Of a stretch of DNA of 64,000 nt, positions 1 to 64,000 are shown one piece after another; the first letter of the stretch is position 1, and each line of letters begins with the position of its first letter. The DNA comes from Alphaproteobacteria bacterium. GTDB lineage: Bacteria > Pseudomonadota > Alphaproteobacteria > JAAEOK01. Under the pieces are notes generated by a model, which worked only from the letters and a program-made list of their open reading frames with translations, ran no database searches and was not told where the DNA came from. A program made the position numbers and the translations under genes. The DNA is taken from NCBI GenBank assembly GCA_024244705.1, contig JAAEOK010000088.1, positions 1 to 64,000 on the forward strand. The letters run 5' to 3'.

Positions 1-2012
<2,012 letters not shown>

Positions 2013-2101
2013 TTATCCTCCGCCCTGGTGAGCAAACCGTCCGACGCGGCCGCGGCGCGGGGGGCGCCGGTCCGTTTTCAAGCGATCAACGGTTGACTGT
2101 C

Positions 2102-3937
2102 TTAAAGGCCGCTGCCTTCGTCCCATCCATCCAAATCGGTGCCGTCCCCCTCACCTTCACCGATCAACTGGCGCAAGGCATCGACCCGCGCCCAGTTTTC
2201 CCCGGTCATGGTCTCGGCGAGCTCTCGCTCCGCGACCGACAACTCCGCCGCATGATACCGGCGGCGGAATTGGCGCCACGCGTCCGCCCAGCCGTACCGC
2301 ACCTCTTCGAGGGACGCGGCGGGCCGTGCGAACGGTGCCAAGACATAGACGTTGCGGGCCAGCACATGGTCGAGCGTCTCGGCCAGCCCGCTGTCACGTA
2401 AATGGCTTTCCAGGCCCTTGGAATCAAGCCCGGAATGCCAGGTCTTTAGGATTTCGCGGCGCAATTTGTCAAGTGGCGGGGGATCGAATGTCGCGGTGCC
2501 CAGGTCCTCGCCGACATCGGCGATCAGATCGGGATGATTGATGACCGCGGCGAGAAGCGCCTGTTGGTGCCGGAAGTCGAGGATTTCAACGCGGTGGGGC
2601 GCCCGCAATCCGGGTCCCGACGGCCGCGACCGGGCCCATGGCCGCGCGCCATGCTGGGGCCGCTCCGGCACCGCAAATAGGCCATTCAGCCGGCGCCGGA
2701 ATTCGTTGACGTAAAGCTCCCGGACCGTGGCATTGCCAACCTGCCGGGCGCGCTGGTAAAGGCGTTTTTTGAGGTCGGCCTGCCGCTCCGGCGTGTCCAA
2801 CGGCGCAGCCGAGAGTTCGGCTGACCATAGCAGTTCGACCAGCGGCTCCGCGGCGGCTAGCGCCGACCGCATCGCCTCCGTGCCGGCGAGGCGGAGAAGG
2901 CTGTCGGGGTCCTCGCCGTCGGGCAGCAAAACGAAGCGCAGCGACTGCCCGGGAGCGAGCATCGGCAGGGCACGCTCCGCGGCTCGCAGCGCCGCGCGGC
3001 GCCCCGCGTCATCGCCGTCGAGGCATAGGATCGGCTCCGGCATGATGCGCCACAAGGCCTGGATCTGGTCCTCGGTGACCGCGGTGCCGAGGGGGGCGAC
3101 CGCGCCGCCGAAGCCCGCTTGGACCAAGGCGATCACATCCATATAGCCCTCGGCGACGATGAGCTCGGCGCCCTTGCGCACCGCCGGCGCCGCCTGGTCG
3201 AGGTTGTAGAGGGTGCGGCCCTTGTGAAACAGCGGCGTTTCCGGCGAGTTGAGATATTTCGGCTCGCCGTCACCCATGATCCGGCCGCCGAAGGCGATGA
3301 CGCGGCCGCGACGGTCGGCGATCGGAAAGATAAGGCGGCCGCGAAAGCGGTCGTAGGTCGCCCGGTCGCCCTCCGGCGGCTGGATAATGAGGCCGGCCTC
3401 GACCAGCAGCTTTTCGTCGAAGCCCTGGCCCATCATCGCACCCTTCAACGCCGCCCGCGCGTTGGGCGCGAAGCCGAGCCGGAAACGCCGGATCGTCTCG
3501 GCACCGAGCGCCCGCGACTCGAGGTATTTCCGCGCCTCGGCACCGTTGGCCGTCGCCAATTGGTCCTGGAACCAGGTACAGGCGGCCTCGACCGCGGCGC
3601 CAAGCGTCTTGCGTTGCGCCTCCCGCGCCCGCTCCTGCGGCGTGTCGCGGGGGATCTCCATGCCGGCCTCGGCGGCCAGCTTCTCGATCGTCTCGGGAAA
3701 GCTCAGCCCGTCCAATTCCTTAACGAAATCAATGATATCGCCATGGGCCTGGCAGCCGAAGCAGTGATAGAAGCCCTTCTCCTCGCTGACCGTGAACGAG
3801 GGCGTCTTTTCATTGTGGAAGGGACACAGGCCGAGATAGTCGCGGCCTTTCTTGGTCAGCTTGACGCGGCGTCCGACGATCCCGGACAGCGGAACGCGAC
3901 TGCGCAATTCGTCAAGAAAGGCCGGCGTGATCCGCAT
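2102..3937 (-). CDS. dnaG: DNA primase DnaG
   Basis: Synthesises RNA primers at the replication fork together with the replicative helicase. The 611-residue protein has the normal length and domain order. A CHC2 zinc ribbon lies near residues 38-65 (CPFHNEKTPSF and YHCFGCQAHGD), followed by the RNA polymerase core and a Toprim segment (LIVAEGYMDVIALVQAGF, later CLDGDDAGRRAA with the acidic metal ligands). The C-terminal helicase-binding region is less conserved. The start gives the standard MRITPAFLDELRSRVPL N-terminus, with a weak GGGGTGG ribosome site. It sits between a YqeY-family gene (122 bp upstream of the ATG) and rpoD. Confidence 0.97.
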   Translation of the reverse strand: MRITPAFLDELRSRVPLSGIVGRRVKLTKKGRDYLGLCPFHNEKTPSFTVSEEKGFYHCFGCQAHGDIIDFVKELDGLSFPETIEKLAAEAGMEIPRDTPQERAREAQRKTLGAAVEAACTWFQDQLATANGAEARKYLESRALGAETIRRFRLGFAPNARAALKGAMMGQGFDEKLLVEAGLIIQPPEGDRATYDRFRGRLIFPIADRRGRVIAFGGRIMGDGEPKYLNSPETPLFHKGRTLYNLDQAAPAVRKGAELIVAEGYMDVIALVQAGFGGAVAPLGTAVTEDQIQALWRIMPEPILCLDGDDAGRRAALRAAERALPMLAPGQSLRFVLLPDGEDPDSLLRLAGTEAMRSALAAAEPLVELLWSAELSAAPLDTPERQADLKKRLYQRARQVGNATVRELYVNEFRRRLNGLFAVPERPQHGARPWARSRPSGPGLRAPHRVEILDFRHQQALLAAVINHPDLIADVGEDLGTATFDPPPLDKLRREILKTWHSGLDSKGLESHLRDSGLAETLDHVLARNVYVLAPFARPAASLEEVRYGWADAWRQFRRRYHAAELSVAERELAETMTGENWARVDALRQLIGEGEGDGTDLDGWDEGSGL

Positions 3938-4060
3938 TAACTGCCACCCCTAAAATTCCGCCGGTCAGGCAATCTTAGCAGGGGCTATCTCTGCCGCCAA
4001 TCGGAGAGGAGTGAAGCGGAACAAAAATGTAGGGCCGTACCGGCTCCGGTCGGTCTCGGG

Positions 4061-4528
4061 TTAACCCTGGACTTGCGCCAGGCGCTGCTTGACGGCGCCG
4101 CTGGCGCGGCCGAAATCCATCCGGCCGGCATAACGCTGGCGCAGGAAGGCCATGACGCCGCCCATGTCTTTCAGGGTCTCGGCGCCGGTTTCGGCGATCG
4201 CCTCGGTAACCGCATCGCCGACTTCGCGCTCGTCGAGCTGCTTCGGCAGGTATTGCTCGATCACCACGATTTCGTCACGCTCTCGTTCCGCCAACTCGGG
4301 ACGGTTGCCCTTGTCGTACATCTCGATGCTCTCGCGCCGCTGCTTGACCATGGTCTGCAGCATCTGCAGGATTTCGTCATCGCCGATGCCGTCCGCGTTG
4401 CCGCGGCTGCGGGCGGCGATGTCACGGTCCTTGAGCGCGGCCAGTATGAGCCGCAAGGTCGATGTCGCGCATTTGTCCTGGCCCTTGACGGCGGACTTGA
4501 GCGCGGTGCTCAAAGTCTCACGAAGCAT
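4061..4528 (-). CDS. GatB/YqeY domain-containing protein
   Basis: A YqeY-family protein of 155 residues, related to the tRNA-binding tail domain of amidotransferase subunit GatB; its exact role is not established. The start at 4528 gives MLRETLSTALKSAVKGQDK, the family's usual N-terminus. A start 60 bp further upstream is possible but adds residues unlike the family. Recognisable features are LRLILAALKDRDIAAR, a VEQYLP-type segment (VIEQYLPKQLDE) and the C-terminal MGGVMAFLRQRYAGRMDFG followed by AVKQRLA. It is the first gene of the YqeY-dnaG-rpoD block, which is common in alphaproteobacteria. Confidence 0.92.
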   Translation of the reverse strand: MLRETLSTALKSAVKGQDKCATSTLRLILAALKDRDIAARSRGNADGIGDDEILQMLQTMVKQRRESIEMYDKGNRPELAERERDEIVVIEQYLPKQLDEREVGDAVTEAIAETGAETLKDMGGVMAFLRQRYAGRMDFGRASGAVKQRLAQVQG

Positions 4529-4763
4529 GAAAACCACTACCTTTCCGATATCGCAACGCACGCTAACGCATTGAGCCCCGTATCGCAAACGGGGATAATC
4601 TATTAAACTATTGAATTAAAACGATTATTTTATCCGGTTCCAGCTTGACCACTGGGCGACTTTGCCTTATGTAGGCCCTGCTTCGCCCGCCTGCAAGGGG
4701 CCGTCTCCAGGCGGCATGGCCAAGGGCCGGGTGATGCCGCCAATCGTGCCGTTTCGAGGACCG
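4529..4763. other. Intergenic region upstream of the YqeY-dnaG-rpoD block
   Basis: This 235-bp stretch lies between the YqeY start and the inverted-repeat element before carA. Bases 4591-4640 are clearly AT-richer than the surroundings, which suits a promoter for the minus-strand block, but I cannot pick out confident -35/-10 boxes. No gene is supported here. Confidence 0.5.
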
Positions 4764-5033
4764 AGAGCCTTATCCGATCATATGGAATCATTCTGCCGGA
4801 GGCCTTTTTCGCCGTGACCAGGAAACCGCCGCGGAGCGTATCCGGCATACGGTCAAGGCGGTTGACGCCGTCATGGCGAAAAAGGCCCCGGCCCGACAGG
4901 GTTGCGCTTGGGCGGGCGTCCGCGTCGTTGCTGCCCTCACCCGATGCTTCGGCATCGCGTTTCGGACGGCGCCTTGCGGCCTGGAACGCCCAAACCGCAA
5001 CAGAATTGATCCCGTATGATCCGATAAGGCTCT
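4764..5033. repeat. MITE-like element with imperfect terminal inverted repeats
   Basis: A 270-bp segment bounded by imperfect 32/33-bp terminal inverted repeats: 4764-4795 matches the reverse complement of 5001-5033 with three mismatches and one indel, both ends beginning AGAGCCTTATC. A second, nested inverted repeat (4801-4818 with 4870-4887, 17 of 18 matching) would fold into a long stem-loop. No transposase frame is present; short frames inside it look like nothing known. I see no convincing target-site duplication. The architecture fits a non-autonomous miniature element, but it could be another kind of dispersed palindromic repeat. It ends 8 bp before the carA ATG. Confidence 0.65.
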
Positions 5034-5041
5034 AGCCGCAT

Positions 5042-6226
5042 ATGACGGTCAGCTCATCGCTCCCCGCCGCGTCCTCCCTGAAAGCTGGGACCGGCGCGGA
5101 ATCGGGGGCGCTCGTGCTGGCCGACGGTACGGTTTTCAGGGGCCAGGGCCTGGGCGCCAGCGGTCACGCCGTCGGCGAGGTCGTCTTCAACACCGCGATG
5201 ACCGGCTACCAGGAGATTCTGACCGATCCCTCCTATGCCGCACAGATCATCACCTTTACCTTTCCCCATATCGGCAATGTCGGCACCAATCCGGAAGACA
5301 TCGAGTCCGAGACGCCGGCGGCGCGCGGCTGCGTGCTTCGTCTGGACATCACCGAATCGTCCAACTGGCGCGCCGTGCAGCATCTCGACCGGTGGCTGAA
5401 GGCCCGCGGTTTGATCGGGCTGGCCGGGATAGACACCCGGCGATTGACCCGCCGTATCCGCGACCTCGGCGCCCCCAATGGGATGATTTGCCATGCCCCC
5501 GACGGCGCGATCGACATCCGCCGATTGCAGGCCGAGGCGGCGGCGTGGCCGGGACTGGTCGATATGGACCTCGCCGCGGAGGTGAGCTGCCGCCAGGCCT
5601 ATCGCTGGACCGAGATGCAATGGCGCCCGGGCGCCGGCTATGGACATCAGGGAGCGCCGAGCCACAAAGTCGTCGCCATCGATTACGGCGCCAAGCGCAA
5701 CATCCTGCGCTGCCTCGCCGGTCTCGGCTGCGACGTCACGGTGGTGCCGGCGACGGCGACCGCGGAAGATATCCTCGGCCATCGGCCTGACGGCATCTTT
5801 CTGTCCAACGGACCCGGCGATCCGGCGGCGACCGGCGTCTACGCGGTGCCGGTGATCCGGGCCCTGATCGAGACCGGCAAGCCGGTGTTCGGGATCTGCC
5901 TCGGCCACCAGATGCTCGCCCTGGCGCTCGGCGGCCGTACCGTCAAGATGCATCACGGTCATCACGGCGCCAATCATCCGGTCAAGGAGTTGCGCAGCGG
6001 CCAGGTCGAGATCACGTCGATGAACCACGGTTTCACGGTCGATGCCACCAGCCTGCCAAACGGCGTCGTCGAAACCCACGTCTCGCTGTTCGACGGCTCG
6101 AATTGCGGCCTCGCGCTCGACGACCGGCCGGTATTCTCGGTCCAGTACCACCCCGAGGCCTCGCCCGGCCCCCAGGACAGCCACTACTTGTTCCAGCGTT
6201 TCGTCGCGATGATGGCCGATGCCTAA
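5042..6226 (+). CDS. carA: Carbamoyl-phosphate synthase small (glutaminase) subunit
   Basis: Hydrolyses glutamine and passes ammonia to CarB for carbamoyl phosphate synthesis, feeding arginine and pyrimidine pathways. The 394 residues have the normal length. The N-terminal CarA domain carries [15 protein letters not shown] and [17 protein letters not shown]. The class I amidotransferase domain carries [11 protein letters not shown], the nucleophile in FGICLGHQM (Cys near residue 286) and the His/Glu pair in [12 protein letters not shown]. The ATG lies 8 bp after the end of an inverted-repeat element and has no clear Shine-Dalgarno, so the leader is unusual. It overlaps carB by 8 bp. Confidence 0.97.
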
Positions 6227-9200
6227 GCGGACCGACATCGAGTCGATCCTGATCATCGGCGCCGGGCCGATCGTCATCGGGCAGGCCTGCGAGTTCGACT
6301 ATTCCGGCGTTCAGGCGTGCAAGGCCCTGCGCCAGGAGGGCTACCGCGTCGTCCTCGTCAACTCCAACCCGGCGACCATCATGACCGATCCGGAGGTCGC
6401 CGACGCCACCTATGTCGAACCGATCACGCCCGAGCTGGTGCGCCGCATCATCGAGCGCGAGAAGCCGGACGCGGTGTTGCCGACCATGGGCGGGCAGACC
6501 GGGCTCAATACGGCGATGGCGCTGGCCCGGGACGGCACCCTCGACGAGTTCGGCGTAACCCTGATCGGCGCCAATTGCGAGGCGATCACCAAGGCCGAAG
6601 ACCGCCAGTTGTTTCGCGAGGCGATGGAGCGCATCGGGCTTGACAGCCCCAAGAGCCGCCTCGTCCATACCCTCAACGAAGCGATGGCAGCGCTCGATGC
6701 GGTCGGCCTGCCGGCGATCGTCCGCCCGTCCTTCACCCTCGGCGGCACCGGCGGTGGCATCGCCTACAATCGCGACGAATTCGAAGAACAGGTAATCGCC
6801 GGCTTGCGCGCTTCGCCCGTCGGCTCGGTGCTGATCGAGGAATCGGTGCTGGGCTGGAAGGAATATGAGATGGAGGTGGTGCGCGACCGCGCCGACAACT
6901 GCATCATCGTGTGTTCGATCGAAAACCTCGACCCGATGGGTATCCACACCGGCGACAGCATCACCGTGGCGCCGGCGCTAACACTGACCGACAAGGAATA
7001 CCAAACGATGCGCAACGCCTCGATCGCGGTGTTGCGGGAAATCGGCGTCGACACCGGCGGCTCGAATGTTCAGTTTGCCGTCAACCCGGAGGACGGCCGC
7101 CTGGTGGTCATCGAAATGAACCCGCGGGTCTCCAGATCGTCGGCCCTGGCCTCCAAGGCGACCGGGTTCCCGATCGCCAAGATTGCCGCCAAGCTGGCGG
7201 TCGGCTTCACCCTGGACGAACTCGACAACGACATCACCGGGGTCACGCCCGCGGCCTTCGAGCCGACGATCGACTATGTCGTGACCAAGGTCCCGCGGTT
7301 CACGTTCGAGAAGTTTCCCAAGACCGACCCGCTCCTGACCACCTCGATGAAATCGGTCGGCGAGGCGATGGCGGTGGGCCGCAATTTCCAGGAATCGCTG
7401 CAGAAGGCTCTGCGCTCCATGGAGATCGGGCTGACCGGGCTCAACGAGGTCACGATCGAGCGTGGCGAGACTCGCGACACCTTGCGCGCCGCGCTGTCGA
7501 CACCGCGCGCCGACCGCCTGCTGGTCGTCGCCCAGGCCATTCGGGCGGGCCTGGATATCGACGAAATCCACCAATGCTGTAGGATCGACCCGTGGTTTCT
7601 GCGCCAGATCGAAGACTTGGTAAAGACCGAGGCGGCGCTTCACGCCGACGGCCTGCCGGACGATCGGCGGGCGCTGCAAAGGCTCAAGCAGAAAGGATTC
7701 TCGGACGCCCGTCTCGGCGAGCTCGTCGGCGGCGGTGAAACCGAAATTCTGGGCCGCCGCCGAGATCTGGGATTGCGCCCGGTGTTCAAGCGTATCGACA
7801 CCTGCGCGGCCGAGTTCCCGGCGAAGACGCCCTACATGTATTCGGCCTATGAGGGCGACGGCGCGGAAGCACCGGAATGCGAATCCGACCCCAGCGCCCG
7901 CAACAAGATCGTGATCCTCGGCGGCGGACCGAACCGAATCGGCCAGGGCATCGAATTCGACTATTGCTGCGTTCATGCGGTCTATGCCCTCCGCGAGGCC
8001 GGCTACGAGACGATCATGATCAACTGCAATCCGGAGACCGTGTCGACCGACTACGACACCGCGGACCGGCTCTATTTCGAGCCCTTGACCGCCGAGGACG
8101 TCATCGAGGTGGTACGGCGGGAGGCCGAAAACGGAACCCTTTTGGGCGTCATCGTCCAGTTCGGCGGACAGACGCCGCTCAAGCTGGCGCGAGCGCTCGA
8201 AGAGGCGGAAATTCCGATTCTCGGCACCTCTCCGGACGCCATCGACTTGGCCGAGGACCGCGACCGGTTCCAAAAGCTGCTCGGCCAAACCGGCTTGCGC
8301 CAGCCCAGGAACGGGGTGGCGACCTCGGCCGAAGAGGCGGTCTCGATCGCCGCCGAGCTTGGCTACCCGGTTCTGCTGCGCCCCTCCTACGTACTCGGCG
8401 GCCGGGCCATGGAGATCGTCCACGACGAGGCCGGGCTGCAGCGCTATATCACCGATGCGGTTCGGGTTTCGGGCCGCAATCCGGTACTCGTCGACAGCTT
8501 CCTTCAAGACGCGATCGAGGTCGATGTCGACGCGGTCTGTGACGGCGAACAGGTCTACCTGGCGGGCATCATGGAACATATCGAGGAGGCCGGGGTCCAT
8601 TCGGGCGATTCGGCCTGTTCGCTGCCGCCCTATTCGCTGCCGCCCGCGACCATCGACGACATTGGCGAACAGACCGCGCGGCTGGCCCGTGCGCTTGGTG
8701 TCGTCGGCTTGATGAACGTCCAATTTGCCGTCAAGGACGAGGATGTCTATGTCCTCGAGGTCAACCCGCGGGCGAGCCGGACGGTTCCTTTCGTCGCCAA
8801 GGCGACCGGCATACCGATCGCCAAGATCGCGGCCCGGATCATGGCAGGCGAGAAGCTTGCGGATTTCGACCTCGCGCCACGGCCGAACGGGCATGTCGCG
8901 GTCAAGGAGGCCGTGTTCCCGTTCGCCCGCTTCCCCGGAGTCGACATCATCCTCGGGCCCGAGATGCGCTCAACCGGCGAGGTCATGGGGATCGATGCCG
9001 ATTTCGGGCGCGCATTCGCGAAATCGCAACTCGGCGCCGGCATCACCTTGCCGCTCGAGGGAACTGTTTTCGTCTCCGTCCGCGACCACGACAAAGCGGC
9101 CATGATCGAGCTATGCGGACGCCTCCTCGAAATGGGCTTCCGCTTGGTCGCAACGTTGGGGACCGCCGACTATCTGCGCGCCAACGGGCTCTCGGTCGAA

Positions 9201-9461
9201 ATCGTCAACAAGGTCCTGCAGGGGCGGCCCCATATCGTCGATGCGATGAAGAGCGGCCAGGTCCAGCTCATATTCAACACCACCGAAGGCGCCCAGGCGG
9301 TTGCCGACAGCTTTTCGATCCGCGAGACCGCCTTGCTCCACAGGATCCCGCACTACACCACCGTCGCCGGCGCCCGGGCGTCGATCGAGGCCATCGCCGC
9401 GTTGCGCTCCGGACAGCTTGAAGTCGCTCCTCTCCAGGGCTACTTTAGGGAGCCGGAATAA
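6219..9461 (+). CDS. carB: Carbamoyl-phosphate synthase large subunit
   Basis: Makes carbamoyl phosphate from bicarbonate, ammonia and two ATP. At 1080 residues it is full length, with two homologous ATP-grasp halves: the first begins [22 protein letters not shown], the second near residue 565 has [19 protein letters not shown]. The ATP-grasp signatures [11 protein letters not shown] and [13 protein letters not shown] are present, as is the C-terminal MGS-like allosteric domain (about residues 945-1080). The ATG overlaps the carA stop by 8 bp, so the two are translationally coupled. greA follows 86 bp downstream. Confidence 0.98.
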
Positions 9462-9547
9462 ACATCAATCGTATCGTGTGATGATGGCCTGCGGATTGTG
9501 GCAATTCGCGGAATGCGATCATCAGTTTCAAATTGAGAGAGCCAGCA

Positions 9548-10021
9548 ATGGATAAGGTGCCGATGACGGCGGCGGGATACAGTCGCCTGCAGGAAGAATT
9601 GAAGAGGCTCAAGACCGTCGAGCGGCCGCAGGTCATCAAGGCCATCGAAGTCGCGCGCGAACATGGGGATTTGTCGGAAAACGCCGAATACCATGCGGCG
9701 CGGGACCGCCAGAGCTTCATCGAGGGTCGCGTTGCCGACCTCGAAGACAAAATCCGCAGGGCCGAAGTCATCGACGTCAGCAAGCTCAGCGGCAAGGTCA
9801 TCAAATTCGGCGCCACCGTTACCTTGGCCGACGAAGACACCGACGAAAAGACGACCTATCAGATTGTCGGCGCCGACGAGGCCGATATTCAATCGGGGCT
9901 GCTGTCGATCACCTCGCCGCTGGCGCGGGCGTTAATCGGCAAGACGGTCAGCGATTCGGTCGAAGTCAACACGCCGGGCGGGGCGCGCAGCTACGAAGTC
10001 AAGCGGGTCCGGTTCAAATAG
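9548..10021 (+). CDS. greA: Transcription elongation factor GreA
   Basis: Enters the RNA polymerase secondary channel and stimulates cleavage of backtracked transcripts. The 157-residue protein starts [21 protein letters not shown] and shows the N-terminal coiled coil with the acidic tip ([13 protein letters not shown], the catalytic D/E region), followed by the FKBP-like C-terminal domain ([18 protein letters not shown]). The start at 9548 has an upstream GAGAG ribosome site; an ATG-less upstream extension is not conserved. The carAB-greA order is frequent in alphaproteobacteria. Confidence 0.96.
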
Positions 10022-10067
10022 GTGACCGGCATCGCCCAAATCATTTTCGCGCTTGATTGATTCGGTT

Positions 10068-10137
10068 CCGGCCCGCTCCCCCTCCCGGCCACCCATCAGG
10101 ATACCGGCGTTGGGAGTCGGGAGGGCGAGCGGGCCGG
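10068..10137. terminator. Large inverted repeat between convergent greA and lrp, likely bidirectional terminator
   Basis: Arms 10068-10087 and 10118-10137 are 20 bp each and pair with a single mismatch (CCGGCCCGCTC and its complement at the base). They are separated by about 30 bp. The position between two convergent genes suits a bidirectional terminator, though there is no clear U-tract on either side. Confidence 0.55.
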
Positions 10138-10159
10138 TGCCGCGAAATTCGAAAACGAA

Positions 10160-10636
10160 CTAGTCGTAGTCGATCGGAACGCCGGGCCGGTCCTTGGCGG
10201 TTCGTATCACCAACGCGGTCTTGACGTGACCGACATTGGGCGCCGCGGTTAATTCGGCGGTCACGAACTGCTGATAGTCGTCCCAGTCCTTGGCCACCAC
10301 CTTGAGCAGATAGTCCGTCTCACCGGCCAGCATGTGGCACTCGCGGACCTGTGACCATTGCTCGGCCAGAGCCTCGAACGCGCGCAGGTCGTTCTCGGCC
10401 TGGCTGTTCAATCCGACCTGGGTGAAGACGGTGACGTGGTAGCCGAGGCCCTCGGCGTCAATGTCGGCATGATAGCCGCGGATGAACCCGGCGGTTTCGA
10501 GGGCGCGAACACGGCGCAGACAAGGTGGCGCCGAGATGCCCGCGTTGCGCGCCAGTTCGACGTTGGTTGTGCGCCCATTGGCCTGAAGATCGTGCAAAAT
10601 TCGGCGGTCGATTCGGTCCAGCTTCACCCGACGCAC
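10160..10636 (-). CDS. Lrp/AsnC family transcriptional regulator
   Basis: A 158-residue regulator with an N-terminal HTH (LDRIDRRILHDLQANGRTTNVELARNAGISAPPCLRRVRALE) and a C-terminal RAM/AsnC ligand-binding domain (ECHMLAGETDYLLKVVAKDWDDYQQFV). Members bind amino acids and act as local or global regulators. The reading frame opens with a GTG at 10636; another GTG at 10627 would give the more typical start VKLDRIDRRIL. It is divergent from trxB, a pairing common in Rhodospirillales. A short palindrome 45 bp upstream may be its own operator. Confidence 0.92.
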   Translation of the reverse strand: MRRVKLDRIDRRILHDLQANGRTTNVELARNAGISAPPCLRRVRALETAGFIRGYHADIDAEGLGYHVTVFTQVGLNSQAENDLRAFEALAEQWSQVRECHMLAGETDYLLKVVAKDWDDYQQFVTAELTAAPNVGHVKTALVIRTAKDRPGVPIDYD

Positions 10637-10680
10637 TGCGATGCCCTCGATCGAGAAAGGTCATGAAATTATAAACACGC

Positions 10681-10693
10681 GTAATAATATTAC
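10681..10693. promoter_or_regulatory. Candidate operator palindrome in the lrp-trxB intergenic region
   Basis: GTAAT-AAT-ATTAC is a short palindrome with perfect 5-bp arms inside the AT-rich part of the 260-bp divergent region. Lrp-family proteins often bind AT-rich palindromes and autoregulate, so this is a plausible site for the adjacent regulator. This is inference from position and symmetry only. Confidence 0.35.
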
Positions 10694-10896
10694 AAGCCGA
10701 AGCGATGTACGCGCAATAAATGCTACAAGTTTGGCCGTATTTTCCGTCCCGTCCGGATCAACGGCGATCGTCTATTCGCACGCGTCCCGTTTTCCACAGA
10801 CCCATCCCCAAATGCGCCGCGGCGCTGCCGTGCATGCCTTGCGGGGCACAGTCGGCGGACTTATGTTAGCCGCGGTTGCAGTTGGAGGAGCCTGCC

Positions 10897-11868
10897 ATGC
10901 CCGACGCCGTTCACAGCAAAGTTCTCGTCATCGGTTCCGGACCGGCGGGCTATACGGCGGCGATCTATGCGGCGCGCGCGAGCCTGTCACCAACCATTGT
11001 CGCGGGAATGCAGCCGGGCGGCCAAATGACAATCACCACCGACGTCGAGAACTATCCCGGCTTCGCCGATGTCATTCAAGGGCCGTGGCTGATGGACCAG
11101 ATGCGCGCCCAGGCCGAGGCCGTGGGCACCCGGATCGAGGCCGACCTGATCACAGAAGTCGATTTCTCGCGCCGTCCGTTCGCGTGCGTCGGCGATAGCG
11201 GGGCCGTCTATACCGGGGATGCGGTGATCATCGCGACCGGCGCGCAAGCGCGTTGGCTGGGACTCGAGAGCGAAGAGAAATACAAGGGGTTCGGCGTGTC
11301 CGCATGCGCCACCTGCGACGGGTTTTTCTTCCGCGGCAAGGACGTGCTGGTCGTCGGCGGCGGCAACACGGCCGTCGAGGAAGCGATTTTCCTGACCAAC
11401 CATGCAGCCACGGTTACCCTCGTCCACCGTCGCGATCAGCTTCGCGCGGAGCGGATACTGCAGGACCGCCTGTTCGCCAATCCCAAGGTGAAGGTGGTGT
11501 GGAATTCGGTCCTCGACGAAGTCCTCGGCGAAGCCAACCCACCCGGCGTTACCGGTGCCCGTCTGCGCGACGTCAAGACCGGTGAGATCCAAGAACACGC
11601 CGTCGACGGTGTCTTCATCGCCATCGGCCATGATCCGGCTACCGCCGTTTTCCGAGGACATTTGGATATGGACGACGAAGGTTATATCCGCACCGCGGCG
11701 GACAGCACGGCGACCCGGATTCCCGGCGTATTCGCGGCCGGCGACGTACGCGACAAGATATTCCGCCAGGCCGTGACGGCCGCCGGCATGGGGTGCATGG
11801 CCGCCTTGGAGGCGGAGAAGTTTCTTGCCGCGGCGCAAGCCGAGGCGCCGCGCAACGCCGCGGAATGA
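10897..11868 (+). CDS. trxB: Thioredoxin-disulfide reductase
   Basis: NADPH- and FAD-dependent reduction of thioredoxin. The 323-residue protein begins MPDAVHSKVLVIGSGPAGYTAAIYAAR (FAD Rossmann fold). It has the redox-active CATC pair at residues 137-140 inside SACATCDGFF, the NADPH-binding GGGNTAVEEAIFL, and the C-terminal FAXGD motif (VFAAGDVRDK). The start at 10897 is supported by a good GGAGGAG ribosome site. A LysR gene follows 9 bp downstream and is probably cotranscribed. Confidence 0.96.
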   Translation: MPDAVHSKVLVIGSGPAGYTAAIYAARASLSPTIVAGMQPGGQMTITTDVENYPGFADVIQGPWLMDQMRAQAEAVGTRIEADLITEVDFSRRPFACVGDSGAVYTGDAVIIATGAQARWLGLESEEKYKGFGVSACATCDGFFFRGKDVLVVGGGNTAVEEAIFLTNHAATVTLVHRRDQLRAERILQDRLFANPKVKVVWNSVLDEVLGEANPPGVTGARLRDVKTGEIQEHAVDGVFIAIGHDPATAVFRGHLDMDDEGYIRTAADSTATRIPGVFAAGDVRDKIFRQAVTAAGMGCMAALEAEKFLAAAQAEAPRNAAE

Positions 11869-11877
11869 CAATCCGAC

Positions 11878-12774
11878 ATGGCGATGGACTGGGATAAGCT
11901 GCGGATTTTCAACGCCGTCGCCGAAGCTGGCAGCTTCACGCGAGCGGGCGAGATCTTGAAACTCAGTCAATCCGCCGTCAGCCGGCAAATCGGCGCGCTC
12001 GAACAGAGCCTCAACGTGCCACTCTTTCACCGCCATGCCCGTGGCCTGGTCCTGACCGAACAGGGTGAGATCCTCTATCGCTCGGTGCGCGAAGTGGTGG
12101 CGACGCTGATCGATACCGAGGCCCGCCTGGTCGACAGCAAGCGCCGCGCCCAAGGAGCGCTTCGCGTGACCACGACAGTCGGCGTCGGATCGACCTGGCT
12201 GGCACCGCGAATAAAGGAATTCCACGACCTCTATCCCGAGATTCGGATCAGCTTGATCCTCGACGACATGGAGATGGATCTGACCATGGGTGAAGCCGAC
12301 GTGGCGATCCGCATGTCGCGCCCACGGCAGCCCGACCTCATCCAGCGTCACCTGATGACCGTTCATTTCCATCTATATGCCGCGAAATCCTATATCGATC
12401 TGCGTGGCGCGCCGGATTCGAAGGAATCGCTCGACGATCATGCATTGATCGCCTACGCCGACGGCACGCGACCGCCGATCGCCGACGTCAATTGGCTGCT
12501 CGATATTGGCAGTTCCCCCGAACGCGCGCGACGGCCGGTCTTCACGGTCAACAATGTCTACGGAATATTTCGCGCGGCGGCGAGCGGCCTCGGCATCGCT
12601 TCGCTACCCGATTACATGGTCGAATCGGCGCCCGAGCTGGTGCGGGTTCTGCCTCAGGTCGAGGGACCGAACATCGAAGCCTACCTGACCTATCCGGTGG
12701 CGCTGCGCCAGTCGAAACGGGTCGCCGTGTTCCGCGATTTCCTGCTGAGCAAGATTCAGGATACCCGGTTCTGA
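11878..12774 (+). CDS. LysR family transcriptional regulator
   Basis: A 298-residue LysR regulator. The N-terminal winged HTH is clear (LRIFNAVAEAGSFTRAGEILKLSQSAVSRQIGALEQSLNVPLFHRHARG), followed by a periplasmic-binding-protein-like effector domain. It starts 9 bp after trxB, so cotranscription is likely. LysR genes usually lie divergent from their targets; here the partner is not obvious, though the trxB-LysR pair recurs in alphaproteobacteria. The effector is unknown. Confidence 0.92.
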   Translation: MAMDWDKLRIFNAVAEAGSFTRAGEILKLSQSAVSRQIGALEQSLNVPLFHRHARGLVLTEQGEILYRSVREVVATLIDTEARLVDSKRRAQGALRVTTTVGVGSTWLAPRIKEFHDLYPEIRISLILDDMEMDLTMGEADVAIRMSRPRQPDLIQRHLMTVHFHLYAAKSYIDLRGAPDSKESLDDHALIAYADGTRPPIADVNWLLDIGSSPERARRPVFTVNNVYGIFRAAASGLGIASLPDYMVESAPELVRVLPQVEGPNIEAYLTYPVALRQSKRVAVFRDFLLSKIQDTRF

Positions 12775-12786
12775 GTTCGACGCGCG

Positions 12787-12811
12787 GAGCTATGCGGTGA
12801 CTGCATAGCTC
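12787..12811. repeat. Inverted repeat just after the LysR gene
   Basis: Perfect 9-bp arms GAGCTATGC and GCATAGCTC with a 7-bp spacer, starting 13 bp after the LysR stop codon. It could be a transcript-end hairpin (no U-tract follows) or a protein-binding site. No further assignment is supported. Confidence 0.5.
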
Positions 12812-12894
12812 GATTGCAATTCTAGCGCTGGAATTTGTTCGTAGACATATTATCTCTAGGACATCGATGGTGCAGCGCATCATCCATGAGTTAC

Positions 12895-13029
12895 GAGGCA
12901 GTGTCCGATCGATATTGCCTCACCGTTCGGGCTCATCGCCCGACCCAGGGTCTTCGGATCCTACGTCTCCCAGACGTGAAGCCTCCCTGTTTTAACTTCA
13001 AGGCCGGGTCTTTGACCCGGCCTTTTTTT
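12895..13029 (+). ncRNA. Structured small RNA candidate with intrinsic terminator (resembles MmgR/suhB alpha-r8 family)
   Basis: Consecutive hairpins occupy this gene-free stretch: 12895-12921 (GAGGCA...TGCCTC), 12927-12943 (TCGGGC...GCCCGA), 12947-12962 with a UUCG tetraloop, 12963-12977 (ACGTCT-CCC-AGACGT), and 12978-12999 (GAAG...CTTC) whose loop reads CCTCCCTGTTTTAA. A classic intrinsic terminator follows (13002-13022, nine GC-rich pairs, loop TTT, then seven T). The last three hairpins, about 70 nt, match my recollection of the alphaproteobacterial MmgR (Rfam 'suhB') sRNA in order, size and the CCUCCCUGUUUUAACUUC loop. The 5' end is uncertain; the RNA may start near 12955. It could instead be a processed LysR 3' UTR. 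Confidence 0.62.
13002..13029 (+). terminator. Rho-independent terminator
   Basis: Arms GGCCGGGTC (13002-13010) and GACCCGGCC (13014-13022), three-base loop, then seven consecutive T. This is the strongest intrinsic terminator in the window and ends the small RNA candidate and any LysR readthrough. Confidence 0.9.
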
Positions 13030-13322
13030 CATGGTGGCCATCCACATCGCTCCATCATGCGACGAAATATGACGAGATTATTGCGATGCAGCATAGGCCG
13101 CCAGGCCGGAAACCCGGTTCCGAGGCGACCGGCGCCGACCGGAGATTCCGGTGGCGGCATGACCCCGGGCGTCTCCGTGATCCGGCTAGGAATGTTTCGG
13201 ATTCCGATCATGGCTGCCGAGATTGGCCTCGTCGTGGCATTGTGATAGAGGTGACAGGAGGCCCCAATCGGTCGAATCCGACAGCGGCCCGGGGCCGGTC
13301 CCAAGGGCAAGGAGAGGCAACG
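13030..13322. other. Gene-free stretch upstream of the Tai-like gene
   Basis: About 290 bp between the terminator and the next start codon. Open frames across it lack family features and codon structure. It presumably holds the promoter of the downstream gene, but I see no convincing boxes or repeats. Confidence 0.4.
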
Positions 13323-13721
13323 ATGAAAACGAAAGTGATGGCCGTACTCTTGGCTGCGGTTTGGGGATTCCTTCCGGCGATGGCGTCGAGCGCAGAGGAC
13401 GATGGCGTGACCGATGCCGGCGACTTTGCCGTCGTCAATGTTCAGGATCTGGTCGACCTCTGTACGGTGCCCCAGGGTCATGAGTTGAGCGACAAGGGTG
13501 CCTATTTCTGCATGGGCTACATCACCGGCGTCATCCAATACCACAATGCGCGAACCGCGGGCCCGAACGAAAAGCCGGTGATATGTCCGGATTCAAGCGC
13601 GTCCCGTCTCGACCTGGTCGAGGCTTTCGTCAATTGGGCGCGCGCCAATCCGAAGAGCAAGGATGCACCGGCGATCGAGGGCGTCGCGGCGGCCGCGATC
13701 GGCAAGTGGCCGTGCCCGTAA
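13323..13721 (+). CDS. Exported Rap1a/Tai-family protein
   Basis: A 132-residue exported protein with a signal peptide (MKTKVMAVLLAAVWGFLPAMASSA). The mature part has the Rap1a/Tai layout: DLVDLCTVPQGH, then AYFCMGYITGVIQYHN, a third Cys in VICPDSS, a VEAFVNWARANPK helix and a C-terminal KWPCP. Four Cys would form two disulfides. Founding members are immunity proteins for type VI amidase effectors, but many chromosomal homologues, like this one, have no effector next door and their role is unknown. An AAGGAGAGG ribosome site fixes the start. Confidence 0.75.
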   Translation: MKTKVMAVLLAAVWGFLPAMASSAEDDGVTDAGDFAVVNVQDLVDLCTVPQGHELSDKGAYFCMGYITGVIQYHNARTAGPNEKPVICPDSSASRLDLVEAFVNWARANPKSKDAPAIEGVAAAAIGKWPCP

Positions 13722-13821
13722 TACCGATGACACGGGCAATCGACAACAGGACCGTCATACCGTTCCCCGCCGACAACCGGGGCCGGTATGGTCGCGTGAA
13801 TCTGAATGGGAGTGACAGGCG

Positions 13822-14058
13822 ATGAGAGGTCTCACAATGGCCCTGGCGGTGAGCGGCGCGCTCGCTGTTTCCGCGTGCAGTGGTCTCGACACCACGCAAC
13901 AACGGACCCTTACCGGCACGGCGGGCGGCGCCGCGATTGGCGCCGTCGCGGGAGCGATCGGCGGCAATATGGCGCTTGGAGGTTTGGTGGGCGCCGGTGC
14001 CGGTGCCCTTGGCGGCTACGTTTATGACCAGCACGAGAAGGCCAACGGCGGCAGCTGA
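13822..14058 (+). CDS. Small glycine-zipper lipoprotein
   Basis: A 78-residue protein with a lipoprotein signal peptide (MRGLTMALAVSGALAVSAC, lipobox AVSAC). It then has a glycine-zipper segment rich in GxxxG (GTAGGAAIGAVAGAIGG and GGLVGAGAGALGG). The tail YVYDQHEKANGGS resembles the end of 17-kDa-antigen or YMGG-type outer-membrane proteins. Such proteins insert a glycine-zipper hairpin in the outer membrane and influence its integrity. It follows the Tai-like gene by 100 bp on the same strand. Exact function unknown. Confidence 0.8.
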   Translation: MRGLTMALAVSGALAVSACSGLDTTQQRTLTGTAGGAAIGAVAGAIGGNMALGGLVGAGAGALGGYVYDQHEKANGGS

Positions 14059-14080
14059 GCAACGGCGTCCCGCGCCGTGA

Positions 14081-15052
14081 TTACATGAACAGAAGCTCGT
14101 CTTTCATGTTGGTGTAGAGGTCGGCGACGAATTCGCCGTAGCCGTTGTAGAGTCGCGTCGGAACCTTTTCATCGAGGCCGATGTTACGCTCCGAGGCCTG
14201 GCTCCACCGGGGATGCGGCACCTCGGGATTGACGTTGGCCCAAAATCCATATTCGTTGGCCGCGAGTTCCTCCCAAAACGACTTCGGCCGCTCTTCGACA
14301 AAACTGAAGCGGACGATCGATTTGATCGACTTGAAGCCGTATTTCCACGGCAAGGCGATGCGCAGCGGCGCGCCGTTTTGCTTGGGCACCGGCTTGCCGT
14401 ACATGCCGGTCACCATGAAGGCGAGCTCGTTGGTGGCTTCGGCCATGGACACGCCTTCGGTATAGGGCCACGGGTACCAGAACTGGCGCTGGCCCGGAGC
14501 CATATCCTTGTCATGAAAGGTCTGCATCTGGACATACTTGGCCGAGCCCAGCGGCTTCGCGAATTCGACCAGCGCCTTCATTTCGAACCCGCTCCACGGC
14601 ACATCCATTGACCATGCTTCGACGCAGCGATGGCGATACAAACGCTCTTCGAGCGGCATCGCCGCCAGGAGGTCGTCGATGCCGACCGTCTTTTCCTGTT
14701 CGACGAGACCATCGAAGTGCACTTCCCAGGGCCGAATGCGCAGATCCTGGGCGCTCTGCGATATCTGCTTGTGGGAGCCGAATTCGTAAAAGTTATTGTA
14801 GGTCGTCGAGACCTTTTCCGGCGTAATCGGCCGGTCGAGGGTATAGCGCGGGTTCTGGTCGACCGGGTAAAGCCCGGCCGATGGATCCTTGTCTTCGGTC
14901 TGGGCCCAGGCGGACTTCGCCACCAACGGCAGTGCCGCCAGTATCGGCCCGGCGGCGATCCCTTTGACGATCTGTCGGCGGGCGTGAAAAATGTGCTCCG
15001 GCGTCGCCAGACGCTCCGGAATCTCCCATCCACGCTTAACTCTTGTCAGCAC
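14081..15052 (-). CDS. msrP: Protein-methionine-sulfoxide reductase catalytic subunit MsrP (YedY family)
   Basis: Periplasmic molybdenum enzyme that repairs oxidised methionines in envelope proteins. The 323-residue protein has a Tat-type N-terminus (ARRQIVKGIAAGPILAALPL), then the sulfite-oxidase-like fold; the Mo-coordinating Cys is residue 143 in YRHRCVEAWSMDVPW. Conserved segments GAPLRIALPWKYGFKSIKSI and the C-terminal YNGYGEFV are present. The partner heme membrane protein MsrQ is not adjacent; both sides are unrelated genes, so MsrQ must be elsewhere or another electron donor is used. Confidence 0.94.
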   Translation of the reverse strand: MLTRVKRGWEIPERLATPEHIFHARRQIVKGIAAGPILAALPLVAKSAWAQTEDKDPSAGLYPVDQNPRYTLDRPITPEKVSTTYNNFYEFGSHKQISQSAQDLRIRPWEVHFDGLVEQEKTVGIDDLLAAMPLEERLYRHRCVEAWSMDVPWSGFEMKALVEFAKPLGSAKYVQMQTFHDKDMAPGQRQFWYPWPYTEGVSMAEATNELAFMVTGMYGKPVPKQNGAPLRIALPWKYGFKSIKSIVRFSFVEERPKSFWEELAANEYGFWANVNPEVPHPRWSQASERNIGLDEKVPTRLYNGYGEFVADLYTNMKDELLFM

Positions 15053-15163
15053 GATCCAACTCCCCGCTCGCGGCCCATCACGCCTTACCTAAGGATGGCC
15101 GGCCTCACGCGCAAGTCAACAGCCGGTGAATGGCATGCGAGCAAGTACCGGTCGGTACCGCTC

Positions 15164-15718
15164 TCAGATTTCCTTGCGCTGGAGACGCTCGTTCAGGATT
15201 TCAATATTGTGCCGCGCGCCGGGCAGATATGGATGAACCTTCAACGCGCCTTCGAAGGCCCGGATCGCGATCTCTTCGTCACCGGTCTCCATATAGATCA
15301 GGCCGAGCCCCGACAGCGCACCGAAGTGGCGTGGCTCCAACTCCAGGGTGCGTTCGATGTCGTCCACCGACTCCTGATAATTGTCGAGCAGATAGTGGAC
15401 CGTCGCCCGCTTGTTCCACGCTTCGGCAAATTTCGGTGCGATCTCGACCAACTTGTCGAACCGCAGCAAGGCGTCCGCGGGACGGCCCAACGCCATCAGC
15501 GCCACGCCGGCCGACATCAGCTCGTTCGCCGTCTCGTCATCGCTGGCAACCCAGATAGTCCAGATTTCATCGGTGATGCGGTCGGCCTCGTTTTGGCCCT
15601 CCGCCGCTAGAAGACCGGAGAACAGCTCGGCGAGCCTCGGGTCGCTCTGGTCGGCGTTGGTCGCACTCGACCCGAGGAGTAACGCAACACCGATCGCCAT
15701 GCTCATCAATCTAAGCAT
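15164..15718 (-). CDS. Exported TPR-repeat protein
   Basis: A 184-residue protein with a signal peptide (MLRLMSMAIGVALLLGSSATNA) and three to four tetratricopeptide repeats: AGVALMALGRPADALLRFDKLVEIAP, AWNKRATVHYLLDNYQESVDDIERTLELEP and GLGLIYMETGDEEIAIRAFEGALKVHP. TPRs are protein-binding scaffolds; no catalytic domain is present. It lies downstream of glcE by 114 bp on the same strand, but nothing links it functionally to glycolate oxidation. Confidence 0.85.
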   Translation of the reverse strand: MLRLMSMAIGVALLLGSSATNADQSDPRLAELFSGLLAAEGQNEADRITDEIWTIWVASDDETANELMSAGVALMALGRPADALLRFDKLVEIAPKFAEAWNKRATVHYLLDNYQESVDDIERTLELEPRHFGALSGLGLIYMETGDEEIAIRAFEGALKVHPYLPGARHNIEILNERLQRKEI

Positions 15719-15832
15719 CGCCGTAATATGGCCTCATGACCTATCGGTTGCCAATATCCTTGCCTTCAACAGGTCGTGACCGATTGGGCGCCAAGCTTCA
15801 CGGCCGCGCGGGCGCAATCCCTTCCCGATGGT

Positions 15833-17056
15833 CTATATTCCCGCGTAGATGCGACCAGGATTGAGAATGTGGTGCGGATCGAAACCGCTCTTGACCCGTT
15901 GGGTCAAACCGACCAGCGGCCCCGCCAAAGGTTGGAAAACATCGATCGAAGCCCGCAGTCCCTCGGGTCCGCGCCACAAGGTTGCATGACCGCCGTGGGC
16001 CGCGATCGCGGACCGCACGACCGATGCCCCGCCATCGCCGTCGGCCGGCGCGCCAACCCACATCAAGCCGCCCGCCCAATCCAACAGCGGTTCCGCGAAA
16101 TCGTCGGAGCGCAGCATGTCGGCGACGGCGGGAGCCGCGGTCGGTGCCACAGAGAGGCGCCACAACGCCTCGTTATCGCTTACGGAATCGAAACCAATGT
16201 CGCCGATCTCGCGCCAGAGAACCCCTGAATTTCTGCTGTGCAACTCCTCGACGCTGCCGAAAGCGGCAAGTTCCGCGGTAAGTGCGGCGACCCGAGAGGC
16301 CACCGACGGCCCCGGGCCTTCGACGCGGAGGGCGGTCACTGCCGTCTGCGGCGCGGCGACATAATCGACCGCGGATGCCGCCGCCAGCGGGGCCGGAAGA
16401 TGGGCCGCGGCGGATACCTCGTAGGCGCTGCCGAGCGCCTCGGTCATCACCGCGACAGCCGAACTAACGTCGAGGCCATAGACCAGGAGCGACCACGCCT
16501 TCTGCCCGCGTGGCAGTACCTTTAACGTGACCTCGGTCATCGCCGCCAATGTCCCATAGGAACCGGCGATCAACTTGCAAAGGTCGTAACCGGTGACATT
16601 CTTGACGACCCGTCCGCCGGCGACGATCGCCTCGCCGCGTCCGGTCACGCCGTGGAACCCGAGAAAATGGTCGCGGGCGGCGCCGGATTTGATCCGCCGA
16701 GGCCCGGCAAGATTACACGCCAGCACCCCGCCGATTGTCTGGGTTCGCGTTTCCACGCCCATCAAGCCGCTGAAATCCGGCGGCTCGAAGGCCAGTTCCT
16801 GGTCGTTCTCGGCGAGCAAGTCCTCGATCTCCGCCAGCGGCGTTCCGGCGCGGGCACTCAACACCAACTCCTCGGGCTCGTAGAGCAATATCCCGGTCAA
16901 CCCGGTGAGGTCGATCGCACGGTCGGCCTGCGACGGCCGACCAAGACCACGCTTGGTTCCGGCACCGAGGATCTCGACCGGAATCTTCTCGGCCATCGCC
17001 CACGCGATCAGCTCCCGAACCTGATCCTCGTTCTCGGGACGAAAGACATCGGCCAT
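15833..17056 (-). CDS. glcE: Glycolate oxidase FAD-binding subunit GlcE
   Basis: A 407-residue FAD-binding (PCMH-type) subunit of glycolate oxidase, which oxidises glycolate to glyoxylate. The start at 17056 gives MADVFRPENEDQVRELIAWAM, followed by the FAD signature VEILGAGTKRGLG and GVLACNLAGPRRIKSGAARDHFLG. The C-terminus PHHILNPGRIYAGI is the family's usual end. Only one base separates the glcD stop from this ATG, so translation is coupled. The third subunit gene glcF does not follow; the next gene is a TPR protein. Confidence 0.93.
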   Translation of the reverse strand: MADVFRPENEDQVRELIAWAMAEKIPVEILGAGTKRGLGRPSQADRAIDLTGLTGILLYEPEELVLSARAGTPLAEIEDLLAENDQELAFEPPDFSGLMGVETRTQTIGGVLACNLAGPRRIKSGAARDHFLGFHGVTGRGEAIVAGGRVVKNVTGYDLCKLIAGSYGTLAAMTEVTLKVLPRGQKAWSLLVYGLDVSSAVAVMTEALGSAYEVSAAAHLPAPLAAASAVDYVAAPQTAVTALRVEGPGPSVASRVAALTAELAAFGSVEELHSRNSGVLWREIGDIGFDSVSDNEALWRLSVAPTAAPAVADMLRSDDFAEPLLDWAGGLMWVGAPADGDGGASVVRSAIAAHGGHATLWRGPEGLRASIDVFQPLAGPLVGLTQRVKSGFDPHHILNPGRIYAGI

Positions 17057-17057
17057 A

Positions 17058-18545
17058 CTAAAATCGGGGGATATCGGGAAATGGAAGCTTGCCGCCGTGG
17101 ACGTGCATGCGACCCAACTCGGCGCATCTGTGGAGGGTCGGAAACATCTTACCCGGATTGAGCAAACCCTTCGGATCGAAGGCACACTTCACCCGCTGCT
17201 GCTGGTTCAGGTCGACTTCCGAGAACACTTCGCCCATCAGATCCCGCTTCTCCACCCCGACACCATGCTCCCCGGTCAGCGCGCCGCCGACCTCGACGCA
17301 GAGCCTGAGTATATCGGCGCCGAAATCCTCCGCCTTCTCGAGCTCGCCCGGCCGATTGGCGTCGTAAAGGATGAGGGGGTGAAGGTTTCCATCGCCGGCG
17401 TGGAAAACATTCGCGCAGCGAAGCCCGTAGTGGGCCGAGAGTTCGGTCATCCGCCTCAGCACTTCGGGCAAGCGGTGGCGCGGGATGGTCCCGTCCATGC
17501 AATAGTAATCTGGCGAAATACGGCCCATCGCCGGAAACGCGGCCTTGCGCCCGGCCCAGAAGGTCATGCGTTCTTCTTCGGAGTGGCTGATCCGCTTGGT
17601 CACCGCACCATTGTCGTCGGCAATCTTCGATACAGTTTCGACCAGGTGGTCGACCTCTGCCGCCGGCCCATCCAGCTCGACGATCAGGAGCGCCTCGACA
17701 TCCATCGGATAACCGGCGTGAATGAACTCCTCGGTGGCGTGAATCGCCAACTTGTCCATCAACTCCATGCCGCCCGGAATGATACCGGCACCGATGATCG
17801 CGGCGACGCAATCGCCGGCCTGCTCGTTGCTAGGAAATCCGAGCAGCGCTGCACACGCGGTCTCGGGTTTGCGGAGGATCCGCACGGTCACCTCGGTGAT
17901 CACACCGAGCAGACCCTCGGAGCCGGTGAGCAGGCCCATAAAGTCGTAACCCCCGGCGTCCAAATGCTTGCCGCCGATCCGGATCACTTCACCTTCGATG
18001 GTAACGAATTCGAGGCCGAGCAAATTATTGGTGGTTACGCCGTATTTGAGGCAGTGCACGCCGCCAGCGTTTTCACCGACATTGCCGCCGATCGAGCATG
18101 CGATTTGGCTCGAGGGGTCGGGCGCGAAATAGAAGCCGCGTTCGGCAACAGCATCGCTGATGGCCAGGTTGGTGACGCCCGGTTGAACCACAACGCAACG
18201 GTTTTCATAATCGATCTCGAGGACGCGGTTGAACTTGCCAAGGCCAAGCAGGACCGCGTCGGCGAGCGGCAGCGAACCGCCGGAGAGCGAGGTCCCGGCG
18301 CCGCGCGGCACGACCTTGATCCCCTCGCGGTGACAATAGGCCAGAATGCGCGCCACCTGATCGGTCGTTTCCGGCAGTGCGACGAGCAGCGGAACCGTCC
18401 GGTAGGCGGTCAGGCCGTCGGATTCGTAAGGCCGGCGCTCATCTTCCTCGACGATGATTCCTTCGCCGGTCACGATCTCGTTCAAATCGGCGGCGATTAT
18501 CCGGCGCCTGGCGATGACGTCCTGATCGGGATCGGGCATCTTCAT
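17058..18545 (-). CDS. glcD: Glycolate oxidase subunit GlcD (FAD-linked oxidase)
   Basis: Catalytic flavoprotein subunit of glycolate oxidase, 495 residues. FAD-binding motifs include VVPRGAGTSLSGGSLP, SIGGNVGENAGGVHCLKYG and the C-terminal HAGDGNLHPLILYD and LTGEHGVGVEKRD, ending FDPKGLLNPGKMFPT. It pairs with glcE (1-bp gap). Its first ~27 codons and upstream leader occur again, imperfectly, at 22049-22249, flanking the three-gene cassette just upstream. Its product glyoxylate could feed the reductases encoded near 44-45 kb. Confidence 0.94.
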   Translation of the reverse strand: MKMPDPDQDVIARRRIIAADLNEIVTGEGIIVEEDERRPYESDGLTAYRTVPLLVALPETTDQVARILAYCHREGIKVVPRGAGTSLSGGSLPLADAVLLGLGKFNRVLEIDYENRCVVVQPGVTNLAISDAVAERGFYFAPDPSSQIACSIGGNVGENAGGVHCLKYGVTTNNLLGLEFVTIEGEVIRIGGKHLDAGGYDFMGLLTGSEGLLGVITEVTVRILRKPETACAALLGFPSNEQAGDCVAAIIGAGIIPGGMELMDKLAIHATEEFIHAGYPMDVEALLIVELDGPAAEVDHLVETVSKIADDNGAVTKRISHSEEERMTFWAGRKAAFPAMGRISPDYYCMDGTIPRHRLPEVLRRMTELSAHYGLRCANVFHAGDGNLHPLILYDANRPGELEKAEDFGADILRLCVEVGGALTGEHGVGVEKRDLMGEVFSEVDLNQQQRVKCAFDPKGLLNPGKMFPTLHRCAELGRMHVHGGKLPFPDIPRF

Positions 18546-18667
18546 CGTCGAAGGCTCCCACGGCTAGCGAAGAAACGGCGCACCGATTTCGGCCGCCGGC
18601 CCTATGGTAAGCCGAATTGGCATCGAGGCAAGCGGCGCATAAGAAAAATCGTGCCATCGGGGCGCCA
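18465..18667. repeat. Direct repeat copy A (glcD 5' end and leader)
   Basis: This segment, covering the first glcD codons and the upstream leader, is repeated in the same orientation at 22049-22249 with about 85-90 % identity by eye. The outer end carries a degenerate version of the rpmJ terminator hairpin. The two copies bracket the CMD, ThDP-enzyme and SMP-30 genes. Confidence 0.85.
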
Positions 18668-18684
18668 CACCGTTCCCATGCGAC

Positions 18685-19251
18685 CTAACCCAGATCGGGC
18701 GGCTCGGGCAGGCCCTCTTCTAGCGGGATATCGAAGGCAAAGACCATGTAACTCATGATGCCGTAGAGGCCGCAAAGGGCGACCACCTCGACCACGCCCG
18801 CGACGCCGTGAACGGCGACGATACGTTGCTGGATGTCATCGGGGATCGATTGTTTGGCAACTACGGCGTCGACCGCTTGCAATATCGCCTGGGACGCGTC
18901 GGGCAAAACGTCAGGCACCTCGCCGGCAGTTAGTTCATCTATCACATCCTGGCTTATTCCAGCCAACTTCGCTGGACGCTGATGGTGCGACCATTCGTAA
19001 CCAGAAGCCTGTCTGGCTGCAAAACGCAAGATCACTAATTCGCGCACCGCGTCGGGCAGGGTTGCGTGGAAACGCAGATGTTCACCAAGTGCGCCAATCT
19101 TGGTCGCGACACCGGGATTGTTGAACATGCGGACGTAGACCTCGCCCAATTGGGCGCGACCTTCGGCGTGGGCGCGCGCGCGCGCCATGTGCTCGAAGGT
19201 CTTAAGGTCGCCGCCTTTCAGCGACTCAGTGGGATCGGGCAGCTTGGCCAT
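18685..19251 (-). CDS. Carboxymuconolactone decarboxylase (CMD) family protein
   Basis: A 188-residue all-helical CMD-family protein. The core is LRFHATLPDAVRELVILRFAARQASGYEWSHHQRPAKLAG, with the family's E-W-x-x-H pattern and no AhpD-type CxxC, so a peroxidase role is unlikely. Relatives act as gamma-carboxymuconolactone decarboxylases or have unknown functions. Its ATG overlaps the stop codon of the ThDP enzyme by one base (TGATG), so the two are translationally coupled. It is the last gene of the three-gene cassette between the direct repeats. Confidence 0.87.
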   Translation of the reverse strand: MAKLPDPTESLKGGDLKTFEHMARARAHAEGRAQLGEVYVRMFNNPGVATKIGALGEHLRFHATLPDAVRELVILRFAARQASGYEWSHHQRPAKLAGISQDVIDELTAGEVPDVLPDASQAILQAVDAVVAKQSIPDDIQQRIVAVHGVAGVVEVVALCGLYGIMSYMVFAFDIPLEEGLPEPPDLG

Positions 19252-20960
19252 CAGTCGCTATCCTCCCACTCCTTCTGGCGTTTGCGCCAGGCCCCTACGG
19301 GTGTCGGGTAGGTCTTGTCGGTATGCAGGTCCAATATATAGGGACCCTTGGCCTCGCGGGCGCGGCCGACCGCTGCCGCGATGCCATCGGGGGTGTCGAC
19401 GCGTTCGCCATCACCGCCCATCGATTTGGCGAAGCCAACCCAATCGATACCCGGTATGTCGGTCAGGTGCTCGGGTCCCGGCCCCATCTTCGATGCGCGG
19501 AAATAGATATTTCCATAGGACTGGTTGTTCATGACCGCGACTACCAACGGGATTTCTTCACGCGCGGCGGTATGGATTTCCATGCCGTGCATCAGCATGC
19601 AGCCGTCACCGGTAGCCACCATCAGTGGCAGCTCGGGCCGAGCGAGCTTGGCGCCAATGCCAAGCGGAATAGCGCCGCCCATCGGCCCCAAATTGGTCAG
19701 CGAGAAGTGTGTGTTTTCATCGCGGATATCCCAGTACTCGGCAAACCAGGCCCGATGTGCACCGGAATCGACACACAAGACGCCGTCATCGGGGAACGCG
19801 GCACGCAGCTCCGCGACGACGCGCGCCGGATGCATCGGCACAGCGTCACTCTTCATGTCTTCGCCGCAGTAGCGGCGCGGACCCGCAGACCGTATCTTCT
19901 TCAGGAACGCCAGACGGTCGTCGCGCCCAGCCTCTAGGGCGTCCGCTCCCTCCATGCTGACCAGACGTTTCAGCGCTTCATGGGCATTTCCGACCACAGG
20001 GACATCGCTTGGCCAGGTGCGCCCTATCAGCAACGGATCGGCCTCGATATGGATCATTGCCTTGGACGGCAGCATACGGGGGTCCCACTGCATCGTGTCG
20101 CGCTGCGATAGTCCGGAGCCGATGATGATAAGCACCTCGACTTCGTCGGAACAGATGGCATCGATTGCCCAACGCGACCCTCCATAGCCGAATACGCCCA
20201 ATGCAAGAGGATGATCGTCGGGAATCAGACCCTTGCCCGACAACGTCGTTGCCACGGGTATGTCGAACCGTTCGGCGAAACTGCGAAGGGTCTTGGCGCC
20301 CCCAGCATGTTGCACACCTGGCCCAGCCAGCACGATGATTTTTCGATGTTCGGCGCCTTTCATCTGATCGACAGCGTGACCAAGCGCCGCCTCGTCGAGG
20401 CTCCGGTTCGCCGCCAATGCCGCGCCGACCGGTTGCCAGTCATCATCGATCTCAGCCTTCTGCACATCGACCGGCACTGACAGATGCACCGGTATGCGGC
20501 GTGTCAATGCATGGGTAATCGCATGACGCAGGTGATGCGGTACGACCGCGTGCGACGACAACGACAGCGACAGTCCGGTTATGCGCTGCAGCGCGTCGAC
20601 GTCATCGAGCCCGGCGCCGGATGCATCCTGGAAGCCCCCCATGCCTTCCCAACTGCGTGCCACTTCGCCACTGATTGCAAGCACCGGGCTACGGTCGGCG
20701 CGCGCCGCCGCCAGCGCCGTTACCATGTTGAGTATACCGGGGCCCCCAATGCCAAGACACACGCCCAGCCCGCCCGAAGCCCGGGCATAGCCATCGGCCA
20801 TATAGGCGGCACCGCCTTCGAATGCGGCAACGACGGTTTTCACACCCTGGGTGCCGGTAAGCGGCGGCATGAAATTGTCGTTCAGGCCGCCGAGGTCGAC
20901 GAAACAATGGTCGACACCCTGGTCGTGCAGCGCCGACACGATGTACTCGGTCACCAACAT
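19251..20960 (-). CDS. Thiamine-diphosphate-dependent enzyme (acetolactate-synthase-like)
   Basis: A 569-residue enzyme with the three-domain fold of acetolactate synthase, benzoylformate decarboxylase and relatives. The N-terminal domain has the activating Glu in VVAAFEGGAAYMADGYAR. The central domain has VLAGPGVQHAGG. The C-terminal ThDP-binding motif is GDGCMLMHGMEIHTAAREE followed by NNQSYGN. The family cleaves or joins bonds next to 2-oxoacids; the substrate cannot be read from sequence. It is coupled to the CMD gene and lies 27 bp downstream of an SMP-30-type lactonase gene, suggesting a lactone or sugar-acid pathway. Confidence 0.9.
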   Translation of the reverse strand: MLVTEYIVSALHDQGVDHCFVDLGGLNDNFMPPLTGTQGVKTVVAAFEGGAAYMADGYARASGGLGVCLGIGGPGILNMVTALAAARADRSPVLAISGEVARSWEGMGGFQDASGAGLDDVDALQRITGLSLSLSSHAVVPHHLRHAITHALTRRIPVHLSVPVDVQKAEIDDDWQPVGAALAANRSLDEAALGHAVDQMKGAEHRKIIVLAGPGVQHAGGAKTLRSFAERFDIPVATTLSGKGLIPDDHPLALGVFGYGGSRWAIDAICSDEVEVLIIIGSGLSQRDTMQWDPRMLPSKAMIHIEADPLLIGRTWPSDVPVVGNAHEALKRLVSMEGADALEAGRDDRLAFLKKIRSAGPRRYCGEDMKSDAVPMHPARVVAELRAAFPDDGVLCVDSGAHRAWFAEYWDIRDENTHFSLTNLGPMGGAIPLGIGAKLARPELPLMVATGDGCMLMHGMEIHTAAREEIPLVVAVMNNQSYGNIYFRASKMGPGPEHLTDIPGIDWVGFAKSMGGDGERVDTPDGIAAAVGRAREAKGPYILDLHTDKTYPTPVGAWRKRQKEWEDSD

Positions 20961-20987
20961 CAGATCGCCTCCTTCGACGGAATCGTA

Positions 20988-21941
20988 TTAAGAAAAGGCG
21001 AGACGTCCGCCGGGCCGCGGCCAATCCACGGCGATCAGGTGCCCGGTTCCGGAACAGGTGATGTAGGCCGTGCCGTGATCGGGACCACCGAAACAGATAT
21101 TAGTGATCATCGGGTCAGGCAGCGCCAGGTTTTCAACAGTCCGACCATTCGGCGAAATCTGCACAATGCCACCATTAATCAACGTCGCCTGACATACCCA
21201 GCCGTCGCCATCGACTGCCATTGAATCAAACAGGGTGTAGCCGGGCGCACCGTAGAACAGCTTGCCTGGATGATAATCGCCGTCCGCGTTGGCGGCGATC
21301 TTGCCGGGGCCGTCTAATTCCCATGACCAGATTCGCCCGACTTGTGTCTCGGCGACGTAGAGGCGACTACCGTCCGGTGACAACGCAATGCCGTTCGGAC
21401 TATCGAGGGGAAAGATAGCCTCGGTGATGCTGGTGCCATCGGGCTGTGCATAGTAGACCGCCGTGCGGTCGCTCTCCCGCTCGGTGCGGATGCCGTGATC
21501 GGTAAACCAGAAGCCGCCGGTCTCATCGAAGATGATGTCGTTTGGACCCCTTAGCGGGTGCCCGTCGCACGCAGTGTAAATCTTTCTGACCTCGCCGGTG
21601 GCGAGATCGACCCGATCAATGCTGCCGCCCGAATAGCTCGGCGGCGCCACCAAACCAAATACCAACAGGTCCCCTTTTTTATAAAACGAAAAACTACCGC
21701 CGTTGTTGCAGACATAGGCTGCGCCGTCTGGTCCGATCGCCGCGCCGTTGGGTCCACCGCCCAGTTCAGCAATGCGTTCAATACGACCGTCCGGTGACAC
21801 CCGGACCAGCGTGCCGGCGGCGATTTCGGTCACTAATATAGATCCGTCCGCCATGGCAATCGGCCCTTCAGGAAAGGCTAAGCCAGTAGCAACGGTCCGA
21901 ATTGACGTAGATGTCGAGGTTACAGCGCCGTCAGAAGTCAT
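20988..21941 (-). CDS. SMP-30/gluconolactonase/LRE family protein
   Basis: A 317-residue six-bladed beta-propeller of the SMP-30/gluconolactonase family, metal-dependent lactonases that open sugar or other lactones. Typical segments are GLAFPEGPIAMADGSILVTEI, GGPNGAAIGPDGAAYVCNNGG, LRGPNDIIFDETGGFWFTDHG and SPNGIALSPDGSRLYVAET, which supply the Glu, Asn and Asp metal ligands. No signal peptide is visible. It is the first gene of the cassette, directly downstream of the glcD-leader duplicate. The true substrate is unknown. Confidence 0.88.
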   Translation of the reverse strand: MTSDGAVTSTSTSIRTVATGLAFPEGPIAMADGSILVTEIAAGTLVRVSPDGRIERIAELGGGPNGAAIGPDGAAYVCNNGGSFSFYKKGDLLVFGLVAPPSYSGGSIDRVDLATGEVRKIYTACDGHPLRGPNDIIFDETGGFWFTDHGIRTERESDRTAVYYAQPDGTSITEAIFPLDSPNGIALSPDGSRLYVAETQVGRIWSWELDGPGKIAANADGDYHPGKLFYGAPGYTLFDSMAVDGDGWVCQATLINGGIVQISPNGRTVENLALPDPMITNICFGGPDHGTAYITCSGTGHLIAVDWPRPGGRLAFS

Positions 21942-22129
21942 TGCATATTCCGGGCAATACCGGCATTGGCATGACCAACAACGCCGCTACGTCGAACTTC
22001 ACCCCTGGCATCCTTTTCGACGGTAACAATACCGGTAATCACCTGAGCGCCGGTCACGATCTCGTTCAAATCGGCGACGATCGCCTGGCGCCTAGCGATG
22101 ATGTCCTGATCGGGATCGGGCATCTTCAT
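21938..22129 (-). pseudogene. Truncated glcD 5' fragment
   Basis: A short frame of 63 codons whose first ~25 residues copy the GlcD N-terminus and whose remainder quickly loses similarity (a faint GIVTVEKDARG resembles GlcD GIIVEEDERR). It has no FAD-binding domain and cannot be functional glycolate oxidase. It marks the duplicated border of the three-gene cassette. Confidence 0.7.
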
Positions 22130-22249
22130 CGTCGAAGGCTCCCACGGCTAGCGAAGAAACGGCGCGCCGATTTCGGCCGCCGGCTCTATGGTAAGCCGAA
22201 TTGGTATCGAGGCAAGCTGCGGATAAAAAAATCGCGCCACCGGGGCGCG
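22049..22249. repeat. Direct repeat copy B (duplicate of glcD leader and first codons)
   Basis: Second copy of the 18465-18667 segment, in the same orientation. It includes an ATG at 22129 that would encode MKMPDPDQDIIARR followed by ADLNEIVTG, nearly identical to the GlcD N-terminus, and its outer end overlaps the intact rpmJ terminator. The homology fades just beyond the duplicated codons. Confidence 0.85.
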
Positions 22250-22251
22250 AT
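22224..22251 (-). terminator. Rho-independent terminator of rpmJ
   Basis: On the minus strand, ATCGCGCC and GGCGCGAT (plus coordinates 22231-22238 and 22244-22251) form a perfect 8-bp stem with a 5-base loop, followed by a run of T (A-tract at 22225-22231 on the plus strand). It lies 26 bp after the rpmJ stop. Confidence 0.88.
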
Positions 22252-22276
22252 CCTGGACCGGCGAAACCGGGCGAAA

Positions 22277-22402
22277 TTATCCCTGACGCGCCTTGAAACG
22301 CGGGTTGCGCTTGTTGATGACATATACGCGACCATGACGGCGCACGACGCGGCAATTCTTGTCGCGCTTTTTCGCCGATTTGAGCGAATGTAAAACCTTC
22401 AT
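22277..22402 (-). CDS. rpmJ: 50S ribosomal protein L36
   Basis: A 41-residue ribosomal protein, bL36: [17 protein letters not shown], then [24 protein letters not shown]. This is the typical alphaproteobacterial stand-alone L36 form, which keeps only part of the zinc ligands (Cys-17 and His-23 are visible). The gene is monocistronic: a terminator follows immediately, and the upstream gene is separated by its own terminator. It is too short for most automatic ORF cutoffs but the match is unmistakable. Confidence 0.95.
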
Positions 22403-22527
22403 TTTCGTGCGTCCGTGCGTAGCATTCCAAAGGACGCGGGAACATAGGGGCGCCCGCGGCCGATGTCAACATCGGGCAGTGGCCGGGCGGCTCTTCCAAC
22501 AACGAACACCGATCGCCACCGGCCGTA

Positions 22528-22561
22528 AGAAAACCGCCCGGGCGAGAGGCTGCCCGGGCGG
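22528..22561 (-). terminator. Rho-independent terminator of the beta-propeller gene
   Basis: Perfect 10-bp arms CCGCCCGGGC (22534-22543) and GCCCGGGCGG (22552-22561) with an 8-base loop. On the minus strand the stem is followed by TTTTC. It lies 28 bp after the stop codon of the beta-propeller gene. Confidence 0.82.
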
Positions 22562-22588
22562 AGATCTCGTCATCCGATCAGGGTCGAA

Positions 22589-23773
22589 TTAGTGACCGGC
22601 CAAATGGTTCCATTCCGGCAGCAGAATAATGCTGTTCGGGTTGAAGCCCATTTCCTTCAGCGTATCGACCGATCCGATCACCTCTTCCTTTTCGAGATCG
22701 ATCACCGTGACCGAACCGTCGCTCATCCCCGGCAAGTTGAGCAGCGTGTTCTGGACAAACGCCAGCTTCCAATCCTTGGTGAACGCCACATGGTGAGCGC
22801 CTTGCGCGGTCGGCAATGTTTTCGTCAGTTTCGGTTTGGCGGGGTCGCCCGAAATGTCGAAGACATGAAAATGGCCCGGATTGGCCGTCGTCACGTAGAG
22901 GCGCGAGGAATCGTCGTTGAAATATATCTCCAACGGCACGCCGGCTTCCTGGGGACCGAAGTCATGCGCCTGGGCGACGACGAAGTCGCCCTTGTCGGCG
23001 TCCCAGCTCGCGGTCCACAGAGAACCCCCATACATGTTCGTGACGTAGGCCACCGGCGGATTCGCGCCGGGCACGAATAGGATCTCCACCGGCGCCTCGC
23101 CGGCCGGCGACGGTTTGCTGGACACCTTATAGGACTTGAGCGGTTTCCCGGTGCTGGCCTCGATCGCGGTGATGGTTTCGCCGGGATCGCCAAGGTCCGC
23201 GGCGTTTACCGTGCTGCTGATGAGCAGACGGTCGATGCCGTCACTGACGGCGATGCCATGGGGATATTTTTCCGGGGTCGAAATATTGCGGACGATCTCG
23301 TCGGTCTCCGCATTCCCTTCGACCACCGTGTTCGATCCCATGCAGGTCACCCACCAGGTCTTGTTGTCGGCGGAGAAAATAATATCCTCCTGAACGGTGC
23401 AGCCGGGGGTGTCGAGCCGCTTGAGGCGATAGGGGTTCTGCGACACGTCGATGACGTGCATCGCGGGCTGGCCGAGCGCCGTCAGATAGATCTTCGACAT
23501 GTCCCGGTTATAGAACAGATGGTGGGCGACCAAATCCGCCGGCAGCGGGATATCGACCAGAATGTTGCCGAAATTGTCGGATTGCGGATCGACATCGATG
23601 ATGGCGATCCCCTCGCGGCGCGCCTGCGGGGCGATCGCATTCTTCAACGCCTTGAGCGATTCCGGCGATTTGGTCTCGTAGTTCATCATTGCGAGTATCT
23701 CGGCGTCCGCAGTCGCAGACAGCATCAGGCCCGCCGCGCATGTTGCAACGCCGAGAAATCTTGTGATATTCAT
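22589..23773 (-). CDS. Exported YncE-like beta-propeller protein
   Basis: A 394-residue secreted protein with a signal peptide (MNITRFLGVATCAAGLMLSATADA) and repeated beta-propeller blades, such as GNILVDIPLPADLVAHHLFYN, KIYLTALGQPAMHVIDV, YPHGIAVSDGIDRLLISS and GSVTVIDLEKEEVIGSVDTL. It resembles YncE/quinoprotein-type seven-bladed propellers without an obvious catalytic motif. GGAGGAATT before the ATG at 23773 fixes the start; a frame extension upstream lacks the signal peptide. It is divergent from the cupredoxin-like/membrane protein pair, which may share its regulation. Function unknown. Confidence 0.8.
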   Translation of the reverse strand: MNITRFLGVATCAAGLMLSATADAEILAMMNYETKSPESLKALKNAIAPQARREGIAIIDVDPQSDNFGNILVDIPLPADLVAHHLFYNRDMSKIYLTALGQPAMHVIDVSQNPYRLKRLDTPGCTVQEDIIFSADNKTWWVTCMGSNTVVEGNAETDEIVRNISTPEKYPHGIAVSDGIDRLLISSTVNAADLGDPGETITAIEASTGKPLKSYKVSSKPSPAGEAPVEILFVPGANPPVAYVTNMYGGSLWTASWDADKGDFVVAQAHDFGPQEAGVPLEIYFNDDSSRLYVTTANPGHFHVFDISGDPAKPKLTKTLPTAQGAHHVAFTKDWKLAFVQNTLLNLPGMSDGSVTVIDLEKEEVIGSVDTLKEMGFNPNSIILLPEWNHLAGH

Positions 23774-24014
23774 AATTCCTCCAAATTCTCGATTGAACCA
23801 TTCCGCCGCCACTCAGGCGATGAATGCGGCGGCATTTGCCGTGGCCGACCCTCCATTTAGGCATAGCGCCTAGAAAACCGGCTTTTAATCAACCCTCGCG
23901 GCCAACACGCTGGTTCCCATCGCCGATCGGCGATTCACTGCATTTTCCCAGTTTTGTCAACGGGTGACAAGATTCGTCGTATCGCGGATAATCGCGGCCC
24001 AACGAGGCGAAATC

Positions 24015-24443
24015 ATGGTTGAAATGGATGTCTTGCCGGAAGGAAAACGTCGTTCCATGACTCTCTTTGCCGACTGGTCTCGCCGCCTACGGCCGGCATT
24101 CGCGGGATCGGCGATGGCCATTCTGATCGCGTCCGCCGGGGCGCCGGTATTCGCCGACGATCCGGCGGAGAAGATGTTCGAACTCGATATTGTAGATGAT
24201 CGGCTTGCCGATTCGGATAGGCCCCTGCGGGTCGGCGAAGGCGATCGGGTGACGCTGATTTGGACCACGGACAGAACCGCGGACATCCACCTCCACGGCT
24301 ACAACGTCAAAGCGGCGGTCGAACCCGGTCAGGCGACCGAAATGAGCCTGACCGCGAACGCCACCGGGCGGTTCCCCATCACCACCCATGGGTCGGATGG
24401 CGCGCACCTCACGTTGCAGTACCTTGAAGTTCATCCGCGCTGA
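24015..24443 (+). CDS. Exported cupredoxin-like protein
   Basis: A protein of about 142 residues with a signal peptide ending in SAGAPVFADD and a small beta-sandwich domain. The segments GDRVTLIWTTDRTADIHLHGYNVKAAVEPGQ and GRFPITTHGSDGAHLTLQYLEVHPR follow the cupredoxin-like pattern, with His residues that may bind copper. A second start at 24057 gives a more compact signal peptide; the first has the better spaced ribosome site (GAGG). It is 19 bp upstream of the large membrane protein gene and likely works with it at the membrane. Confidence 0.7.
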   Translation: MVEMDVLPEGKRRSMTLFADWSRRLRPAFAGSAMAILIASAGAPVFADDPAEKMFELDIVDDRLADSDRPLRVGEGDRVTLIWTTDRTADIHLHGYNVKAAVEPGQATEMSLTANATGRFPITTHGSDGAHLTLQYLEVHPR

Positions 24444-24462
24444 GACCAGCCGCCTCGGATAA

Positions 24463-25965
24463 ATGCGCATTCGCCGTACGATAGTGTCGCTTGCGGGCGG
24501 CCTGCTGCTGCTGCCGGCCGCCGCCGCCGCCCATGGTTTTGGCGCGCGCTACGATCTGCCGGTTCCGTTGTCGATGTATATCTGGGGAGCGGCCGCGACC
24601 GTCGGCCTGTCGTTCGTCCTGGCCGGCTTTTTCTTGCGCAGATCGGTCAGATCCACCGCCTATCCGACCTACGATCTACTGCGGATCGCGCCGCTCGGGT
24701 GGCTGGCCCATCCGGTGGTCCTGGAGGCGGTGCGTGCAATTGCGGTCGCCCTATATCTTGTCATCGTCGTCGCCGGTTTCGGCGGCGATCAGAACCCGTT
24801 CAAGAACATCGCGCCAACCGCGGTCTGGGTAATCTGGTGGGTCGGCCTGGCCTATGTTTCGTCGCTCTGCGGCGACCTCTGGGCCTTGGTCAATCCATTG
24901 GCATCGATGTTTCGCTGGACCGAGGACATGTGGCGCGCCATCAGCGGACGCGAGCTTTGCCTCGGCCGGCCGTGGCCCAAGGCCTGGGGCGTGTGGCCGG
25001 GGGCGGCACTTTTCCTCGCCTTCGCGTGGTGCGAATTGGTCTGGAGCGGCGCCGACCGGCCCTCCGGCCTGGCCACTATCATGGTCATCTACGCCGTTAT
25101 CTCGTGGGCCGGTATGGTGGTCTTCGGCAGGCAGGCCTGGCTCGCTCATGGCGACGCTTTTGCCTTGGTGTTCGGCCTCTTCGCCCGTTTTTCCCCGACC
25201 GAGACGGCGGTTCGAGACCGGCGCCGCGAATTTCGCCTGCGACCCTACGCGGTCGGCCTGTTGGTCGACAAGCCGGTTCCCGTTTCGATGGTCTATCTCG
25301 CCCTGCTCGTGCTGGCGACGGTGTCCTTCGACGGTTTCGCCGAGACGCCGGCGTGGCAAGCGACGCTGCAATGGTTCGTCACCACACCGCCATTGGCCGG
25401 GTTCCTGTTCGACCTTCAGACCGGTGGATTCGCGCCCGGGGCATTGCTCGCCACCGCCGCGCTCATCCTCGTGCCGGCGATGTTTTTCGTCGTATTTCTG
25501 GGGTTCTGCAAATTGATGGCAGTCTGCGCGCGTCGCGTCGGCGATAGCGGCGATGCCCGTGACGACCGACATCCGGTGATCGAGCTCGCCGGCCTTTTCG
25601 TCCTCACCCTGGTTCCGATTGCCGTCGCCTACCACCTAGCTCACTATCTGTCCTATCTCGCGATCGCCGGACAATATGCGATCCCTCTCGCATCCGACCC
25701 GTTCGGCGCCGGATGGGATCTTTTTGGCACCAAACTCTATTTCATCAATATCGCGATTATCAACGCGCGGATCGTCTGGTACGTGTCGGTTACGGCCATT
25801 GTTCTCGGCCACGTCATCGCAGTCTATCTCGCCCATGCGATGGCGCTGCGAACCTACTCGACCAATCGGGCGGCCATCGCCAGCCAGATACCGATGGTCG
25901 CCCTGATGATCGGTTACACGATGCTGAGCCTATGGATCGTGGCCCAGCCGATCGTCCAGGAATGA
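24463..25965 (+). CDS. Polytopic inner-membrane protein, family often labelled fenitrothion-hydrolase-like
   Basis: A 500-residue membrane protein with about 12 hydrophobic segments. It opens AAAAHGFGARYDLPVPLSMYIWGAAATVGLSFVLAG, the conserved HGFGxRYDLPVP start of a family that I recall being annotated as fenitrothion hydrolase in many genomes, without known function in most. Other features are LCGDLWALVNPL and FGTKLYFINIAIINARIVWYV. A preceding cupredoxin-like gene (19-bp gap) suggests a metal or redox role at the membrane. I would not assume pesticide hydrolysis. Confidence 0.7.
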   Translation: MRIRRTIVSLAGGLLLLPAAAAAHGFGARYDLPVPLSMYIWGAAATVGLSFVLAGFFLRRSVRSTAYPTYDLLRIAPLGWLAHPVVLEAVRAIAVALYLVIVVAGFGGDQNPFKNIAPTAVWVIWWVGLAYVSSLCGDLWALVNPLASMFRWTEDMWRAISGRELCLGRPWPKAWGVWPGAALFLAFAWCELVWSGADRPSGLATIMVIYAVISWAGMVVFGRQAWLAHGDAFALVFGLFARFSPTETAVRDRRREFRLRPYAVGLLVDKPVPVSMVYLALLVLATVSFDGFAETPAWQATLQWFVTTPPLAGFLFDLQTGGFAPGALLATAALILVPAMFFVVFLGFCKLMAVCARRVGDSGDARDDRHPVIELAGLFVLTLVPIAVAYHLAHYLSYLAIAGQYAIPLASDPFGAGWDLFGTKLYFINIAIINARIVWYVSVTAIVLGHVIAVYLAHAMALRTYSTNRAAIASQIPMVALMIGYTMLSLWIVAQPIVQE

Positions 25966-26090
25966 CCTCGGCGATGAATCTTTTGGTTGCACGAAAATTC
26001 GCGCGGGCGAACAATACGGTTGCTGCGCGGCGCCCGACCGGTCCGGGGGCCGCTGCGGCCGGTAGGGGTCAACACGGAGCGACGGTCGGC

Positions 26091-26534
26091 ATGTCGGGTG
26101 ATTTGAAATCCGCACAAAGCGACTATGTTCTCGAGGATCAAGTCGGCTATCTCCTGCGCCGCGCGCACCAACGGGCGACGGCAATATTCATGGAAGCGAT
26201 GGCTGAGTTTGAACTGACGCCGCGGCAATTCTCCGCCTTGGTCAAGGTGATGCAACAGGATCTGGTGTCACAGAATGAATTGGGACGGTTGATCGCGGTG
26301 GACCCGGCGACCATGCAAGGGGTCGTGCGCCGATTGGGCCAACGTGGCTTGATGACGCGACGGCCCGACCCCGATGATCGACGGCGCATTCTGTTGTCGC
26401 TGACCGCTGCCGGGCAACGGGTGGCGGAACGCGCGCTCTCCGCCGGCGGTCAACGGATTACCAGCGAAACGTTGGCCCCACTCCGTGCGGAGGAGCGCAA
26501 ATCGTTTCTTCGCCTACTCAAGAAACTGAACTGA
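26091..26534 (+). CDS. MarR family transcriptional regulator
   Basis: A 147-residue winged-helix regulator: QVGYLLRRAHQRATAIFMEAMAEFELTPRQFSALVKVM, then the HTH ELGRLIAVDPATMQGVVRRLGQRGLMTRRPDPDDRRRILLSLTAAGQ. MarR proteins usually repress nearby catabolic genes and release DNA on binding an aromatic ligand. It is 119 bp upstream of the xanthine-dehydrogenase-family operon on the same strand. The start at 26091 was chosen because sequence upstream to 25974 is atypical; a longer form is possible. Confidence 0.9.
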   Translation: MSGDLKSAQSDYVLEDQVGYLLRRAHQRATAIFMEAMAEFELTPRQFSALVKVMQQDLVSQNELGRLIAVDPATMQGVVRRLGQRGLMTRRPDPDDRRRILLSLTAAGQRVAERALSAGGQRITSETLAPLRAEERKSFLRLLKKLN

Positions 26535-26587
26535 ACCGGATGTCGCATGCCTGGACTTGAAGAGACTTCAAACCAGGCGTAAAGTCA

Positions 26588-26599
26588 TATGTACACATA
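26588..26599. promoter_or_regulatory. Candidate MarR operator upstream of the N-heterocycle operon
   Basis: TATGT-AC-ACATA is a short palindrome midway between the MarR gene and the operon start. It sits in the AT-richest part of the intergenic region. The assignment rests on symmetry and position only. Confidence 0.35.
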
Positions 26600-26653
26600 C
26601 GATGTAATTCGACCTTTCGTCAGTCGATCAGAGGGCTAGGCAGTTCATCCGAT

Positions 26654-27508
26654 ATGGGTACTTACCATCGTCCGATTGAAATTGCGGATGCGTTGACCGC
26701 GTTGAGCGCAGGGCCGCTTGAAATCCTCGCCGGCGGCACCGACTACTATCCAAGTCGGGTCGGTAAACCGCTGATCGAGGATGTCCTGGACATCAGTGCG
26801 CTCGCTGATCTCCGTGGCATCGTCGAACGCGACGATCACTGGCTGATCGGTGCTCTTTCGACCTGGCGCGACTTGATGATGACGGAATTGCCGCCCTGCT
26901 TCGATGGCTTGAAGACGGCGGCGCGCGAGATCGGCGGTCTCCAAGTTCAAAACCGCGGCACGATTTGCGGAAACTTCTGCAACGCCTCGCCGGCCGCTGA
27001 TGGGATGCCGCCACTGTTGACGCTTGATGCCCGCGTGCAACTGGCCTCCCTGTCGGGCGCGCGCAGTCTGCGGCTCGAAGATTTTGTCCTGGCCAATCGC
27101 CGGACGGCGCGCCGGTCCGATGAATTGGTCACCAACTTGATAATTCCCAAACCGCCCCTCGGCACCGCGAGCACGTTTCAAAAGCTGGGCGCTCGAAAAT
27201 ACCTGGTGATCTCGATCGCCATGGTGGCGGTGACGATTTCACCGGACAGCGACAGCCGGGTTGCCGAAGCTCACGTCGCGATCGGCGCATGTTCGCCGGT
27301 GGCCCGCCGCCTGCCGGAATTGGAAGCGGCCCTGATCGGCCAGCCTTGCGACGCCAACCTGGGTGCGGTGGTGGCCGCTGCCCACTTGGAGGACCTCAAC
27401 CCGATCGACGATGTCCGCGGCACCGGCAGCTATCGCCGCGACGCGGCACTGACCCTGGTCAAGCGTGCGCTTTCGGCGATTGGTGTCGACATGAGGGTGA
27501 GGTCATGA
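26654..27508 (+). CDS. Xanthine dehydrogenase family FAD-binding subunit (CoxM-like)
   Basis: A 284-residue FAD subunit of a molybdenum hydroxylase. The FAD-binding PCMH-type signatures are LEILAGGTDYYPSRVGKP and RGTICGNFCNASPAADGMPPL, and the C-terminal CO-dehydrogenase flavoprotein domain is VAVTISPDSDSRVAEAHVAIGACSPVARR. It carries electrons from the FeS centres to an acceptor. Its stop overlaps the start of the next gene (ATGA), which encodes the fused FeS and molybdenum subunits. Confidence 0.92.
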   Translation: MGTYHRPIEIADALTALSAGPLEILAGGTDYYPSRVGKPLIEDVLDISALADLRGIVERDDHWLIGALSTWRDLMMTELPPCFDGLKTAAREIGGLQVQNRGTICGNFCNASPAADGMPPLLTLDARVQLASLSGARSLRLEDFVLANRRTARRSDELVTNLIIPKPPLGTASTFQKLGARKYLVISIAMVAVTISPDSDSRVAEAHVAIGACSPVARRLPELEAALIGQPCDANLGAVVAAAHLEDLNPIDDVRGTGSYRRDAALTLVKRALSAIGVDMRVRS

Positions 27509-30288
27509 CCTTGGCCCTGGAGCCCATTACGTTCTCGGTCAACGGCGAATCGGTGACCGTTTTGGCCAAGCCGGTCACGCGCCTGACCGACGTGCTTCGC
27601 GATTCGCTCGGCCTGACCGGAACCAAGGTCGGTTGCGAGGCCGGCGATTGTGGATCGTGCACCATTTTGATGGACGGCGCCCAGGTTTGCGCCTGCATGA
27701 TCCCAGCCGCCCAGGCGGCAGGCAGCAATATCGAGACAATCGAGGGATTGGCGACGGGCGAGGAACTGACCTTCCTGCAGTCCGCCTTCCACCGCCATGG
27801 TGCGGCGCAGTGCGGGATCTGCTCGCCAGGAATGCTGATGGCGGCAACCGACCTCTTGAGACAAAACTCGAGGCCGACCCGGCGAGAGGTCGAGGACGCC
27901 ATGGGTGGCGTCCTTTGCCGATGCACCGGCTATGTCAAGATTGTCGACGCGGTCATGGATGCCGCCTACGGCACCGACACCGGCGCCGTCGGGCAGTCGG
28001 GCATGGCGGTTGGCGCGTCGCTGGCAAAGGTCGACGGCATCGAGAAATTGACCGGGGCCGAAAAGTTCGGCGCGGATGTCATTCCGGAGGGTGCCCTGGC
28101 TTTGCGTATCGTGCGCTCGCCCTTTGCCAGCGCGTCCTTTTCGGTCAGCGATCTGCGCCCCTTGTTCAAAAAATATCCCGGCCTCGTGCGGGTTCTGTCG
28201 GCGGTCGACATCCCCGGGCGAAACGGCTACGGCATCTATCCGGAAATCAAGGATCAGCCGGTCCTGGCGCGAAACGTCGCACGATATCGCGGCGACGCGA
28301 TCTTGGCGCTGGTCGGTGACGCGGAAACGATTCGTATCATCGCCGATGACGAGCTTCCGGTTACCTATTACCCGGCCGATCCGGTGATCGGGCTCGATGC
28401 GGCGCTCCACAAGAACGCGGCGACAATTCAAAAGGCCTACGAGGGAAATATCCTGACCCGCGGCTACGTGTGCAAGGGGAAGGAAGATCCGAACGAACGC
28501 GGCGAAAAACCAAAGCCGATCGACGAAGGACCGATCGTCGCCGAGGCGACCTGGCAGACCTCCTTCGTCGAACACGCCTATATCGAACCCGAGGCCGGAT
28601 TCGCCCGCCGCGTCGGCGATCGCATCGAAATCACCGCGGCGACCCAGGCTCCTTACATGGACCGCGAAGAAATCGCGGCCGTGCTCGATGTCGAACCGGC
28701 GCAGGTCCGCATCATCCCGACCGCCTGCGGCGGCGGCTTCGGCGGCAAATTGGACGTCTCCGTCCAACCCATCATCGCGGTCGCGGCGTGGCTCCTCGAT
28801 CAGCCGGTGCGTTGCGTCTACACACGGCCCGAATCGATGGCGGCGACGACCAAGCGGCATCCAGCGCGCCTCCAGGCACGTGCGAGCTGTGACGAACAGG
28901 GCCTGTTGACGAGCTACGAGTTGCAGGGCGACTTCATCACCGGTGCCTATGCATCGTGGGGGCCGACGGTCGCCGACCGGGTGCCGATCCATGCGACCGG
29001 GCCCTATCGCGTTCCCGTGGTCGAGGTCGAGAGTACGGCGGTGCTGACCAACGAACCGCCGGCCGGCGCTTTTCGCGGCTTCGGCGTGCCGCAATGCGCG
29101 ATCGCCCACGAAGGCATCATGGATATGCTGGCCGAGAAGACCCGCATCGACCCCCTCGAGTTCCGACTGCTGAATGCAATTCGCGTTGGCGACGAAACGG
29201 CGACCGGGCAGGTACTCGATGCAAGCGTCGGCATCGACAAATGCCTCGAGGCCTTGCGACCGTATTGGAGCAAGGCGCGTGGGCAGGCGGATATGTTCAA
29301 CGAGCGATCGCGCAGGCGGCGCCTTGGCGTCGGCCTCGGCTGTATGTGGTATGGCTGCGGCAATACGTCGATCTCGAATCCGTCGACGATACGGGTCGGC
29401 ATGGACGCCACCGGCATGGTGACGCTGTACAGCGGCGCGGTCGACATCGGCCAGGGGGTGAGCACCATCCTGACCCAGATTTGCGCCGATGCCATCGGTG
29501 TCCCGGTCACGTCGATCCGCTTGGTCACCGGCGATACCGACCTGACCGCCGACGCCGGCAAGACGTCGGCGTCGCGCCAAACCTTCATCTCCGGCCGCGC
29601 CACACAGCTCGCGGCGGAGGACATGCGGGCGAAGATTCTACGGCTCGCCAATGTCGGGCCCCATGGGCTCATCGAGGTCGAACCCGACGCGCTTTTCGTC
29701 CGTGACGTCCATTCTCAGCGCCGGATCGAACTGAACACGCTGTCGCCGGACGAGCAGGGCAATGTCCTGACCGGCGAGGGCACCTTCGACCCGCCGACCA
29801 CGCCGCTCGACGACGATGGCCAGGGCAGCCCCTACGCCACCTATGCGTTCGCCGCGCAGATGGCCGAGATCGAGGCGGATCTTGATCTCGGCACCGTCAA
29901 GGTGAGACGCGTCGTCGCCGCCCACGATGTCGGCCGTGCGATCAATCCAATTCAAGTCGAAGGCCAAATCCACGGCGGTATCGCCCAGGGCCTCGGCATG
30001 GCCCTGATGGAGGAGTACGTGCCCGGGCGCAGCGAAAACCTCCACGATTATCTGATCCCGACCTTCGGCGACATGCCCGACATCGAGATCATGATCATCG
30101 AGGAGCACGAACCGCTGGGTCCCTTCGGCGCCAAGGGCATTGGCGAGCCGGCACTGATTCCGACCGCGCCGGCGATCCTGGGCGCGATCAGCCATGCCAT
30201 CGGAACGCGCATCTACCAAGTCCCCGCGACCCCGGACCGGGTCCGGGCGGCGATCCTTGCCGCCCGCACGGGATCGGGCCGTGACTGA
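27505..30288 (+). CDS. Molybdenum hydroxylase, fused [2Fe-2S] and molybdopterin subunits (xanthine dehydrogenase family)
   Basis: A 927-residue fusion. Residues ~1-160 form the FeS subunit: plant-type [2Fe-2S] motif GCEAGDCGSCTILMDG, then the second cluster in QCGICSPGM and GVLCRCTGY. Residues ~170-925 form the molybdopterin subunit with TACGGGFGGKLD, GAFRGFGVPQ and the catalytic Glu in GAKGIGEPALIP. Such enzymes hydroxylate N-heterocycles with water. In most relatives these parts are separate genes. The ATG at 27505 overlaps the FAD-subunit stop; longer upstream frames are shadows. It overlaps the next gene's GTG start by 8 bp. Confidence 0.92.
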   Translation: MTLALEPITFSVNGESVTVLAKPVTRLTDVLRDSLGLTGTKVGCEAGDCGSCTILMDGAQVCACMIPAAQAAGSNIETIEGLATGEELTFLQSAFHRHGAAQCGICSPGMLMAATDLLRQNSRPTRREVEDAMGGVLCRCTGYVKIVDAVMDAAYGTDTGAVGQSGMAVGASLAKVDGIEKLTGAEKFGADVIPEGALALRIVRSPFASASFSVSDLRPLFKKYPGLVRVLSAVDIPGRNGYGIYPEIKDQPVLARNVARYRGDAILALVGDAETIRIIADDELPVTYYPADPVIGLDAALHKNAATIQKAYEGNILTRGYVCKGKEDPNERGEKPKPIDEGPIVAEATWQTSFVEHAYIEPEAGFARRVGDRIEITAATQAPYMDREEIAAVLDVEPAQVRIIPTACGGGFGGKLDVSVQPIIAVAAWLLDQPVRCVYTRPESMAATTKRHPARLQARASCDEQGLLTSYELQGDFITGAYASWGPTVADRVPIHATGPYRVPVVEVESTAVLTNEPPAGAFRGFGVPQCAIAHEGIMDMLAEKTRIDPLEFRLLNAIRVGDETATGQVLDASVGIDKCLEALRPYWSKARGQADMFNERSRRRRLGVGLGCMWYGCGNTSISNPSTIRVGMDATGMVTLYSGAVDIGQGVSTILTQICADAIGVPVTSIRLVTGDTDLTADAGKTSASRQTFISGRATQLAAEDMRAKILRLANVGPHGLIEVEPDALFVRDVHSQRRIELNTLSPDEQGNVLTGEGTFDPPTTPLDDDGQGSPYATYAFAAQMAEIEADLDLGTVKVRRVVAAHDVGRAINPIQVEGQIHGGIAQGLGMALMEEYVPGRSENLHDYLIPTFGDMPDIEIMIIEEHEPLGPFGAKGIGEPALIPTAPAILGAISHAIGTRIYQVPATPDRVRAAILAARTGSGRD

Positions 30289-31792
30289 CACGGCGCCCGA
30301 CCGGACTGCTGCCAAGACGGCCAAGAAGCCGGTCGAGGATCTGGTCGTCTGCGACGCTTGTCCGGTACTGTGCCGGATCAGGGCCGGCCGGACCGGTGCC
30401 TGCGGCCGCTATGGCAACACCGATGGCACGCTGGTGCGAACCGATCCGTTTATCCTGGCGCAACGGGTCCTGGGCGAAGCCGGCGAGGCCGTACCCTTCC
30501 TCGACAAGGATTGGGACGGCAGCCTCCTTCCCGACGAATCCACCTTCGTCACCGGTATCGGGTCCGGAACCACCTATCCCGATTACAAGCCGGCCCCTTT
30601 CATCGTCGCCAGCGCCCACGATGGCATCGACATGGTCACGGTGGTGACCGAGGGCATCTTCAGCTATTGCGGAATCAAGGTGAAGATCGACACCGACCGT
30701 TATGTCGGTCCGGAACAGGCCGCGATCCGATGCCAGGGCGAGCCCGTCGGCCACGTGACGACGGCCGAATATGGTTCGCAAATGCTGGCGCTCGGCGGGG
30801 TCCGTCACCTCACCGGCGGATCGAAGAAAGAAGGCACCGTCACCTGCGACATGATGATGCGGCTGTGCAACAAGGAGCCGGTCGATTTCACGGTCGATGG
30901 CGGTGCGACGCTGACCGTCCAGGCCGGGAAAGCGCCGATCATCAACAATCTCCATGAAGAGCGCATGCGGGTTGGCTGCGGTTCCGCGACGATCGGCATG
31001 TTCGCCAAGCAGTGGCACGAGCATGTCGACGAGGTGGTTGTCGTCGATGATCACATTACCGGGGTCCTCACCGAGCACCAAGCCGGCCGCTTTCTGGAAA
31101 TGAAGCCGGCCGGCATTCGGGTTCGCGGCCGCAAATCGACTCCGGGGCGGTACTTTCAAGTCGCCAATCCGGGAACCGGATGGGGCGGCACGGATATCAC
31201 CGATCCGTTGACCATCATCGAATCGATCAACCCCGAAATCTCCTATCCCGGGCTCAGATTGCTCATGGTCAGCACCACCGGCGAGGACGCGGCGTTTTTC
31301 GAACTCGACGAGCGCCTCCAACCGGTGCCGGCGGAGATGCCCGATCCGCTTCGGCTTACCGTGGAGAGGATCGGCGAGAACTGCGAGCCGGCGTTGGCGA
31401 CGGTGCTGTTCATGGCCGGCGCAGGCGGGTCGTTGCGCGCTGGGGTCACCGAAAATCCCGTGCGGCTGACGCGGTCGGTCAAGGCCGCGCTCACTCGGGT
31501 GTCCTGCGGCGGCGCGCCGGTCTATGTCTGGCCCGGCGGCGGCATCACCATCCTGGTCGACGTCACCCGCATGCCGGACCGGTCCTTCGGCTATGTGCCG
31601 ACGCCAGCGATCGTGGCGCCGATCGAATTCACAATGCGGCTCGACGATTATCGCGACCTCGGCGGCCATATAGGGAGCGTGCGACGCATCGGCGATATCG
31701 TCGATGCCGACCGGGTCCGGGTCACGCAATGGCATGATCGCAATCCGTGGCCGTGGACGCCGGCGGCGGCGCTGGACCGGACCGCATCATGA
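30281..31792 (+). CDS. 6-hydroxynicotinate reductase-like iron-sulfur protein
   Basis: A 503-residue protein that I recognise as the family annotated 6-hydroxynicotinate reductase, which in anaerobic nicotinate catabolism reduces the pyridone ring. The N-terminus carries a Cys cluster at residues 24, 27, 31 and 41 (CDACPVLCRIRAG and GACGRY), and further Cys occur in FSYCGIKVKID, TCDMMMRLCN and RVGCGSATIG. The GTG at 30281 overlaps the Mo-subunit stop by 8 bp; the upstream extension is the antisense-like continuation of that gene. The adjacent hydroxylase and ring-opening genes fit a reductive N-heterocycle pathway. Substrate not proven. Confidence 0.72.
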   Translation: MTDTAPDRTAAKTAKKPVEDLVVCDACPVLCRIRAGRTGACGRYGNTDGTLVRTDPFILAQRVLGEAGEAVPFLDKDWDGSLLPDESTFVTGIGSGTTYPDYKPAPFIVASAHDGIDMVTVVTEGIFSYCGIKVKIDTDRYVGPEQAAIRCQGEPVGHVTTAEYGSQMLALGGVRHLTGGSKKEGTVTCDMMMRLCNKEPVDFTVDGGATLTVQAGKAPIINNLHEERMRVGCGSATIGMFAKQWHEHVDEVVVVDDHITGVLTEHQAGRFLEMKPAGIRVRGRKSTPGRYFQVANPGTGWGGTDITDPLTIIESINPEISYPGLRLLMVSTTGEDAAFFELDERLQPVPAEMPDPLRLTVERIGENCEPALATVLFMAGAGGSLRAGVTENPVRLTRSVKAALTRVSCGGAPVYVWPGGGITILVDVTRMPDRSFGYVPTPAIVAPIEFTMRLDDYRDLGGHIGSVRRIGDIVDADRVRVTQWHDRNPWPWTPAAALDRTAS

Positions 31793-32670
31793 GCGCCGGT
31801 CCGGTCCGCGCGCTGCTTGCCGATGGGCGGCGCCACTTTCAACACGGGCCCATCGACCTGATCCTCGAAGCCTTTGGCGCCCCGACCGAGACCGACCGCG
31901 CTTACACGCGGGCCTGGCGGCGATTCGAAGTTTTGCTCGATGAGCTGGTTGAGGAATTGCCGCTGCTGCGCCGGCCGGTGAGCGATCACCGGGCCGAGCC
32001 CGAGGGGCCGACCGCGCGCCGCATGTGGCGCGCCTGCCGGCCCCATCGCGGAACATTTGTGACCCCGATGGCGGCCGTCGCCGGGGCGGTGGCCGACGAA
32101 GTTTTGGCCAGCATGGTGTCGGGCGGAGCATTGGATCGCGCCTATGTCAACGACGGCGGCGATATCGCGCTCTACCTGACGCCCGGCCACGGCTTCGATT
32201 CCGGCATTGTCACGGATCCGACGAGGCCGGCGATCGACGGGGTGGCCAGGATCGATTTCCACGACCCGGTCCGTGGTATCGCGACCAGTGGCCGCGGCGG
32301 GCGAAGTTTCTCGCTCGGCATCGCCGATTCGGTCACCGTCCTCGGCAGCGACGCCGCGGCCGCCGATGTTGCCGCGACCCTGATCGGCAATTCGGTCGAC
32401 GTCGATCATCCCGCGATCGCCCGCCGCGCGGGCGTCGATCTCGATCCCGATAGCGACCTCGGCGAAAGATTGGTGACGATCGAAGTCGGCACCCTCGACG
32501 ACGAGGCCGTTCGAACCGCGCTCAACCGTGGTGTTGCCGTGGCCGTCGACCTGTTCCGCAAGAGGTTGATCTGCGGTGCCCTTTTGACCCTGCGGGGCGA
32601 AAGCCGAATGGTCGGCGATAGCGCGGCGGCGGACGCGACGACCGGCCAAGCGCGGCTCAAACACGGTTAG
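31789..32670 (+). CDS. UPF0280 family protein
   Basis: A 293-residue protein of the UPF0280 family, which I recall as related in fold to ApbE flavin transferases. Supporting segments are TPMAAVAGAVADEVL, AYVNDGGDIALYLTPG and TSGRGGRSFSLGIADSVTVLG, with NDGGDI resembling the ApbE NxGGD motif. Its ATG overlaps the reductase stop (ATGA), so it is translationally coupled. A maturation or flavin-linked role for the neighbouring reductase is plausible but unproven. Confidence 0.8.
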   Translation: MSAGPVRALLADGRRHFQHGPIDLILEAFGAPTETDRAYTRAWRRFEVLLDELVEELPLLRRPVSDHRAEPEGPTARRMWRACRPHRGTFVTPMAAVAGAVADEVLASMVSGGALDRAYVNDGGDIALYLTPGHGFDSGIVTDPTRPAIDGVARIDFHDPVRGIATSGRGGRSFSLGIADSVTVLGSDAAAADVAATLIGNSVDVDHPAIARRAGVDLDPDSDLGERLVTIEVGTLDDEAVRTALNRGVAVAVDLFRKRLICGALLTLRGESRMVGDSAAADATTGQARLKHG

Positions 32671-32691
32671 CGGCGGCGTTCCGAGAAGATC

Positions 32692-34740
32692 ATGAGCGAA
32701 CCGCAAAGCGTGATTGTCGGCGTCGATGTGGGTGGCACTTTCACCGACCTGCTGATGGTCGACGAGGGCGCCGGAAGCGTCAAAGTCGCCAAGGTGCCGA
32801 CGACACCGGCCAACCAGGCCTTCGGTGTTCTCGCCGCGCTGGCCGACGCGGAGATTGGCCTCGACCGCGTTCGAACGCTGGTCCACGGCACGACGACCAC
32901 AACCAACGCGCTCCTCGAACGCAAGATCAGCACGTGCGGCTTGATCACCACCGCCGGCTTTCGTGACGTACTCGAGCTCGGCCGGCGGACGCGTCCGCGG
33001 CCCTACGGGCTGACCGGACACTTCGAACCGATGATCGCCCGCGAGCGCCGATTGGAGGTGCCCGAACGCATGGACGCCGGCGGTCGGATCGTGACCCCGC
33101 TGGACGAGGACGCGGTGCGCGCGGCGGCGCGCAAGCTGCTTGAAATGGATTGCGAATCGCTGGTGATTCATTTTCTCCACGCCTACATCAATCCGCAGCA
33201 CGAACGGCGCGCGGCCGAAATCGCCGCGGAGATCTGGCCCAACGATCATGTCACGATGGGCCACGCGGTGCTGAGCGAGTACCGCGAATACGAGCGCGGC
33301 GTGACGGCATCGGTGAACGCGGCGATCCAGCCCGTGCTGCACCGCTATATCACCCGGCTCGAGGAAGAGTTGCACACCCGCGGCTACCAAAGCGATCTAC
33401 TGGTGATGCAGGGTAACGGCGGCACCGTTTCGTCGCGCATCGTGTCGGAGGCAGCCGTCAACACGGTCATGTCCGGACCCGCCTCCGGCGTCATGGCCGC
33501 GGCCTATACGGCGGCGGCGGCGGGCTGTCCCGATGTCATCACTTGCGACATGGGCGGCACCAGCTGCGATGTCGGCTTGATCGAGGGCGGCATCCCCCAA
33601 GTCAGTTCGGAACTCGAGCTCGAATATGCGATGCCGATCCATGTCCCCATGGTCGATATCCACACCATCGGCGCCGGCGGCGGATCGATCGCGTTCATCA
33701 ACGAAGCCGGAATGCTGCAGGTCGGACCGGAGAGCGCCGGCGCCGATCCGGGGCCGATCTGCTATGGCCGCGGCGGCACCAGGCCGACCATCACCGATGC
33801 CAACCTCGTTCTCGGCCGTCTCAACCCCTCGGCGTTGCTGTCGGTCGACAATCCGGTCTCGCTCCAGGACGTCGAGGATATTTTCGCCCGCGATATCGGG
33901 GCCGCGCTGAACCTCGACGGGTTCGCCGCCGCCGCTGCCGTGCTGCGGGTGGCCAACGACCGCATGGCGGGCGCGCTGCGCATGGTTTCGTTGGCGCGGG
34001 GGCACGACCCGCGGGATTTCACGCTGTTCGCCTTCGGCGGCGCAGGCCCGCTCCACGCGGTGGCCCTGGCTCGCGAACTCGCGTTGCCGCGCGTGCTGGT
34101 GCCGGCGCGGCCGGGCATAACCAATGCCCTCGGCTGTGTCGTCGCCGATGTCCGCCATGACTACGTCAACACCGTGAACACACCGGTCAAGGATCTCGAT
34201 ATGGCGGCGGTGCGCCGAATCCTCGAGGAGCAGATCGCCGAGGGCCGGAAAACCATCGCGCGCGAGGGCGTCGAAATCGAGGATCTCGTCGTCCTCCATT
34301 CCGCCGATATCCAGTTCCAGGGGCAGAGCCATATCCTGACCGTGCCGGTCGATCGTCCATCGGTCGAACGCGAGGCTTTGCAATCGGGATTCGAAACCGC
34401 CTACTGGGACCGCTTCGAGGTTACGCTGCCGGAAATTCATGCGGTGCTCGTCAACCTCCACACCGCGGTGATCGGCCGCCGCCAGCCGGTCTCGCTCGCG
34501 GCGTTGGCCGAATCGGGCGAAGCCGATCCCCAACCGATGGCGACGCGCCGGGTCTGGTTCGAAACCGGTACCCGAGAGACGTCGATCTATCGCCGCCGAC
34601 AGATCGGCCCCGGTATCGCATTCTCCGGTCCCGCCATTATCGAGCAATTGGACACCACGGTCGTCATCGAGCCGGGCAATGCTTTCGTCGCCGACGATCA
34701 GGGCAATCTCGTCATCACCGTTGAAGGTGCGGGGTCATGA
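32692..34740 (+). CDS. Hydantoinase/oxoprolinase family protein, subunit A
   Basis: A 682-residue HyuA-type protein with the actin-like ATPase fold. Motifs are VIVGVDVGGTFTDLLMVD (phosphate 1), LVHGTTTTTNALLERK, TCDMGGTSCDVGLIEGG (phosphate 2) and HTIGAGGGSIAFI. The family hydrolyses cyclic amides (hydantoins, 5-oxoproline) with ATP, or carboxylates ketones in related systems. It is coupled to subunit B by an ATGA overlap. Here it may open the reduced lactam made by the preceding enzymes. Confidence 0.92.
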   Translation: MSEPQSVIVGVDVGGTFTDLLMVDEGAGSVKVAKVPTTPANQAFGVLAALADAEIGLDRVRTLVHGTTTTTNALLERKISTCGLITTAGFRDVLELGRRTRPRPYGLTGHFEPMIARERRLEVPERMDAGGRIVTPLDEDAVRAAARKLLEMDCESLVIHFLHAYINPQHERRAAEIAAEIWPNDHVTMGHAVLSEYREYERGVTASVNAAIQPVLHRYITRLEEELHTRGYQSDLLVMQGNGGTVSSRIVSEAAVNTVMSGPASGVMAAAYTAAAAGCPDVITCDMGGTSCDVGLIEGGIPQVSSELELEYAMPIHVPMVDIHTIGAGGGSIAFINEAGMLQVGPESAGADPGPICYGRGGTRPTITDANLVLGRLNPSALLSVDNPVSLQDVEDIFARDIGAALNLDGFAAAAAVLRVANDRMAGALRMVSLARGHDPRDFTLFAFGGAGPLHAVALARELALPRVLVPARPGITNALGCVVADVRHDYVNTVNTPVKDLDMAAVRRILEEQIAEGRKTIAREGVEIEDLVVLHSADIQFQGQSHILTVPVDRPSVEREALQSGFETAYWDRFEVTLPEIHAVLVNLHTAVIGRRQPVSLAALAESGEADPQPMATRRVWFETGTRETSIYRRRQIGPGIAFSGPAIIEQLDTTVVIEPGNAFVADDQGNLVITVEGAGS

Positions 34741-36482
34741 GCGCACTCGACCCGGTAACCCTGACGGTCATTCAGAACGGATTGATTCAAGTCTGCAACG
34801 AGATGGATCTCGCCTTCGTGCGGGCCGCGTTCAGCCCGGTCATCTCGGAGGCGCTTGATCGCTCGGACGGCATCTACCACCGTGACGATGGGGCATTGAT
34901 CGCCCAGGGCGACCTCGGGTTGCCGGTCTTTGTCGGGACCATGCAATTCGGCACCGCCGAGGTCATCGCCCGCGCCCGCGATCTGCAGCCCGGCGATCTG
35001 TTCATCGTCAACGACCCCTATCTCGGCGGCACCCACCTCATGGATGTCCGCTTCGTCAAGCCCTTCTTCTATAAGGGAGAATTGTTCTGCTGGCTGGCCA
35101 ATACCGGCCATTGGCCGGACACCGGAGGCATGGTCCCCGGCGGATTCTCCGCCACCGCGACCGAGGTTGAACAGGAAGGGCTGAGGCTGCCGCCGGTAAA
35201 GCTGTTCAAGGCCGGCGTGATGGACGAGGAGATTCTCGCCATCATCCTTTCCAACATCCGCATCGCCGATCAGCGAATCGGCGACATCAAGGCGCAGGCG
35301 GCGGCGCTTACCGTCGGCGAGCGCCGGCTCACGGTGTTGATCGATCGCTACGGCAAGGATGTCGTCGAGACCGCGATCCGCGAGCTGCGCGCGCGCGCGG
35401 CGCAGCAGATGGGCGCCAAGATCGAAGGTATTCCCGACGGCGTCTACGAGGGGCAGGCATTCGTCGATTCCGACGGAGTCGTCGACCAGCCGTTGAAGAT
35501 CGCGATGAAAATCACCGTCGCCGGCAGCGAGATGACTTTCGACATGAGTGGGTCTAGCCCGCCCTGCCTGGGCCCGATGAACAGCGTCATCGCGACCACC
35601 AAGTCGTCGATTTACCTGGCTATCAAGCACGTCTTTCCCGATGTGCCGATCAATGCCGGAACATTCGAGCCGCTCGATATCATCGAGCCCGAAGGCACCT
35701 TCCTCTATGCCAGATACCCGCGCCCCGTGTCCGGGTGCGCGGCAGAGGTCAGCCAGCGCATCGCCGAGGCGGTGTTTTCCGCCCTGACCAAAGCGATTCC
35801 GGAGCAGTTGTTTGGCGCGCCGGCTGGGACGTCGGGCAATTTCGCCCTCGGCGGGCACGATCCGGAAACCGGGCGTTCCTACGTCATGTACCTGATATCG
35901 GGCGGCGGCTACGGCGGCTCGGCGCTCGGCGACGGTATTTCGAACGGCTGTTCGACGATCGGGATCTCCAAGACCACCCCGATCGAGGTCATCGAACAGC
36001 GCTACCCGGTGCTGATCGACTGTTACAGTCTGCACGAGCGATCGGGCGGGCCGGGACAGGCGCGCGGCGGTTTCGGTGTCAGCTACGGTGTCACGCTCCG
36101 TCGCGGCACCGCGCGGGCCTCGTTCGTCATGGATCACGGCCGCACCGGCCCGCAGGGAGTCCTCGGCGGACGCGACGGCGGGGTCAACAAGGTCGTCGTG
36201 GAGCGCGCCGGCGAGGTCTACCATCCGCCGCACCTGTCGAAGGATCAGGATATCCAAATCGCCGCCGGCGACCGGGTCATCGTCAGCACGCCCGGCGGCG
36301 GCGGTTACGGTGACCCTATCCGGCGCGATCCGGAAATGGTCGCCCTCGACGTTCGTCGCGGGTACTACACGATTGAGGATGCGGCGGAGCTATTCGGCGT
36401 CGCCCTCGATCCCGCCACACTGGCGGTCGACGCGCCGGCGACGGCAATCCGTCGCGCCGGGGGGAGCGCCGCCGCTGAATAA
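34737..36482 (+). CDS. Hydantoinase B/oxoprolinase family protein, subunit B
   Basis: A 581-residue HyuB-type protein, the second subunit of ATP-dependent hydantoinase/oxoprolinase. Typical segments are LIQVCNEMDLAFVRAAFSPVISEALDRSDGIY, NDPYLGGTHLMDVRFVKPFF, ANTGHWPDTGGMVPGG and FDMSGSSPPCLGPMNS, with a glycine-rich C-terminus (STPGGGGYGDPIRRDP). It is the last gene of the operon, overlapping hyuA by 4 bp; a hairpin follows 7 bp after the stop. Confidence 0.92.
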   Translation: MSALDPVTLTVIQNGLIQVCNEMDLAFVRAAFSPVISEALDRSDGIYHRDDGALIAQGDLGLPVFVGTMQFGTAEVIARARDLQPGDLFIVNDPYLGGTHLMDVRFVKPFFYKGELFCWLANTGHWPDTGGMVPGGFSATATEVEQEGLRLPPVKLFKAGVMDEEILAIILSNIRIADQRIGDIKAQAAALTVGERRLTVLIDRYGKDVVETAIRELRARAAQQMGAKIEGIPDGVYEGQAFVDSDGVVDQPLKIAMKITVAGSEMTFDMSGSSPPCLGPMNSVIATTKSSIYLAIKHVFPDVPINAGTFEPLDIIEPEGTFLYARYPRPVSGCAAEVSQRIAEAVFSALTKAIPEQLFGAPAGTSGNFALGGHDPETGRSYVMYLISGGGYGGSALGDGISNGCSTIGISKTTPIEVIEQRYPVLIDCYSLHERSGGPGQARGGFGVSYGVTLRRGTARASFVMDHGRTGPQGVLGGRDGGVNKVVVERAGEVYHPPHLSKDQDIQIAAGDRVIVSTPGGGGYGDPIRRDPEMVALDVRRGYYTIEDAAELFGVALDPATLAVDAPATAIRRAGGSAAAE

Positions 36483-36488
36483 GAAAAT

Positions 36489-36509
36489 GGCGGACCCAGA
36501 GGGCCCGCC
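36489..36509 (+). terminator. Hairpin after the N-heterocycle operon
   Basis: GGCGGACCC and GGGCCCGCC form a 9-bp stem with one mismatch and a three-base loop, 7 bp after the hyuB stop. No T-run follows, so it may stabilise the 3' end or act as a weak terminator. Confidence 0.4.
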
Positions 36510-36598
36510 GAGTGGACTGAGATGACCTGCGGTGCACAGCTGACGGGCTATCGTGCACCAACGACCCCGATACCGTAGCGCATGGGTCGCTCATCGCA

Positions 36599-36612
36599 TT
36601 GACCTAGATCAA
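36599..36612. promoter_or_regulatory. FixK/FnrL-type anaerobox
   Basis: TTGACCTAGATCAA matches the alphaproteobacterial FixK/FnrL consensus TTGAYCTAGATCAA exactly. A -10-like TATTAT lies at 36652-36657, which would place the box near -58, a class I position. The downstream gene is the small lipoprotein at 36708, so oxygen-dependent expression is predicted. Confidence 0.65.
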
Positions 36613-36707
36613 GCTTGTCACATCGTTGACCCATACCGCCTTGAATTGAGGTATTATTATGTTGGCTGGACCAATTTCGTGCGGTCCGTGGGAATCTGGA
36701 GGTAATC

Positions 36708-36929
36708 ATGGATCAACTACGCCTATGGTTTCGCGTGCCGTTGATTGTGTTGATGTTCGTGGTCGGCGCCGCGGTGGCCGGATGCGAAGAGGAAGGCCCG
36801 GCGGAGAAGGCGGGGGCCGAGATCGACAAGGCAACCGAACAAATGCAGGAAACCGCTACCGAGGCGGCCGACAAGGTCAAGGAGGCCACGGACGAGGCCG
36901 CCGACAAAGTCAAGGAAGCGGCCGAGTAG
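36708..36929 (+). CDS. Small lipoprotein with 11-residue helical repeats
   Basis: A 73-residue predicted lipoprotein with lipobox VAGC after a hydrophobic signal (VPLIVLMFVVGAAVAGC). The mature part is an amphipathic helix with an 11-residue repeat, EAADKVKEATD then EAADKVKEAAE, resembling LEA/apolipoprotein-like stress proteins. TGGAGGTAATC before the ATG is a strong ribosome site. A FixK-type box lies about 100 bp upstream. No homologue is recognised; an envelope role under low oxygen is inference. Confidence 0.75.
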   Translation: MDQLRLWFRVPLIVLMFVVGAAVAGCEEEGPAEKAGAEIDKATEQMQETATEAADKVKEATDEAADKVKEAAE

Positions 36930-37030
36930 CGCCGCCGCCGGCCGTCGTCGCCAAGACCTCGTTTCAAGACCGTCCCTCCGGGGATCGGTAGTCGGTGATG
37001 TGTTGCTATTCGCCGATGAAATTAGTGCCG

Positions 37031-37074
37031 CTTCGAACCTGACCTATTGGGAGCCCAATAGGTCAGGTTCGAAG
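37031..37074. repeat. Perfect 21-bp inverted repeat at the 3' end of the M24 gene
   Basis: Arms 37031-37051 and 37054-37074 are exact reverse complements with only two bases between them; each arm begins or ends with the TTCGAACCTGACC sequence. The last codons and stop of the M24 gene lie inside the palindrome. It lies between convergent genes, so it may end transcription both ways, but neither side has a T-run. Confidence 0.85.
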
Positions 37075-38318
37075 GGAAATCTCGACAACTGCTCGGTCCC
37101 GGTATCGGTGAGCAGTACCTGTTCCTCCAACTTGACGCCCTCCCGGCCACCGGACTCGCCGATATAGGATTCGACGCACAGCGTCATTCCCGGTTCGATG
37201 ACACCATCGTAGCCGGCGCCGGCGAAATCCATGCGATGATAGAGGTACGGGTATTCGCCGGTCATACCCACGCCATGCGCGGAAAGGTAATACCGGTTCG
37301 CGACATACGGCTCCGGCAGCGGCCATGCCGATTCCGAATACTCCCGAAATGTCAGGCCCGGCCGCAGAATGTTTACATTGTGCTGAACTTGCTCGTGGGC
37401 GGTGCGGTACAAATGGCGTTGGCTTTCGGTCGGAGCATCGGGACCGACATGAAACGTCCGCGAAAAGTCAGCGTAGTAGCCGAACCTGCCGACGACATCG
37501 GTATCGAGCGCAACCAGTTCATTTGCTCGCACGATGCGCGGACCGCATTCCTGAAACCACGGACAGGTGCGCGGCCCCGAAGACAGCAGACGCGTTTCGA
37601 CGTAGTCGCCGTCCTGAGCGATTACAGCCTGATGGAACACCGACCATAGCTCGTTTTCACTCATTCCCGGCCGAATTGCGGCTCGCAAGGCGGCGACGGC
37701 ATTTTCGGTCGCGCGCAACGATGCCTGCACGCACTTGACCTCTTCCGGTGACTTGATCGACCGCGCGCGCTCCACGACCATTTGTGCGTCGACGATCGTC
37801 AAGCCCTCGGCGCTGAGTGCCATCGCCGCGCCCGCGTTGACCCGCTCGAGTCCGATACGTCGCTGTCGCCCAACCTCTTCATTCATGAGGCTCGCCATTT
37901 CACGCGCCCAACTGCGTTCGCGCTCGACGATGGCGTCAGCGGCCGCAACATGAGAAGCGGTCGTCGCCGGACGCACCTCGTCGATCGTTTCGAGGCCGTC
38001 GGCTAGGTGCATGCAGCCCGTAAACTCGAACAGAACGACTCTGCCCTCGACGGGCAGGAAGAGATATCGCGCCGGGTTGCGCTGATGAAATACCTGCATG
38101 TTTCGGGCGCCCGTCGCATAGCGAACGTTGACCGGATCGAACAGAATGCATGCCGCGATAACGCGCCTCGCCATTTCCGAGCGCACACGGGCCAACCGAT
38201 AGGCGCGCACCGCCGCATGGTCGATGCCGGCCGCGGCATTCGATTCTGTGATTCGCTCCAGATGTTCGCCGTCGAATACCGGCGCACCATCGCGCCCGAC
38301 CTGCCAATCGATCCTCAC
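37044..38318 (-). CDS. M24-family metallo-hydrolase resembling DMSP lyase DddP
   Basis: A 424-residue creatinase-fold protein starting at a GTG. Its C-terminal half closely follows the DMSP lyase DddP as I remember it: SGPRTCPWFQECGPRI, then VALDTDVVGRFGYYADFSRTF, SAHGVGMTGEYPY, CVESYIGESGG and VKLEEQVL, so all six metal ligands (3 Asp, His, 2 Glu) are present. The residue six after the ligand His, a catalytic Asp in characterised DddP, is Gly here. It is therefore DddP-like but may be a peptidase or a different lyase. The TRAP transporter genes lie immediately upstream in the same direction. Confidence 0.75.
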   Translation of the reverse strand: MRIDWQVGRDGAPVFDGEHLERITESNAAAGIDHAAVRAYRLARVRSEMARRVIAACILFDPVNVRYATGARNMQVFHQRNPARYLFLPVEGRVVLFEFTGCMHLADGLETIDEVRPATTASHVAAADAIVERERSWAREMASLMNEEVGRQRRIGLERVNAGAAMALSAEGLTIVDAQMVVERARSIKSPEEVKCVQASLRATENAVAALRAAIRPGMSENELWSVFHQAVIAQDGDYVETRLLSSGPRTCPWFQECGPRIVRANELVALDTDVVGRFGYYADFSRTFHVGPDAPTESQRHLYRTAHEQVQHNVNILRPGLTFREYSESAWPLPEPYVANRYYLSAHGVGMTGEYPYLYHRMDFAGAGYDGVIEPGMTLCVESYIGESGGREGVKLEEQVLLTDTGTEQLSRFPFEPDLLGSQ

Positions 38319-38403
38319 GACCTGATCACTCGATTCGAGACATCATTTGCGGGTTTCGCGTGTTGGCCATTGTCACCGCCTACTTGCGCGTCCGGGGGCG
38401 GCG

Positions 38404-39729
38404 CTAGCCGTAAACCAGGCTCGGCAACCAGGTGATGATTTCCGGAAAGACCATGCACAGCGTCAGGCCGATGACCTGAATGATCAGGAACGGGATCGCC
38501 GCCCGGAAGATCGCCGTCATTGGGATCTCCGGCGGCGCGACCCCGCGCAGGTAGAAGAGCGCGTAGCCGAACGGCGGCGACAGGAACGACATCTGCATGT
38601 TGACGAGATAGAGCACGCCGAACCACAACGGGTCGAAACCGAGCTGTTTGATGATCGGGACGAAGATCGGCACGCACAGCAGCAGGATACCCACCCAGTC
38701 GAGGAACATGCCGAGGATTATGAGAATGATCTGCATCACGATCAGGATGCCCCACGGCCCGAGGCCGGTTCCGACCAATGCCTCCTGGACGAAGGCCTGG
38801 CCGCCCTCGACGACATAGAGACCGACGAACACGGTGGCGCCGAAGATGATCCACAGCACCATCGCCGAGGCCTTGAGGGTCGATATGCAGGCCTCCTGAA
38901 TGGTGATCCAATCGAGCCTGCGATGCAGCGCGGCGACGATGAATGACCCGAAGGTACCGATCCCCGCCGCCTCGACAGGCGTCGCGACCCCGGTGAAAAT
39001 GACGCCCAGAACAAGGACGATCAGGAAAATCGGCGCGGTCATTTGGCTCAACACACGAATTTTCTCCCGCGTGCTGATGCGCTCTTCGACCGGAATCGCC
39101 GGCCCCTTCTCCGGGTAGACCCAGCACTGCGCGGTCACGTAGGCGATATACATGCCGGACAGCAGCAGGCCCGGAAACACCGAGCCGACAAATAGCTCGC
39201 CGACCGATTGCTCAGCGACAACGGCATAGATGATCGCCAGGATGCTCGGTGGAATAAGGATCCCCAAAGTTCCGCCGGCCATGATCGAGCCCATGGCGAT
39301 GGTGGTGTCGTATTTGCGCGCCAACATCGCCGGCAGGGCGATGATTCCCATCGTCACCACGGCGGCACCGATAACCCCGACCATGGCCGCCAGAATCGTC
39401 GACGCGATGATCGTCGCCGCCGCAAGACCGCCGCGCAGGCCGCCGAGGAGCTTGTAGATGACATCGAACATCTCACTGATGATCCCCGCCCGTTCGAGCA
39501 TGGTCGCCATGAATATGAACAGCGGAATGGCCGATAGCTGATAATCGGTCATCAACGGGAAGATGCGCGACGGGACCATGTTGAGCATCCGTTCGTCGCC
39601 GAGCAGGAACAGGAATACGCAGGCCAAGCCGCCGGTAACGAAAGCCAACGGCAGACCGGCCATCAGCAGCACCAGGAGGCTGCCAAACATCAGCAGCGTC
39701 AACCACCCGATGGGGATTTCGAGGCCCAC
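38404..39729 (-). CDS. dctM: TRAP transporter large permease (DctM)
   Basis: A 441-residue inner-membrane protein with about 12 transmembrane segments, the ion-coupled channel of a TRAP importer. Family features include FIFMATMLERAGI, MAGGTLGILIPPSILAIIYAVVAEQSVGELF and LFVPIIKQLGFDPLWFGVLYLVNMQMSFLSPPFG. Only three bases separate it from the small permease gene upstream, so they are coupled. Part of the DctPQM set at 38.4-42.1 kb, whose substrate may be an organic acid or an amide acted on by the adjacent amidase. Confidence 0.94.
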   Translation of the reverse strand: MGLEIPIGWLTLLMFGSLLVLLMAGLPLAFVTGGLACVFLFLLGDERMLNMVPSRIFPLMTDYQLSAIPLFIFMATMLERAGIISEMFDVIYKLLGGLRGGLAAATIIASTILAAMVGVIGAAVVTMGIIALPAMLARKYDTTIAMGSIMAGGTLGILIPPSILAIIYAVVAEQSVGELFVGSVFPGLLLSGMYIAYVTAQCWVYPEKGPAIPVEERISTREKIRVLSQMTAPIFLIVLVLGVIFTGVATPVEAAGIGTFGSFIVAALHRRLDWITIQEACISTLKASAMVLWIIFGATVFVGLYVVEGGQAFVQEALVGTGLGPWGILIVMQIILIILGMFLDWVGILLLCVPIFVPIIKQLGFDPLWFGVLYLVNMQMSFLSPPFGYALFYLRGVAPPEIPMTAIFRAAIPFLIIQVIGLTLCMVFPEIITWLPSLVYG

Positions 39730-39732
39730 GCC

Positions 39733-40860
39733 CTAGGCTCCCGCGCCGCGCAGAAGAACTATGTCCTTCAGCAGCTTCGACACGCCCTGAAGGATGATCA
39801 GGACCGCGCCAAGAAATATGGCGAACTTCACCGGGTAGTATTGGATCGCCCATTCGGTGAACGAAACCTCGAACACGCTGACCCCATCGATGAAAAACGT
39901 CCATCCGGTCCACAACAGGGTTCCGGCAAAAATGAAAAAGAAGACCGAGGTCAGAAGGTCGCTGATCGCCTTGCCGCGCACCGAAAGCCGCGCATAGAAC
40001 ACGTCGACGCGGACATGGGCGTCGGTGAGATAGGCATAGGCGCCCGAGATCAGGTACTGCATGCCGAACATCAGGAACATGCCCTCATGCGCCCAATTGG
40101 TCGGCGAATTGAAAATATAGCGGGCCAACACCTCGTAGTAATAGACGAACACCGCGATCACCGACCAATAGGCGACGAAGGCGCCGGTGAAGGTGCTGAG
40201 CCGGTCGATCGCGTTGGTGATCGGCGTATGTATGTACACGTCCGGCGCCTCGCCGGTCCCTTGCCGCGCCTCCTCCGGCAAGGCGTCCTCGACATAAGAG
40301 GCTTGCGGCTCGTTTTCCTCCGCTTCGAGGATCGGCGCGATCAAGCGCGGAAGCAGGATCGCATCGACGATGAGGAATACGAGTATGGCCGCCGCGCAAT
40401 AGAACGCGGCGTCGGTCCAGAACACCATGTCACCAGCGAAATCTATGATTTGCGCTTCGACCGCTTCGAGTTTGGCGCGCGCTTCCTCGAGCTTCGCCGC
40501 GGCCCCCTCCTTGCCGTCGGCAAGCATTTTTTCGGCCCGCTCGATCAAGAACTCGGCGGTCAGTTTTTCACTCGTCGCTCCGGAAAGGTCGACCCGGGAG
40601 GTGCGCGCCTCGATGTTCGACCATATGACGCCGACGAACGGCAGAATATAGATCAAGCCGGTCAGGTGACGCCTCAGGTAGTGGCGGTGGAGGCCGAGAA
40701 ACCCAGCGGTCAGCCAAACGAAGTAGGCAACCGTCACGCTGCTGCGCCCGCGCTTGTTCAGATCCCGCGCACGCCGCACCAAGATCATCGCGATCAGCGG
40801 GAACAGCACCAAGCCGGCCCAATAAAGCCAATGGGGCAGGACGAAATTCAGCTCGGGCAT
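39733..40860 (-). CDS. dctQ: TRAP transporter small permease (DctQ) with TM2-like N-terminal extension
   Basis: A 375-residue protein, about twice the usual DctQ length. Residues ~1-90 contain two or three membrane segments resembling a TM2 domain (YFVWLTAGFLGLHRHYLRRHLTGLIYILPF). Residues ~95-140 are a charged helix likely to form a coiled coil (AEKMLADGKEGAAAKLEEARAKLEAVEAQ). Residues ~200-375 are the DctQ domain (ARYIFNSPTNWAHEGMFLMFGMQYLISGAYAYLTDAHVRVDVFYARL). It is cotranscribed with dctM and lies 105 bp downstream of dctP. Confidence 0.88.
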   Translation of the reverse strand: MPELNFVLPHWLYWAGLVLFPLIAMILVRRARDLNKRGRSSVTVAYFVWLTAGFLGLHRHYLRRHLTGLIYILPFVGVIWSNIEARTSRVDLSGATSEKLTAEFLIERAEKMLADGKEGAAAKLEEARAKLEAVEAQIIDFAGDMVFWTDAAFYCAAAILVFLIVDAILLPRLIAPILEAEENEPQASYVEDALPEEARQGTGEAPDVYIHTPITNAIDRLSTFTGAFVAYWSVIAVFVYYYEVLARYIFNSPTNWAHEGMFLMFGMQYLISGAYAYLTDAHVRVDVFYARLSVRGKAISDLLTSVFFFIFAGTLLWTGWTFFIDGVSVFEVSFTEWAIQYYPVKFAIFLGAVLIILQGVSKLLKDIVLLRGAGA

Positions 40861-40894
40861 CGGCTGCCTTCTAGCCTCCCCTCAACGACAAGCA

Positions 40895-40920
40895 GAGGAT
40901 GCCGCCTAAGCGGCATCCTC
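40895..40920 (-). promoter_or_regulatory. Intercistronic hairpin between dctP and dctQ (first TRAP operon)
   Basis: Perfect 11-bp arms GAGGATGCCGC and GCGGCATCCTC with a four-base loop, in the 105-bp gap. There is no T-run. Such stem-loops after binding-protein genes often protect the upstream mRNA and raise its level relative to the permease genes. Confidence 0.65.
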
Positions 40921-40965
40921 CCACCTGTCACATCGCCCCTATCGCAGGTCCGTAAGAGCGTACTC

Positions 40966-42120
40966 CTACAGATCCAGATTTTGACCCGCGATCATTTCCG
41001 GGGTCACGTAGCCAAGGCTGCCGGACATCATGTAGTCGAGCTGGATCTTGAACGCGCGCGCGGCGTTCTTGTCCTTGTTCGCCCACGAGAACCACCGCGG
41101 AACCGCGAGGTCGGTGAACTTCTCGACGTCGTCCTGGCCGAGCCGCGTCACGATCGTGCCGGCGTCCTCGAACTTCTTCCACGCTTCCTGGTCGGCTTTC
41201 TGGATCGCCGCATGATGGAGGTCGGAATAGACGTGCACCTCCATCTCGACGAATTGCTTCATCTGCGGCGACAAGGCCTCCCACTGGTCCAGGCCAACGG
41301 TGAGGTCCATCAAGTCGACCGGCTGATAGAGCGACATGAAGCCCGGAGGGCCCATCGAGATGAAGTCGGTGACCTGGTGGAAGCCGAGCGCATGGTTGAT
41401 GGCCGGACCGACATAGTCGGCGACGTCGATCGTGCCCTTTTCGAGCGCGGGGAAAATTTCCGACCCCGGAAGCAGCGTGGTCTTGGCACCGGCATCCTGG
41501 AACACCTCGGCCACCATACCCCCCGGCAGGCGCATTTTACGGCCGCGAAAGTCCTCGATCGATCGGATCGGCACCTTCGAATGGATGATGTTCGGACCGT
41601 GATGGATGGGGCCGACATAGTACATGTTGAAATCGCGGAACAGATCGCGCGCCAGCTCCAACCCGCCGAGCGCGTAATAGAATACGTCCCATTCATGCGG
41701 GTTGCGGAGGCCCAGCGGATAGGAGCTGAGGAACACCGCGGCCGGCATCCGTCCGGCCCAATAGAGCGTGAACGGGTTCATGGCATCGAGAACGCCGTTC
41801 TTCACCGCGTCGAAGAGCTGGAAATCGCCAACCACGTCCTTCGCGCCGAAAGGCTGGAACGCAAGCTCGCCGCCGGTCTTTTCAACGATGCCGGCCGACC
41901 AATTCTTGAAGATTTCAAGGCCGATGCCGCCCGGCCATGAGGTCTGGATTTTCCACGTCTTGGTCTGCCCCAAGGCAGTACCGATGAAGGGCGCGCCAAC
42001 CTGGCTGGCGGCGGTAAAGGCCGCCGCCGTTCCGCCCGCCGCGAGCGTCGTCTTGAGGAATCGCCGCCGGCTATCGACGACGCCCTCAACGGCCTCACGC
42101 ACTTGTTTACGCTTCGCCAT
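40966..42120 (-). CDS. dctP: TRAP transporter substrate-binding protein (DctP)
   Basis: A 384-residue periplasmic binding protein. The ATG at 42120 follows a GGGAGGAT ribosome site and leads into a Tat signal (SRRRFLKTTLAAGGTAAAFTAAS). The mature part has the DctP pattern: WKIQTSWPGGIGLEIFKNWSAGIVEKTGGELAFQPFG, PLGLRNPHEWDVFYYALGG and GRKMRLPGGMVAEVFQDAGAKTTLLPGSEIFPALEKGTIDVADYVGPA. This subgroup (with the WPGG and LPGG motifs) often binds 2-oxoacid or mannitol-like ligands; the exact ligand is unclear. Confidence 0.92.
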   Translation of the reverse strand: MAKRKQVREAVEGVVDSRRRFLKTTLAAGGTAAAFTAASQVGAPFIGTALGQTKTWKIQTSWPGGIGLEIFKNWSAGIVEKTGGELAFQPFGAKDVVGDFQLFDAVKNGVLDAMNPFTLYWAGRMPAAVFLSSYPLGLRNPHEWDVFYYALGGLELARDLFRDFNMYYVGPIHHGPNIIHSKVPIRSIEDFRGRKMRLPGGMVAEVFQDAGAKTTLLPGSEIFPALEKGTIDVADYVGPAINHALGFHQVTDFISMGPPGFMSLYQPVDLMDLTVGLDQWEALSPQMKQFVEMEVHVYSDLHHAAIQKADQEAWKKFEDAGTIVTRLGQDDVEKFTDLAVPRWFSWANKDKNAARAFKIQLDYMMSGSLGYVTPEMIAGQNLDL

Positions 42121-42215
42121 TTCGTATCCTCCCTGTGATTCTAATGGCTTCTTAAGTAATGACGCGTCTTTATCGCATGGCGCGGCGACGTTCCGCAATA
42201 AGCTGTGGGATTACT

Positions 42216-42232
42216 ATTCCACCATACGGAAT
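42216..42232. promoter_or_regulatory. Candidate operator upstream of the first TRAP operon
   Basis: ATTCC-ACCATAC-GGAAT has perfect 5-bp arms and resembles the TTCCN(5-7)GGAA sites of IclR-type regulators. It lies about 96 bp upstream of the dctP ATG, in the 249-bp gap after the amidase gene. No IclR gene is in the window. Confidence 0.35.
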
Positions 42233-42369
42233 TGCCGATTAACTACTTCAGACCTCGATTGGAACCGCCAATTACGACGTCGCTTCCGGGTGCTAGTGCC
42301 TTTTAGAGACGAATTGCGGCAGGAAATCGGCAGCGGAGACGAAAACCGAATCGGCGGCCAGATTGTCGC

Positions 42370-43713
42370 TCACCGAAGTGTGACTGAGCCCGCCCCATGC
42401 GCGACCAGCCAGCGCGCAGTTGCGAGCAGTTCGCCGTCGCCGCCGGACGGGCCGACCAACTGGACCCCGACCGGAAGGCCGTTCGGACCGCGGAGCATGG
42501 GCAGCGATATCGCCGGCAGCCCAAGAAACGTCCACGGCACCGCGAAGGACGGGTCACCGGTCGAGTCCAAGCCGACCGGCGCTTCGCCGGACGAAGACGC
42601 GGTCACGATCGCATCGAAATCGCCCAGCAATCGATCGACATCGTCGCGAAGGCGCGAGCGGCGGACGAGGGCATCTTCGAATACCGCTTGGTCGGTACGT
42701 GCACCGCGTTCGATGATTTCTGTCAACCTGGGACTGATCAATTCGGCAGCGGTGGCGAAGTCCTCGGCCCTGTGTCGCGCCACATCCGATTCCATGACGA
42801 TACTTTGAAGGTCGAGTATGTCGGCAAACCCGGCTGGCGGTTCGACCGCCACCACGCTCGCGCCCATTTCCCCGACCAAGCTTTCGAATTGGGCAGCGGC
42901 GCCGGATTCGAGCCGATCCCATACTGGGGCGCGGAGAAACGCGAGGCGGCGCGCCCGGCCGGAATTTTGGCTGTCGAAGTCGGGAACGATCGCATTGGCC
43001 GTGTCGGGGTCGCGCGGATCCGCACCACCTAGGATCCGGGTGATGAGCGCCAGGTCATCAAGATCGCGGGCAAACGTGCCGACGTGGTCCAGCGTTGCCG
43101 ACAGGACCAGCACGCCGTGACGCGAAATCGATCCATGCGAAGGTTTGAAACCGAACACCCCGCAAAACGAGGCCGGTCGGATGACCGAGCCCGCGGTTTG
43201 GCTGCCAATCGCGAGCGGTACCATGTGTGACGCGACCGCCGCCGCGGAGCCGCTCGACGAGCCTCCTGGGGTTCGCGACGGGTCATGCGGATTCCGCGTC
43301 TTGCCGGGCGTGAAGAGGGCGAATTCCGTCGTGACCGTCTTGCCGACAATCACCGCCCCGGCGTCCCGCAGGCGCGCCACCGCCGCCGCATCCTCGACCG
43401 GTCGCCGGCCGGCATGGATGGGGCTGCCGTTCTCGGTCGGCATATCGGCGGTATCAAAGATATCTTTGACGGCGACAGGAACGCCGTGCAGCGGCCCGAG
43501 TACCGCTCCTTCAGCTTGGCGGCGATCGGCGTCCCGCGCCTGTGCCAGGGCAAGGTCCAGATCGAGGAAGGCCCAAGCTTGGATGCTGTCTTCGGTCTCG
43601 GCGATTCGCGAAAGACACGCGGCGACCCACTGCTCCGATGTCAGGCCGCCGGCACCAATCGCCTGCGCGCCCTCGATTGCGGTGAGGTCGGTGAGGTCGC
43701 TCGTTTCGGTCAT
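42370..43713 (-). CDS. Amidase (amidase-signature family)
   Basis: A 447-residue amidase-signature enzyme. The Ser-cisSer-Lys triad is visible: Lys in GVPVAVKDIFDT, the two Ser in TPGGSSSGSAAAVASHMVPLAIGSQTAGSVIRPASFCGVFGFKPSHG. It hydrolyses an amide to acid and ammonia; substrate unknown. A GGAGGGA ribosome site precedes the ATG at 43713. It starts 16 bp after the hydroxyacid dehydrogenase gene, so the two form an operon, followed by TRAP genes that may import the substrate. Confidence 0.92.
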   Translation of the reverse strand: MTETSDLTDLTAIEGAQAIGAGGLTSEQWVAACLSRIAETEDSIQAWAFLDLDLALAQARDADRRQAEGAVLGPLHGVPVAVKDIFDTADMPTENGSPIHAGRRPVEDAAAVARLRDAGAVIVGKTVTTEFALFTPGKTRNPHDPSRTPGGSSSGSAAAVASHMVPLAIGSQTAGSVIRPASFCGVFGFKPSHGSISRHGVLVLSATLDHVGTFARDLDDLALITRILGGADPRDPDTANAIVPDFDSQNSGRARRLAFLRAPVWDRLESGAAAQFESLVGEMGASVVAVEPPAGFADILDLQSIVMESDVARHRAEDFATAAELISPRLTEIIERGARTDQAVFEDALVRRSRLRDDVDRLLGDFDAIVTASSSGEAPVGLDSTGDPSFAVPWTFLGLPAISLPMLRGPNGLPVGVQLVGPSGGDGELLATARWLVAHGAGSVTLR

Positions 43714-43729
43714 CGTGGTCCCTCCATTG

Positions 43730-44698
43730 CTAGACCACACGATCACGCGGTTCGACGCCGCGGAAATACGCATCGACGTTGTCGAGCGCGCGAAATCCCA
43801 TCTGGTTTCGGGTTTCGACCGTCGCGCTGCCGAGATGGGGCAGCAGGAAGGTGTTCCATAAAGACGCATAGCGCGAATCGATGTCGGGTTCATTCTCGAA
43901 GACATCGAGGCCGGCCGCGGCGATGCGCCCTTCGGTCAGGGCCGAGATCAGGGCGTCGTCGTCGACGATCTCGCCGCGCGCCGTGTTGACGACAATGGCA
44001 TGGGGCGGCAGCAGGTCGATCCGGGCCTTGTTCAGCAGGTGGTAGGTTTCGGGCGTGACCGGGCAATGGAGCGAGAGCACGTCGCAATGGGGCAGCAGGT
44101 CTTCAACCGTGGGGTGATAGATGGCGTCTTCCTCGTGCGCGGCGGGTAGACGACTGCGATTGTAGTAGTGAATCTCCATGTCGAAGCCGCGGGCGCGGCG
44201 GGCGGCGATCCGGCCGATGCGGCCCATCCCGACGACGCCGAATCGTTTCCCGGTGACCTGGGTGCCGGTCATGAAATTGGGACTCCAGCTTTGCCATGCT
44301 CCGTCGCGCATCAGCCGCTCCCCTTCCGCCGCGCGCCGCGCCGCGCCGAGCATCAACAATATGGCGACCTCCGCGGTGGCGTCGCTCAGCACGTCGGGCG
44401 TGTTGGTGACGACGATTCCGCGGTCCCGCGCCGCCGCGACGTCGATATGATTATGACCGACCGAGTAGGTCGCGATGATACGAACCGAATCGGGCAGCCG
44501 CGCTATCACATCGGCCGAAAATCCCTCCGTGTAGCAGGGCAGGATCGCATCGACGCCCTCTGAACGCGCGACCAGCTCGTCGGCGGAGAGAAGCCGATCG
44601 TCCGGATTGAACCGGACGTCATAGTCGCGCTGCAGCCGGGCCTCGACGGCCGGCGGCATCTTGCGGGTAACCAAGACGATGGGTGTGCGATCGTTCAT
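43730..44698 (-). CDS. D-2-hydroxyacid dehydrogenase (glyoxylate/hydroxypyruvate reductase type)
   Basis: A 322-residue NAD(P)-dependent dehydrogenase. The start at 44698 gives MNDRTPIVLVTRKMPPAVEARL, the typical beginning of bacterial glyoxylate reductases; a start at 44776 would add 26 residues. The Rossmann motif is FGVVGMGRIGRIAARRA, and catalytic Arg, Glu and His appear in NTARGEIVDDDAL, AAGLDVFENEP and LLPHLGSAT. It probably reduces glyoxylate or hydroxypyruvate. It is divergent from the tartronate semialdehyde reductase gene, which fits a shared glyoxylate theme. Confidence 0.9.
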   Translation of the reverse strand: MNDRTPIVLVTRKMPPAVEARLQRDYDVRFNPDDRLLSADELVARSEGVDAILPCYTEGFSADVIARLPDSVRIIATYSVGHNHIDVAAARDRGIVVTNTPDVLSDATAEVAILLMLGAARRAAEGERLMRDGAWQSWSPNFMTGTQVTGKRFGVVGMGRIGRIAARRARGFDMEIHYYNRSRLPAAHEEDAIYHPTVEDLLPHCDVLSLHCPVTPETYHLLNKARIDLLPPHAIVVNTARGEIVDDDALISALTEGRIAAAGLDVFENEPDIDSRYASLWNTFLLPHLGSATVETRNQMGFRALDNVDAYFRGVEPRDRVV

Positions 44699-44866
44699 GC
44701 AGCGACGCCAGTCGAAACGGTCTCGGAAAATTGTTACGCTTTCTAGCACAGGCGCCGCGGTCACTTGAATTGCCATAAACGACTCGCTTGAATTTCGATT
44801 CCGGCCCAATCGGCGAACCGATATGATGGCGGTCCGGATTGGCCTCGAAAGACAAGGGGAGACGGT

Positions 44867-45751
44867 ATGAAGATCGGTTTTGTCGGTCTCGGCATCATGG
44901 GCGCACCCATGGCGGGACATCTTCAGGCGGCGGGACACGAGCTGTTCGTGATCCGGCATAGCGCGCCGGTGCCGGCGGAGATCGCGGACGGTGGCGCCAC
45001 CGAGTGTGCGAGCCACCGCGAAGTCGCCGAAAACGCCGAGGTCACCGTGCTTATGGTGCCCGATACGCCGGACGTCGAGCAGGTCCTGTTCGGCGCCGAC
45101 GGGGTCGAGAAAGGAATTTCCGCGGGCAAGACCGTGGTCGACATGAGTTCGATCTCTCCGACGGCGACCAAAGATTTCGCCGCCCGCATCAACGCCGCCG
45201 GCGGCGAGTACCTCGATGCACCCGTCTCCGGCGGCCAGGTCGGCGCGCAACAAGGGACATTGACGATCATGGTCGGCGGTCCGCAGGCGACCTTCTACAA
45301 GATCAAACCGCTGTTCGAATTGATGGGCAAGAATATCACCCTGGTCGGCACCAACAACGGCGACGGCCAAACCTGCAAGGTCGCCAACCAGATCATTGTC
45401 GCCCTCAACCTCGAAGCCGTCGCCGAGGCACTGGTCTTCGCATCCAAGGCCGGTGCCGACCCGGCCAAGGTCCGCGAAGCCCTGCTCGGCGGCTTCGCGG
45501 CCTCGCGCATCCTCGAGGTCCATGCCGAACGCATGATCAAGCGAACCTTCGAGCCCGGGTTTCGGGTCGAGCTCCATCAAAAGGATTTGAACGTGGCGCT
45601 TCAATCCGCACGCGCCTTGGGCGTCAGCCTGCCCAATACGGCAACCTGCCAGGAACTGTTCAACAATTGCGCGGCCAAGGGGGGTGGCGGCTGGGACCAT
45701 TCCGCCCTGATCCGGGCCCTCGAGGGACTGGCGGAGCATGAGATTGGCTGA
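44867..45751 (+). CDS. 2-hydroxy-3-oxopropionate (tartronate semialdehyde) reductase
   Basis: A 294-residue beta-hydroxyacid dehydrogenase. It begins MKIGFVGLGIMGAPMAGHL (NAD(P) Rossmann motif). The substrate motif DAPVSGGQVGAQQGTLTIMVGG, the catalytic Lys in NDGQTCKVANQIIVALNLEAVAEAL-type context (GDGQTCKVANQ) and the C-terminal LHQKDLNVAL point to tartronate semialdehyde reductase (GlxR/GarR), which makes D-glycerate. AAGGGGAGACGGT before the ATG is a good ribosome site. Related hydroxyisobutyrate dehydrogenases cannot be fully excluded. Confidence 0.87.
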   Translation: MKIGFVGLGIMGAPMAGHLQAAGHELFVIRHSAPVPAEIADGGATECASHREVAENAEVTVLMVPDTPDVEQVLFGADGVEKGISAGKTVVDMSSISPTATKDFAARINAAGGEYLDAPVSGGQVGAQQGTLTIMVGGPQATFYKIKPLFELMGKNITLVGTNNGDGQTCKVANQIIVALNLEAVAEALVFASKAGADPAKVREALLGGFAASRILEVHAERMIKRTFEPGFRVELHQKDLNVALQSARALGVSLPNTATCQELFNNCAAKGGGGWDHSALIRALEGLAEHEIG

Positions 45752-45763
45752 GGGCGCGGACCG

Positions 45764-46648
45764 ATGAAGGTCCTGACCGTCGAGCACGAGACGGTCTACC
45801 GCTATCATCGACCGGTGCGCTTTGGCGAGCACCGGCTGATGTTTCGCCCCCGCGACAGTCACGATCTGCGGCTTCGTGAAACGTCGCTGCGGATCTCGCC
45901 GCCGACGGAAATTCGCTGGATGCACGACGTGTTCTCCAACTCGATCGCGATCGCACACTTCGAGGCCGCGGCCGACACGCTGTCCTTCGACAGCCGCTTC
46001 ACGATCGAGCACTATGGCTTGGATGCGCCCGCCTTTCCCATTCTGCACTATGCGCAAACGCTCCCGTTCAGCTATCCGGCCGACATGATCCCGGATCTCG
46101 CCCGCACCAACGAACGGCACTATCCCGATCCCGACGACCAGCTCGCCGACTGGGCGCGGCAGTTCCTCGGCGGTGGCGGTTCGGTCGAGACCCGGTCTGT
46201 CCTGGAACAACTCAACAGTGCGATCCCCTATCGGTTCACCTATGAGGACCGCACCGCGCCGGGAACCCGGAGCCCGACCGAGCTGCTCGATGCCGGCCGC
46301 GGCACCTGCCGCGACTACGCCTTGTTCATGATGGAAGCGGTCCGCAGCCTCGGCCTCGCCGCCCGGTTCGTCAGCGGCTATCTCTACGACCCGGCGATCG
46401 ACGGCGGTGCGACAACGGTGACCGGCGCCGGCGCCACCCATGCCTGGGTCCAGGTCTACCTGCCCGGCGCCGGATGGGTCGAGTACGATCCGACCAACGG
46501 CAAAGTCGGCGGCCTCAATCTCATCCGCGTCGCCGTCGCCCGGGACCCGTCGCAGGCAGTACCGCTTCAGGGCACCTTTATCGGCGCGGCCGAAGATTTC
46601 CAGGCCATGGAGGCGAGTGTCCGGGTAACCGCGGAGTTCGAGAATTGA
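45764..46648 (+). CDS. Transglutaminase-like cysteine peptidase-fold protein
   Basis: A 294-residue protein with an N-terminal beta domain (VEHETVYRYHRPVRFGEHRLMFRPRDSHD) and a transglutaminase-like core. The Cys-His-Asp triad is visible: Cys in GRGTCRDYALFMMEAVRSLG, His in GATHAWVQVYLPG and Asp in VEYDPTNG. Bacterial relatives are usually proteases or amidases rather than crosslinkers. It starts 12 bp after the reductase gene and may be cotranscribed with it, but no functional link is evident. Confidence 0.88.
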   Translation: MKVLTVEHETVYRYHRPVRFGEHRLMFRPRDSHDLRLRETSLRISPPTEIRWMHDVFSNSIAIAHFEAAADTLSFDSRFTIEHYGLDAPAFPILHYAQTLPFSYPADMIPDLARTNERHYPDPDDQLADWARQFLGGGGSVETRSVLEQLNSAIPYRFTYEDRTAPGTRSPTELLDAGRGTCRDYALFMMEAVRSLGLAARFVSGYLYDPAIDGGATTVTGAGATHAWVQVYLPGAGWVEYDPTNGKVGGLNLIRVAVARDPSQAVPLQGTFIGAAEDFQAMEASVRVTAEFEN

Positions 46649-46765
46649 TCGGACGCATGCCGTCGGCCAGGCGAAGGGGCGGTGCGCCCGAATGCCGGAT
46701 TTCAGCCGTCGCGCGGAATTACGTTTGGATATTGTGGACCGAGGCGAAAGCGGAAGGGCGATAGG

Positions 46766-47632
46766 ATGGATAACGTGGATCTGAGCATGGATTCGCTCGA
46801 GGTCATGATCGATACGATCGTCGAGTTCGCCGTCGCCTACGGTTTCCAGATTCTGGGCGCGTTGGTCGTCCTCGTCATCGGCCTCAAGATTTCATCCTGG
46901 CTGGCGCGCCGCACGGTCGATTACGGGACCCGGCGCGATTTCGATCCAACCCTGACCAAGTTCGCCGGCAATGTCGTGCGGGTCATTCTTATCGCCATCG
47001 TCGTCATCATCACGTTGGGCAATTTCGGCATCACCATCGCGCCCTTCATCGCACTGGCCGGCGCGGTCGCCTTCGGCGGCACGTTGGCCATCCAAGGCCC
47101 GCTGTCGAATTACGGGGCCGGACTGGTCTTGATCCTGACCCGGCCGTTCAAGGTCGGCAGCACGATTCAGGTCCAAGGCGTCTACGGCGTGGTCGAGGAA
47201 ATCAACCTCGCGGCGACGGTGCTGCGCGGTGAAGACGGCGAAACGATCACCATCCCGAACAAGGAAATCGTCGGCCGGGTGCTGGTCGATTCCCACCACT
47301 ATCGCGTCATCGAATCCAAGATCATCGTCCGCAACGACCAGGATATCGACCTTGCCACCGACGTGATCCGCGACAGTATCGCCGAGTTCGCCGAATCCGA
47401 GGAGGCGCCGCCGGCCCAGGTCGGGGTCCACGATTTTACCTATGGCGGGGTCGTCCTCGGCGCCCGCTTCTGGGTTCCGAGCCTGCGCTATTTCCAGATC
47501 CGCTACCTGGCCAATCGGAAAATCCACAGCGCCTTGAAGAAAGCCGGCATTACCTTCGTCGAGCCGGCGAGCGCCGCCGTGCTGGGCCCAACCGATGCAT
47601 CGCCGGTCGAGTCGACCGGCGGCGGCGATTGA
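46766..47632 (+). CDS. Small-conductance mechanosensitive channel (MscS family)
   Basis: A 288-residue MscS-type channel that releases solutes on hypo-osmotic shock. It has three N-terminal membrane segments; the pore-lining TM3 is FIALAGAVAFGGTLAIQGPLSNYGAGLVLI, followed by the beta domain RPFKVGSTIQVQGVYGVVEEINLAATVLRGEDGETITIPNKEI. The start at 46766 follows a GGAAGG ribosome site; an upstream extension is not conserved. Confidence 0.92.
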   Translation: MDNVDLSMDSLEVMIDTIVEFAVAYGFQILGALVVLVIGLKISSWLARRTVDYGTRRDFDPTLTKFAGNVVRVILIAIVVIITLGNFGITIAPFIALAGAVAFGGTLAIQGPLSNYGAGLVLILTRPFKVGSTIQVQGVYGVVEEINLAATVLRGEDGETITIPNKEIVGRVLVDSHHYRVIESKIIVRNDQDIDLATDVIRDSIAEFAESEEAPPAQVGVHDFTYGGVVLGARFWVPSLRYFQIRYLANRKIHSALKKAGITFVEPASAAVLGPTDASPVESTGGGD

Positions 47633-47707
47633 TCCGGGTTGCGCGGCACGGTTCCGCCGTCGCGTCATCCCCCGCTATTGGCCTTGACCTCGGATCGCCG
47701 ATGGGGA

Positions 47708-47727
47708 TTATATGTAAATTCATATAA
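47708..47727. promoter_or_regulatory. Candidate operator palindrome before the ior-TRAP operon
   Basis: TTATATG-TAAATT-CATATAA is a perfect palindrome with 7-bp arms, 23 bp upstream of the iorA ATG, and AT-rich in a GC-rich genome. Its size and symmetry suit a MarR-type dimer; the operon's last gene encodes a MarR regulator. Confidence 0.5.
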
Positions 47728-47750
47728 ATTGCCGGACGGTGCCGCGAACC

Positions 47751-49883
47751 ATGGAGCGCTCCTTCGCCCGCGAGGTCGAAATGCTCAAGCTCGGCGACGG
47801 CGAGGTCTTCGAGGGCGAGGGCATTCTCGCCATTACCAAGGCCCTGCTGCAGTCGGGGGTCAGCTATGTCGGCGGCTACCAGGGCGCGCCCGTCTCCCAC
47901 CTCATCGACGTGATGGCGGATGCGCGCGAAATCCTCGACGAGTACGGCATCCATTTCGAGGCCTGCGGCAGTGAGGCCGGCGCGGCAGCGATGTGCGCCG
48001 CGTCGATCAACTATCCCATGCGCGGCGCCGTGGTGTGGAAGTCGACGGTCGGCACCAACGTCGCCTCCGATGCGCTGTCGAACCTTGCCTCGGCGGGCGT
48101 GAAGGGCGGCACCGTCATCGTCCTCGGCGAGGATTACGGCGAAGGCTCGAGCATCATCCAGGAACGCAGTCACGCCTTCGCCATGAAATCGCAGCTGTGG
48201 CTCCTGGACCCGCGGCCGCACCATCCCAAGATCGTCGAGCTGGTGGAACGCGCTTTCGAATTGTCGGAGGTCAGCAACACGCCGGTGATGATGGAGTTCC
48301 GGATTCGCGCCTGCCACGTTTACGGAAGTTTCGTCTGCAAGGATAACCGCCGGCCGGCGGTGTCGCGGAACGATGTCCTGAGCGCGCCCGATTTCGATTA
48401 CGACCGCATCTGCCTGCCGCCGGCGACCTACAGCCAGGAAAAGCATAAGGTCGAGCAGCGCTACCCGGCGGCGGTCGAGTTCGTCCGCGCCAACCGCCTC
48501 AACGAGGTATTCCCGGGCGATCTCGACGGGGTCGGGATCATACTTCAGGGCGGGCTCTACAATTCGGTCATCCGCGCCTTGCAGCAATTGGACCTGGCCG
48601 ACGCGTTCGGCGCGGCCCGCGTGCCGATATTAGCGCTTAACGTCACCTACCCTTTGGTACCCGACGAAATTGCCGCATTCTGTGCCGACAAGAGAACCGT
48701 CCTGGTCGTCGAGGAAGGCCAGCCGGCCTTCCTCGAAGAGGCGATCAACGCGCTTCTCCGCCGCCACGAGGTGGCGGCCAAAGTGGTCGGCAAGGACGTC
48801 CTGCCGCTCGCCGGCGAGTATACGGGTGAGGTTCTGCTGCGCGGCCTGGCCGCCTACCTCGAAGGCAGCGTGCCGGCCGGAATCGACCTGGTGCCGGTCG
48901 CCGCCGCGGTCGACCGGGTCACCGAAATCAAGGCCAAGGCTGCGGAGCTGTTGGGCACGGCAGTGCCCAAGCGGCCCCCCGCATTCTGCACCGGCTGTCC
49001 CGAGCGGCCGGTGTTCAGCGCCCTCAAGCTGGTCGAACGCGATCTCGGCAAGATCCACATCGCCGCCGATATCGGCTGCCATACCTTCTCGACGCTGCCG
49101 CCCTTCAACCTTGGCAATTCCGTGCTCGGCTATGGCCTTGGCCTGGCCAGCGCCGCCGCGGTCGCGCCCGCGTTCGACAAACGCGTGGTCAGCATCATGG
49201 GCGACGGCGGCTTTTGGCATAACGGCCTGACCAGCGGCGTCGCCAGCGCCGTCTTCAACCGCACCGACGGCGTTCTGGTGATCATGAACAACGGCTACAG
49301 CTCGGCCACCGGTCAGCAATACATCCCGTCTTCGGGCAAGAACTTCGCCAACCAGCCGACCAGCCAGACCATCCGTGGCGCGCTCCGCGGCGTCGGCGTG
49401 CGCTGGCTCAAGACGGTCACCACCTATCGGGTCGGCGCCATGAAACGCGCGCTGAAGGAGGCGATGACGACGGCGGAAAAGGGACTCAAGGTCATCATCG
49501 CCGAGAGCGAATGCCAACTCGCCCGGCAACGCCGGCTGAAGCCGCTGATCCGCAAAAAACTCGCCGCCGGCGCACGCGTGGTGCGCACCCGTTTCGGCGT
49601 CGACGAGGCGATCTGCACCGGCGACCATTCTTGTATTCGCTTGTCCGGGTGCCCGTCGCTGACGGTCAAGCCCAACCCCGATCCGCTGCGCCGCGACCCG
49701 GTCGCCCATGTCGACAACAGCTGCGTCGGCTGTGGATTGTGCGGCGAAGTCGCCGATGCGGCCGCGCTGTGCCCGTCCTTCTACCAGGCCGAAATCGTGC
49801 AAAACCCGGGTGCCCGCGACCTGTGGCTGGATCGGCTCCATCGCCGCATGATCGGCTGGCTTCAGGGCGAAGCGCCGGCATGA
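47751..49883 (+). CDS. iorA: Indolepyruvate ferredoxin oxidoreductase subunit alpha
   Basis: A 710-residue ThDP- and FeS-containing subunit that oxidatively decarboxylates aryl pyruvates to aryl-acetyl-CoA with ferredoxin. The pyrimidine-binding domain is N-terminal (GYQGAPVSHLIDV). The ThDP motif is MGDGGFWHNGL...NNGYSSATGQQ. The C-terminus carries FeS ligands in ICTGDHSCIRLSGCPS and a ferredoxin-like SCVGCGLCGEVADAAALCP. A GTG at 47739 is an alternative start. Its stop overlaps iorB (ATGA). Confidence 0.93.
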   Translation: MERSFAREVEMLKLGDGEVFEGEGILAITKALLQSGVSYVGGYQGAPVSHLIDVMADAREILDEYGIHFEACGSEAGAAAMCAASINYPMRGAVVWKSTVGTNVASDALSNLASAGVKGGTVIVLGEDYGEGSSIIQERSHAFAMKSQLWLLDPRPHHPKIVELVERAFELSEVSNTPVMMEFRIRACHVYGSFVCKDNRRPAVSRNDVLSAPDFDYDRICLPPATYSQEKHKVEQRYPAAVEFVRANRLNEVFPGDLDGVGIILQGGLYNSVIRALQQLDLADAFGAARVPILALNVTYPLVPDEIAAFCADKRTVLVVEEGQPAFLEEAINALLRRHEVAAKVVGKDVLPLAGEYTGEVLLRGLAAYLEGSVPAGIDLVPVAAAVDRVTEIKAKAAELLGTAVPKRPPAFCTGCPERPVFSALKLVERDLGKIHIAADIGCHTFSTLPPFNLGNSVLGYGLGLASAAAVAPAFDKRVVSIMGDGGFWHNGLTSGVASAVFNRTDGVLVIMNNGYSSATGQQYIPSSGKNFANQPTSQTIRGALRGVGVRWLKTVTTYRVGAMKRALKEAMTTAEKGLKVIIAESECQLARQRRLKPLIRKKLAAGARVVRTRFGVDEAICTGDHSCIRLSGCPSLTVKPNPDPLRRDPVAHVDNSCVGCGLCGEVADAAALCPSFYQAEIVQNPGARDLWLDRLHRRMIGWLQGEAPA

Positions 49884-51457
49884 GCGGGCCGCTTCCCCAT
49901 TGCATCCTGATTGCCGCCCTCGGCGGCGAAGGCGGCGGCGTCCTCACCGACTGGATCGTCGGCGCTGCCGAAGCGGAAGGATTTCCGGTCCAGAGCACGT
50001 CGATCCCGGGCGTCGCCCAGCGCACCGGTGCGACGACCTATTACATCGAGATCTATCCGGAGCCGCAGGATGGGTCGGCGCGCCGGCCGGTGATGGCGCT
50101 TTATCCGAGCCCCGGGCACATCGACGTCATGGTCGCCTCCGAACTTCTCGAGGCCGGACGGGCGATCGAGGCCGGTTTCGTGAGCCCCGACCGGACGTGC
50201 CTGATCGCCTCGACCCACCGTATCTATTCGATCGCGGAAAAGTCGGCGATGGGTGATGGCCGGTTCGACACCGACCGGATCTTGGCCGCCGCGGATGCCT
50301 TGGCGCGGCGCCCGATCCTCGGCGATTTGGCGGCGATCGCGGCGGCCGAGGGCGCGGCGATCAATGCGGTGATCCTCGGCGTCATCGCCGGCAGCGATAC
50401 CCTGCCCATCCCACATGACCGCTACGAGGCGGCGATCCGGAACAGCGGGATTGCGGTCGAGGCCAATCTCAACGGCTTTCGCGCGGGGATAGCCCGGGTT
50501 GCCGGCAGCTCGCCTGCGCCCGAGCAATCGCCCGCGCCGGCAACGATAACCGACCGCGAGATCCCGGGAGACGTTGCAGCTACCTGCGACGGATTACCAC
50601 TCGAGGTCAGAGAGATCGCGCACCAGGGTGTTCGGCGACTGCTCGACTACCAGGACGGGGACTACGCCAGGCTGTATGTCGAACGCCTGCAGCGCGTTCT
50701 CATTCATGATTCTCCCGACACCGGATATCGATTGAGCCGGGAGACCGCGCGGCACTTGGCGCTATGGATGAGCTACGAGGACGTCATCCGCGTCGCCGAG
50801 CTGAAGATCCGGCCCGAGCGCATCGAAAAGATGCGGCAAGAGGTCGGCGCGAAGCCGGGCGAGCCGGTGCGTATCACCGAATTTCTCAAACCGAGCCCGG
50901 AAGAGGTCGCGGCGATCCTTCCCGCCCGTCTCGGCCGCATGGTCAGCGATCTTACCCGGCGATTCGGCGGCCACGAACGGTGGCAGCGCTCGATGCGCAT
51001 CCGCACCGACCGCTTCGGCGGGTTTGCCCGGCTGTGGCTGCTGTCCCGGATGCGCCGCTTTCGCCGGACGTCACTGCGCTTCACCGAAGAGAGCGCGGCG
51101 ATCGAGAACTGGTTGGACATGGTCTGCGCCGGCGCCGAGTTCTCCTCCGACCTCGCCGTCGAAATCGCCGAATGCGCGCGCCTGCTGAAGGGCTACGGCG
51201 ACACCTATCGGCGCGGCCGGGAGAACTACGCCGCCATCGTGGACACCGTCATCGAACCCGCGCTGGCGCAAGCCGGCGGCGCCCCGGCGACGGCCGCGGT
51301 CAAGCAAGCACGTGACGCCGCCCTCGCCGATCCCGAAGGCTTCGAATTGAAGGCGGCGCTTTCGGACGCTAATGTGCATGGAGTTGCGTCAATCAATAGA
51401 GACGGGTCCGGCCATCCGGCCGCGCCTAGTCACGACCAGGGAGGAAAAGCCGCATGA
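49880..51457 (+). CDS. iorB: Indolepyruvate oxidoreductase subunit beta family protein with C-terminal DUF6537-like domain
   Basis: A 525-residue protein. Residues ~1-200 are the gamma/beta domain of 2-oxoacid ferredoxin oxidoreductases (LIAALGGEGGGVLTDWIVGAA and SIPGVAQRTGATTYYIE). Residues ~230-510 form an all-helical extension of the kind annotated DUF6537. The short classical IorB ends after ~200 residues, so this is the long form seen in aerobic proteobacteria. It overlaps both iorA and the following dctP by 4 bp. Confidence 0.88.
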   Translation: MSGPLPHCILIAALGGEGGGVLTDWIVGAAEAEGFPVQSTSIPGVAQRTGATTYYIEIYPEPQDGSARRPVMALYPSPGHIDVMVASELLEAGRAIEAGFVSPDRTCLIASTHRIYSIAEKSAMGDGRFDTDRILAAADALARRPILGDLAAIAAAEGAAINAVILGVIAGSDTLPIPHDRYEAAIRNSGIAVEANLNGFRAGIARVAGSSPAPEQSPAPATITDREIPGDVAATCDGLPLEVREIAHQGVRRLLDYQDGDYARLYVERLQRVLIHDSPDTGYRLSRETARHLALWMSYEDVIRVAELKIRPERIEKMRQEVGAKPGEPVRITEFLKPSPEEVAAILPARLGRMVSDLTRRFGGHERWQRSMRIRTDRFGGFARLWLLSRMRRFRRTSLRFTEESAAIENWLDMVCAGAEFSSDLAVEIAECARLLKGYGDTYRRGRENYAAIVDTVIEPALAQAGGAPATAAVKQARDAALADPEGFELKAALSDANVHGVASINRDGSGHPAAPSHDQGGKAA

Positions 51458-52434
51458 AATTGACACCCGCACTGTTCGCGGCGACGGCCGTCGCCGCTGC
51501 GTCGCTCGCCGGCATGGCAACCGCCGAGGAAGTCACGATACGAGGCATGAGCGCCTTCGCCGACGGGACGACCTTCACCAAGAACTTCGAACGCTTCGTC
51601 GACAAGGTCAATGAGACCGGCAAGGGCGTCGTCCAAATCGACTATATCGGCGGCGGCGGCAAGGTCATGAGCCCGTTCGAAGTCGGCAACGCCATCCAGG
51701 GCGGCACGGTCGATATCGCCAATGTGGCGAGCGCGTTCTATACGACGCTGTTGCCCGAGGGCGACGCCATCAAGCTGTCCGAATACACGATTTCGGAAGA
51801 GCGCGAGAACGGTGCCTGGGCGTTCATGAATCAGCTCCACAACGAGAAGATGAATGCCCAGCACATCGCGCGCCAGAAGGACTGCGTGCCGTTCCACCTC
51901 TATCTCGGCAAGAATGCCGATCCGATCGGCAAGCCCGATTTGACCGGCTACAAGATCCGCGTGACCCCGATCTATCGCGCGTTCTTCGCGGCGATGGGGG
52001 CCGAATTGCTGCGCACGGCGCCGGGCGAGGTTTACACCGCCCTCGAAAGCGGCACTGTCGACGGCTATGGCTGGCCGACCCAGGGCGTGCTCGATCTCGG
52101 CTGGCACGAGGTCACCGGCTATCGCGTCGACCCGCCCTTCTATCGCGCATCGGTCGAGGTCATCATGAACCTGGAAAAGTGGAACAGCCTCAACGACGAG
52201 CAGAAGGCGGTGATCATGGATGCCGCGTTGTGGATGGAATCGCTGTGCGAAGAGGACATGGCGGTCAACGACACCGAGCTGGCGAGACAGGCCGATGTCG
52301 GGATCGAGACCATCACGTTTTCGGGCGATGCCGGCGCGCAATACCTGCAGATGGCCAAGGATGAAGGGTGGAAAGCCTTTATCGAGGCGAACCCGGAAAA
52401 CGGTCCAAAGCTGCAAGAGCTGCTGACCCGATAG
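51454..52434 (+). CDS. dctP: TRAP transporter substrate-binding protein (DctP), second system
   Basis: A 326-residue periplasmic binding protein with a signal peptide (MKLTPALFAATAVAAASLAGMATA). DctP features include FVDKVNETGKGVVQIDYIGGGGKVMSPFEVGNAIQGGTVDIANV and the conserved ligand-binding Arg region in KIRVTPIYRAFFAAMGAE followed by GEVYTALESGTVDGYGWP. The ATG overlaps the iorB stop, so the binding protein is made from the same message as the oxidoreductase. This is a strong hint that its ligand is an aryl-2-oxoacid or a precursor. Confidence 0.92.
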   Translation: MKLTPALFAATAVAAASLAGMATAEEVTIRGMSAFADGTTFTKNFERFVDKVNETGKGVVQIDYIGGGGKVMSPFEVGNAIQGGTVDIANVASAFYTTLLPEGDAIKLSEYTISEERENGAWAFMNQLHNEKMNAQHIARQKDCVPFHLYLGKNADPIGKPDLTGYKIRVTPIYRAFFAAMGAELLRTAPGEVYTALESGTVDGYGWPTQGVLDLGWHEVTGYRVDPPFYRASVEVIMNLEKWNSLNDEQKAVIMDAALWMESLCEEDMAVNDTELARQADVGIETITFSGDAGAQYLQMAKDEGWKAFIEANPENGPKLQELLTR

Positions 52435-52443
52435 GCGCACCAG

Positions 52444-52473
52444 GGATGGGCTCGGCCCTCGCCGGGCCCATCC
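52444..52473 (+). promoter_or_regulatory. Intercistronic hairpin between dctP and dctQ (second TRAP operon)
   Basis: GGATGGGC and GCCCATCC form a perfect 8-bp stem around a 14-base loop that can pair further internally. It lies 9 bp after the dctP stop in the only real gap of this operon and lacks a T-run. It probably protects the binding-protein message. Confidence 0.6.
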
Positions 52474-52494
52474 GCGTCACCGCGATTTCATGCG

Positions 52495-53013
52495 ATGGGC
52501 AATAGCGTGGCCGCCGTCTACGATCGGTTATTGGCCCTTTGCGGCCTACTTGCCGGATCCACCCTGGCGCTTTTGGCGTTCGCGATCACCGTCGATATTG
52601 TCCTCCGCAATGCCGGCATCCTGAATTTCCCGTGGTTGCTGGAAGTGGCGGAATACGTCATTTACGTCGCCACGTTTCTGGCCGCGCCCTGGGTGCTGAA
52701 CCGGGCCGCCCATGTGCGTGTCGATGTCTTCGTCAATGTCGCGCCCAAACCGATGGCGACGGTCATGGAATTGGCCGCCGACCTGATCGGAATGGCGACC
52801 TGCGCGACCTTCGCCTGGTACAGCCTGAACGCGACCTCGATCTCCCTCGGCGGCAGCCGGCTCATCTACAAGGAATTGGTCATCCCCGAATGGCCATTGT
52901 TGGCGGTCATGCCGTTCGCCGGAGTGTTGCTCGCGATCGAGTTCGCCCGCCGTCTGCGACGCACATGGATCGCCGGCGGCGACATGAAGAATCGCATGAC
53001 CGACGGACTCTGA
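52495..53013 (+). CDS. dctQ: TRAP transporter small permease (DctQ), second system
   Basis: A 172-residue membrane protein of normal DctQ length with four membrane segments: LLALCGLLAGSTLALLAFAITVDIVLRN, WLLEVAEYVIYVATFLAAPWVLNRAAHVRVDVF, LAADLIGMATCATFAWYSL and LLAVMPFAGVLLAIEFARR. It links the binding protein to the large permease. dctM follows after 18 bp. Confidence 0.92.
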   Translation: MGNSVAAVYDRLLALCGLLAGSTLALLAFAITVDIVLRNAGILNFPWLLEVAEYVIYVATFLAAPWVLNRAAHVRVDVFVNVAPKPMATVMELAADLIGMATCATFAWYSLNATSISLGGSRLIYKELVIPEWPLLAVMPFAGVLLAIEFARRLRRTWIAGGDMKNRMTDGL

Positions 53014-53031
53014 CGGGCGGCGGCGAAAATC

Positions 53032-54348
53032 ATGGAATGGTATGCCGCCCTCGTCCTGATGCTTGGTCTGATCTGCCTGCTTATGGCGATCGGCCTGCCG
53101 GTCGCCTTCGCCTTCTTCGCGGTCAATGCGGTCGGCGCCTTCGTCTTTCTCGGCGGCGAAGCGGGTCTGACCCAGATGACCCGCAATTCGATGGCCTCGG
53201 TCAACAGCTTCGCCTTGGTGCCGATACCGCTGTTCCTGCTGATGGGCGAAATCCTCTTTCATACCGGCGTCGCGTTGAAGGCGATCAACGCCATCGACCG
53301 CCTGTTCACGCGCCTGCCGGGGCGGCTTTCGATCGTTTCCGTGGTCGGCGGCACGGTGTTTTCCTCGCTGTCGGGGTCGACGATTGCCAACACCGCCGTC
53401 CTCGGTTCGGTGCTGATGCCCGAAATGCTGAGGCGCGGTTACCACCCGACCATGGCGATGGGCCCGATCATGGCCACCGGCAGCATCGCCATGCTGATCC
53501 CGCCCTCGGCGCTGGCGGTTCTGCTCGGCAGCCTCGCCGGGATCTCGATCGCCGGCCTGCTGATGGCGGGAATCATCCCCGGCCTGATCATGAGCCTGGC
53601 CTTCCTCGGCTATGTCAGCGGACGGAGCTGGCTGCGCCCCGATCTGGCGCCGGCCTACGATGTCGAGGAACTGAATGCGTGGGACCGGTGGCGGCCGTTC
53701 CTGGTCTACGTGGTGCCGCTGTTCGGCATCTTCGCGGTAGTCGTCGGCTCGATCCTCGCCGGTTGGGCGACGCCGACGGAATCGGCGGCGCTGGGCTGTT
53801 CCGCCTCGTTCATCGCCGCCGTCCTTTACGGCGCCGTGACCCGGGAAAACTTGGTCCGCGCGCTGATGGAGACGGCGAAGATTTCGGTGATGATCCTGTT
53901 CATCATCGCCGGCTCGATCACGTTCTCGCAGATCCTCGCCTTTTCGGGCGCCACCAACGGCCTGCTCGAAGTCATCGGCGGCGTCGGCGCCGATCCGATC
54001 ATCCTGCTGCTGGCGATGCTCGGCATATTGTTGTTCCTCGGCGCCTTCATGGACCAGGTGAGTATGATCATGATCACCCTGCCCTTCTTCATTCCATTGG
54101 CGACGACGATCGGCATCGACTTGCTGTGGTTCGGCGTCCTGATGCTGATCGTGATGGAGATCAGTTTCACGACGCCGCCCTTCGGTCTCCTGCTTTATGT
54201 GATGAAGGGGGTGGCGCCACCCGAGATCTCCATGGGCCAAGTTTATCGCGCGGCGGCGCCGTTTATCGTCCTGGAACTGATCGTACTGGCCCTGATCGCG
54301 CTGGTCCCCGAAGCCGCCACCTGGCTGCCCTCGGTGATGCGCCGATGA
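53032..54348 (+). CDS. dctM: TRAP transporter large permease (DctM), second system
   Basis: A 438-residue polytopic permease. Family hallmarks are VPIPLFLLMGEILFHTGVALKAI, GTVFSSLSGSTIANTAVLGSVLMPEMLRRGYHP, MATGSIAMLIPPSALAVLLG and DLLWFGVLMLIVMEISFTTPPFGLLLYVMKGVAPPEIS. Its stop overlaps the ATG of the MarR gene (ATGA), closing the ior-TRAP-MarR operon. Confidence 0.95.
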   Translation: MEWYAALVLMLGLICLLMAIGLPVAFAFFAVNAVGAFVFLGGEAGLTQMTRNSMASVNSFALVPIPLFLLMGEILFHTGVALKAINAIDRLFTRLPGRLSIVSVVGGTVFSSLSGSTIANTAVLGSVLMPEMLRRGYHPTMAMGPIMATGSIAMLIPPSALAVLLGSLAGISIAGLLMAGIIPGLIMSLAFLGYVSGRSWLRPDLAPAYDVEELNAWDRWRPFLVYVVPLFGIFAVVVGSILAGWATPTESAALGCSASFIAAVLYGAVTRENLVRALMETAKISVMILFIIAGSITFSQILAFSGATNGLLEVIGGVGADPIILLLAMLGILLFLGAFMDQVSMIMITLPFFIPLATTIGIDLLWFGVLMLIVMEISFTTPPFGLLLYVMKGVAPPEISMGQVYRAAAPFIVLELIVLALIALVPEAATWLPSVMRR

Positions 54349-54824
54349 GCCCGCGCAACGATCCCGACCATCGCCTGCTCGCCGACGATTTGTCGCTCGA
54401 CGACTTCCTGCCCTACCTGCTCAACCGGATCTCGAACCGGCTCAACACGGATCTGAGCGAAGAGCTGCGAACGATCGGCGTCACCCTGCCCTATTGGCGC
54501 GTGCTGGCGGTGCTGCACGTCAAGGACGGCCGCAGCATCGGCGAACTGTCGGTCTATACGATCACCGAACAATCGACGCTGTCGCGGATCGTCGACCGCA
54601 TGGCGCAGGCGCGTCTCGTCGAACGGCGGCAGGCGCCGGGCGACGCGCGTATCGCCGAGGTGTTCATGACCGATGCCGGCCGCGCGACCTTCGACCGCAT
54701 CATGCCGATCGCCATGCGTCACTATCGGGTCGCGGTCGACGGCCTGACCGAAGACGAGCACCGGGTGCTGATCGAGGCCCTGCACAAGGTCCTGGCAACC
54801 GTTCGCGCCACCGAATATCCGTGA
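54345..54824 (+). CDS. MarR family transcriptional regulator of the ior-TRAP operon
   Basis: A 159-residue winged-helix regulator with FLPYLLNRISNRLNTDLSEELRTIGVTLPYWRVLAVL, the HTH SIGELSVYTITEQSTLSRIVDRMAQARLVERRQAPGDAR and a C-terminal dimer helix. It is the last gene of the operon and is translationally coupled to dctM. Autogenous repression through the palindrome at 47708-47727 is likely, released by an aromatic effector; that is inference. Confidence 0.92.
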   Translation: MSPRNDPDHRLLADDLSLDDFLPYLLNRISNRLNTDLSEELRTIGVTLPYWRVLAVLHVKDGRSIGELSVYTITEQSTLSRIVDRMAQARLVERRQAPGDARIAEVFMTDAGRATFDRIMPIAMRHYRVAVDGLTEDEHRVLIEALHKVLATVRATEYP

Positions 54825-54942
54825 AGCGCGGCCCGTAACCACGTCAACCGCGCCGCAACGCGCCAATCATACAATGGTGACTTCGCCGCTCCGACACGCC
54901 TCGGAATAGTCAGAGTAAGGCTCTAAATATCCGCCCGAGATA

Positions 54943-56685
54943 CTACGCCAAACCTGCTTTCCTGCGACCTTCGCGCAAGTTCTGATTGCTGTTGGCGTCG
55001 CGATAAGGTCGCCAGTCCTTCCGTATTTCGACAAATCCCGGATGAAGCCTTTCGCATTCGTCGAGCTCGGCGCGGGCCTCCTTTTCGCGGTCCAGATGGC
55101 CCAAGCCCACCGCCAAGACATAATGAGCATTGGGGTAATCCGGCCGCCATTGGACGGCCGTTCTTGCCGTTTCCACCGACTCCTCGTACCGGCCAGCGTT
55201 CAAATAAGCGCGGGCCAGGAAAGACAATTGCATGTGCCTCTGCGGATCCTTCGGATTGAGCCGTTGGGCTTGCTCCATCAGAACAATTCCCTCGGCATCT
55301 CCGACGAGATCGAGTTTGTTGCCGAGCGCGTGCCGACTATCCGCGTCGCTCGGGTTGAGCGCCACCGCCCGTCGCCCCTCGGCAATCGCAAGATCCAACT
55401 CGTCACGCCAGAGATAGGCAGTGCTCAGGAGGTGGTGCGCCAATGAGGATTCGTCATTGAGCGCCACCGCCTGCCGGGCCGCCTCGTGGAGTTTCGCAAT
55501 AGAGCCTTTCCGGTCTTCCGTATATTCGAGCAACAAATCGCGCGAATACGTCCAGGCCAGGTTGGCAAATGCTTCGCAATAATTCGGGTTGAGCTCGATC
55601 GCGCGCGTAAACATCTTCCGGGCTTCGACATGGCCCTCATGCGTGAACTCGTGGAGCCTTGACCGTCCCCGTAAAAAATAGTCCCACGCATCCAGATTGT
55701 CCGGCGGCTTTGCCCTTGAATGCGCGAGTTCGGCCTTTCCGATTGCCGGTTCCAAATTCGCGGCGATTCTATGGGTAAGCTCATCCTGGAGCAGGAAAAC
55801 GTCGTCCAATTCCCCTTCAAGCTTTTCGACCCAGACATGATGGCCGCCAGTTGTGTCGATAAGCTGCGCGGTGACCCGGACACGGTTTCCGCTCCTGCGC
55901 ACGCTGCCTTCGAGAACATAGCGCGCCTCGAGTTCACGGCCGATCTGCTTCACGTCCACAGCCTTGCCCTTGTAGGCAAAGCTGGAGTTCCGGGCGATCA
56001 CCGGAAATGACCGCCAAAGAGCGAGCGCGGTGATGATTTCCTCGGTGAGCCCATCGGAGAAATACTCTTGCTCGGCGTCACCGCTCATGTTGGCGAATGG
56101 CAGAACAGCCACCGCCGGTCGCTTGAGCATTACTTCCGCCGTTCCCGGGGATGCTGTATCGGACGTCTCGTTTGCAGCGAGAACCTTATAGGCTCGTATC
56201 GGTCGGGCGATGTTCTTTACCTTGAGCTCGCCCAAGTCGGCAAAGCCAATCGGAAGCCTATCGCCAACGTGCTCGTGCACCGTGGCGCTGACGCAGATCC
56301 CACTCGGCTCGGCGAGGCCCTCGAGCCGCGCCGCGACGTTCACGCCATCACCCAGGATATCATCGCCGTTAATCACGATGTCGCCCAGATTGATGCCCAT
56401 TCGGTATTGGATGCGGTGCTCCTGAGGCAATTCGGCCTCGCGCTCCGCAATACCCTTCTGTACGGCCACGGCGCATTTGACGGCATCAACAACGCTGGCA
56501 AATTCCACCAACAAACCGTCGCCGGTGGTCTTGACGATACGCCCGTGGTGCGCGGAGATCAGGGGGTCGAATAGTTCAGAGCGATGCGCCTTCTGGCGCG
56601 CAATCGTGTCTTCTTCGGCGGACCCCATAAGCCGTGAATAACCGACCATATCGGTAGCAAGAATCGCCGCAAGCCGACGTTGCAT
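54943..56685 (-). CDS. Class III adenylate/guanylate cyclase with TolB-like and TPR domains
   Basis: A 580-residue protein with three parts. Residues ~1-165 form a class III cyclase domain: metal Asp in AAILATDMVGYSRLM, then TTGDGLLVEFASVVDAV and INLGDIVINGDDILGDGVNVAARLE. Residues ~190-320 match the TolB-like N-terminal domain that often follows it (AVLPFANMSGDAEQEYFSDGLTEEIITAL and YVLEGSVRRSGNRVRVTAQLIDTTGGHHVWVE). Residues ~350-560 are TPRs (CEAFANLAWTYSRDL, ADSRHALGNKLDL). No membrane segment is seen. Multiple copies of such proteins are common in alphaproteobacteria; the signal sensed is unknown. Confidence 0.92.
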   Translation of the reverse strand: MQRRLAAILATDMVGYSRLMGSAEEDTIARQKAHRSELFDPLISAHHGRIVKTTGDGLLVEFASVVDAVKCAVAVQKGIAEREAELPQEHRIQYRMGINLGDIVINGDDILGDGVNVAARLEGLAEPSGICVSATVHEHVGDRLPIGFADLGELKVKNIARPIRAYKVLAANETSDTASPGTAEVMLKRPAVAVLPFANMSGDAEQEYFSDGLTEEIITALALWRSFPVIARNSSFAYKGKAVDVKQIGRELEARYVLEGSVRRSGNRVRVTAQLIDTTGGHHVWVEKLEGELDDVFLLQDELTHRIAANLEPAIGKAELAHSRAKPPDNLDAWDYFLRGRSRLHEFTHEGHVEARKMFTRAIELNPNYCEAFANLAWTYSRDLLLEYTEDRKGSIAKLHEAARQAVALNDESSLAHHLLSTAYLWRDELDLAIAEGRRAVALNPSDADSRHALGNKLDLVGDAEGIVLMEQAQRLNPKDPQRHMQLSFLARAYLNAGRYEESVETARTAVQWRPDYPNAHYVLAVGLGHLDREKEARAELDECERLHPGFVEIRKDWRPYRDANSNQNLREGRRKAGLA

Positions 56686-56794
56686 CTCTTATCCTTCCCG
56701 GCCATAGGCTACGGCGTCTATTGGAAATTAGCTACTGGGGGAGAATTGATCCGCGTGATATCCGCTTCGAACTAAAATGTGGGCCCACTGGTAC

Positions 56795-57157
56795 TTATTT
56801 CTTGATCAGCGGATCGCAGGCCAAAGCCGCGCCCTTCGCCGCGTCGCCGATATGCGCCAAGGCGGCGTCCTTTTCCGCCGCGGTCAGGCCGAGACGGTCG
56901 GCCTCGGCGTCGAACGCCGCCTTCTGGCCCGCCGCCACCTGGGCCGAGATCGCGGCGACCAGCGAAAACTCCTGCGCCGACAATTTCCGTTCGTAGTGTC
57001 CGACGCCGCAGCGGCAGAATTCTTCGGTGCTGCCGGCGCTGCCCATGCAGCTATCGAAAAAGGTTCGGGCCGCGGGCGACGGCTCGTCGGCGGCCTCCGC
57101 GGTGAGCCCCAAAAGCATGATCGCGGCGGTCGCCGCCGCCAGGCGCGAAACTGTCAT
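56795..57157 (-). CDS. Small exported protein of unknown function
   Basis: A 120-residue protein with a signal peptide (MTVSRLAAATAAIMLLGLTAEAA). The mature part carries four Cys (FDSCMGSAG, EEFCRCGVGHYERKL, ALACDPLIKK), likely in two disulfides, in a mostly helical context. The C-x(n)-CRC layout recalls small proteobacterial periplasmic proteins of unknown function. GGGAG precedes the ATG. No partner is evident. Confidence 0.75.
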   Translation of the reverse strand: MTVSRLAAATAAIMLLGLTAEAADEPSPAARTFFDSCMGSAGSTEEFCRCGVGHYERKLSAQEFSLVAAISAQVAAGQKAAFDAEADRLGLTAAEKDAALAHIGDAAKGAALACDPLIKK

Positions 57158-57249
57158 CCTTGGCTCCCTTTCGTTTCCACCGTTAGACTAGAGCGATGGC
57201 GCGCCGGATTGAACCATTCTGATTGAACCCTTTCGCATCGAACCGGGCA

Positions 57250-57654
57250 ATGGCAAGACGGATACGAATTCACTGCGACGACATCGTGATCGGAGCCATG
57301 CTCTTGGACACGCCGACGGCCGATGCCATCTGGAATGCCTTGCCATTCGAATCGCGCGCCATGACCTGGGGCGACGAGGTCTATTTTTCGACGCCATGCC
57401 GGATCGGCCGCGAAAGCGATGCACGTTCGGTGGTCGAGGCCGGCGAAATCGCCTACTGGCCCGACGGTGACGCGGTGGCCATCGGGTTCGGCCCGACGCC
57501 GATTTCCGAGGGCGATGAAATCCGGCTCGCCAGTCCCTGCAACATCTGGGCCCAGGCGATCGACGATGTCGTCGCGCTGAAGGCGATCAACGCCGGCGCG
57601 ACTGTGCGCATGGAGAGTGCCGACGACGCCGCGCCTCAAGCGAACCCGTCATGA
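57250..57654 (+). CDS. Cyclophilin-like fold protein (TM1367-like)
   Basis: A 134-residue protein starting MARRIRIHCDDIVIGAMLLDTPTADAIWNALPFESRAMTWGDEVYFSTP. The pattern LLDTPTAxxIWxALPFExxAxTWGDEVYF, later AYWPDGDAVAIGFGPTPIS and LASPCNIW, is characteristic of the TM1367-like cyclophilin-fold family of unknown function. A TTG at 57223 would extend it by 9 residues. The stop overlaps the nitrilase ATG, so the two are coupled and probably act in one pathway. Confidence 0.82.
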   Translation: MARRIRIHCDDIVIGAMLLDTPTADAIWNALPFESRAMTWGDEVYFSTPCRIGRESDARSVVEAGEIAYWPDGDAVAIGFGPTPISEGDEIRLASPCNIWAQAIDDVVALKAINAGATVRMESADDAAPQANPS

Positions 57655-58505
57655 AGGTCCTCGCCTGCCAGATCGAAATCCCGGAGATCACCACGGCCGC
57701 GCAGCGATCGTCGTTTCTCGACGACACGATCGAGAAGATTTCCGCCAAACAGGCCCAGGAGCCAGCGGACCTCGTGGTGCTGCCGGAACTGTCGTCGATC
57801 GAATATTCGCGCCGCGCCTTCGACAATCTCGACCAGCTCTCAGAGGATCTGGACGGCCATTCGTTCGAAGTCTTCGGACGCGCTGCCCGCGAACTGAGTG
57901 TCGCCATCTGTTACGGCATACCGCGCATCGGAGACGAGGGCTTTCACATCTCGCAGGTCGTCGTCGATGCCAACGGCAGCCGGGTCGGCCATTTCGACAA
58001 GATGCATATCGCTCATTACGGAGCGTCCCCGGAAAAGGATTATTTCACGCGCGGGCGGCATGTCTTCCTGTTCGAGATCGCCGGCATCCGGATGGCGCCG
58101 ATCATCTGCTACGACATTCGCATCCCGGAACTCGCGCGCATGCTGTGCGTCGATTACGGCGTCGAGCTGATCCTCCATTGCGGCGCCTATTTCGTCGACC
58201 GGTCCTATTACAGCTGGCGCCATTTCGTCGTCACCCGGGCATTGGAAAACCAAGCCTACATGCTCAGCCTCAACCGGGCCGGCGACGATTACGGCTCGTC
58301 GATCTTCTGCCCGCCTTGGGTCGACGAGACGGCGCCGGAAATCATGCTGCCCAAAGAAGAGACCTTCGCGAGTTTCGAGATCGACCGGGCCCGGATCGTC
58401 GAGGCGCGAAAGACCTACTCCTTTCTCGAAGACCGCCTGCCCGACTACCGTCGGCTCGACGTGCGCGACGGCAGGTCGGCCGCCACCAAGCCGGACACCG
58501 ATTAG
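57651..58505 (+). CDS. Carbon-nitrogen hydrolase (nitrilase superfamily)
   Basis: A 284-residue nitrilase-superfamily enzyme. The catalytic Glu is in DLVVLPELSSIEYS, the Lys in GHFDKMHIAHYG and the Cys in APIICYDIRIPELARML. The sequence is closest in style to amidases of this superfamily; the substrate is unknown. It overlaps the cyclophilin-like gene. Its C-terminal YRRLDVRDGRS segment is echoed by a fragment at 59699-59799. Confidence 0.9.
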   Translation: MKVLACQIEIPEITTAAQRSSFLDDTIEKISAKQAQEPADLVVLPELSSIEYSRRAFDNLDQLSEDLDGHSFEVFGRAARELSVAICYGIPRIGDEGFHISQVVVDANGSRVGHFDKMHIAHYGASPEKDYFTRGRHVFLFEIAGIRMAPIICYDIRIPELARMLCVDYGVELILHCGAYFVDRSYYSWRHFVVTRALENQAYMLSLNRAGDDYGSSIFCPPWVDETAPEIMLPKEETFASFEIDRARIVEARKTYSFLEDRLPDYRRLDVRDGRSAATKPDTD

Positions 58506-58631
58506 CCTGCCGTATTTGTTGGAGCGGCAGTGTCAGAAAATGACCGCCGTCTCCAGCGCCGCGCCTATCTTATCGACCGCTCCCATTACACTCGATTTCC
58601 CAGGTGGGTCCGACACCGCGCGGCGCGTCGT

Positions 58632-59516
58632 TTAAGTAGATCTCCGGCGCGCACGGCGTTTGAAGCGCCGAATCCGCCGCTTCCGTGCGCGGAATCCGGA
58701 CTCGGTAACTTCCGTCATTCTGATCGGAGCGACCGCCGCATATTTTTCGTAGAGTGTCCTATAGGGATATCGCGCCCATTGGAACCAGGGTTTTTCCACC
58801 GTGTTGAAATGAAAGATGCCGCGAAAGGAGTCGGTGTCGAAATCGGGAAGCCGCATCCGGTCGTTGATGAGGTCGCCATAAAGCACGTTCCACTTCTGGT
58901 CGAGGACTAGCTTATCTCCCTGGAGGCAACCGTTGATCATGTCCTGGTCGGCCCATCGGATCTTGCTCTCGTTTCGCCTGTAGTAATCGACGAGCCGGGC
59001 CGCGACGTTCTCGTGCCGCCATCGAACCGCATCGATCAACAGCACCCCGGCATTGACGTAGGGTTCCCCGGCGACGAGCGCGAGCGCATCGCGACGATCG
59101 GGCTTTACATTGTTGTCCAAGGCCGCGGCGAAGAGCTTGCCATCCAGGTCACAATCGAGGAGCGGTGCCAAGTCGGCTTGGACGATCAGATCGACGTCGT
59201 GATAGAGTATTCTGTCCGCCGCTATCTTGTCGGGCCCGAACACCCTGAAGTAGGTCGCTTGGGAAAAATGGTCCGATGCCTTGAGGTGGTCGTACTCTTG
59301 GCGATCGATCTCGATGAATTCGATCCTACGCTGGAAGGACTGGCACAGGTGATCGAGCGCTTCCAAGCTATCGGAGCTGAGACCCGCCGTGATCGCGTAT
59401 AGGTCGATGTCGAGATGTCCGTTGTTCAGGAACAAGGAGGTCAGCATGACACTCGCCGCCGGCGCATAGGCGTTGTCGAAGCATATCAATATCGACGTCG
59501 AGTGCTTCTCTCTCAT
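58632..59516 (-). CDS. Glycosyltransferase family 8 protein
   Basis: A 294-residue GT8-type galactosyl/glucosyltransferase. It begins MREKHSTSILICFDNAYAPAASVMLTSLFLNN. The metal-binding DxD is DVD in RILYHDVDLIVQADLAPLL, followed by FAAALDNN, PYVNAGVLLIDAVRWR and WADQDMINGCLQGDKLVLDQKWNV, and a C-terminal FHFNTVEKPW with the conserved His. The tail is very basic (RKRRIRRFKRRARRR), as in enzymes that associate with the membrane. It probably adds sugars to lipopolysaccharide or another envelope glycan. Confidence 0.9.
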   Translation of the reverse strand: MREKHSTSILICFDNAYAPAASVMLTSLFLNNGHLDIDLYAITAGLSSDSLEALDHLCQSFQRRIEFIEIDRQEYDHLKASDHFSQATYFRVFGPDKIAADRILYHDVDLIVQADLAPLLDCDLDGKLFAAALDNNVKPDRRDALALVAGEPYVNAGVLLIDAVRWRHENVAARLVDYYRRNESKIRWADQDMINGCLQGDKLVLDQKWNVLYGDLINDRMRLPDFDTDSFRGIFHFNTVEKPWFQWARYPYRTLYEKYAAVAPIRMTEVTESGFRARKRRIRRFKRRARRRST

Positions 59517-59826
59517 CGTAGTGGCCCGCCGAGGTGAGACGAGAATCGACCCGGATCCCCGATGTGAAACCGACCTCCGCAGGACAGCATGCCCCGATCT
59601 TGTCCAGGGAGACAATCCGCTTGCCGCCGACGGTCGGCGGTGACGTTGACCCGGTACGACGAAAACCGTCTGGCCGGCCCGTGCAGCAACCGGGACCATG
59701 CGTCCGAAGCAACGCGATGAAAATCCTCGCCGGCTTGACTACCGGCGGCTCGACGTGTTCGACGGCCGGTCGGCGCCGGCGAAACGGAGCGCGGATTGAT
59801 CCGTTCGATTTGTTAGCCAGGCAAGT
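59517..59826. other. Gap between the GT8 and M24 genes
   Basis: A 310-bp stretch containing the GT8 leader and, at 59699-59799 on the plus strand, a fragment resembling the nitrilase 3' end. No intact gene is supported. Confidence 0.5.
59699..59799 (+). pseudogene. Remnant of a nitrilase-superfamily gene 3' end
   Basis: In frame with a TGA at 59797, this fragment would encode ...LDYRRLDVFDGRSAPAKRSAD. It matches the C-terminal ...PDYRRLDVRDGRSAATKPDTD of the nitrilase ending at 58505 at about 13 of 20 positions, and the nucleotide similarity is visible around GACTACCGNCGGCTCGACGTG. No upstream catalytic region exists. It is most simply a decayed paralogue or partial duplicate. Confidence 0.6.
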
Positions 59827-61029
59827 TCACGAAATGACCGCCATCTCCGGCGCGGCGCGAACGGACAGCAACTCCGCGTCGCCGTCCGTGACGACGATGT
59901 TCTCCTCGTGCACCATCATCTTGCCGGGGGCGAATTCCATCCCCGGCTCGATGGTCAGCACCATGCCCGGCACCAGGGGCGTGTCGTCGCCGGGCCGGTT
60001 GGACGGCCATTCGGTCAGCTGTAGTCCGAGGCCGTGACCGAGGCGGCCGACATTGTTTCCAAGCGCGCCGCCGGCCTCGAGAACCGAGTTCATCGCCGCC
60101 CACAAGTCGCTTGTGGTCGCGCCGGGCCGCGCCGCGGCGATACCGGCGTCGGTGGCGCGATAGACCACGTCGTGGGCGCGCCGTGCCGCATCGTCGACCG
60201 CGCCGAACGCGAAGTTGCGGTCGAAATCGCAGTAGTAGCCGTCGAACGTGGTGCCGGTGTCGATGATCAGCACATCGCCGGCCATAATTCGGCGGTCGGT
60301 CGGTCCCATGATGATGTTGTCATAGCCGCCGGGGCCGGACACGCCCATCAAGTAGGGCGAGGTATCGGCGCCCCGTTCGAGCAGGTCGATGCGCATCTTG
60401 CGGCATGCGGCGCGTTCGCTGTCGCCGATCTCGAGGGACGTTTCCAGCGCCGTGAACGATTCCGATGCGAGCCGGCAGATATGGCGGACCTTGTCGATCT
60501 CGGCGGGCGATTTGACGCCGCGCAGCGCTCGCATGATCGCCGTCGCGTTGACCACCTCGATCGGGCGGAGCGCGTCGCGAAGACGGCCAAAGTCGTCCGG
60601 CGGCATACGCAAATGCGATTCGGGTCCCAACGTCGCGCCGATCCGGCCATAGCGGTTGCCGACCTCGGCGAGTGCCGCACCGAGCAATGAGATACCGTCA
60701 TCCTCCGGCCGCGGCGCCGGCCAGGTGCGAATATCGTCGATACCGGCAATCTCCATTCCGCGTGCGCCGATCTCGGGGATGACCGCGATCGGCGCCGCAT
60801 TGGCCGGGATAACTACGAACCATGGCCGCGTCGGACTGGCCCAAAACTGGGTGTCGAAGCCGGTGAAATAGCGGACATTGGGCTCGGTGGTTACGAACAA
60901 CGCATCGATCTCGGCCTCGCGCATCAGGCGACTGGCGCGGGTTAGACGGGATTCGAACTCCGATGGCGAAAATCCGCGCGGGGGCCCCACATCCGAGGAC
61001 GCATCATCCGAGTTAGTCATGTGCTCCAC
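59827..61029 (-). CDS. M24-family Xaa-Pro aminopeptidase-like protein
   Basis: A 400-residue creatinase/prolidase-fold protein. The N-terminal domain has EIDALFVTTEPNVRYFTGFDTQFW. The metal ligands are visible in LIIDTGTTFDGYYCDFDRNF (Asp, Asp), GRLGHGLGLQLTEWP (His), LTIEPGMEF (Glu) and VHEENIVVT (Glu). It probably cleaves Xaa-Pro bonds or a small amide. It is divergent from the polyamine-type ABC importer, suggesting that it processes the imported compound. A few in-frame Met starts near 61020-61029 are equally possible. Confidence 0.9.
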   Translation of the reverse strand: MEHMTNSDDASSDVGPPRGFSPSEFESRLTRASRLMREAEIDALFVTTEPNVRYFTGFDTQFWASPTRPWFVVIPANAAPIAVIPEIGARGMEIAGIDDIRTWPAPRPEDDGISLLGAALAEVGNRYGRIGATLGPESHLRMPPDDFGRLRDALRPIEVVNATAIMRALRGVKSPAEIDKVRHICRLASESFTALETSLEIGDSERAACRKMRIDLLERGADTSPYLMGVSGPGGYDNIIMGPTDRRIMAGDVLIIDTGTTFDGYYCDFDRNFAFGAVDDAARRAHDVVYRATDAGIAAARPGATTSDLWAAMNSVLEAGGALGNNVGRLGHGLGLQLTEWPSNRPGDDTPLVPGMVLTIEPGMEFAPGKMMVHEENIVVTDGDAELLSVRAAPEMAVIS

Positions 61030-61240
61030 ACCCTTGTTTCTGCCGCGGCGCGGGTCCGCCCCGACGGCCGAGATTTGGACATGGCAAATGGCCTCGGATC
61101 AACGCCAAAATCAATACAGGAGTGTTATTGGTGCTGATGCTGTCGTTGCCGGGCCGAAGATCCGAGGCGTAAAGACCGACAGCTTAACCGAGTCGGCCAA
61201 TGGTGGCGAAAGCTCATTCGATCAGCGAGGAACGAAATCC

Positions 61241-62353
61241 ATGAAAGCGAAGACTATTGTGACAACCAAGAAAGCAGGCCCGATCAGCCGTCGCTGGTTG
61301 ATACAGGGCGCAGGCGGCCTGGTCGCGGTGGCCGCGATCGGCATACCGGCCATCCACGTCAAGGCGGCCGAGGTTCTCAAGGTCGGCACCTATGGCGGCT
61401 ACTTCAAGGATTCCTTCGACAAATACATCTATCCGGATTTCTTCAAGGAGACCGGGATCGAGATCGAGTCGATCGCCGAGCCGACCGGTGAGGCCTGGCT
61501 GGTCCAGTTGGAAGCGGCAGCGCGCGCCGGACGGGCGCCGGCGGACGTTTCGATGATGGCACAGGTCGCCCGCGCCAAGGGCGAGAAGAGCAAGTTGTGG
61601 GCCCCGCTCGACGAGGCCAAGATGCCCAATATCGAAAACTGCCTGCCGAATTTCGTGCAACGCTATCCCGACGGTACGATCGCCGGCATCGGCGCGGTGT
61701 CGTGGTACATCACCCTGGTCACCAATACCGACGTCTATCCCGATCCGCCTGCGTCCTGGAAGGCGTTGTGGGACGACTCGAATCGCGATCGCCTCGGCCT
61801 GTTGGCCTTGGTCAGCAACTCGTTCTTGCTCGAAATCACCGCCCGGACCTGGTTCGGCGGCACCGATATTCTCAGCAGCGAGGAAGGGATCGAAAAGGTC
61901 TTCGACAAGCTCGCCGAGGTCAAACCCAACGTAAAACTTTGGTTTCGCGACGAAGGCCAATTCCAACAGGCGTTGGAAACCGGAGAGATTCCGATGGGGC
62001 AGTATTATCACGATGTCACGGGACTCGCGGCGGCGACCGGAAACCCCGTGCGCTCGACGTTCCCCGAGGAAGGCGGCGTTCTCGATTCCGGTTCGTGGTC
62101 GGTGTCGAAAGCGTCCGACAAGATCGAGCAGGCGGAGATCTTCATCAACTACATGTGCCGCCCGGAAATCCAGGCGAGCCTGGCCCGCAACGTCGGCACC
62201 GCCCCCACCGTCAAGCGCAGCCTGCTCGATTTGACGTCGGAGGAATTTGCCGCCGTCGCCAGCGACATCACGCCGATCATCCCGCGCTATGACATGTATG
62301 CCGAGCGCGACACTTGGCTGAACCAGACCTGGACCGAAATGATCGCGGGCTAA
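61241..62353 (+). CDS. ABC transporter substrate-binding protein (spermidine/putrescine type)
   Basis: A 370-residue periplasmic binding protein. The Tat-like signal SRRWLIQGAGGLVAVAAIGIPA is followed by a PotD-like body: LKVGTYGGYFKDSFDKYIYPDFFKETGIEIE, PTGEAWLVQLEAAARAGRAPADVSMM and GIGAVSWYITLVTNTDVYPDPPASWKALWD. Ligand is unknown (polyamine, opine or amino acid derivative). The ATG at 61241 follows GCGAGGAACG; an upstream extension is not conserved. A hairpin and then the ATPase gene follow. Confidence 0.9.
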   Translation: MKAKTIVTTKKAGPISRRWLIQGAGGLVAVAAIGIPAIHVKAAEVLKVGTYGGYFKDSFDKYIYPDFFKETGIEIESIAEPTGEAWLVQLEAAARAGRAPADVSMMAQVARAKGEKSKLWAPLDEAKMPNIENCLPNFVQRYPDGTIAGIGAVSWYITLVTNTDVYPDPPASWKALWDDSNRDRLGLLALVSNSFLLEITARTWFGGTDILSSEEGIEKVFDKLAEVKPNVKLWFRDEGQFQQALETGEIPMGQYYHDVTGLAAATGNPVRSTFPEEGGVLDSGSWSVSKASDKIEQAEIFINYMCRPEIQASLARNVGTAPTVKRSLLDLTSEEFAAVASDITPIIPRYDMYAERDTWLNQTWTEMIAG

Positions 62354-62361
62354 ATCGGAGG

Positions 62362-62384
62362 GGCCGGCGGTGACGCCGCCGGCC
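62362..62384 (+). promoter_or_regulatory. Intercistronic hairpin after the ABC binding-protein gene
   Basis: Perfect 9-bp arms GGCCGGCGG and CCGCCGGCC with a five-base loop, 8 bp after the binding-protein stop and about 75 bp before the ATPase gene. No T-run of terminator strength follows. It probably sets binding-protein mRNA above that of the other subunits. Confidence 0.65.
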
Positions 62385-62458
62385 TGTTCCTTCCGCTACG
62401 GCATGGCGGCGGGCCGGGATCCCGACCAGGGGCTCCCGTGCTCCAAGAGGGGAGACGC

Positions 62459-63514
62459 ATGTCCGGCTTGAGCCTTATTGGAGTCGGCAAGTCATTCGGC
62501 GCCCTGCAAGCCGTCGCCGACGTCGACCTTGAAATTCCCCACGGCACCTTCGTCTGCCTGCTCGGACCATCCGGTTGCGGCAAGACGACCCTGTTGCGGC
62601 TCATCGCCGGCCTTGAGGCGCCGACGCGGGGAGAAATCAGGCTCGACGGAAAAGATCTGACCCATGTCCCGGCCCACCAGCGCGGTTTCGGCATGGTGTT
62701 TCAATCGCTGGCGCTGTTCCCCCATTTAAACGTCGCCGACAATATTGGCTATCCGTTGCGGATTCGCGGGACCGATGCCGCAACCCGCGAGAAGCGGGTC
62801 GAGGAACTGCTCGACCTCGTCCAGCTCCCGGGGCTCGGCGCACGCAGTATCGCCCAGCTTTCCGGCGGCCAGCGTCAGCGCGTGGCGATCGCCCGCGCCT
62901 TGGCGCTGGACCCGGCGCTTTTCCTCCTCGACGAGCCGCTCTCCGCTCTCGACGCCAACCTGCGCGAAACCATGCAAGTCGAACTGCGTCAGCTTCAACA
63001 GCGTCTCGGCGTGACGACTATCGTCGTCACCCATGACCAGCGCGAGGCGATGACCATGGCCGACATCGTGGTGGTGATGGAGCATGGGCGGGTTCATCAG
63101 GCCGGGGACCCGTTGGCAATCTACCGCCAGCCGGCCAATACCTTCGTCGCCGACTTTATCGGCACCAGCAACCTGATCCACGGCACGGTCTCCGGCGGCG
63201 GCGCCATCGACATCGGCGGACCGATAATCGAGGTCGCTATCGAAGGTCAGCGCTTCGCCGAAAACGACCCCGTGGCCATCTCTATTCGGCCCGAGGAGGT
63301 GCACATCCTTGCCGCCGAGAGCGCGGGACGCAATCAGCTGGCCGGCCGCGTCTCTTTCATTCGCGATGTCGGCGCAAGCGTCGAAATCACCGTCGATTGC
63401 GACCGCTTCGTGGTTCTCGCCATCACACCGCCGAAATCACGGCCGGCGGCCGACCTCGGCGACACGGTCATCGTTGAATTGCCGGCGGCGGCGTGCGTGG
63501 TCTTGCCGCGATGA
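62459..63514 (+). CDS. ABC transporter ATP-binding protein (PotA type)
   Basis: A 351-residue ATPase. Walker A is GPSGCGKTT, the Q-loop is in VFQSLALFPHLNV, the signature is LSGGQRQRVAIARAL, Walker B is LFLLDEPLSALD and the switch His is in VVTHDQREAM. The C-terminal TOBE domain (PVAISIRPEEVHIL) is typical of polyamine/iron-type importers. The ATG at 62459 follows AGAGGGGAGAC. The stop overlaps the permease ATG. Confidence 0.95.
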   Translation: MSGLSLIGVGKSFGALQAVADVDLEIPHGTFVCLLGPSGCGKTTLLRLIAGLEAPTRGEIRLDGKDLTHVPAHQRGFGMVFQSLALFPHLNVADNIGYPLRIRGTDAATREKRVEELLDLVQLPGLGARSIAQLSGGQRQRVAIARALALDPALFLLDEPLSALDANLRETMQVELRQLQQRLGVTTIVVTHDQREAMTMADIVVVMEHGRVHQAGDPLAIYRQPANTFVADFIGTSNLIHGTVSGGGAIDIGGPIIEVAIEGQRFAENDPVAISIRPEEVHILAAESAGRNQLAGRVSFIRDVGASVEITVDCDRFVVLAITPPKSRPAADLGDTVIVELPAAACVVLPR

Positions 63515-64000
63515 GCGCGCGAACCGCGCCCGGCGCGCGCCATATCAGCGTCCTCGTCTATCCGGCGCTGATGTTAGCCGTCTTCTTCGTCATTCCCTTC
63601 GGCATCATGCTGGCGACCAGCTTCTACGCACGGGTCGACGGCGCGCTCTTCGAGCCCGCCTTTCAACTCGAGAACTACACCCGATTCTTCACAACTTTCT
63701 TCGTCCGGGTGCTCGGCTTCTCGTTGTTCGCCGCGGCCTTCGCCGCCCTCATCTCGACGGTGATCGCCTTTCCCTTCACCTATCATCTGACCCGAATGCG
63801 TCGCCGTCGACAGGTTCCGATCCTGGTCTTCATCCTCGCCGTCCTGTCGCTGTCCGAGGTGATCATCGGGTTCTCGTGGTCGACCCTGTTGTCGCGCACC
63901 GCCGGCGTGTCGAACCTGCTGGTCTGGCTCGGACTGATGGAGCAGCCGACGTCGTGGACCCCGGGGCTCGGCGCATTGTTGATCGGGCTCTGTTATCTCG
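63511..64000 (+). CDS. ABC transporter permease (PotB type), partial at right edge
   Basis: The first 163 codons of an inner-membrane permease, cut by the window edge. It shows a first membrane segment SVLVYPALMLAVFFVIPFGIMLATSFY, a second AAFAALISTVIAFPFTYHLTRMRRRRQ and a third LVFILAVLSLSEVIIGFSW, matching spermidine/putrescine-type permeases. The ATG overlaps the ATPase stop (ATGA). A second permease (PotC type) is expected beyond the window. Confidence 0.9.
   Translation, partial: MSARTAPGARHISVLVYPALMLAVFFVIPFGIMLATSFYARVDGALFEPAFQLENYTRFFTTFFVRVLGFSLFAAAFAALISTVIAFPFTYHLTRMRRRRQVPILVFILAVLSLSEVIIGFSWSTLLSRTAGVSNLLVWLGLMEQPTSWTPGLGALLIGLCYL

Follow-up and report, generated by a model that had tools for sequence, protein, structure and literature searches.

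Organization of the rpmJ-glcD region

The window analysed is a stretch of 64,000 nucleotides at the start of an alphaproteobacterial contig (JAAEOK010000088.1). On its minus strand, a gene that we take to be rpmJ from its sequence, with orthologues in relatives, is followed by a hairpin, one copy of a direct repeat (copy B), a 106-bp tail, the genes for an SMP-30 protein, a ThDP enzyme and a CMD protein, a spacer of 19 bp, a second copy of the repeat (copy A), glcD and a gene that is presumably glcE, given where it lies and its resemblance to what follows glcD in relatives (Table 1). The best NCBIfam match of the intact oxidase was GlcD, at a score under the curated cut-off. The names CMD, ThDP and SMP-30, assigned in a preliminary description made from the sequence alone, were borne out by Pfam matches.

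Table 1. Positions of genes and repeat features in the window
Feature	Position	Strand	Evidence
glcD-like FAD-linked oxidase, intact, 495 aa	17058..18545	-	PF01565/PF02913
Repeat copy A: 3′ part of rpmJ-type hairpin, glcD leader and glcD codons 1-27, joined to intact glcD	18464..18665	-	self-comparison of window
Insert between copies A and B, 3,382 bp	18666..22047	.	
CMD (carboxymuconolactone decarboxylase) family protein, 188 aa	18685..19251	-	PF02627, E 9e-7
ThDP-dependent enzyme, acetolactate-synthase-like superfamily, 569 aa	19251..20960	-	PF02776, PF00205, PF02775
SMP-30/gluconolactonase-like beta-propeller protein, 317 aa	20988..21941	-	SMP-30/SGL PF08450, E 4e-47
63-aa open frame: 27 glcD codons and 36 codons of insert	21938..22129	-	
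106-bp tail, truncated glcD start to SMP-30 gene, 52.8% G+C	21942..22047	-	
Repeat copy B: same segment as copy A, joined to rpmJ; complete hairpin and truncated glcD start	22048..22248	-	self-comparison of window
Hairpin and T run 3′ of rpmJ; whole in copy B, with a truncated 5′ arm in copy A	22224..22251	-	fold
rpmJ (ribosomal protein L36), 41 aa	22277..22402	-	orthologues in relatives

A direct repeat of the glcD leader and start brackets the three genes

The preliminary description had placed direct repeats of about 200 bp on either side of a three-gene cassette, and comparison of the window with itself agreed: copies A and B aligned in the same orientation over 202 columns, gaps included, with 92.6% identity and an E value of 1.9e-79, which ruled out chance similarity. 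The repeat starts inside the hairpin 3′ of rpmJ (at GCGCCCC), of which copy A retains just the 3′ part, and ends at codon 27 of glcD. The truncated glcD start described as surviving beside the lactonase gene was found as 27 codons in copy B. The copies differ at 15 columns, of which 7 are among the 82 coding columns and 8 among the 120 noncoding ones; the coding differences fall in five codons, four of which change the amino acid, and the residues of relatives at these four positions favoured neither copy as the older. As 120 of the 202 columns lie outside the glcD coding sequence, a repeat confined to the coding start, a possibility raised with the first description, was eliminated. The divergence of about 7% indicates that the event was not recent or that an incoming copy was already divergent. 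A search of the whole genome (4.5 Mb) matched the repeat at two places only, copies A and B, and a dispersed repeat element was ruled out on this basis. An Rfam search gave no match anywhere in the window, and so no structured RNA in the repeat.

The genome is a draft of 127 contigs with an estimated contamination of 4.4%, which would leave some room for an artefact of assembly or binning. Among the contigs read, several had ends overlapping by exactly 135 to 140 bp, presumably the mark of an assembler working with a word of about 141. The longest exact run common to copies A and B is only 63 bp; set against exact overlaps of 137 to 140 bp between contig ends, it indicates that the graph word exceeded any run shared by the copies. 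Misassembly was, therefore, rejected, and an artefact of either type is hardly credible.

The statement that the repeat includes part of the rpmJ terminator held for the hairpin, the 3′ part of which is present in both copies; the structure was unlisted in a terminator scan and folded little better than shuffled sequences (z of −1.0), so that "terminator" is a label given by appearance. A promoter scan of the region found none, against an average of 1.7 in shuffles. The leader in copy B may drive the cassette. Fusion of the truncated glcD start to the insert creates the 63-aa frame, the TGA of which overlaps the ATG of the SMP-30 gene as ATGA. This overlap would permit coupled translation of the two frames. 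The 63-aa frame had no Pfam or NCBIfam match, and a second frame is also open through the 106-bp tail; given these results and the promoter scan, a regulatory role is a guess. No source for this tail was detected either in the genome itself, where the best match was not meaningful (E of 0.07), or among the SMP-30 relatives fetched.

Nature and distribution of the inserted genes

All three inserted genes encode enzymes, and no transposase or integrase was found among them in a Pfam search, in keeping with the earlier remark that no transposase was visible. The best PDB sequence matches of the ThDP enzyme were BbmA entries (269 bits), and none of the 25 NCBIfam matches listed for it reached its cut-off. 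The SMP-30 protein best matched PDB entry 8djf, named gluconolactonase (329 bits). The families suggest a small catabolic module combining lactone opening, C-C bond chemistry with a 2-oxo acid or aldehyde as substrate, and a protein of the decarboxylase type.

Orthologues of the ThDP enzyme were sought in 385 genomes of the class, with just a few best candidates scored per genome; at an E value of ≤1e-120 the only match was in the genome under study (0 of the 384 others). The SMP-30 family is widespread, with matches at ≤1e-90 in 68 of the 385 genomes, own genome included, the nearest other protein being 60% identical. A scan of named genomes yielded eight ThDP loci (49 to 82% identity) from seven genomes, which were labelled Alphaproteobacteria, Rhizobiaceae, Deltaproteobacteria, Phycisphaerales, Mycobacterium, Desulfomonile and Actinomycetota; all seven records are metagenome bins, and the labels may err. 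The CMD gene lies directly 3′ of the ThDP gene in seven of the eight loci, and in the eighth the contig ends inside the ThDP gene. The pair occupies unrelated sites, with neighbourhoods that vary among loci. One locus (L063) carries, wedged between the end of an unrelated neighbour and the ThDP gene, a 40-codon remnant of an SMP-30 C terminus (E of 2e-5), indicating that the trio existed elsewhere. Among seven loci checked for direct repeats around the ThDP-CMD pair, only L068 had any, a 42-bp pair of 81% identity that also matches in inverted orientation and may be a hairpin.

Composition, which had been put forward as a check on the origin of the genes, was within the normal range. Among 1,063 long open reading frames, the codon scores of the SMP-30, CMD and ThDP genes stood at percentiles 5.8, 11.8 and 25, and their GC3 values stood at percentiles 10, 20 and 29, respectively. 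Codon usage is only mildly atypical and neither refutes a foreign origin nor much helps it.

The rpmJ-glcD junction without the cassette in relatives

The gene order before glcD was examined in relatives. A glcD gene was sought in 58 genomes, own included, and long orthologous loci with 58 to 77% identity were obtained from 23 of the others. One locus (L026) was without a glcD start and was left out, so that the region upstream of glcD could be read in 22 relatives from the class. In 14 of these, rpmJ lies upstream of glcD on the same strand, at 75 to 264 bp in 13 cases and at 839 bp in one; in the other eight, rpmJ was absent from the approximately 1.5 kb read. Cassette genes were present in none of the 22 in the stretch read upstream of glcD. 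The same cassette-free junction, with rpmJ 161 bp before glcD, was found in a further genome (G058) that has two ThDP-CMD loci elsewhere; G059, with one ThDP-CMD locus, had no rpmJ visible before glcD. If the insert and one repeat were removed from the present locus, rpmJ and glcD would lie 147 bp apart, a spacing that falls among those of the relatives. The empty site was seen at class distance only, as the order holds this genome alone, and at that distance mainly the coding parts match and the leader is not alignable. The cassette-free junction, the restored gap and the scattered distribution of the ThDP-CMD pair suggest that the junction is old and the cassette probably the newcomer, in agreement with the original proposal that rpmJ once stood directly before glcD.

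A probable origin by insertion with duplication of the border

What is observed is a duplicated border, relatives that have the junction but no cassette in it, and a patchy distribution of the ThDP-CMD pair. The reading that we consider probable is that the SMP-30/ThDP/CMD cassette entered the ancestral rpmJ-glcD junction, with about 200 bp of the border becoming directly duplicated around it. The incoming DNA would have carried a joined copy of the glcD 5′ end, and recombination would have taken place at the resident 5′ end, for example by integration of a circle through one crossover, the route that we favour. The duplicated segment takes in the last part of the rpmJ hairpin, the leader of glcD and its first 27 codons. 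As this piece holds both the start and the leader of glcD, the outcome would be an intact glcD behind its full leader and a cassette behind another. Joining may have occurred by circle integration, by a template switch or by insertion into an older tandem duplication. The preliminary description had likewise proposed cassette entry with duplication of the border: the arrival of the cassette and the doubling of the border are supported, while a single joint event, of the type termed insertion with long target duplication, is what we infer, and a tandem duplication may have come before it.

In principle, a target duplication of equal length on both sides could also be produced without homology in the incoming DNA, by repair of a staggered break in which ends offset by about 200 nt were filled in and foreign DNA was captured by end joining. 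A search for Ku (PF02735) gave 0 matches in the genome, with a control search positive in Bacillus subtilis, and end joining would have had to proceed free of Ku; we regard this route as very unlikely.

Other gene-fragment brackets in the genome

Similar brackets were sought by comparing each of 33 contigs (2,216,036 bases, 49% of the genome) with itself, accepting pairs of at least 100 bp and at least 85% identity less than 15 kb apart. One flavin-reductase gene (PF01613; C1) is involved twice: its leader and start recur past a Fic gene (86%), and its end recurs past a methyltransferase gene (97.5%). Elsewhere, an arylmalonate-decarboxylase-like gene has a second copy of its end at a distance of 10 kb (C33, 89%), an internal segment of an M20 peptidase gene reappears past an enoyl-CoA hydratase gene and an AMP-binding gene (C9, 96%), and a cyclase-domain gene lies between copies of a short-chain dehydrogenase (C36, 94%). 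The census gave eight direct pairs, two of them from the C36 cluster, and no inverted pairs in 2.22 Mb. The control, Sinorhizobium meliloti pSymB, which is thin in being one replicon from another family, gave four direct and no inverted pairs in 1.00 Mb. With stricter limits (at least 150 bp and at least 88% identity) there were six pairs here and none in pSymB, numbers too few to weigh. The density in pSymB is similar, and the counts do not support an unusual abundance of brackets in this genome.

The exclusively direct orientation of these short-distance repeats, both here (8 versus 0) and in the control (4 versus 0), is what a background of tandem duplication predicts. It accords with an alternative order of events in which the glcD 5′ end was first duplicated in tandem and the cassette entered later, between the copies or into the first of them. 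Such a history needs two events and, in addition, either entry exactly at the border between the copies or later trimming; codon 27 of copy B abuts insert DNA directly, and 19 bp separate the CMD stop codon from copy A. We regard it as unlikely, though less so than staggered-break repair, and retain entry of the cassette with duplication of the border as the preferred account.

A broader proposal is that capture of foreign genes through recombination at duplicated gene ends is a recurring and general route in this lineage, extending beyond selfish genes. In this proposal, the native gene would remain intact and a fragment would be left beyond the newcomer at glcD, at the flavin-reductase gene (twice) and at the arylmalonate-decarboxylase-like gene. 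We consider it doubtful at present.

Comparison with known systems and implications

Two Helicobacter pylori genomes led in 2000 to the proposal of insertion with long target duplication, which often involves restriction-modification genes (Nobusato et al. 2000, Gene 259:99, as related in PMC1643837, PMC3031569, PMC3154945 and PMC2869330). As in those accounts, genes that are probably foreign lie here between direct target repeats far longer than transposon duplications; the target repeats stand at both ends (202 columns, 92.6%), and no transposase or integrase was found among the inserted genes. The cases related there were recognized against an empty site by comparing strain with strain, whereas the payload here is a metabolic trio, the presumed empty site is at class distance and the copies are 7% apart. 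In Arabidopsis, transposed genes were described with flanking direct repeats, most of them pieces of genes that the empty site also has, and circles recombining in were favoured (Woodhouse et al. 2010; PMC2869330). The repeats there span tens to hundreds of base pairs and are often gene fragments that are single in the orthologous empty site, and in this they are like the repeats of the present locus; the cases differ in being from plants and, in some, in keeping a parental copy in the same genome. Homology-facilitated illegitimate recombination, which has been applied to gene arrays (PMC5361080), is alike in linking foreign DNA to a conserved gene through a single homologous anchor, with orphan pieces as a possible remainder, but in the excerpts consulted (PMC3240628, PMC5361080) it displaces or replaces DNA, and direct target duplication is not given as its mark. 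Tandem duplications driven by transformation were reported by Johnston et al. 2013 (PMC3784515). The locus does not fit an integrase-type genomic island at a gene end, with no integrase among the inserted genes, or Ku-dependent end joining, with no Ku in the genome. By analogy, it appears to resemble insertion with long target duplication and the transposed genes of Arabidopsis, a known and named pattern with precedents; what is new here is that the payload is metabolic, that the target is the conserved rpmJ-glcD junction and that the genome has sister cases.

If the recurring route were true, a duplicated leader would give a newcomer a ready promoter, accompanied here by a 63-aa leader frame coupled through ATGA, and the flanking repeats would allow the cassette to exit without a scar. 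For the locus itself, these results provide a clear single-locus record of how a small metabolic module can come to lie next to a conserved housekeeping junction while the native gene stays whole, no mobile-element gene having been seen. The sister cases in the same genome are places where the order of events may be tested with closer relatives, and a pattern known mainly from restriction-modification genes would be extended to ordinary enzymes.

Repeats and gene fragments

Besides the 202-column direct repeat of the glcD leader and start, self-comparison of the window detected a single further repeat, the second direct repeat pair listed in the table. The window also contains a copy of a dispersed element without an obvious gene, the termini of which read TAGAGC...CAATTCTG and CAGAATG...GCTCTA and which apparently has TA on both sides. 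In the 49% of the window's own genome (G000) that was read, other copies were detected on contigs C36, C112, C1 (two copies), C53 and C20; C42, C73, C5 and C33 carry a related group. The element on the window resembles a miniature inverted-repeat transposable element. Members of a second, shorter family occur on C73 and also on C42, C33, C112, C75, C80 and C18; two strong hairpins were discerned by eye within this family, and an Rfam search of its C73 locus (L088) produced no match.

Locations of repeats and gene fragments
Feature	Location	Description
Dispersed element	window 4763-5034	about 270 bp; terminal inverted repeats
Direct repeat pair	window 58434-58564 and 59728-59858	133 columns, 74% identity
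Second dispersed family	G000 C73:130057-130172 (L088)	about 116 bp
SMP-30 gene remnant	L063:279-398	last 40 codons
Flavin-reductase gene and two partial copies	G000 C1:133293-137085 (L187)	

At L063, a ThDP-CMD locus of another, metagenome-derived genome, the SMP-30 remnant immediately follows the end of another gene and directly precedes ThDP-CMD. At L187, the leader and start of the flavin-reductase gene are present in a second copy upstream of a Fic gene, and its end is present in a second copy downstream of a methyltransferase gene. As these partial copies lie beyond the Fic and methyltransferase genes, this locus has fragments on both sides, with two different newcomers.
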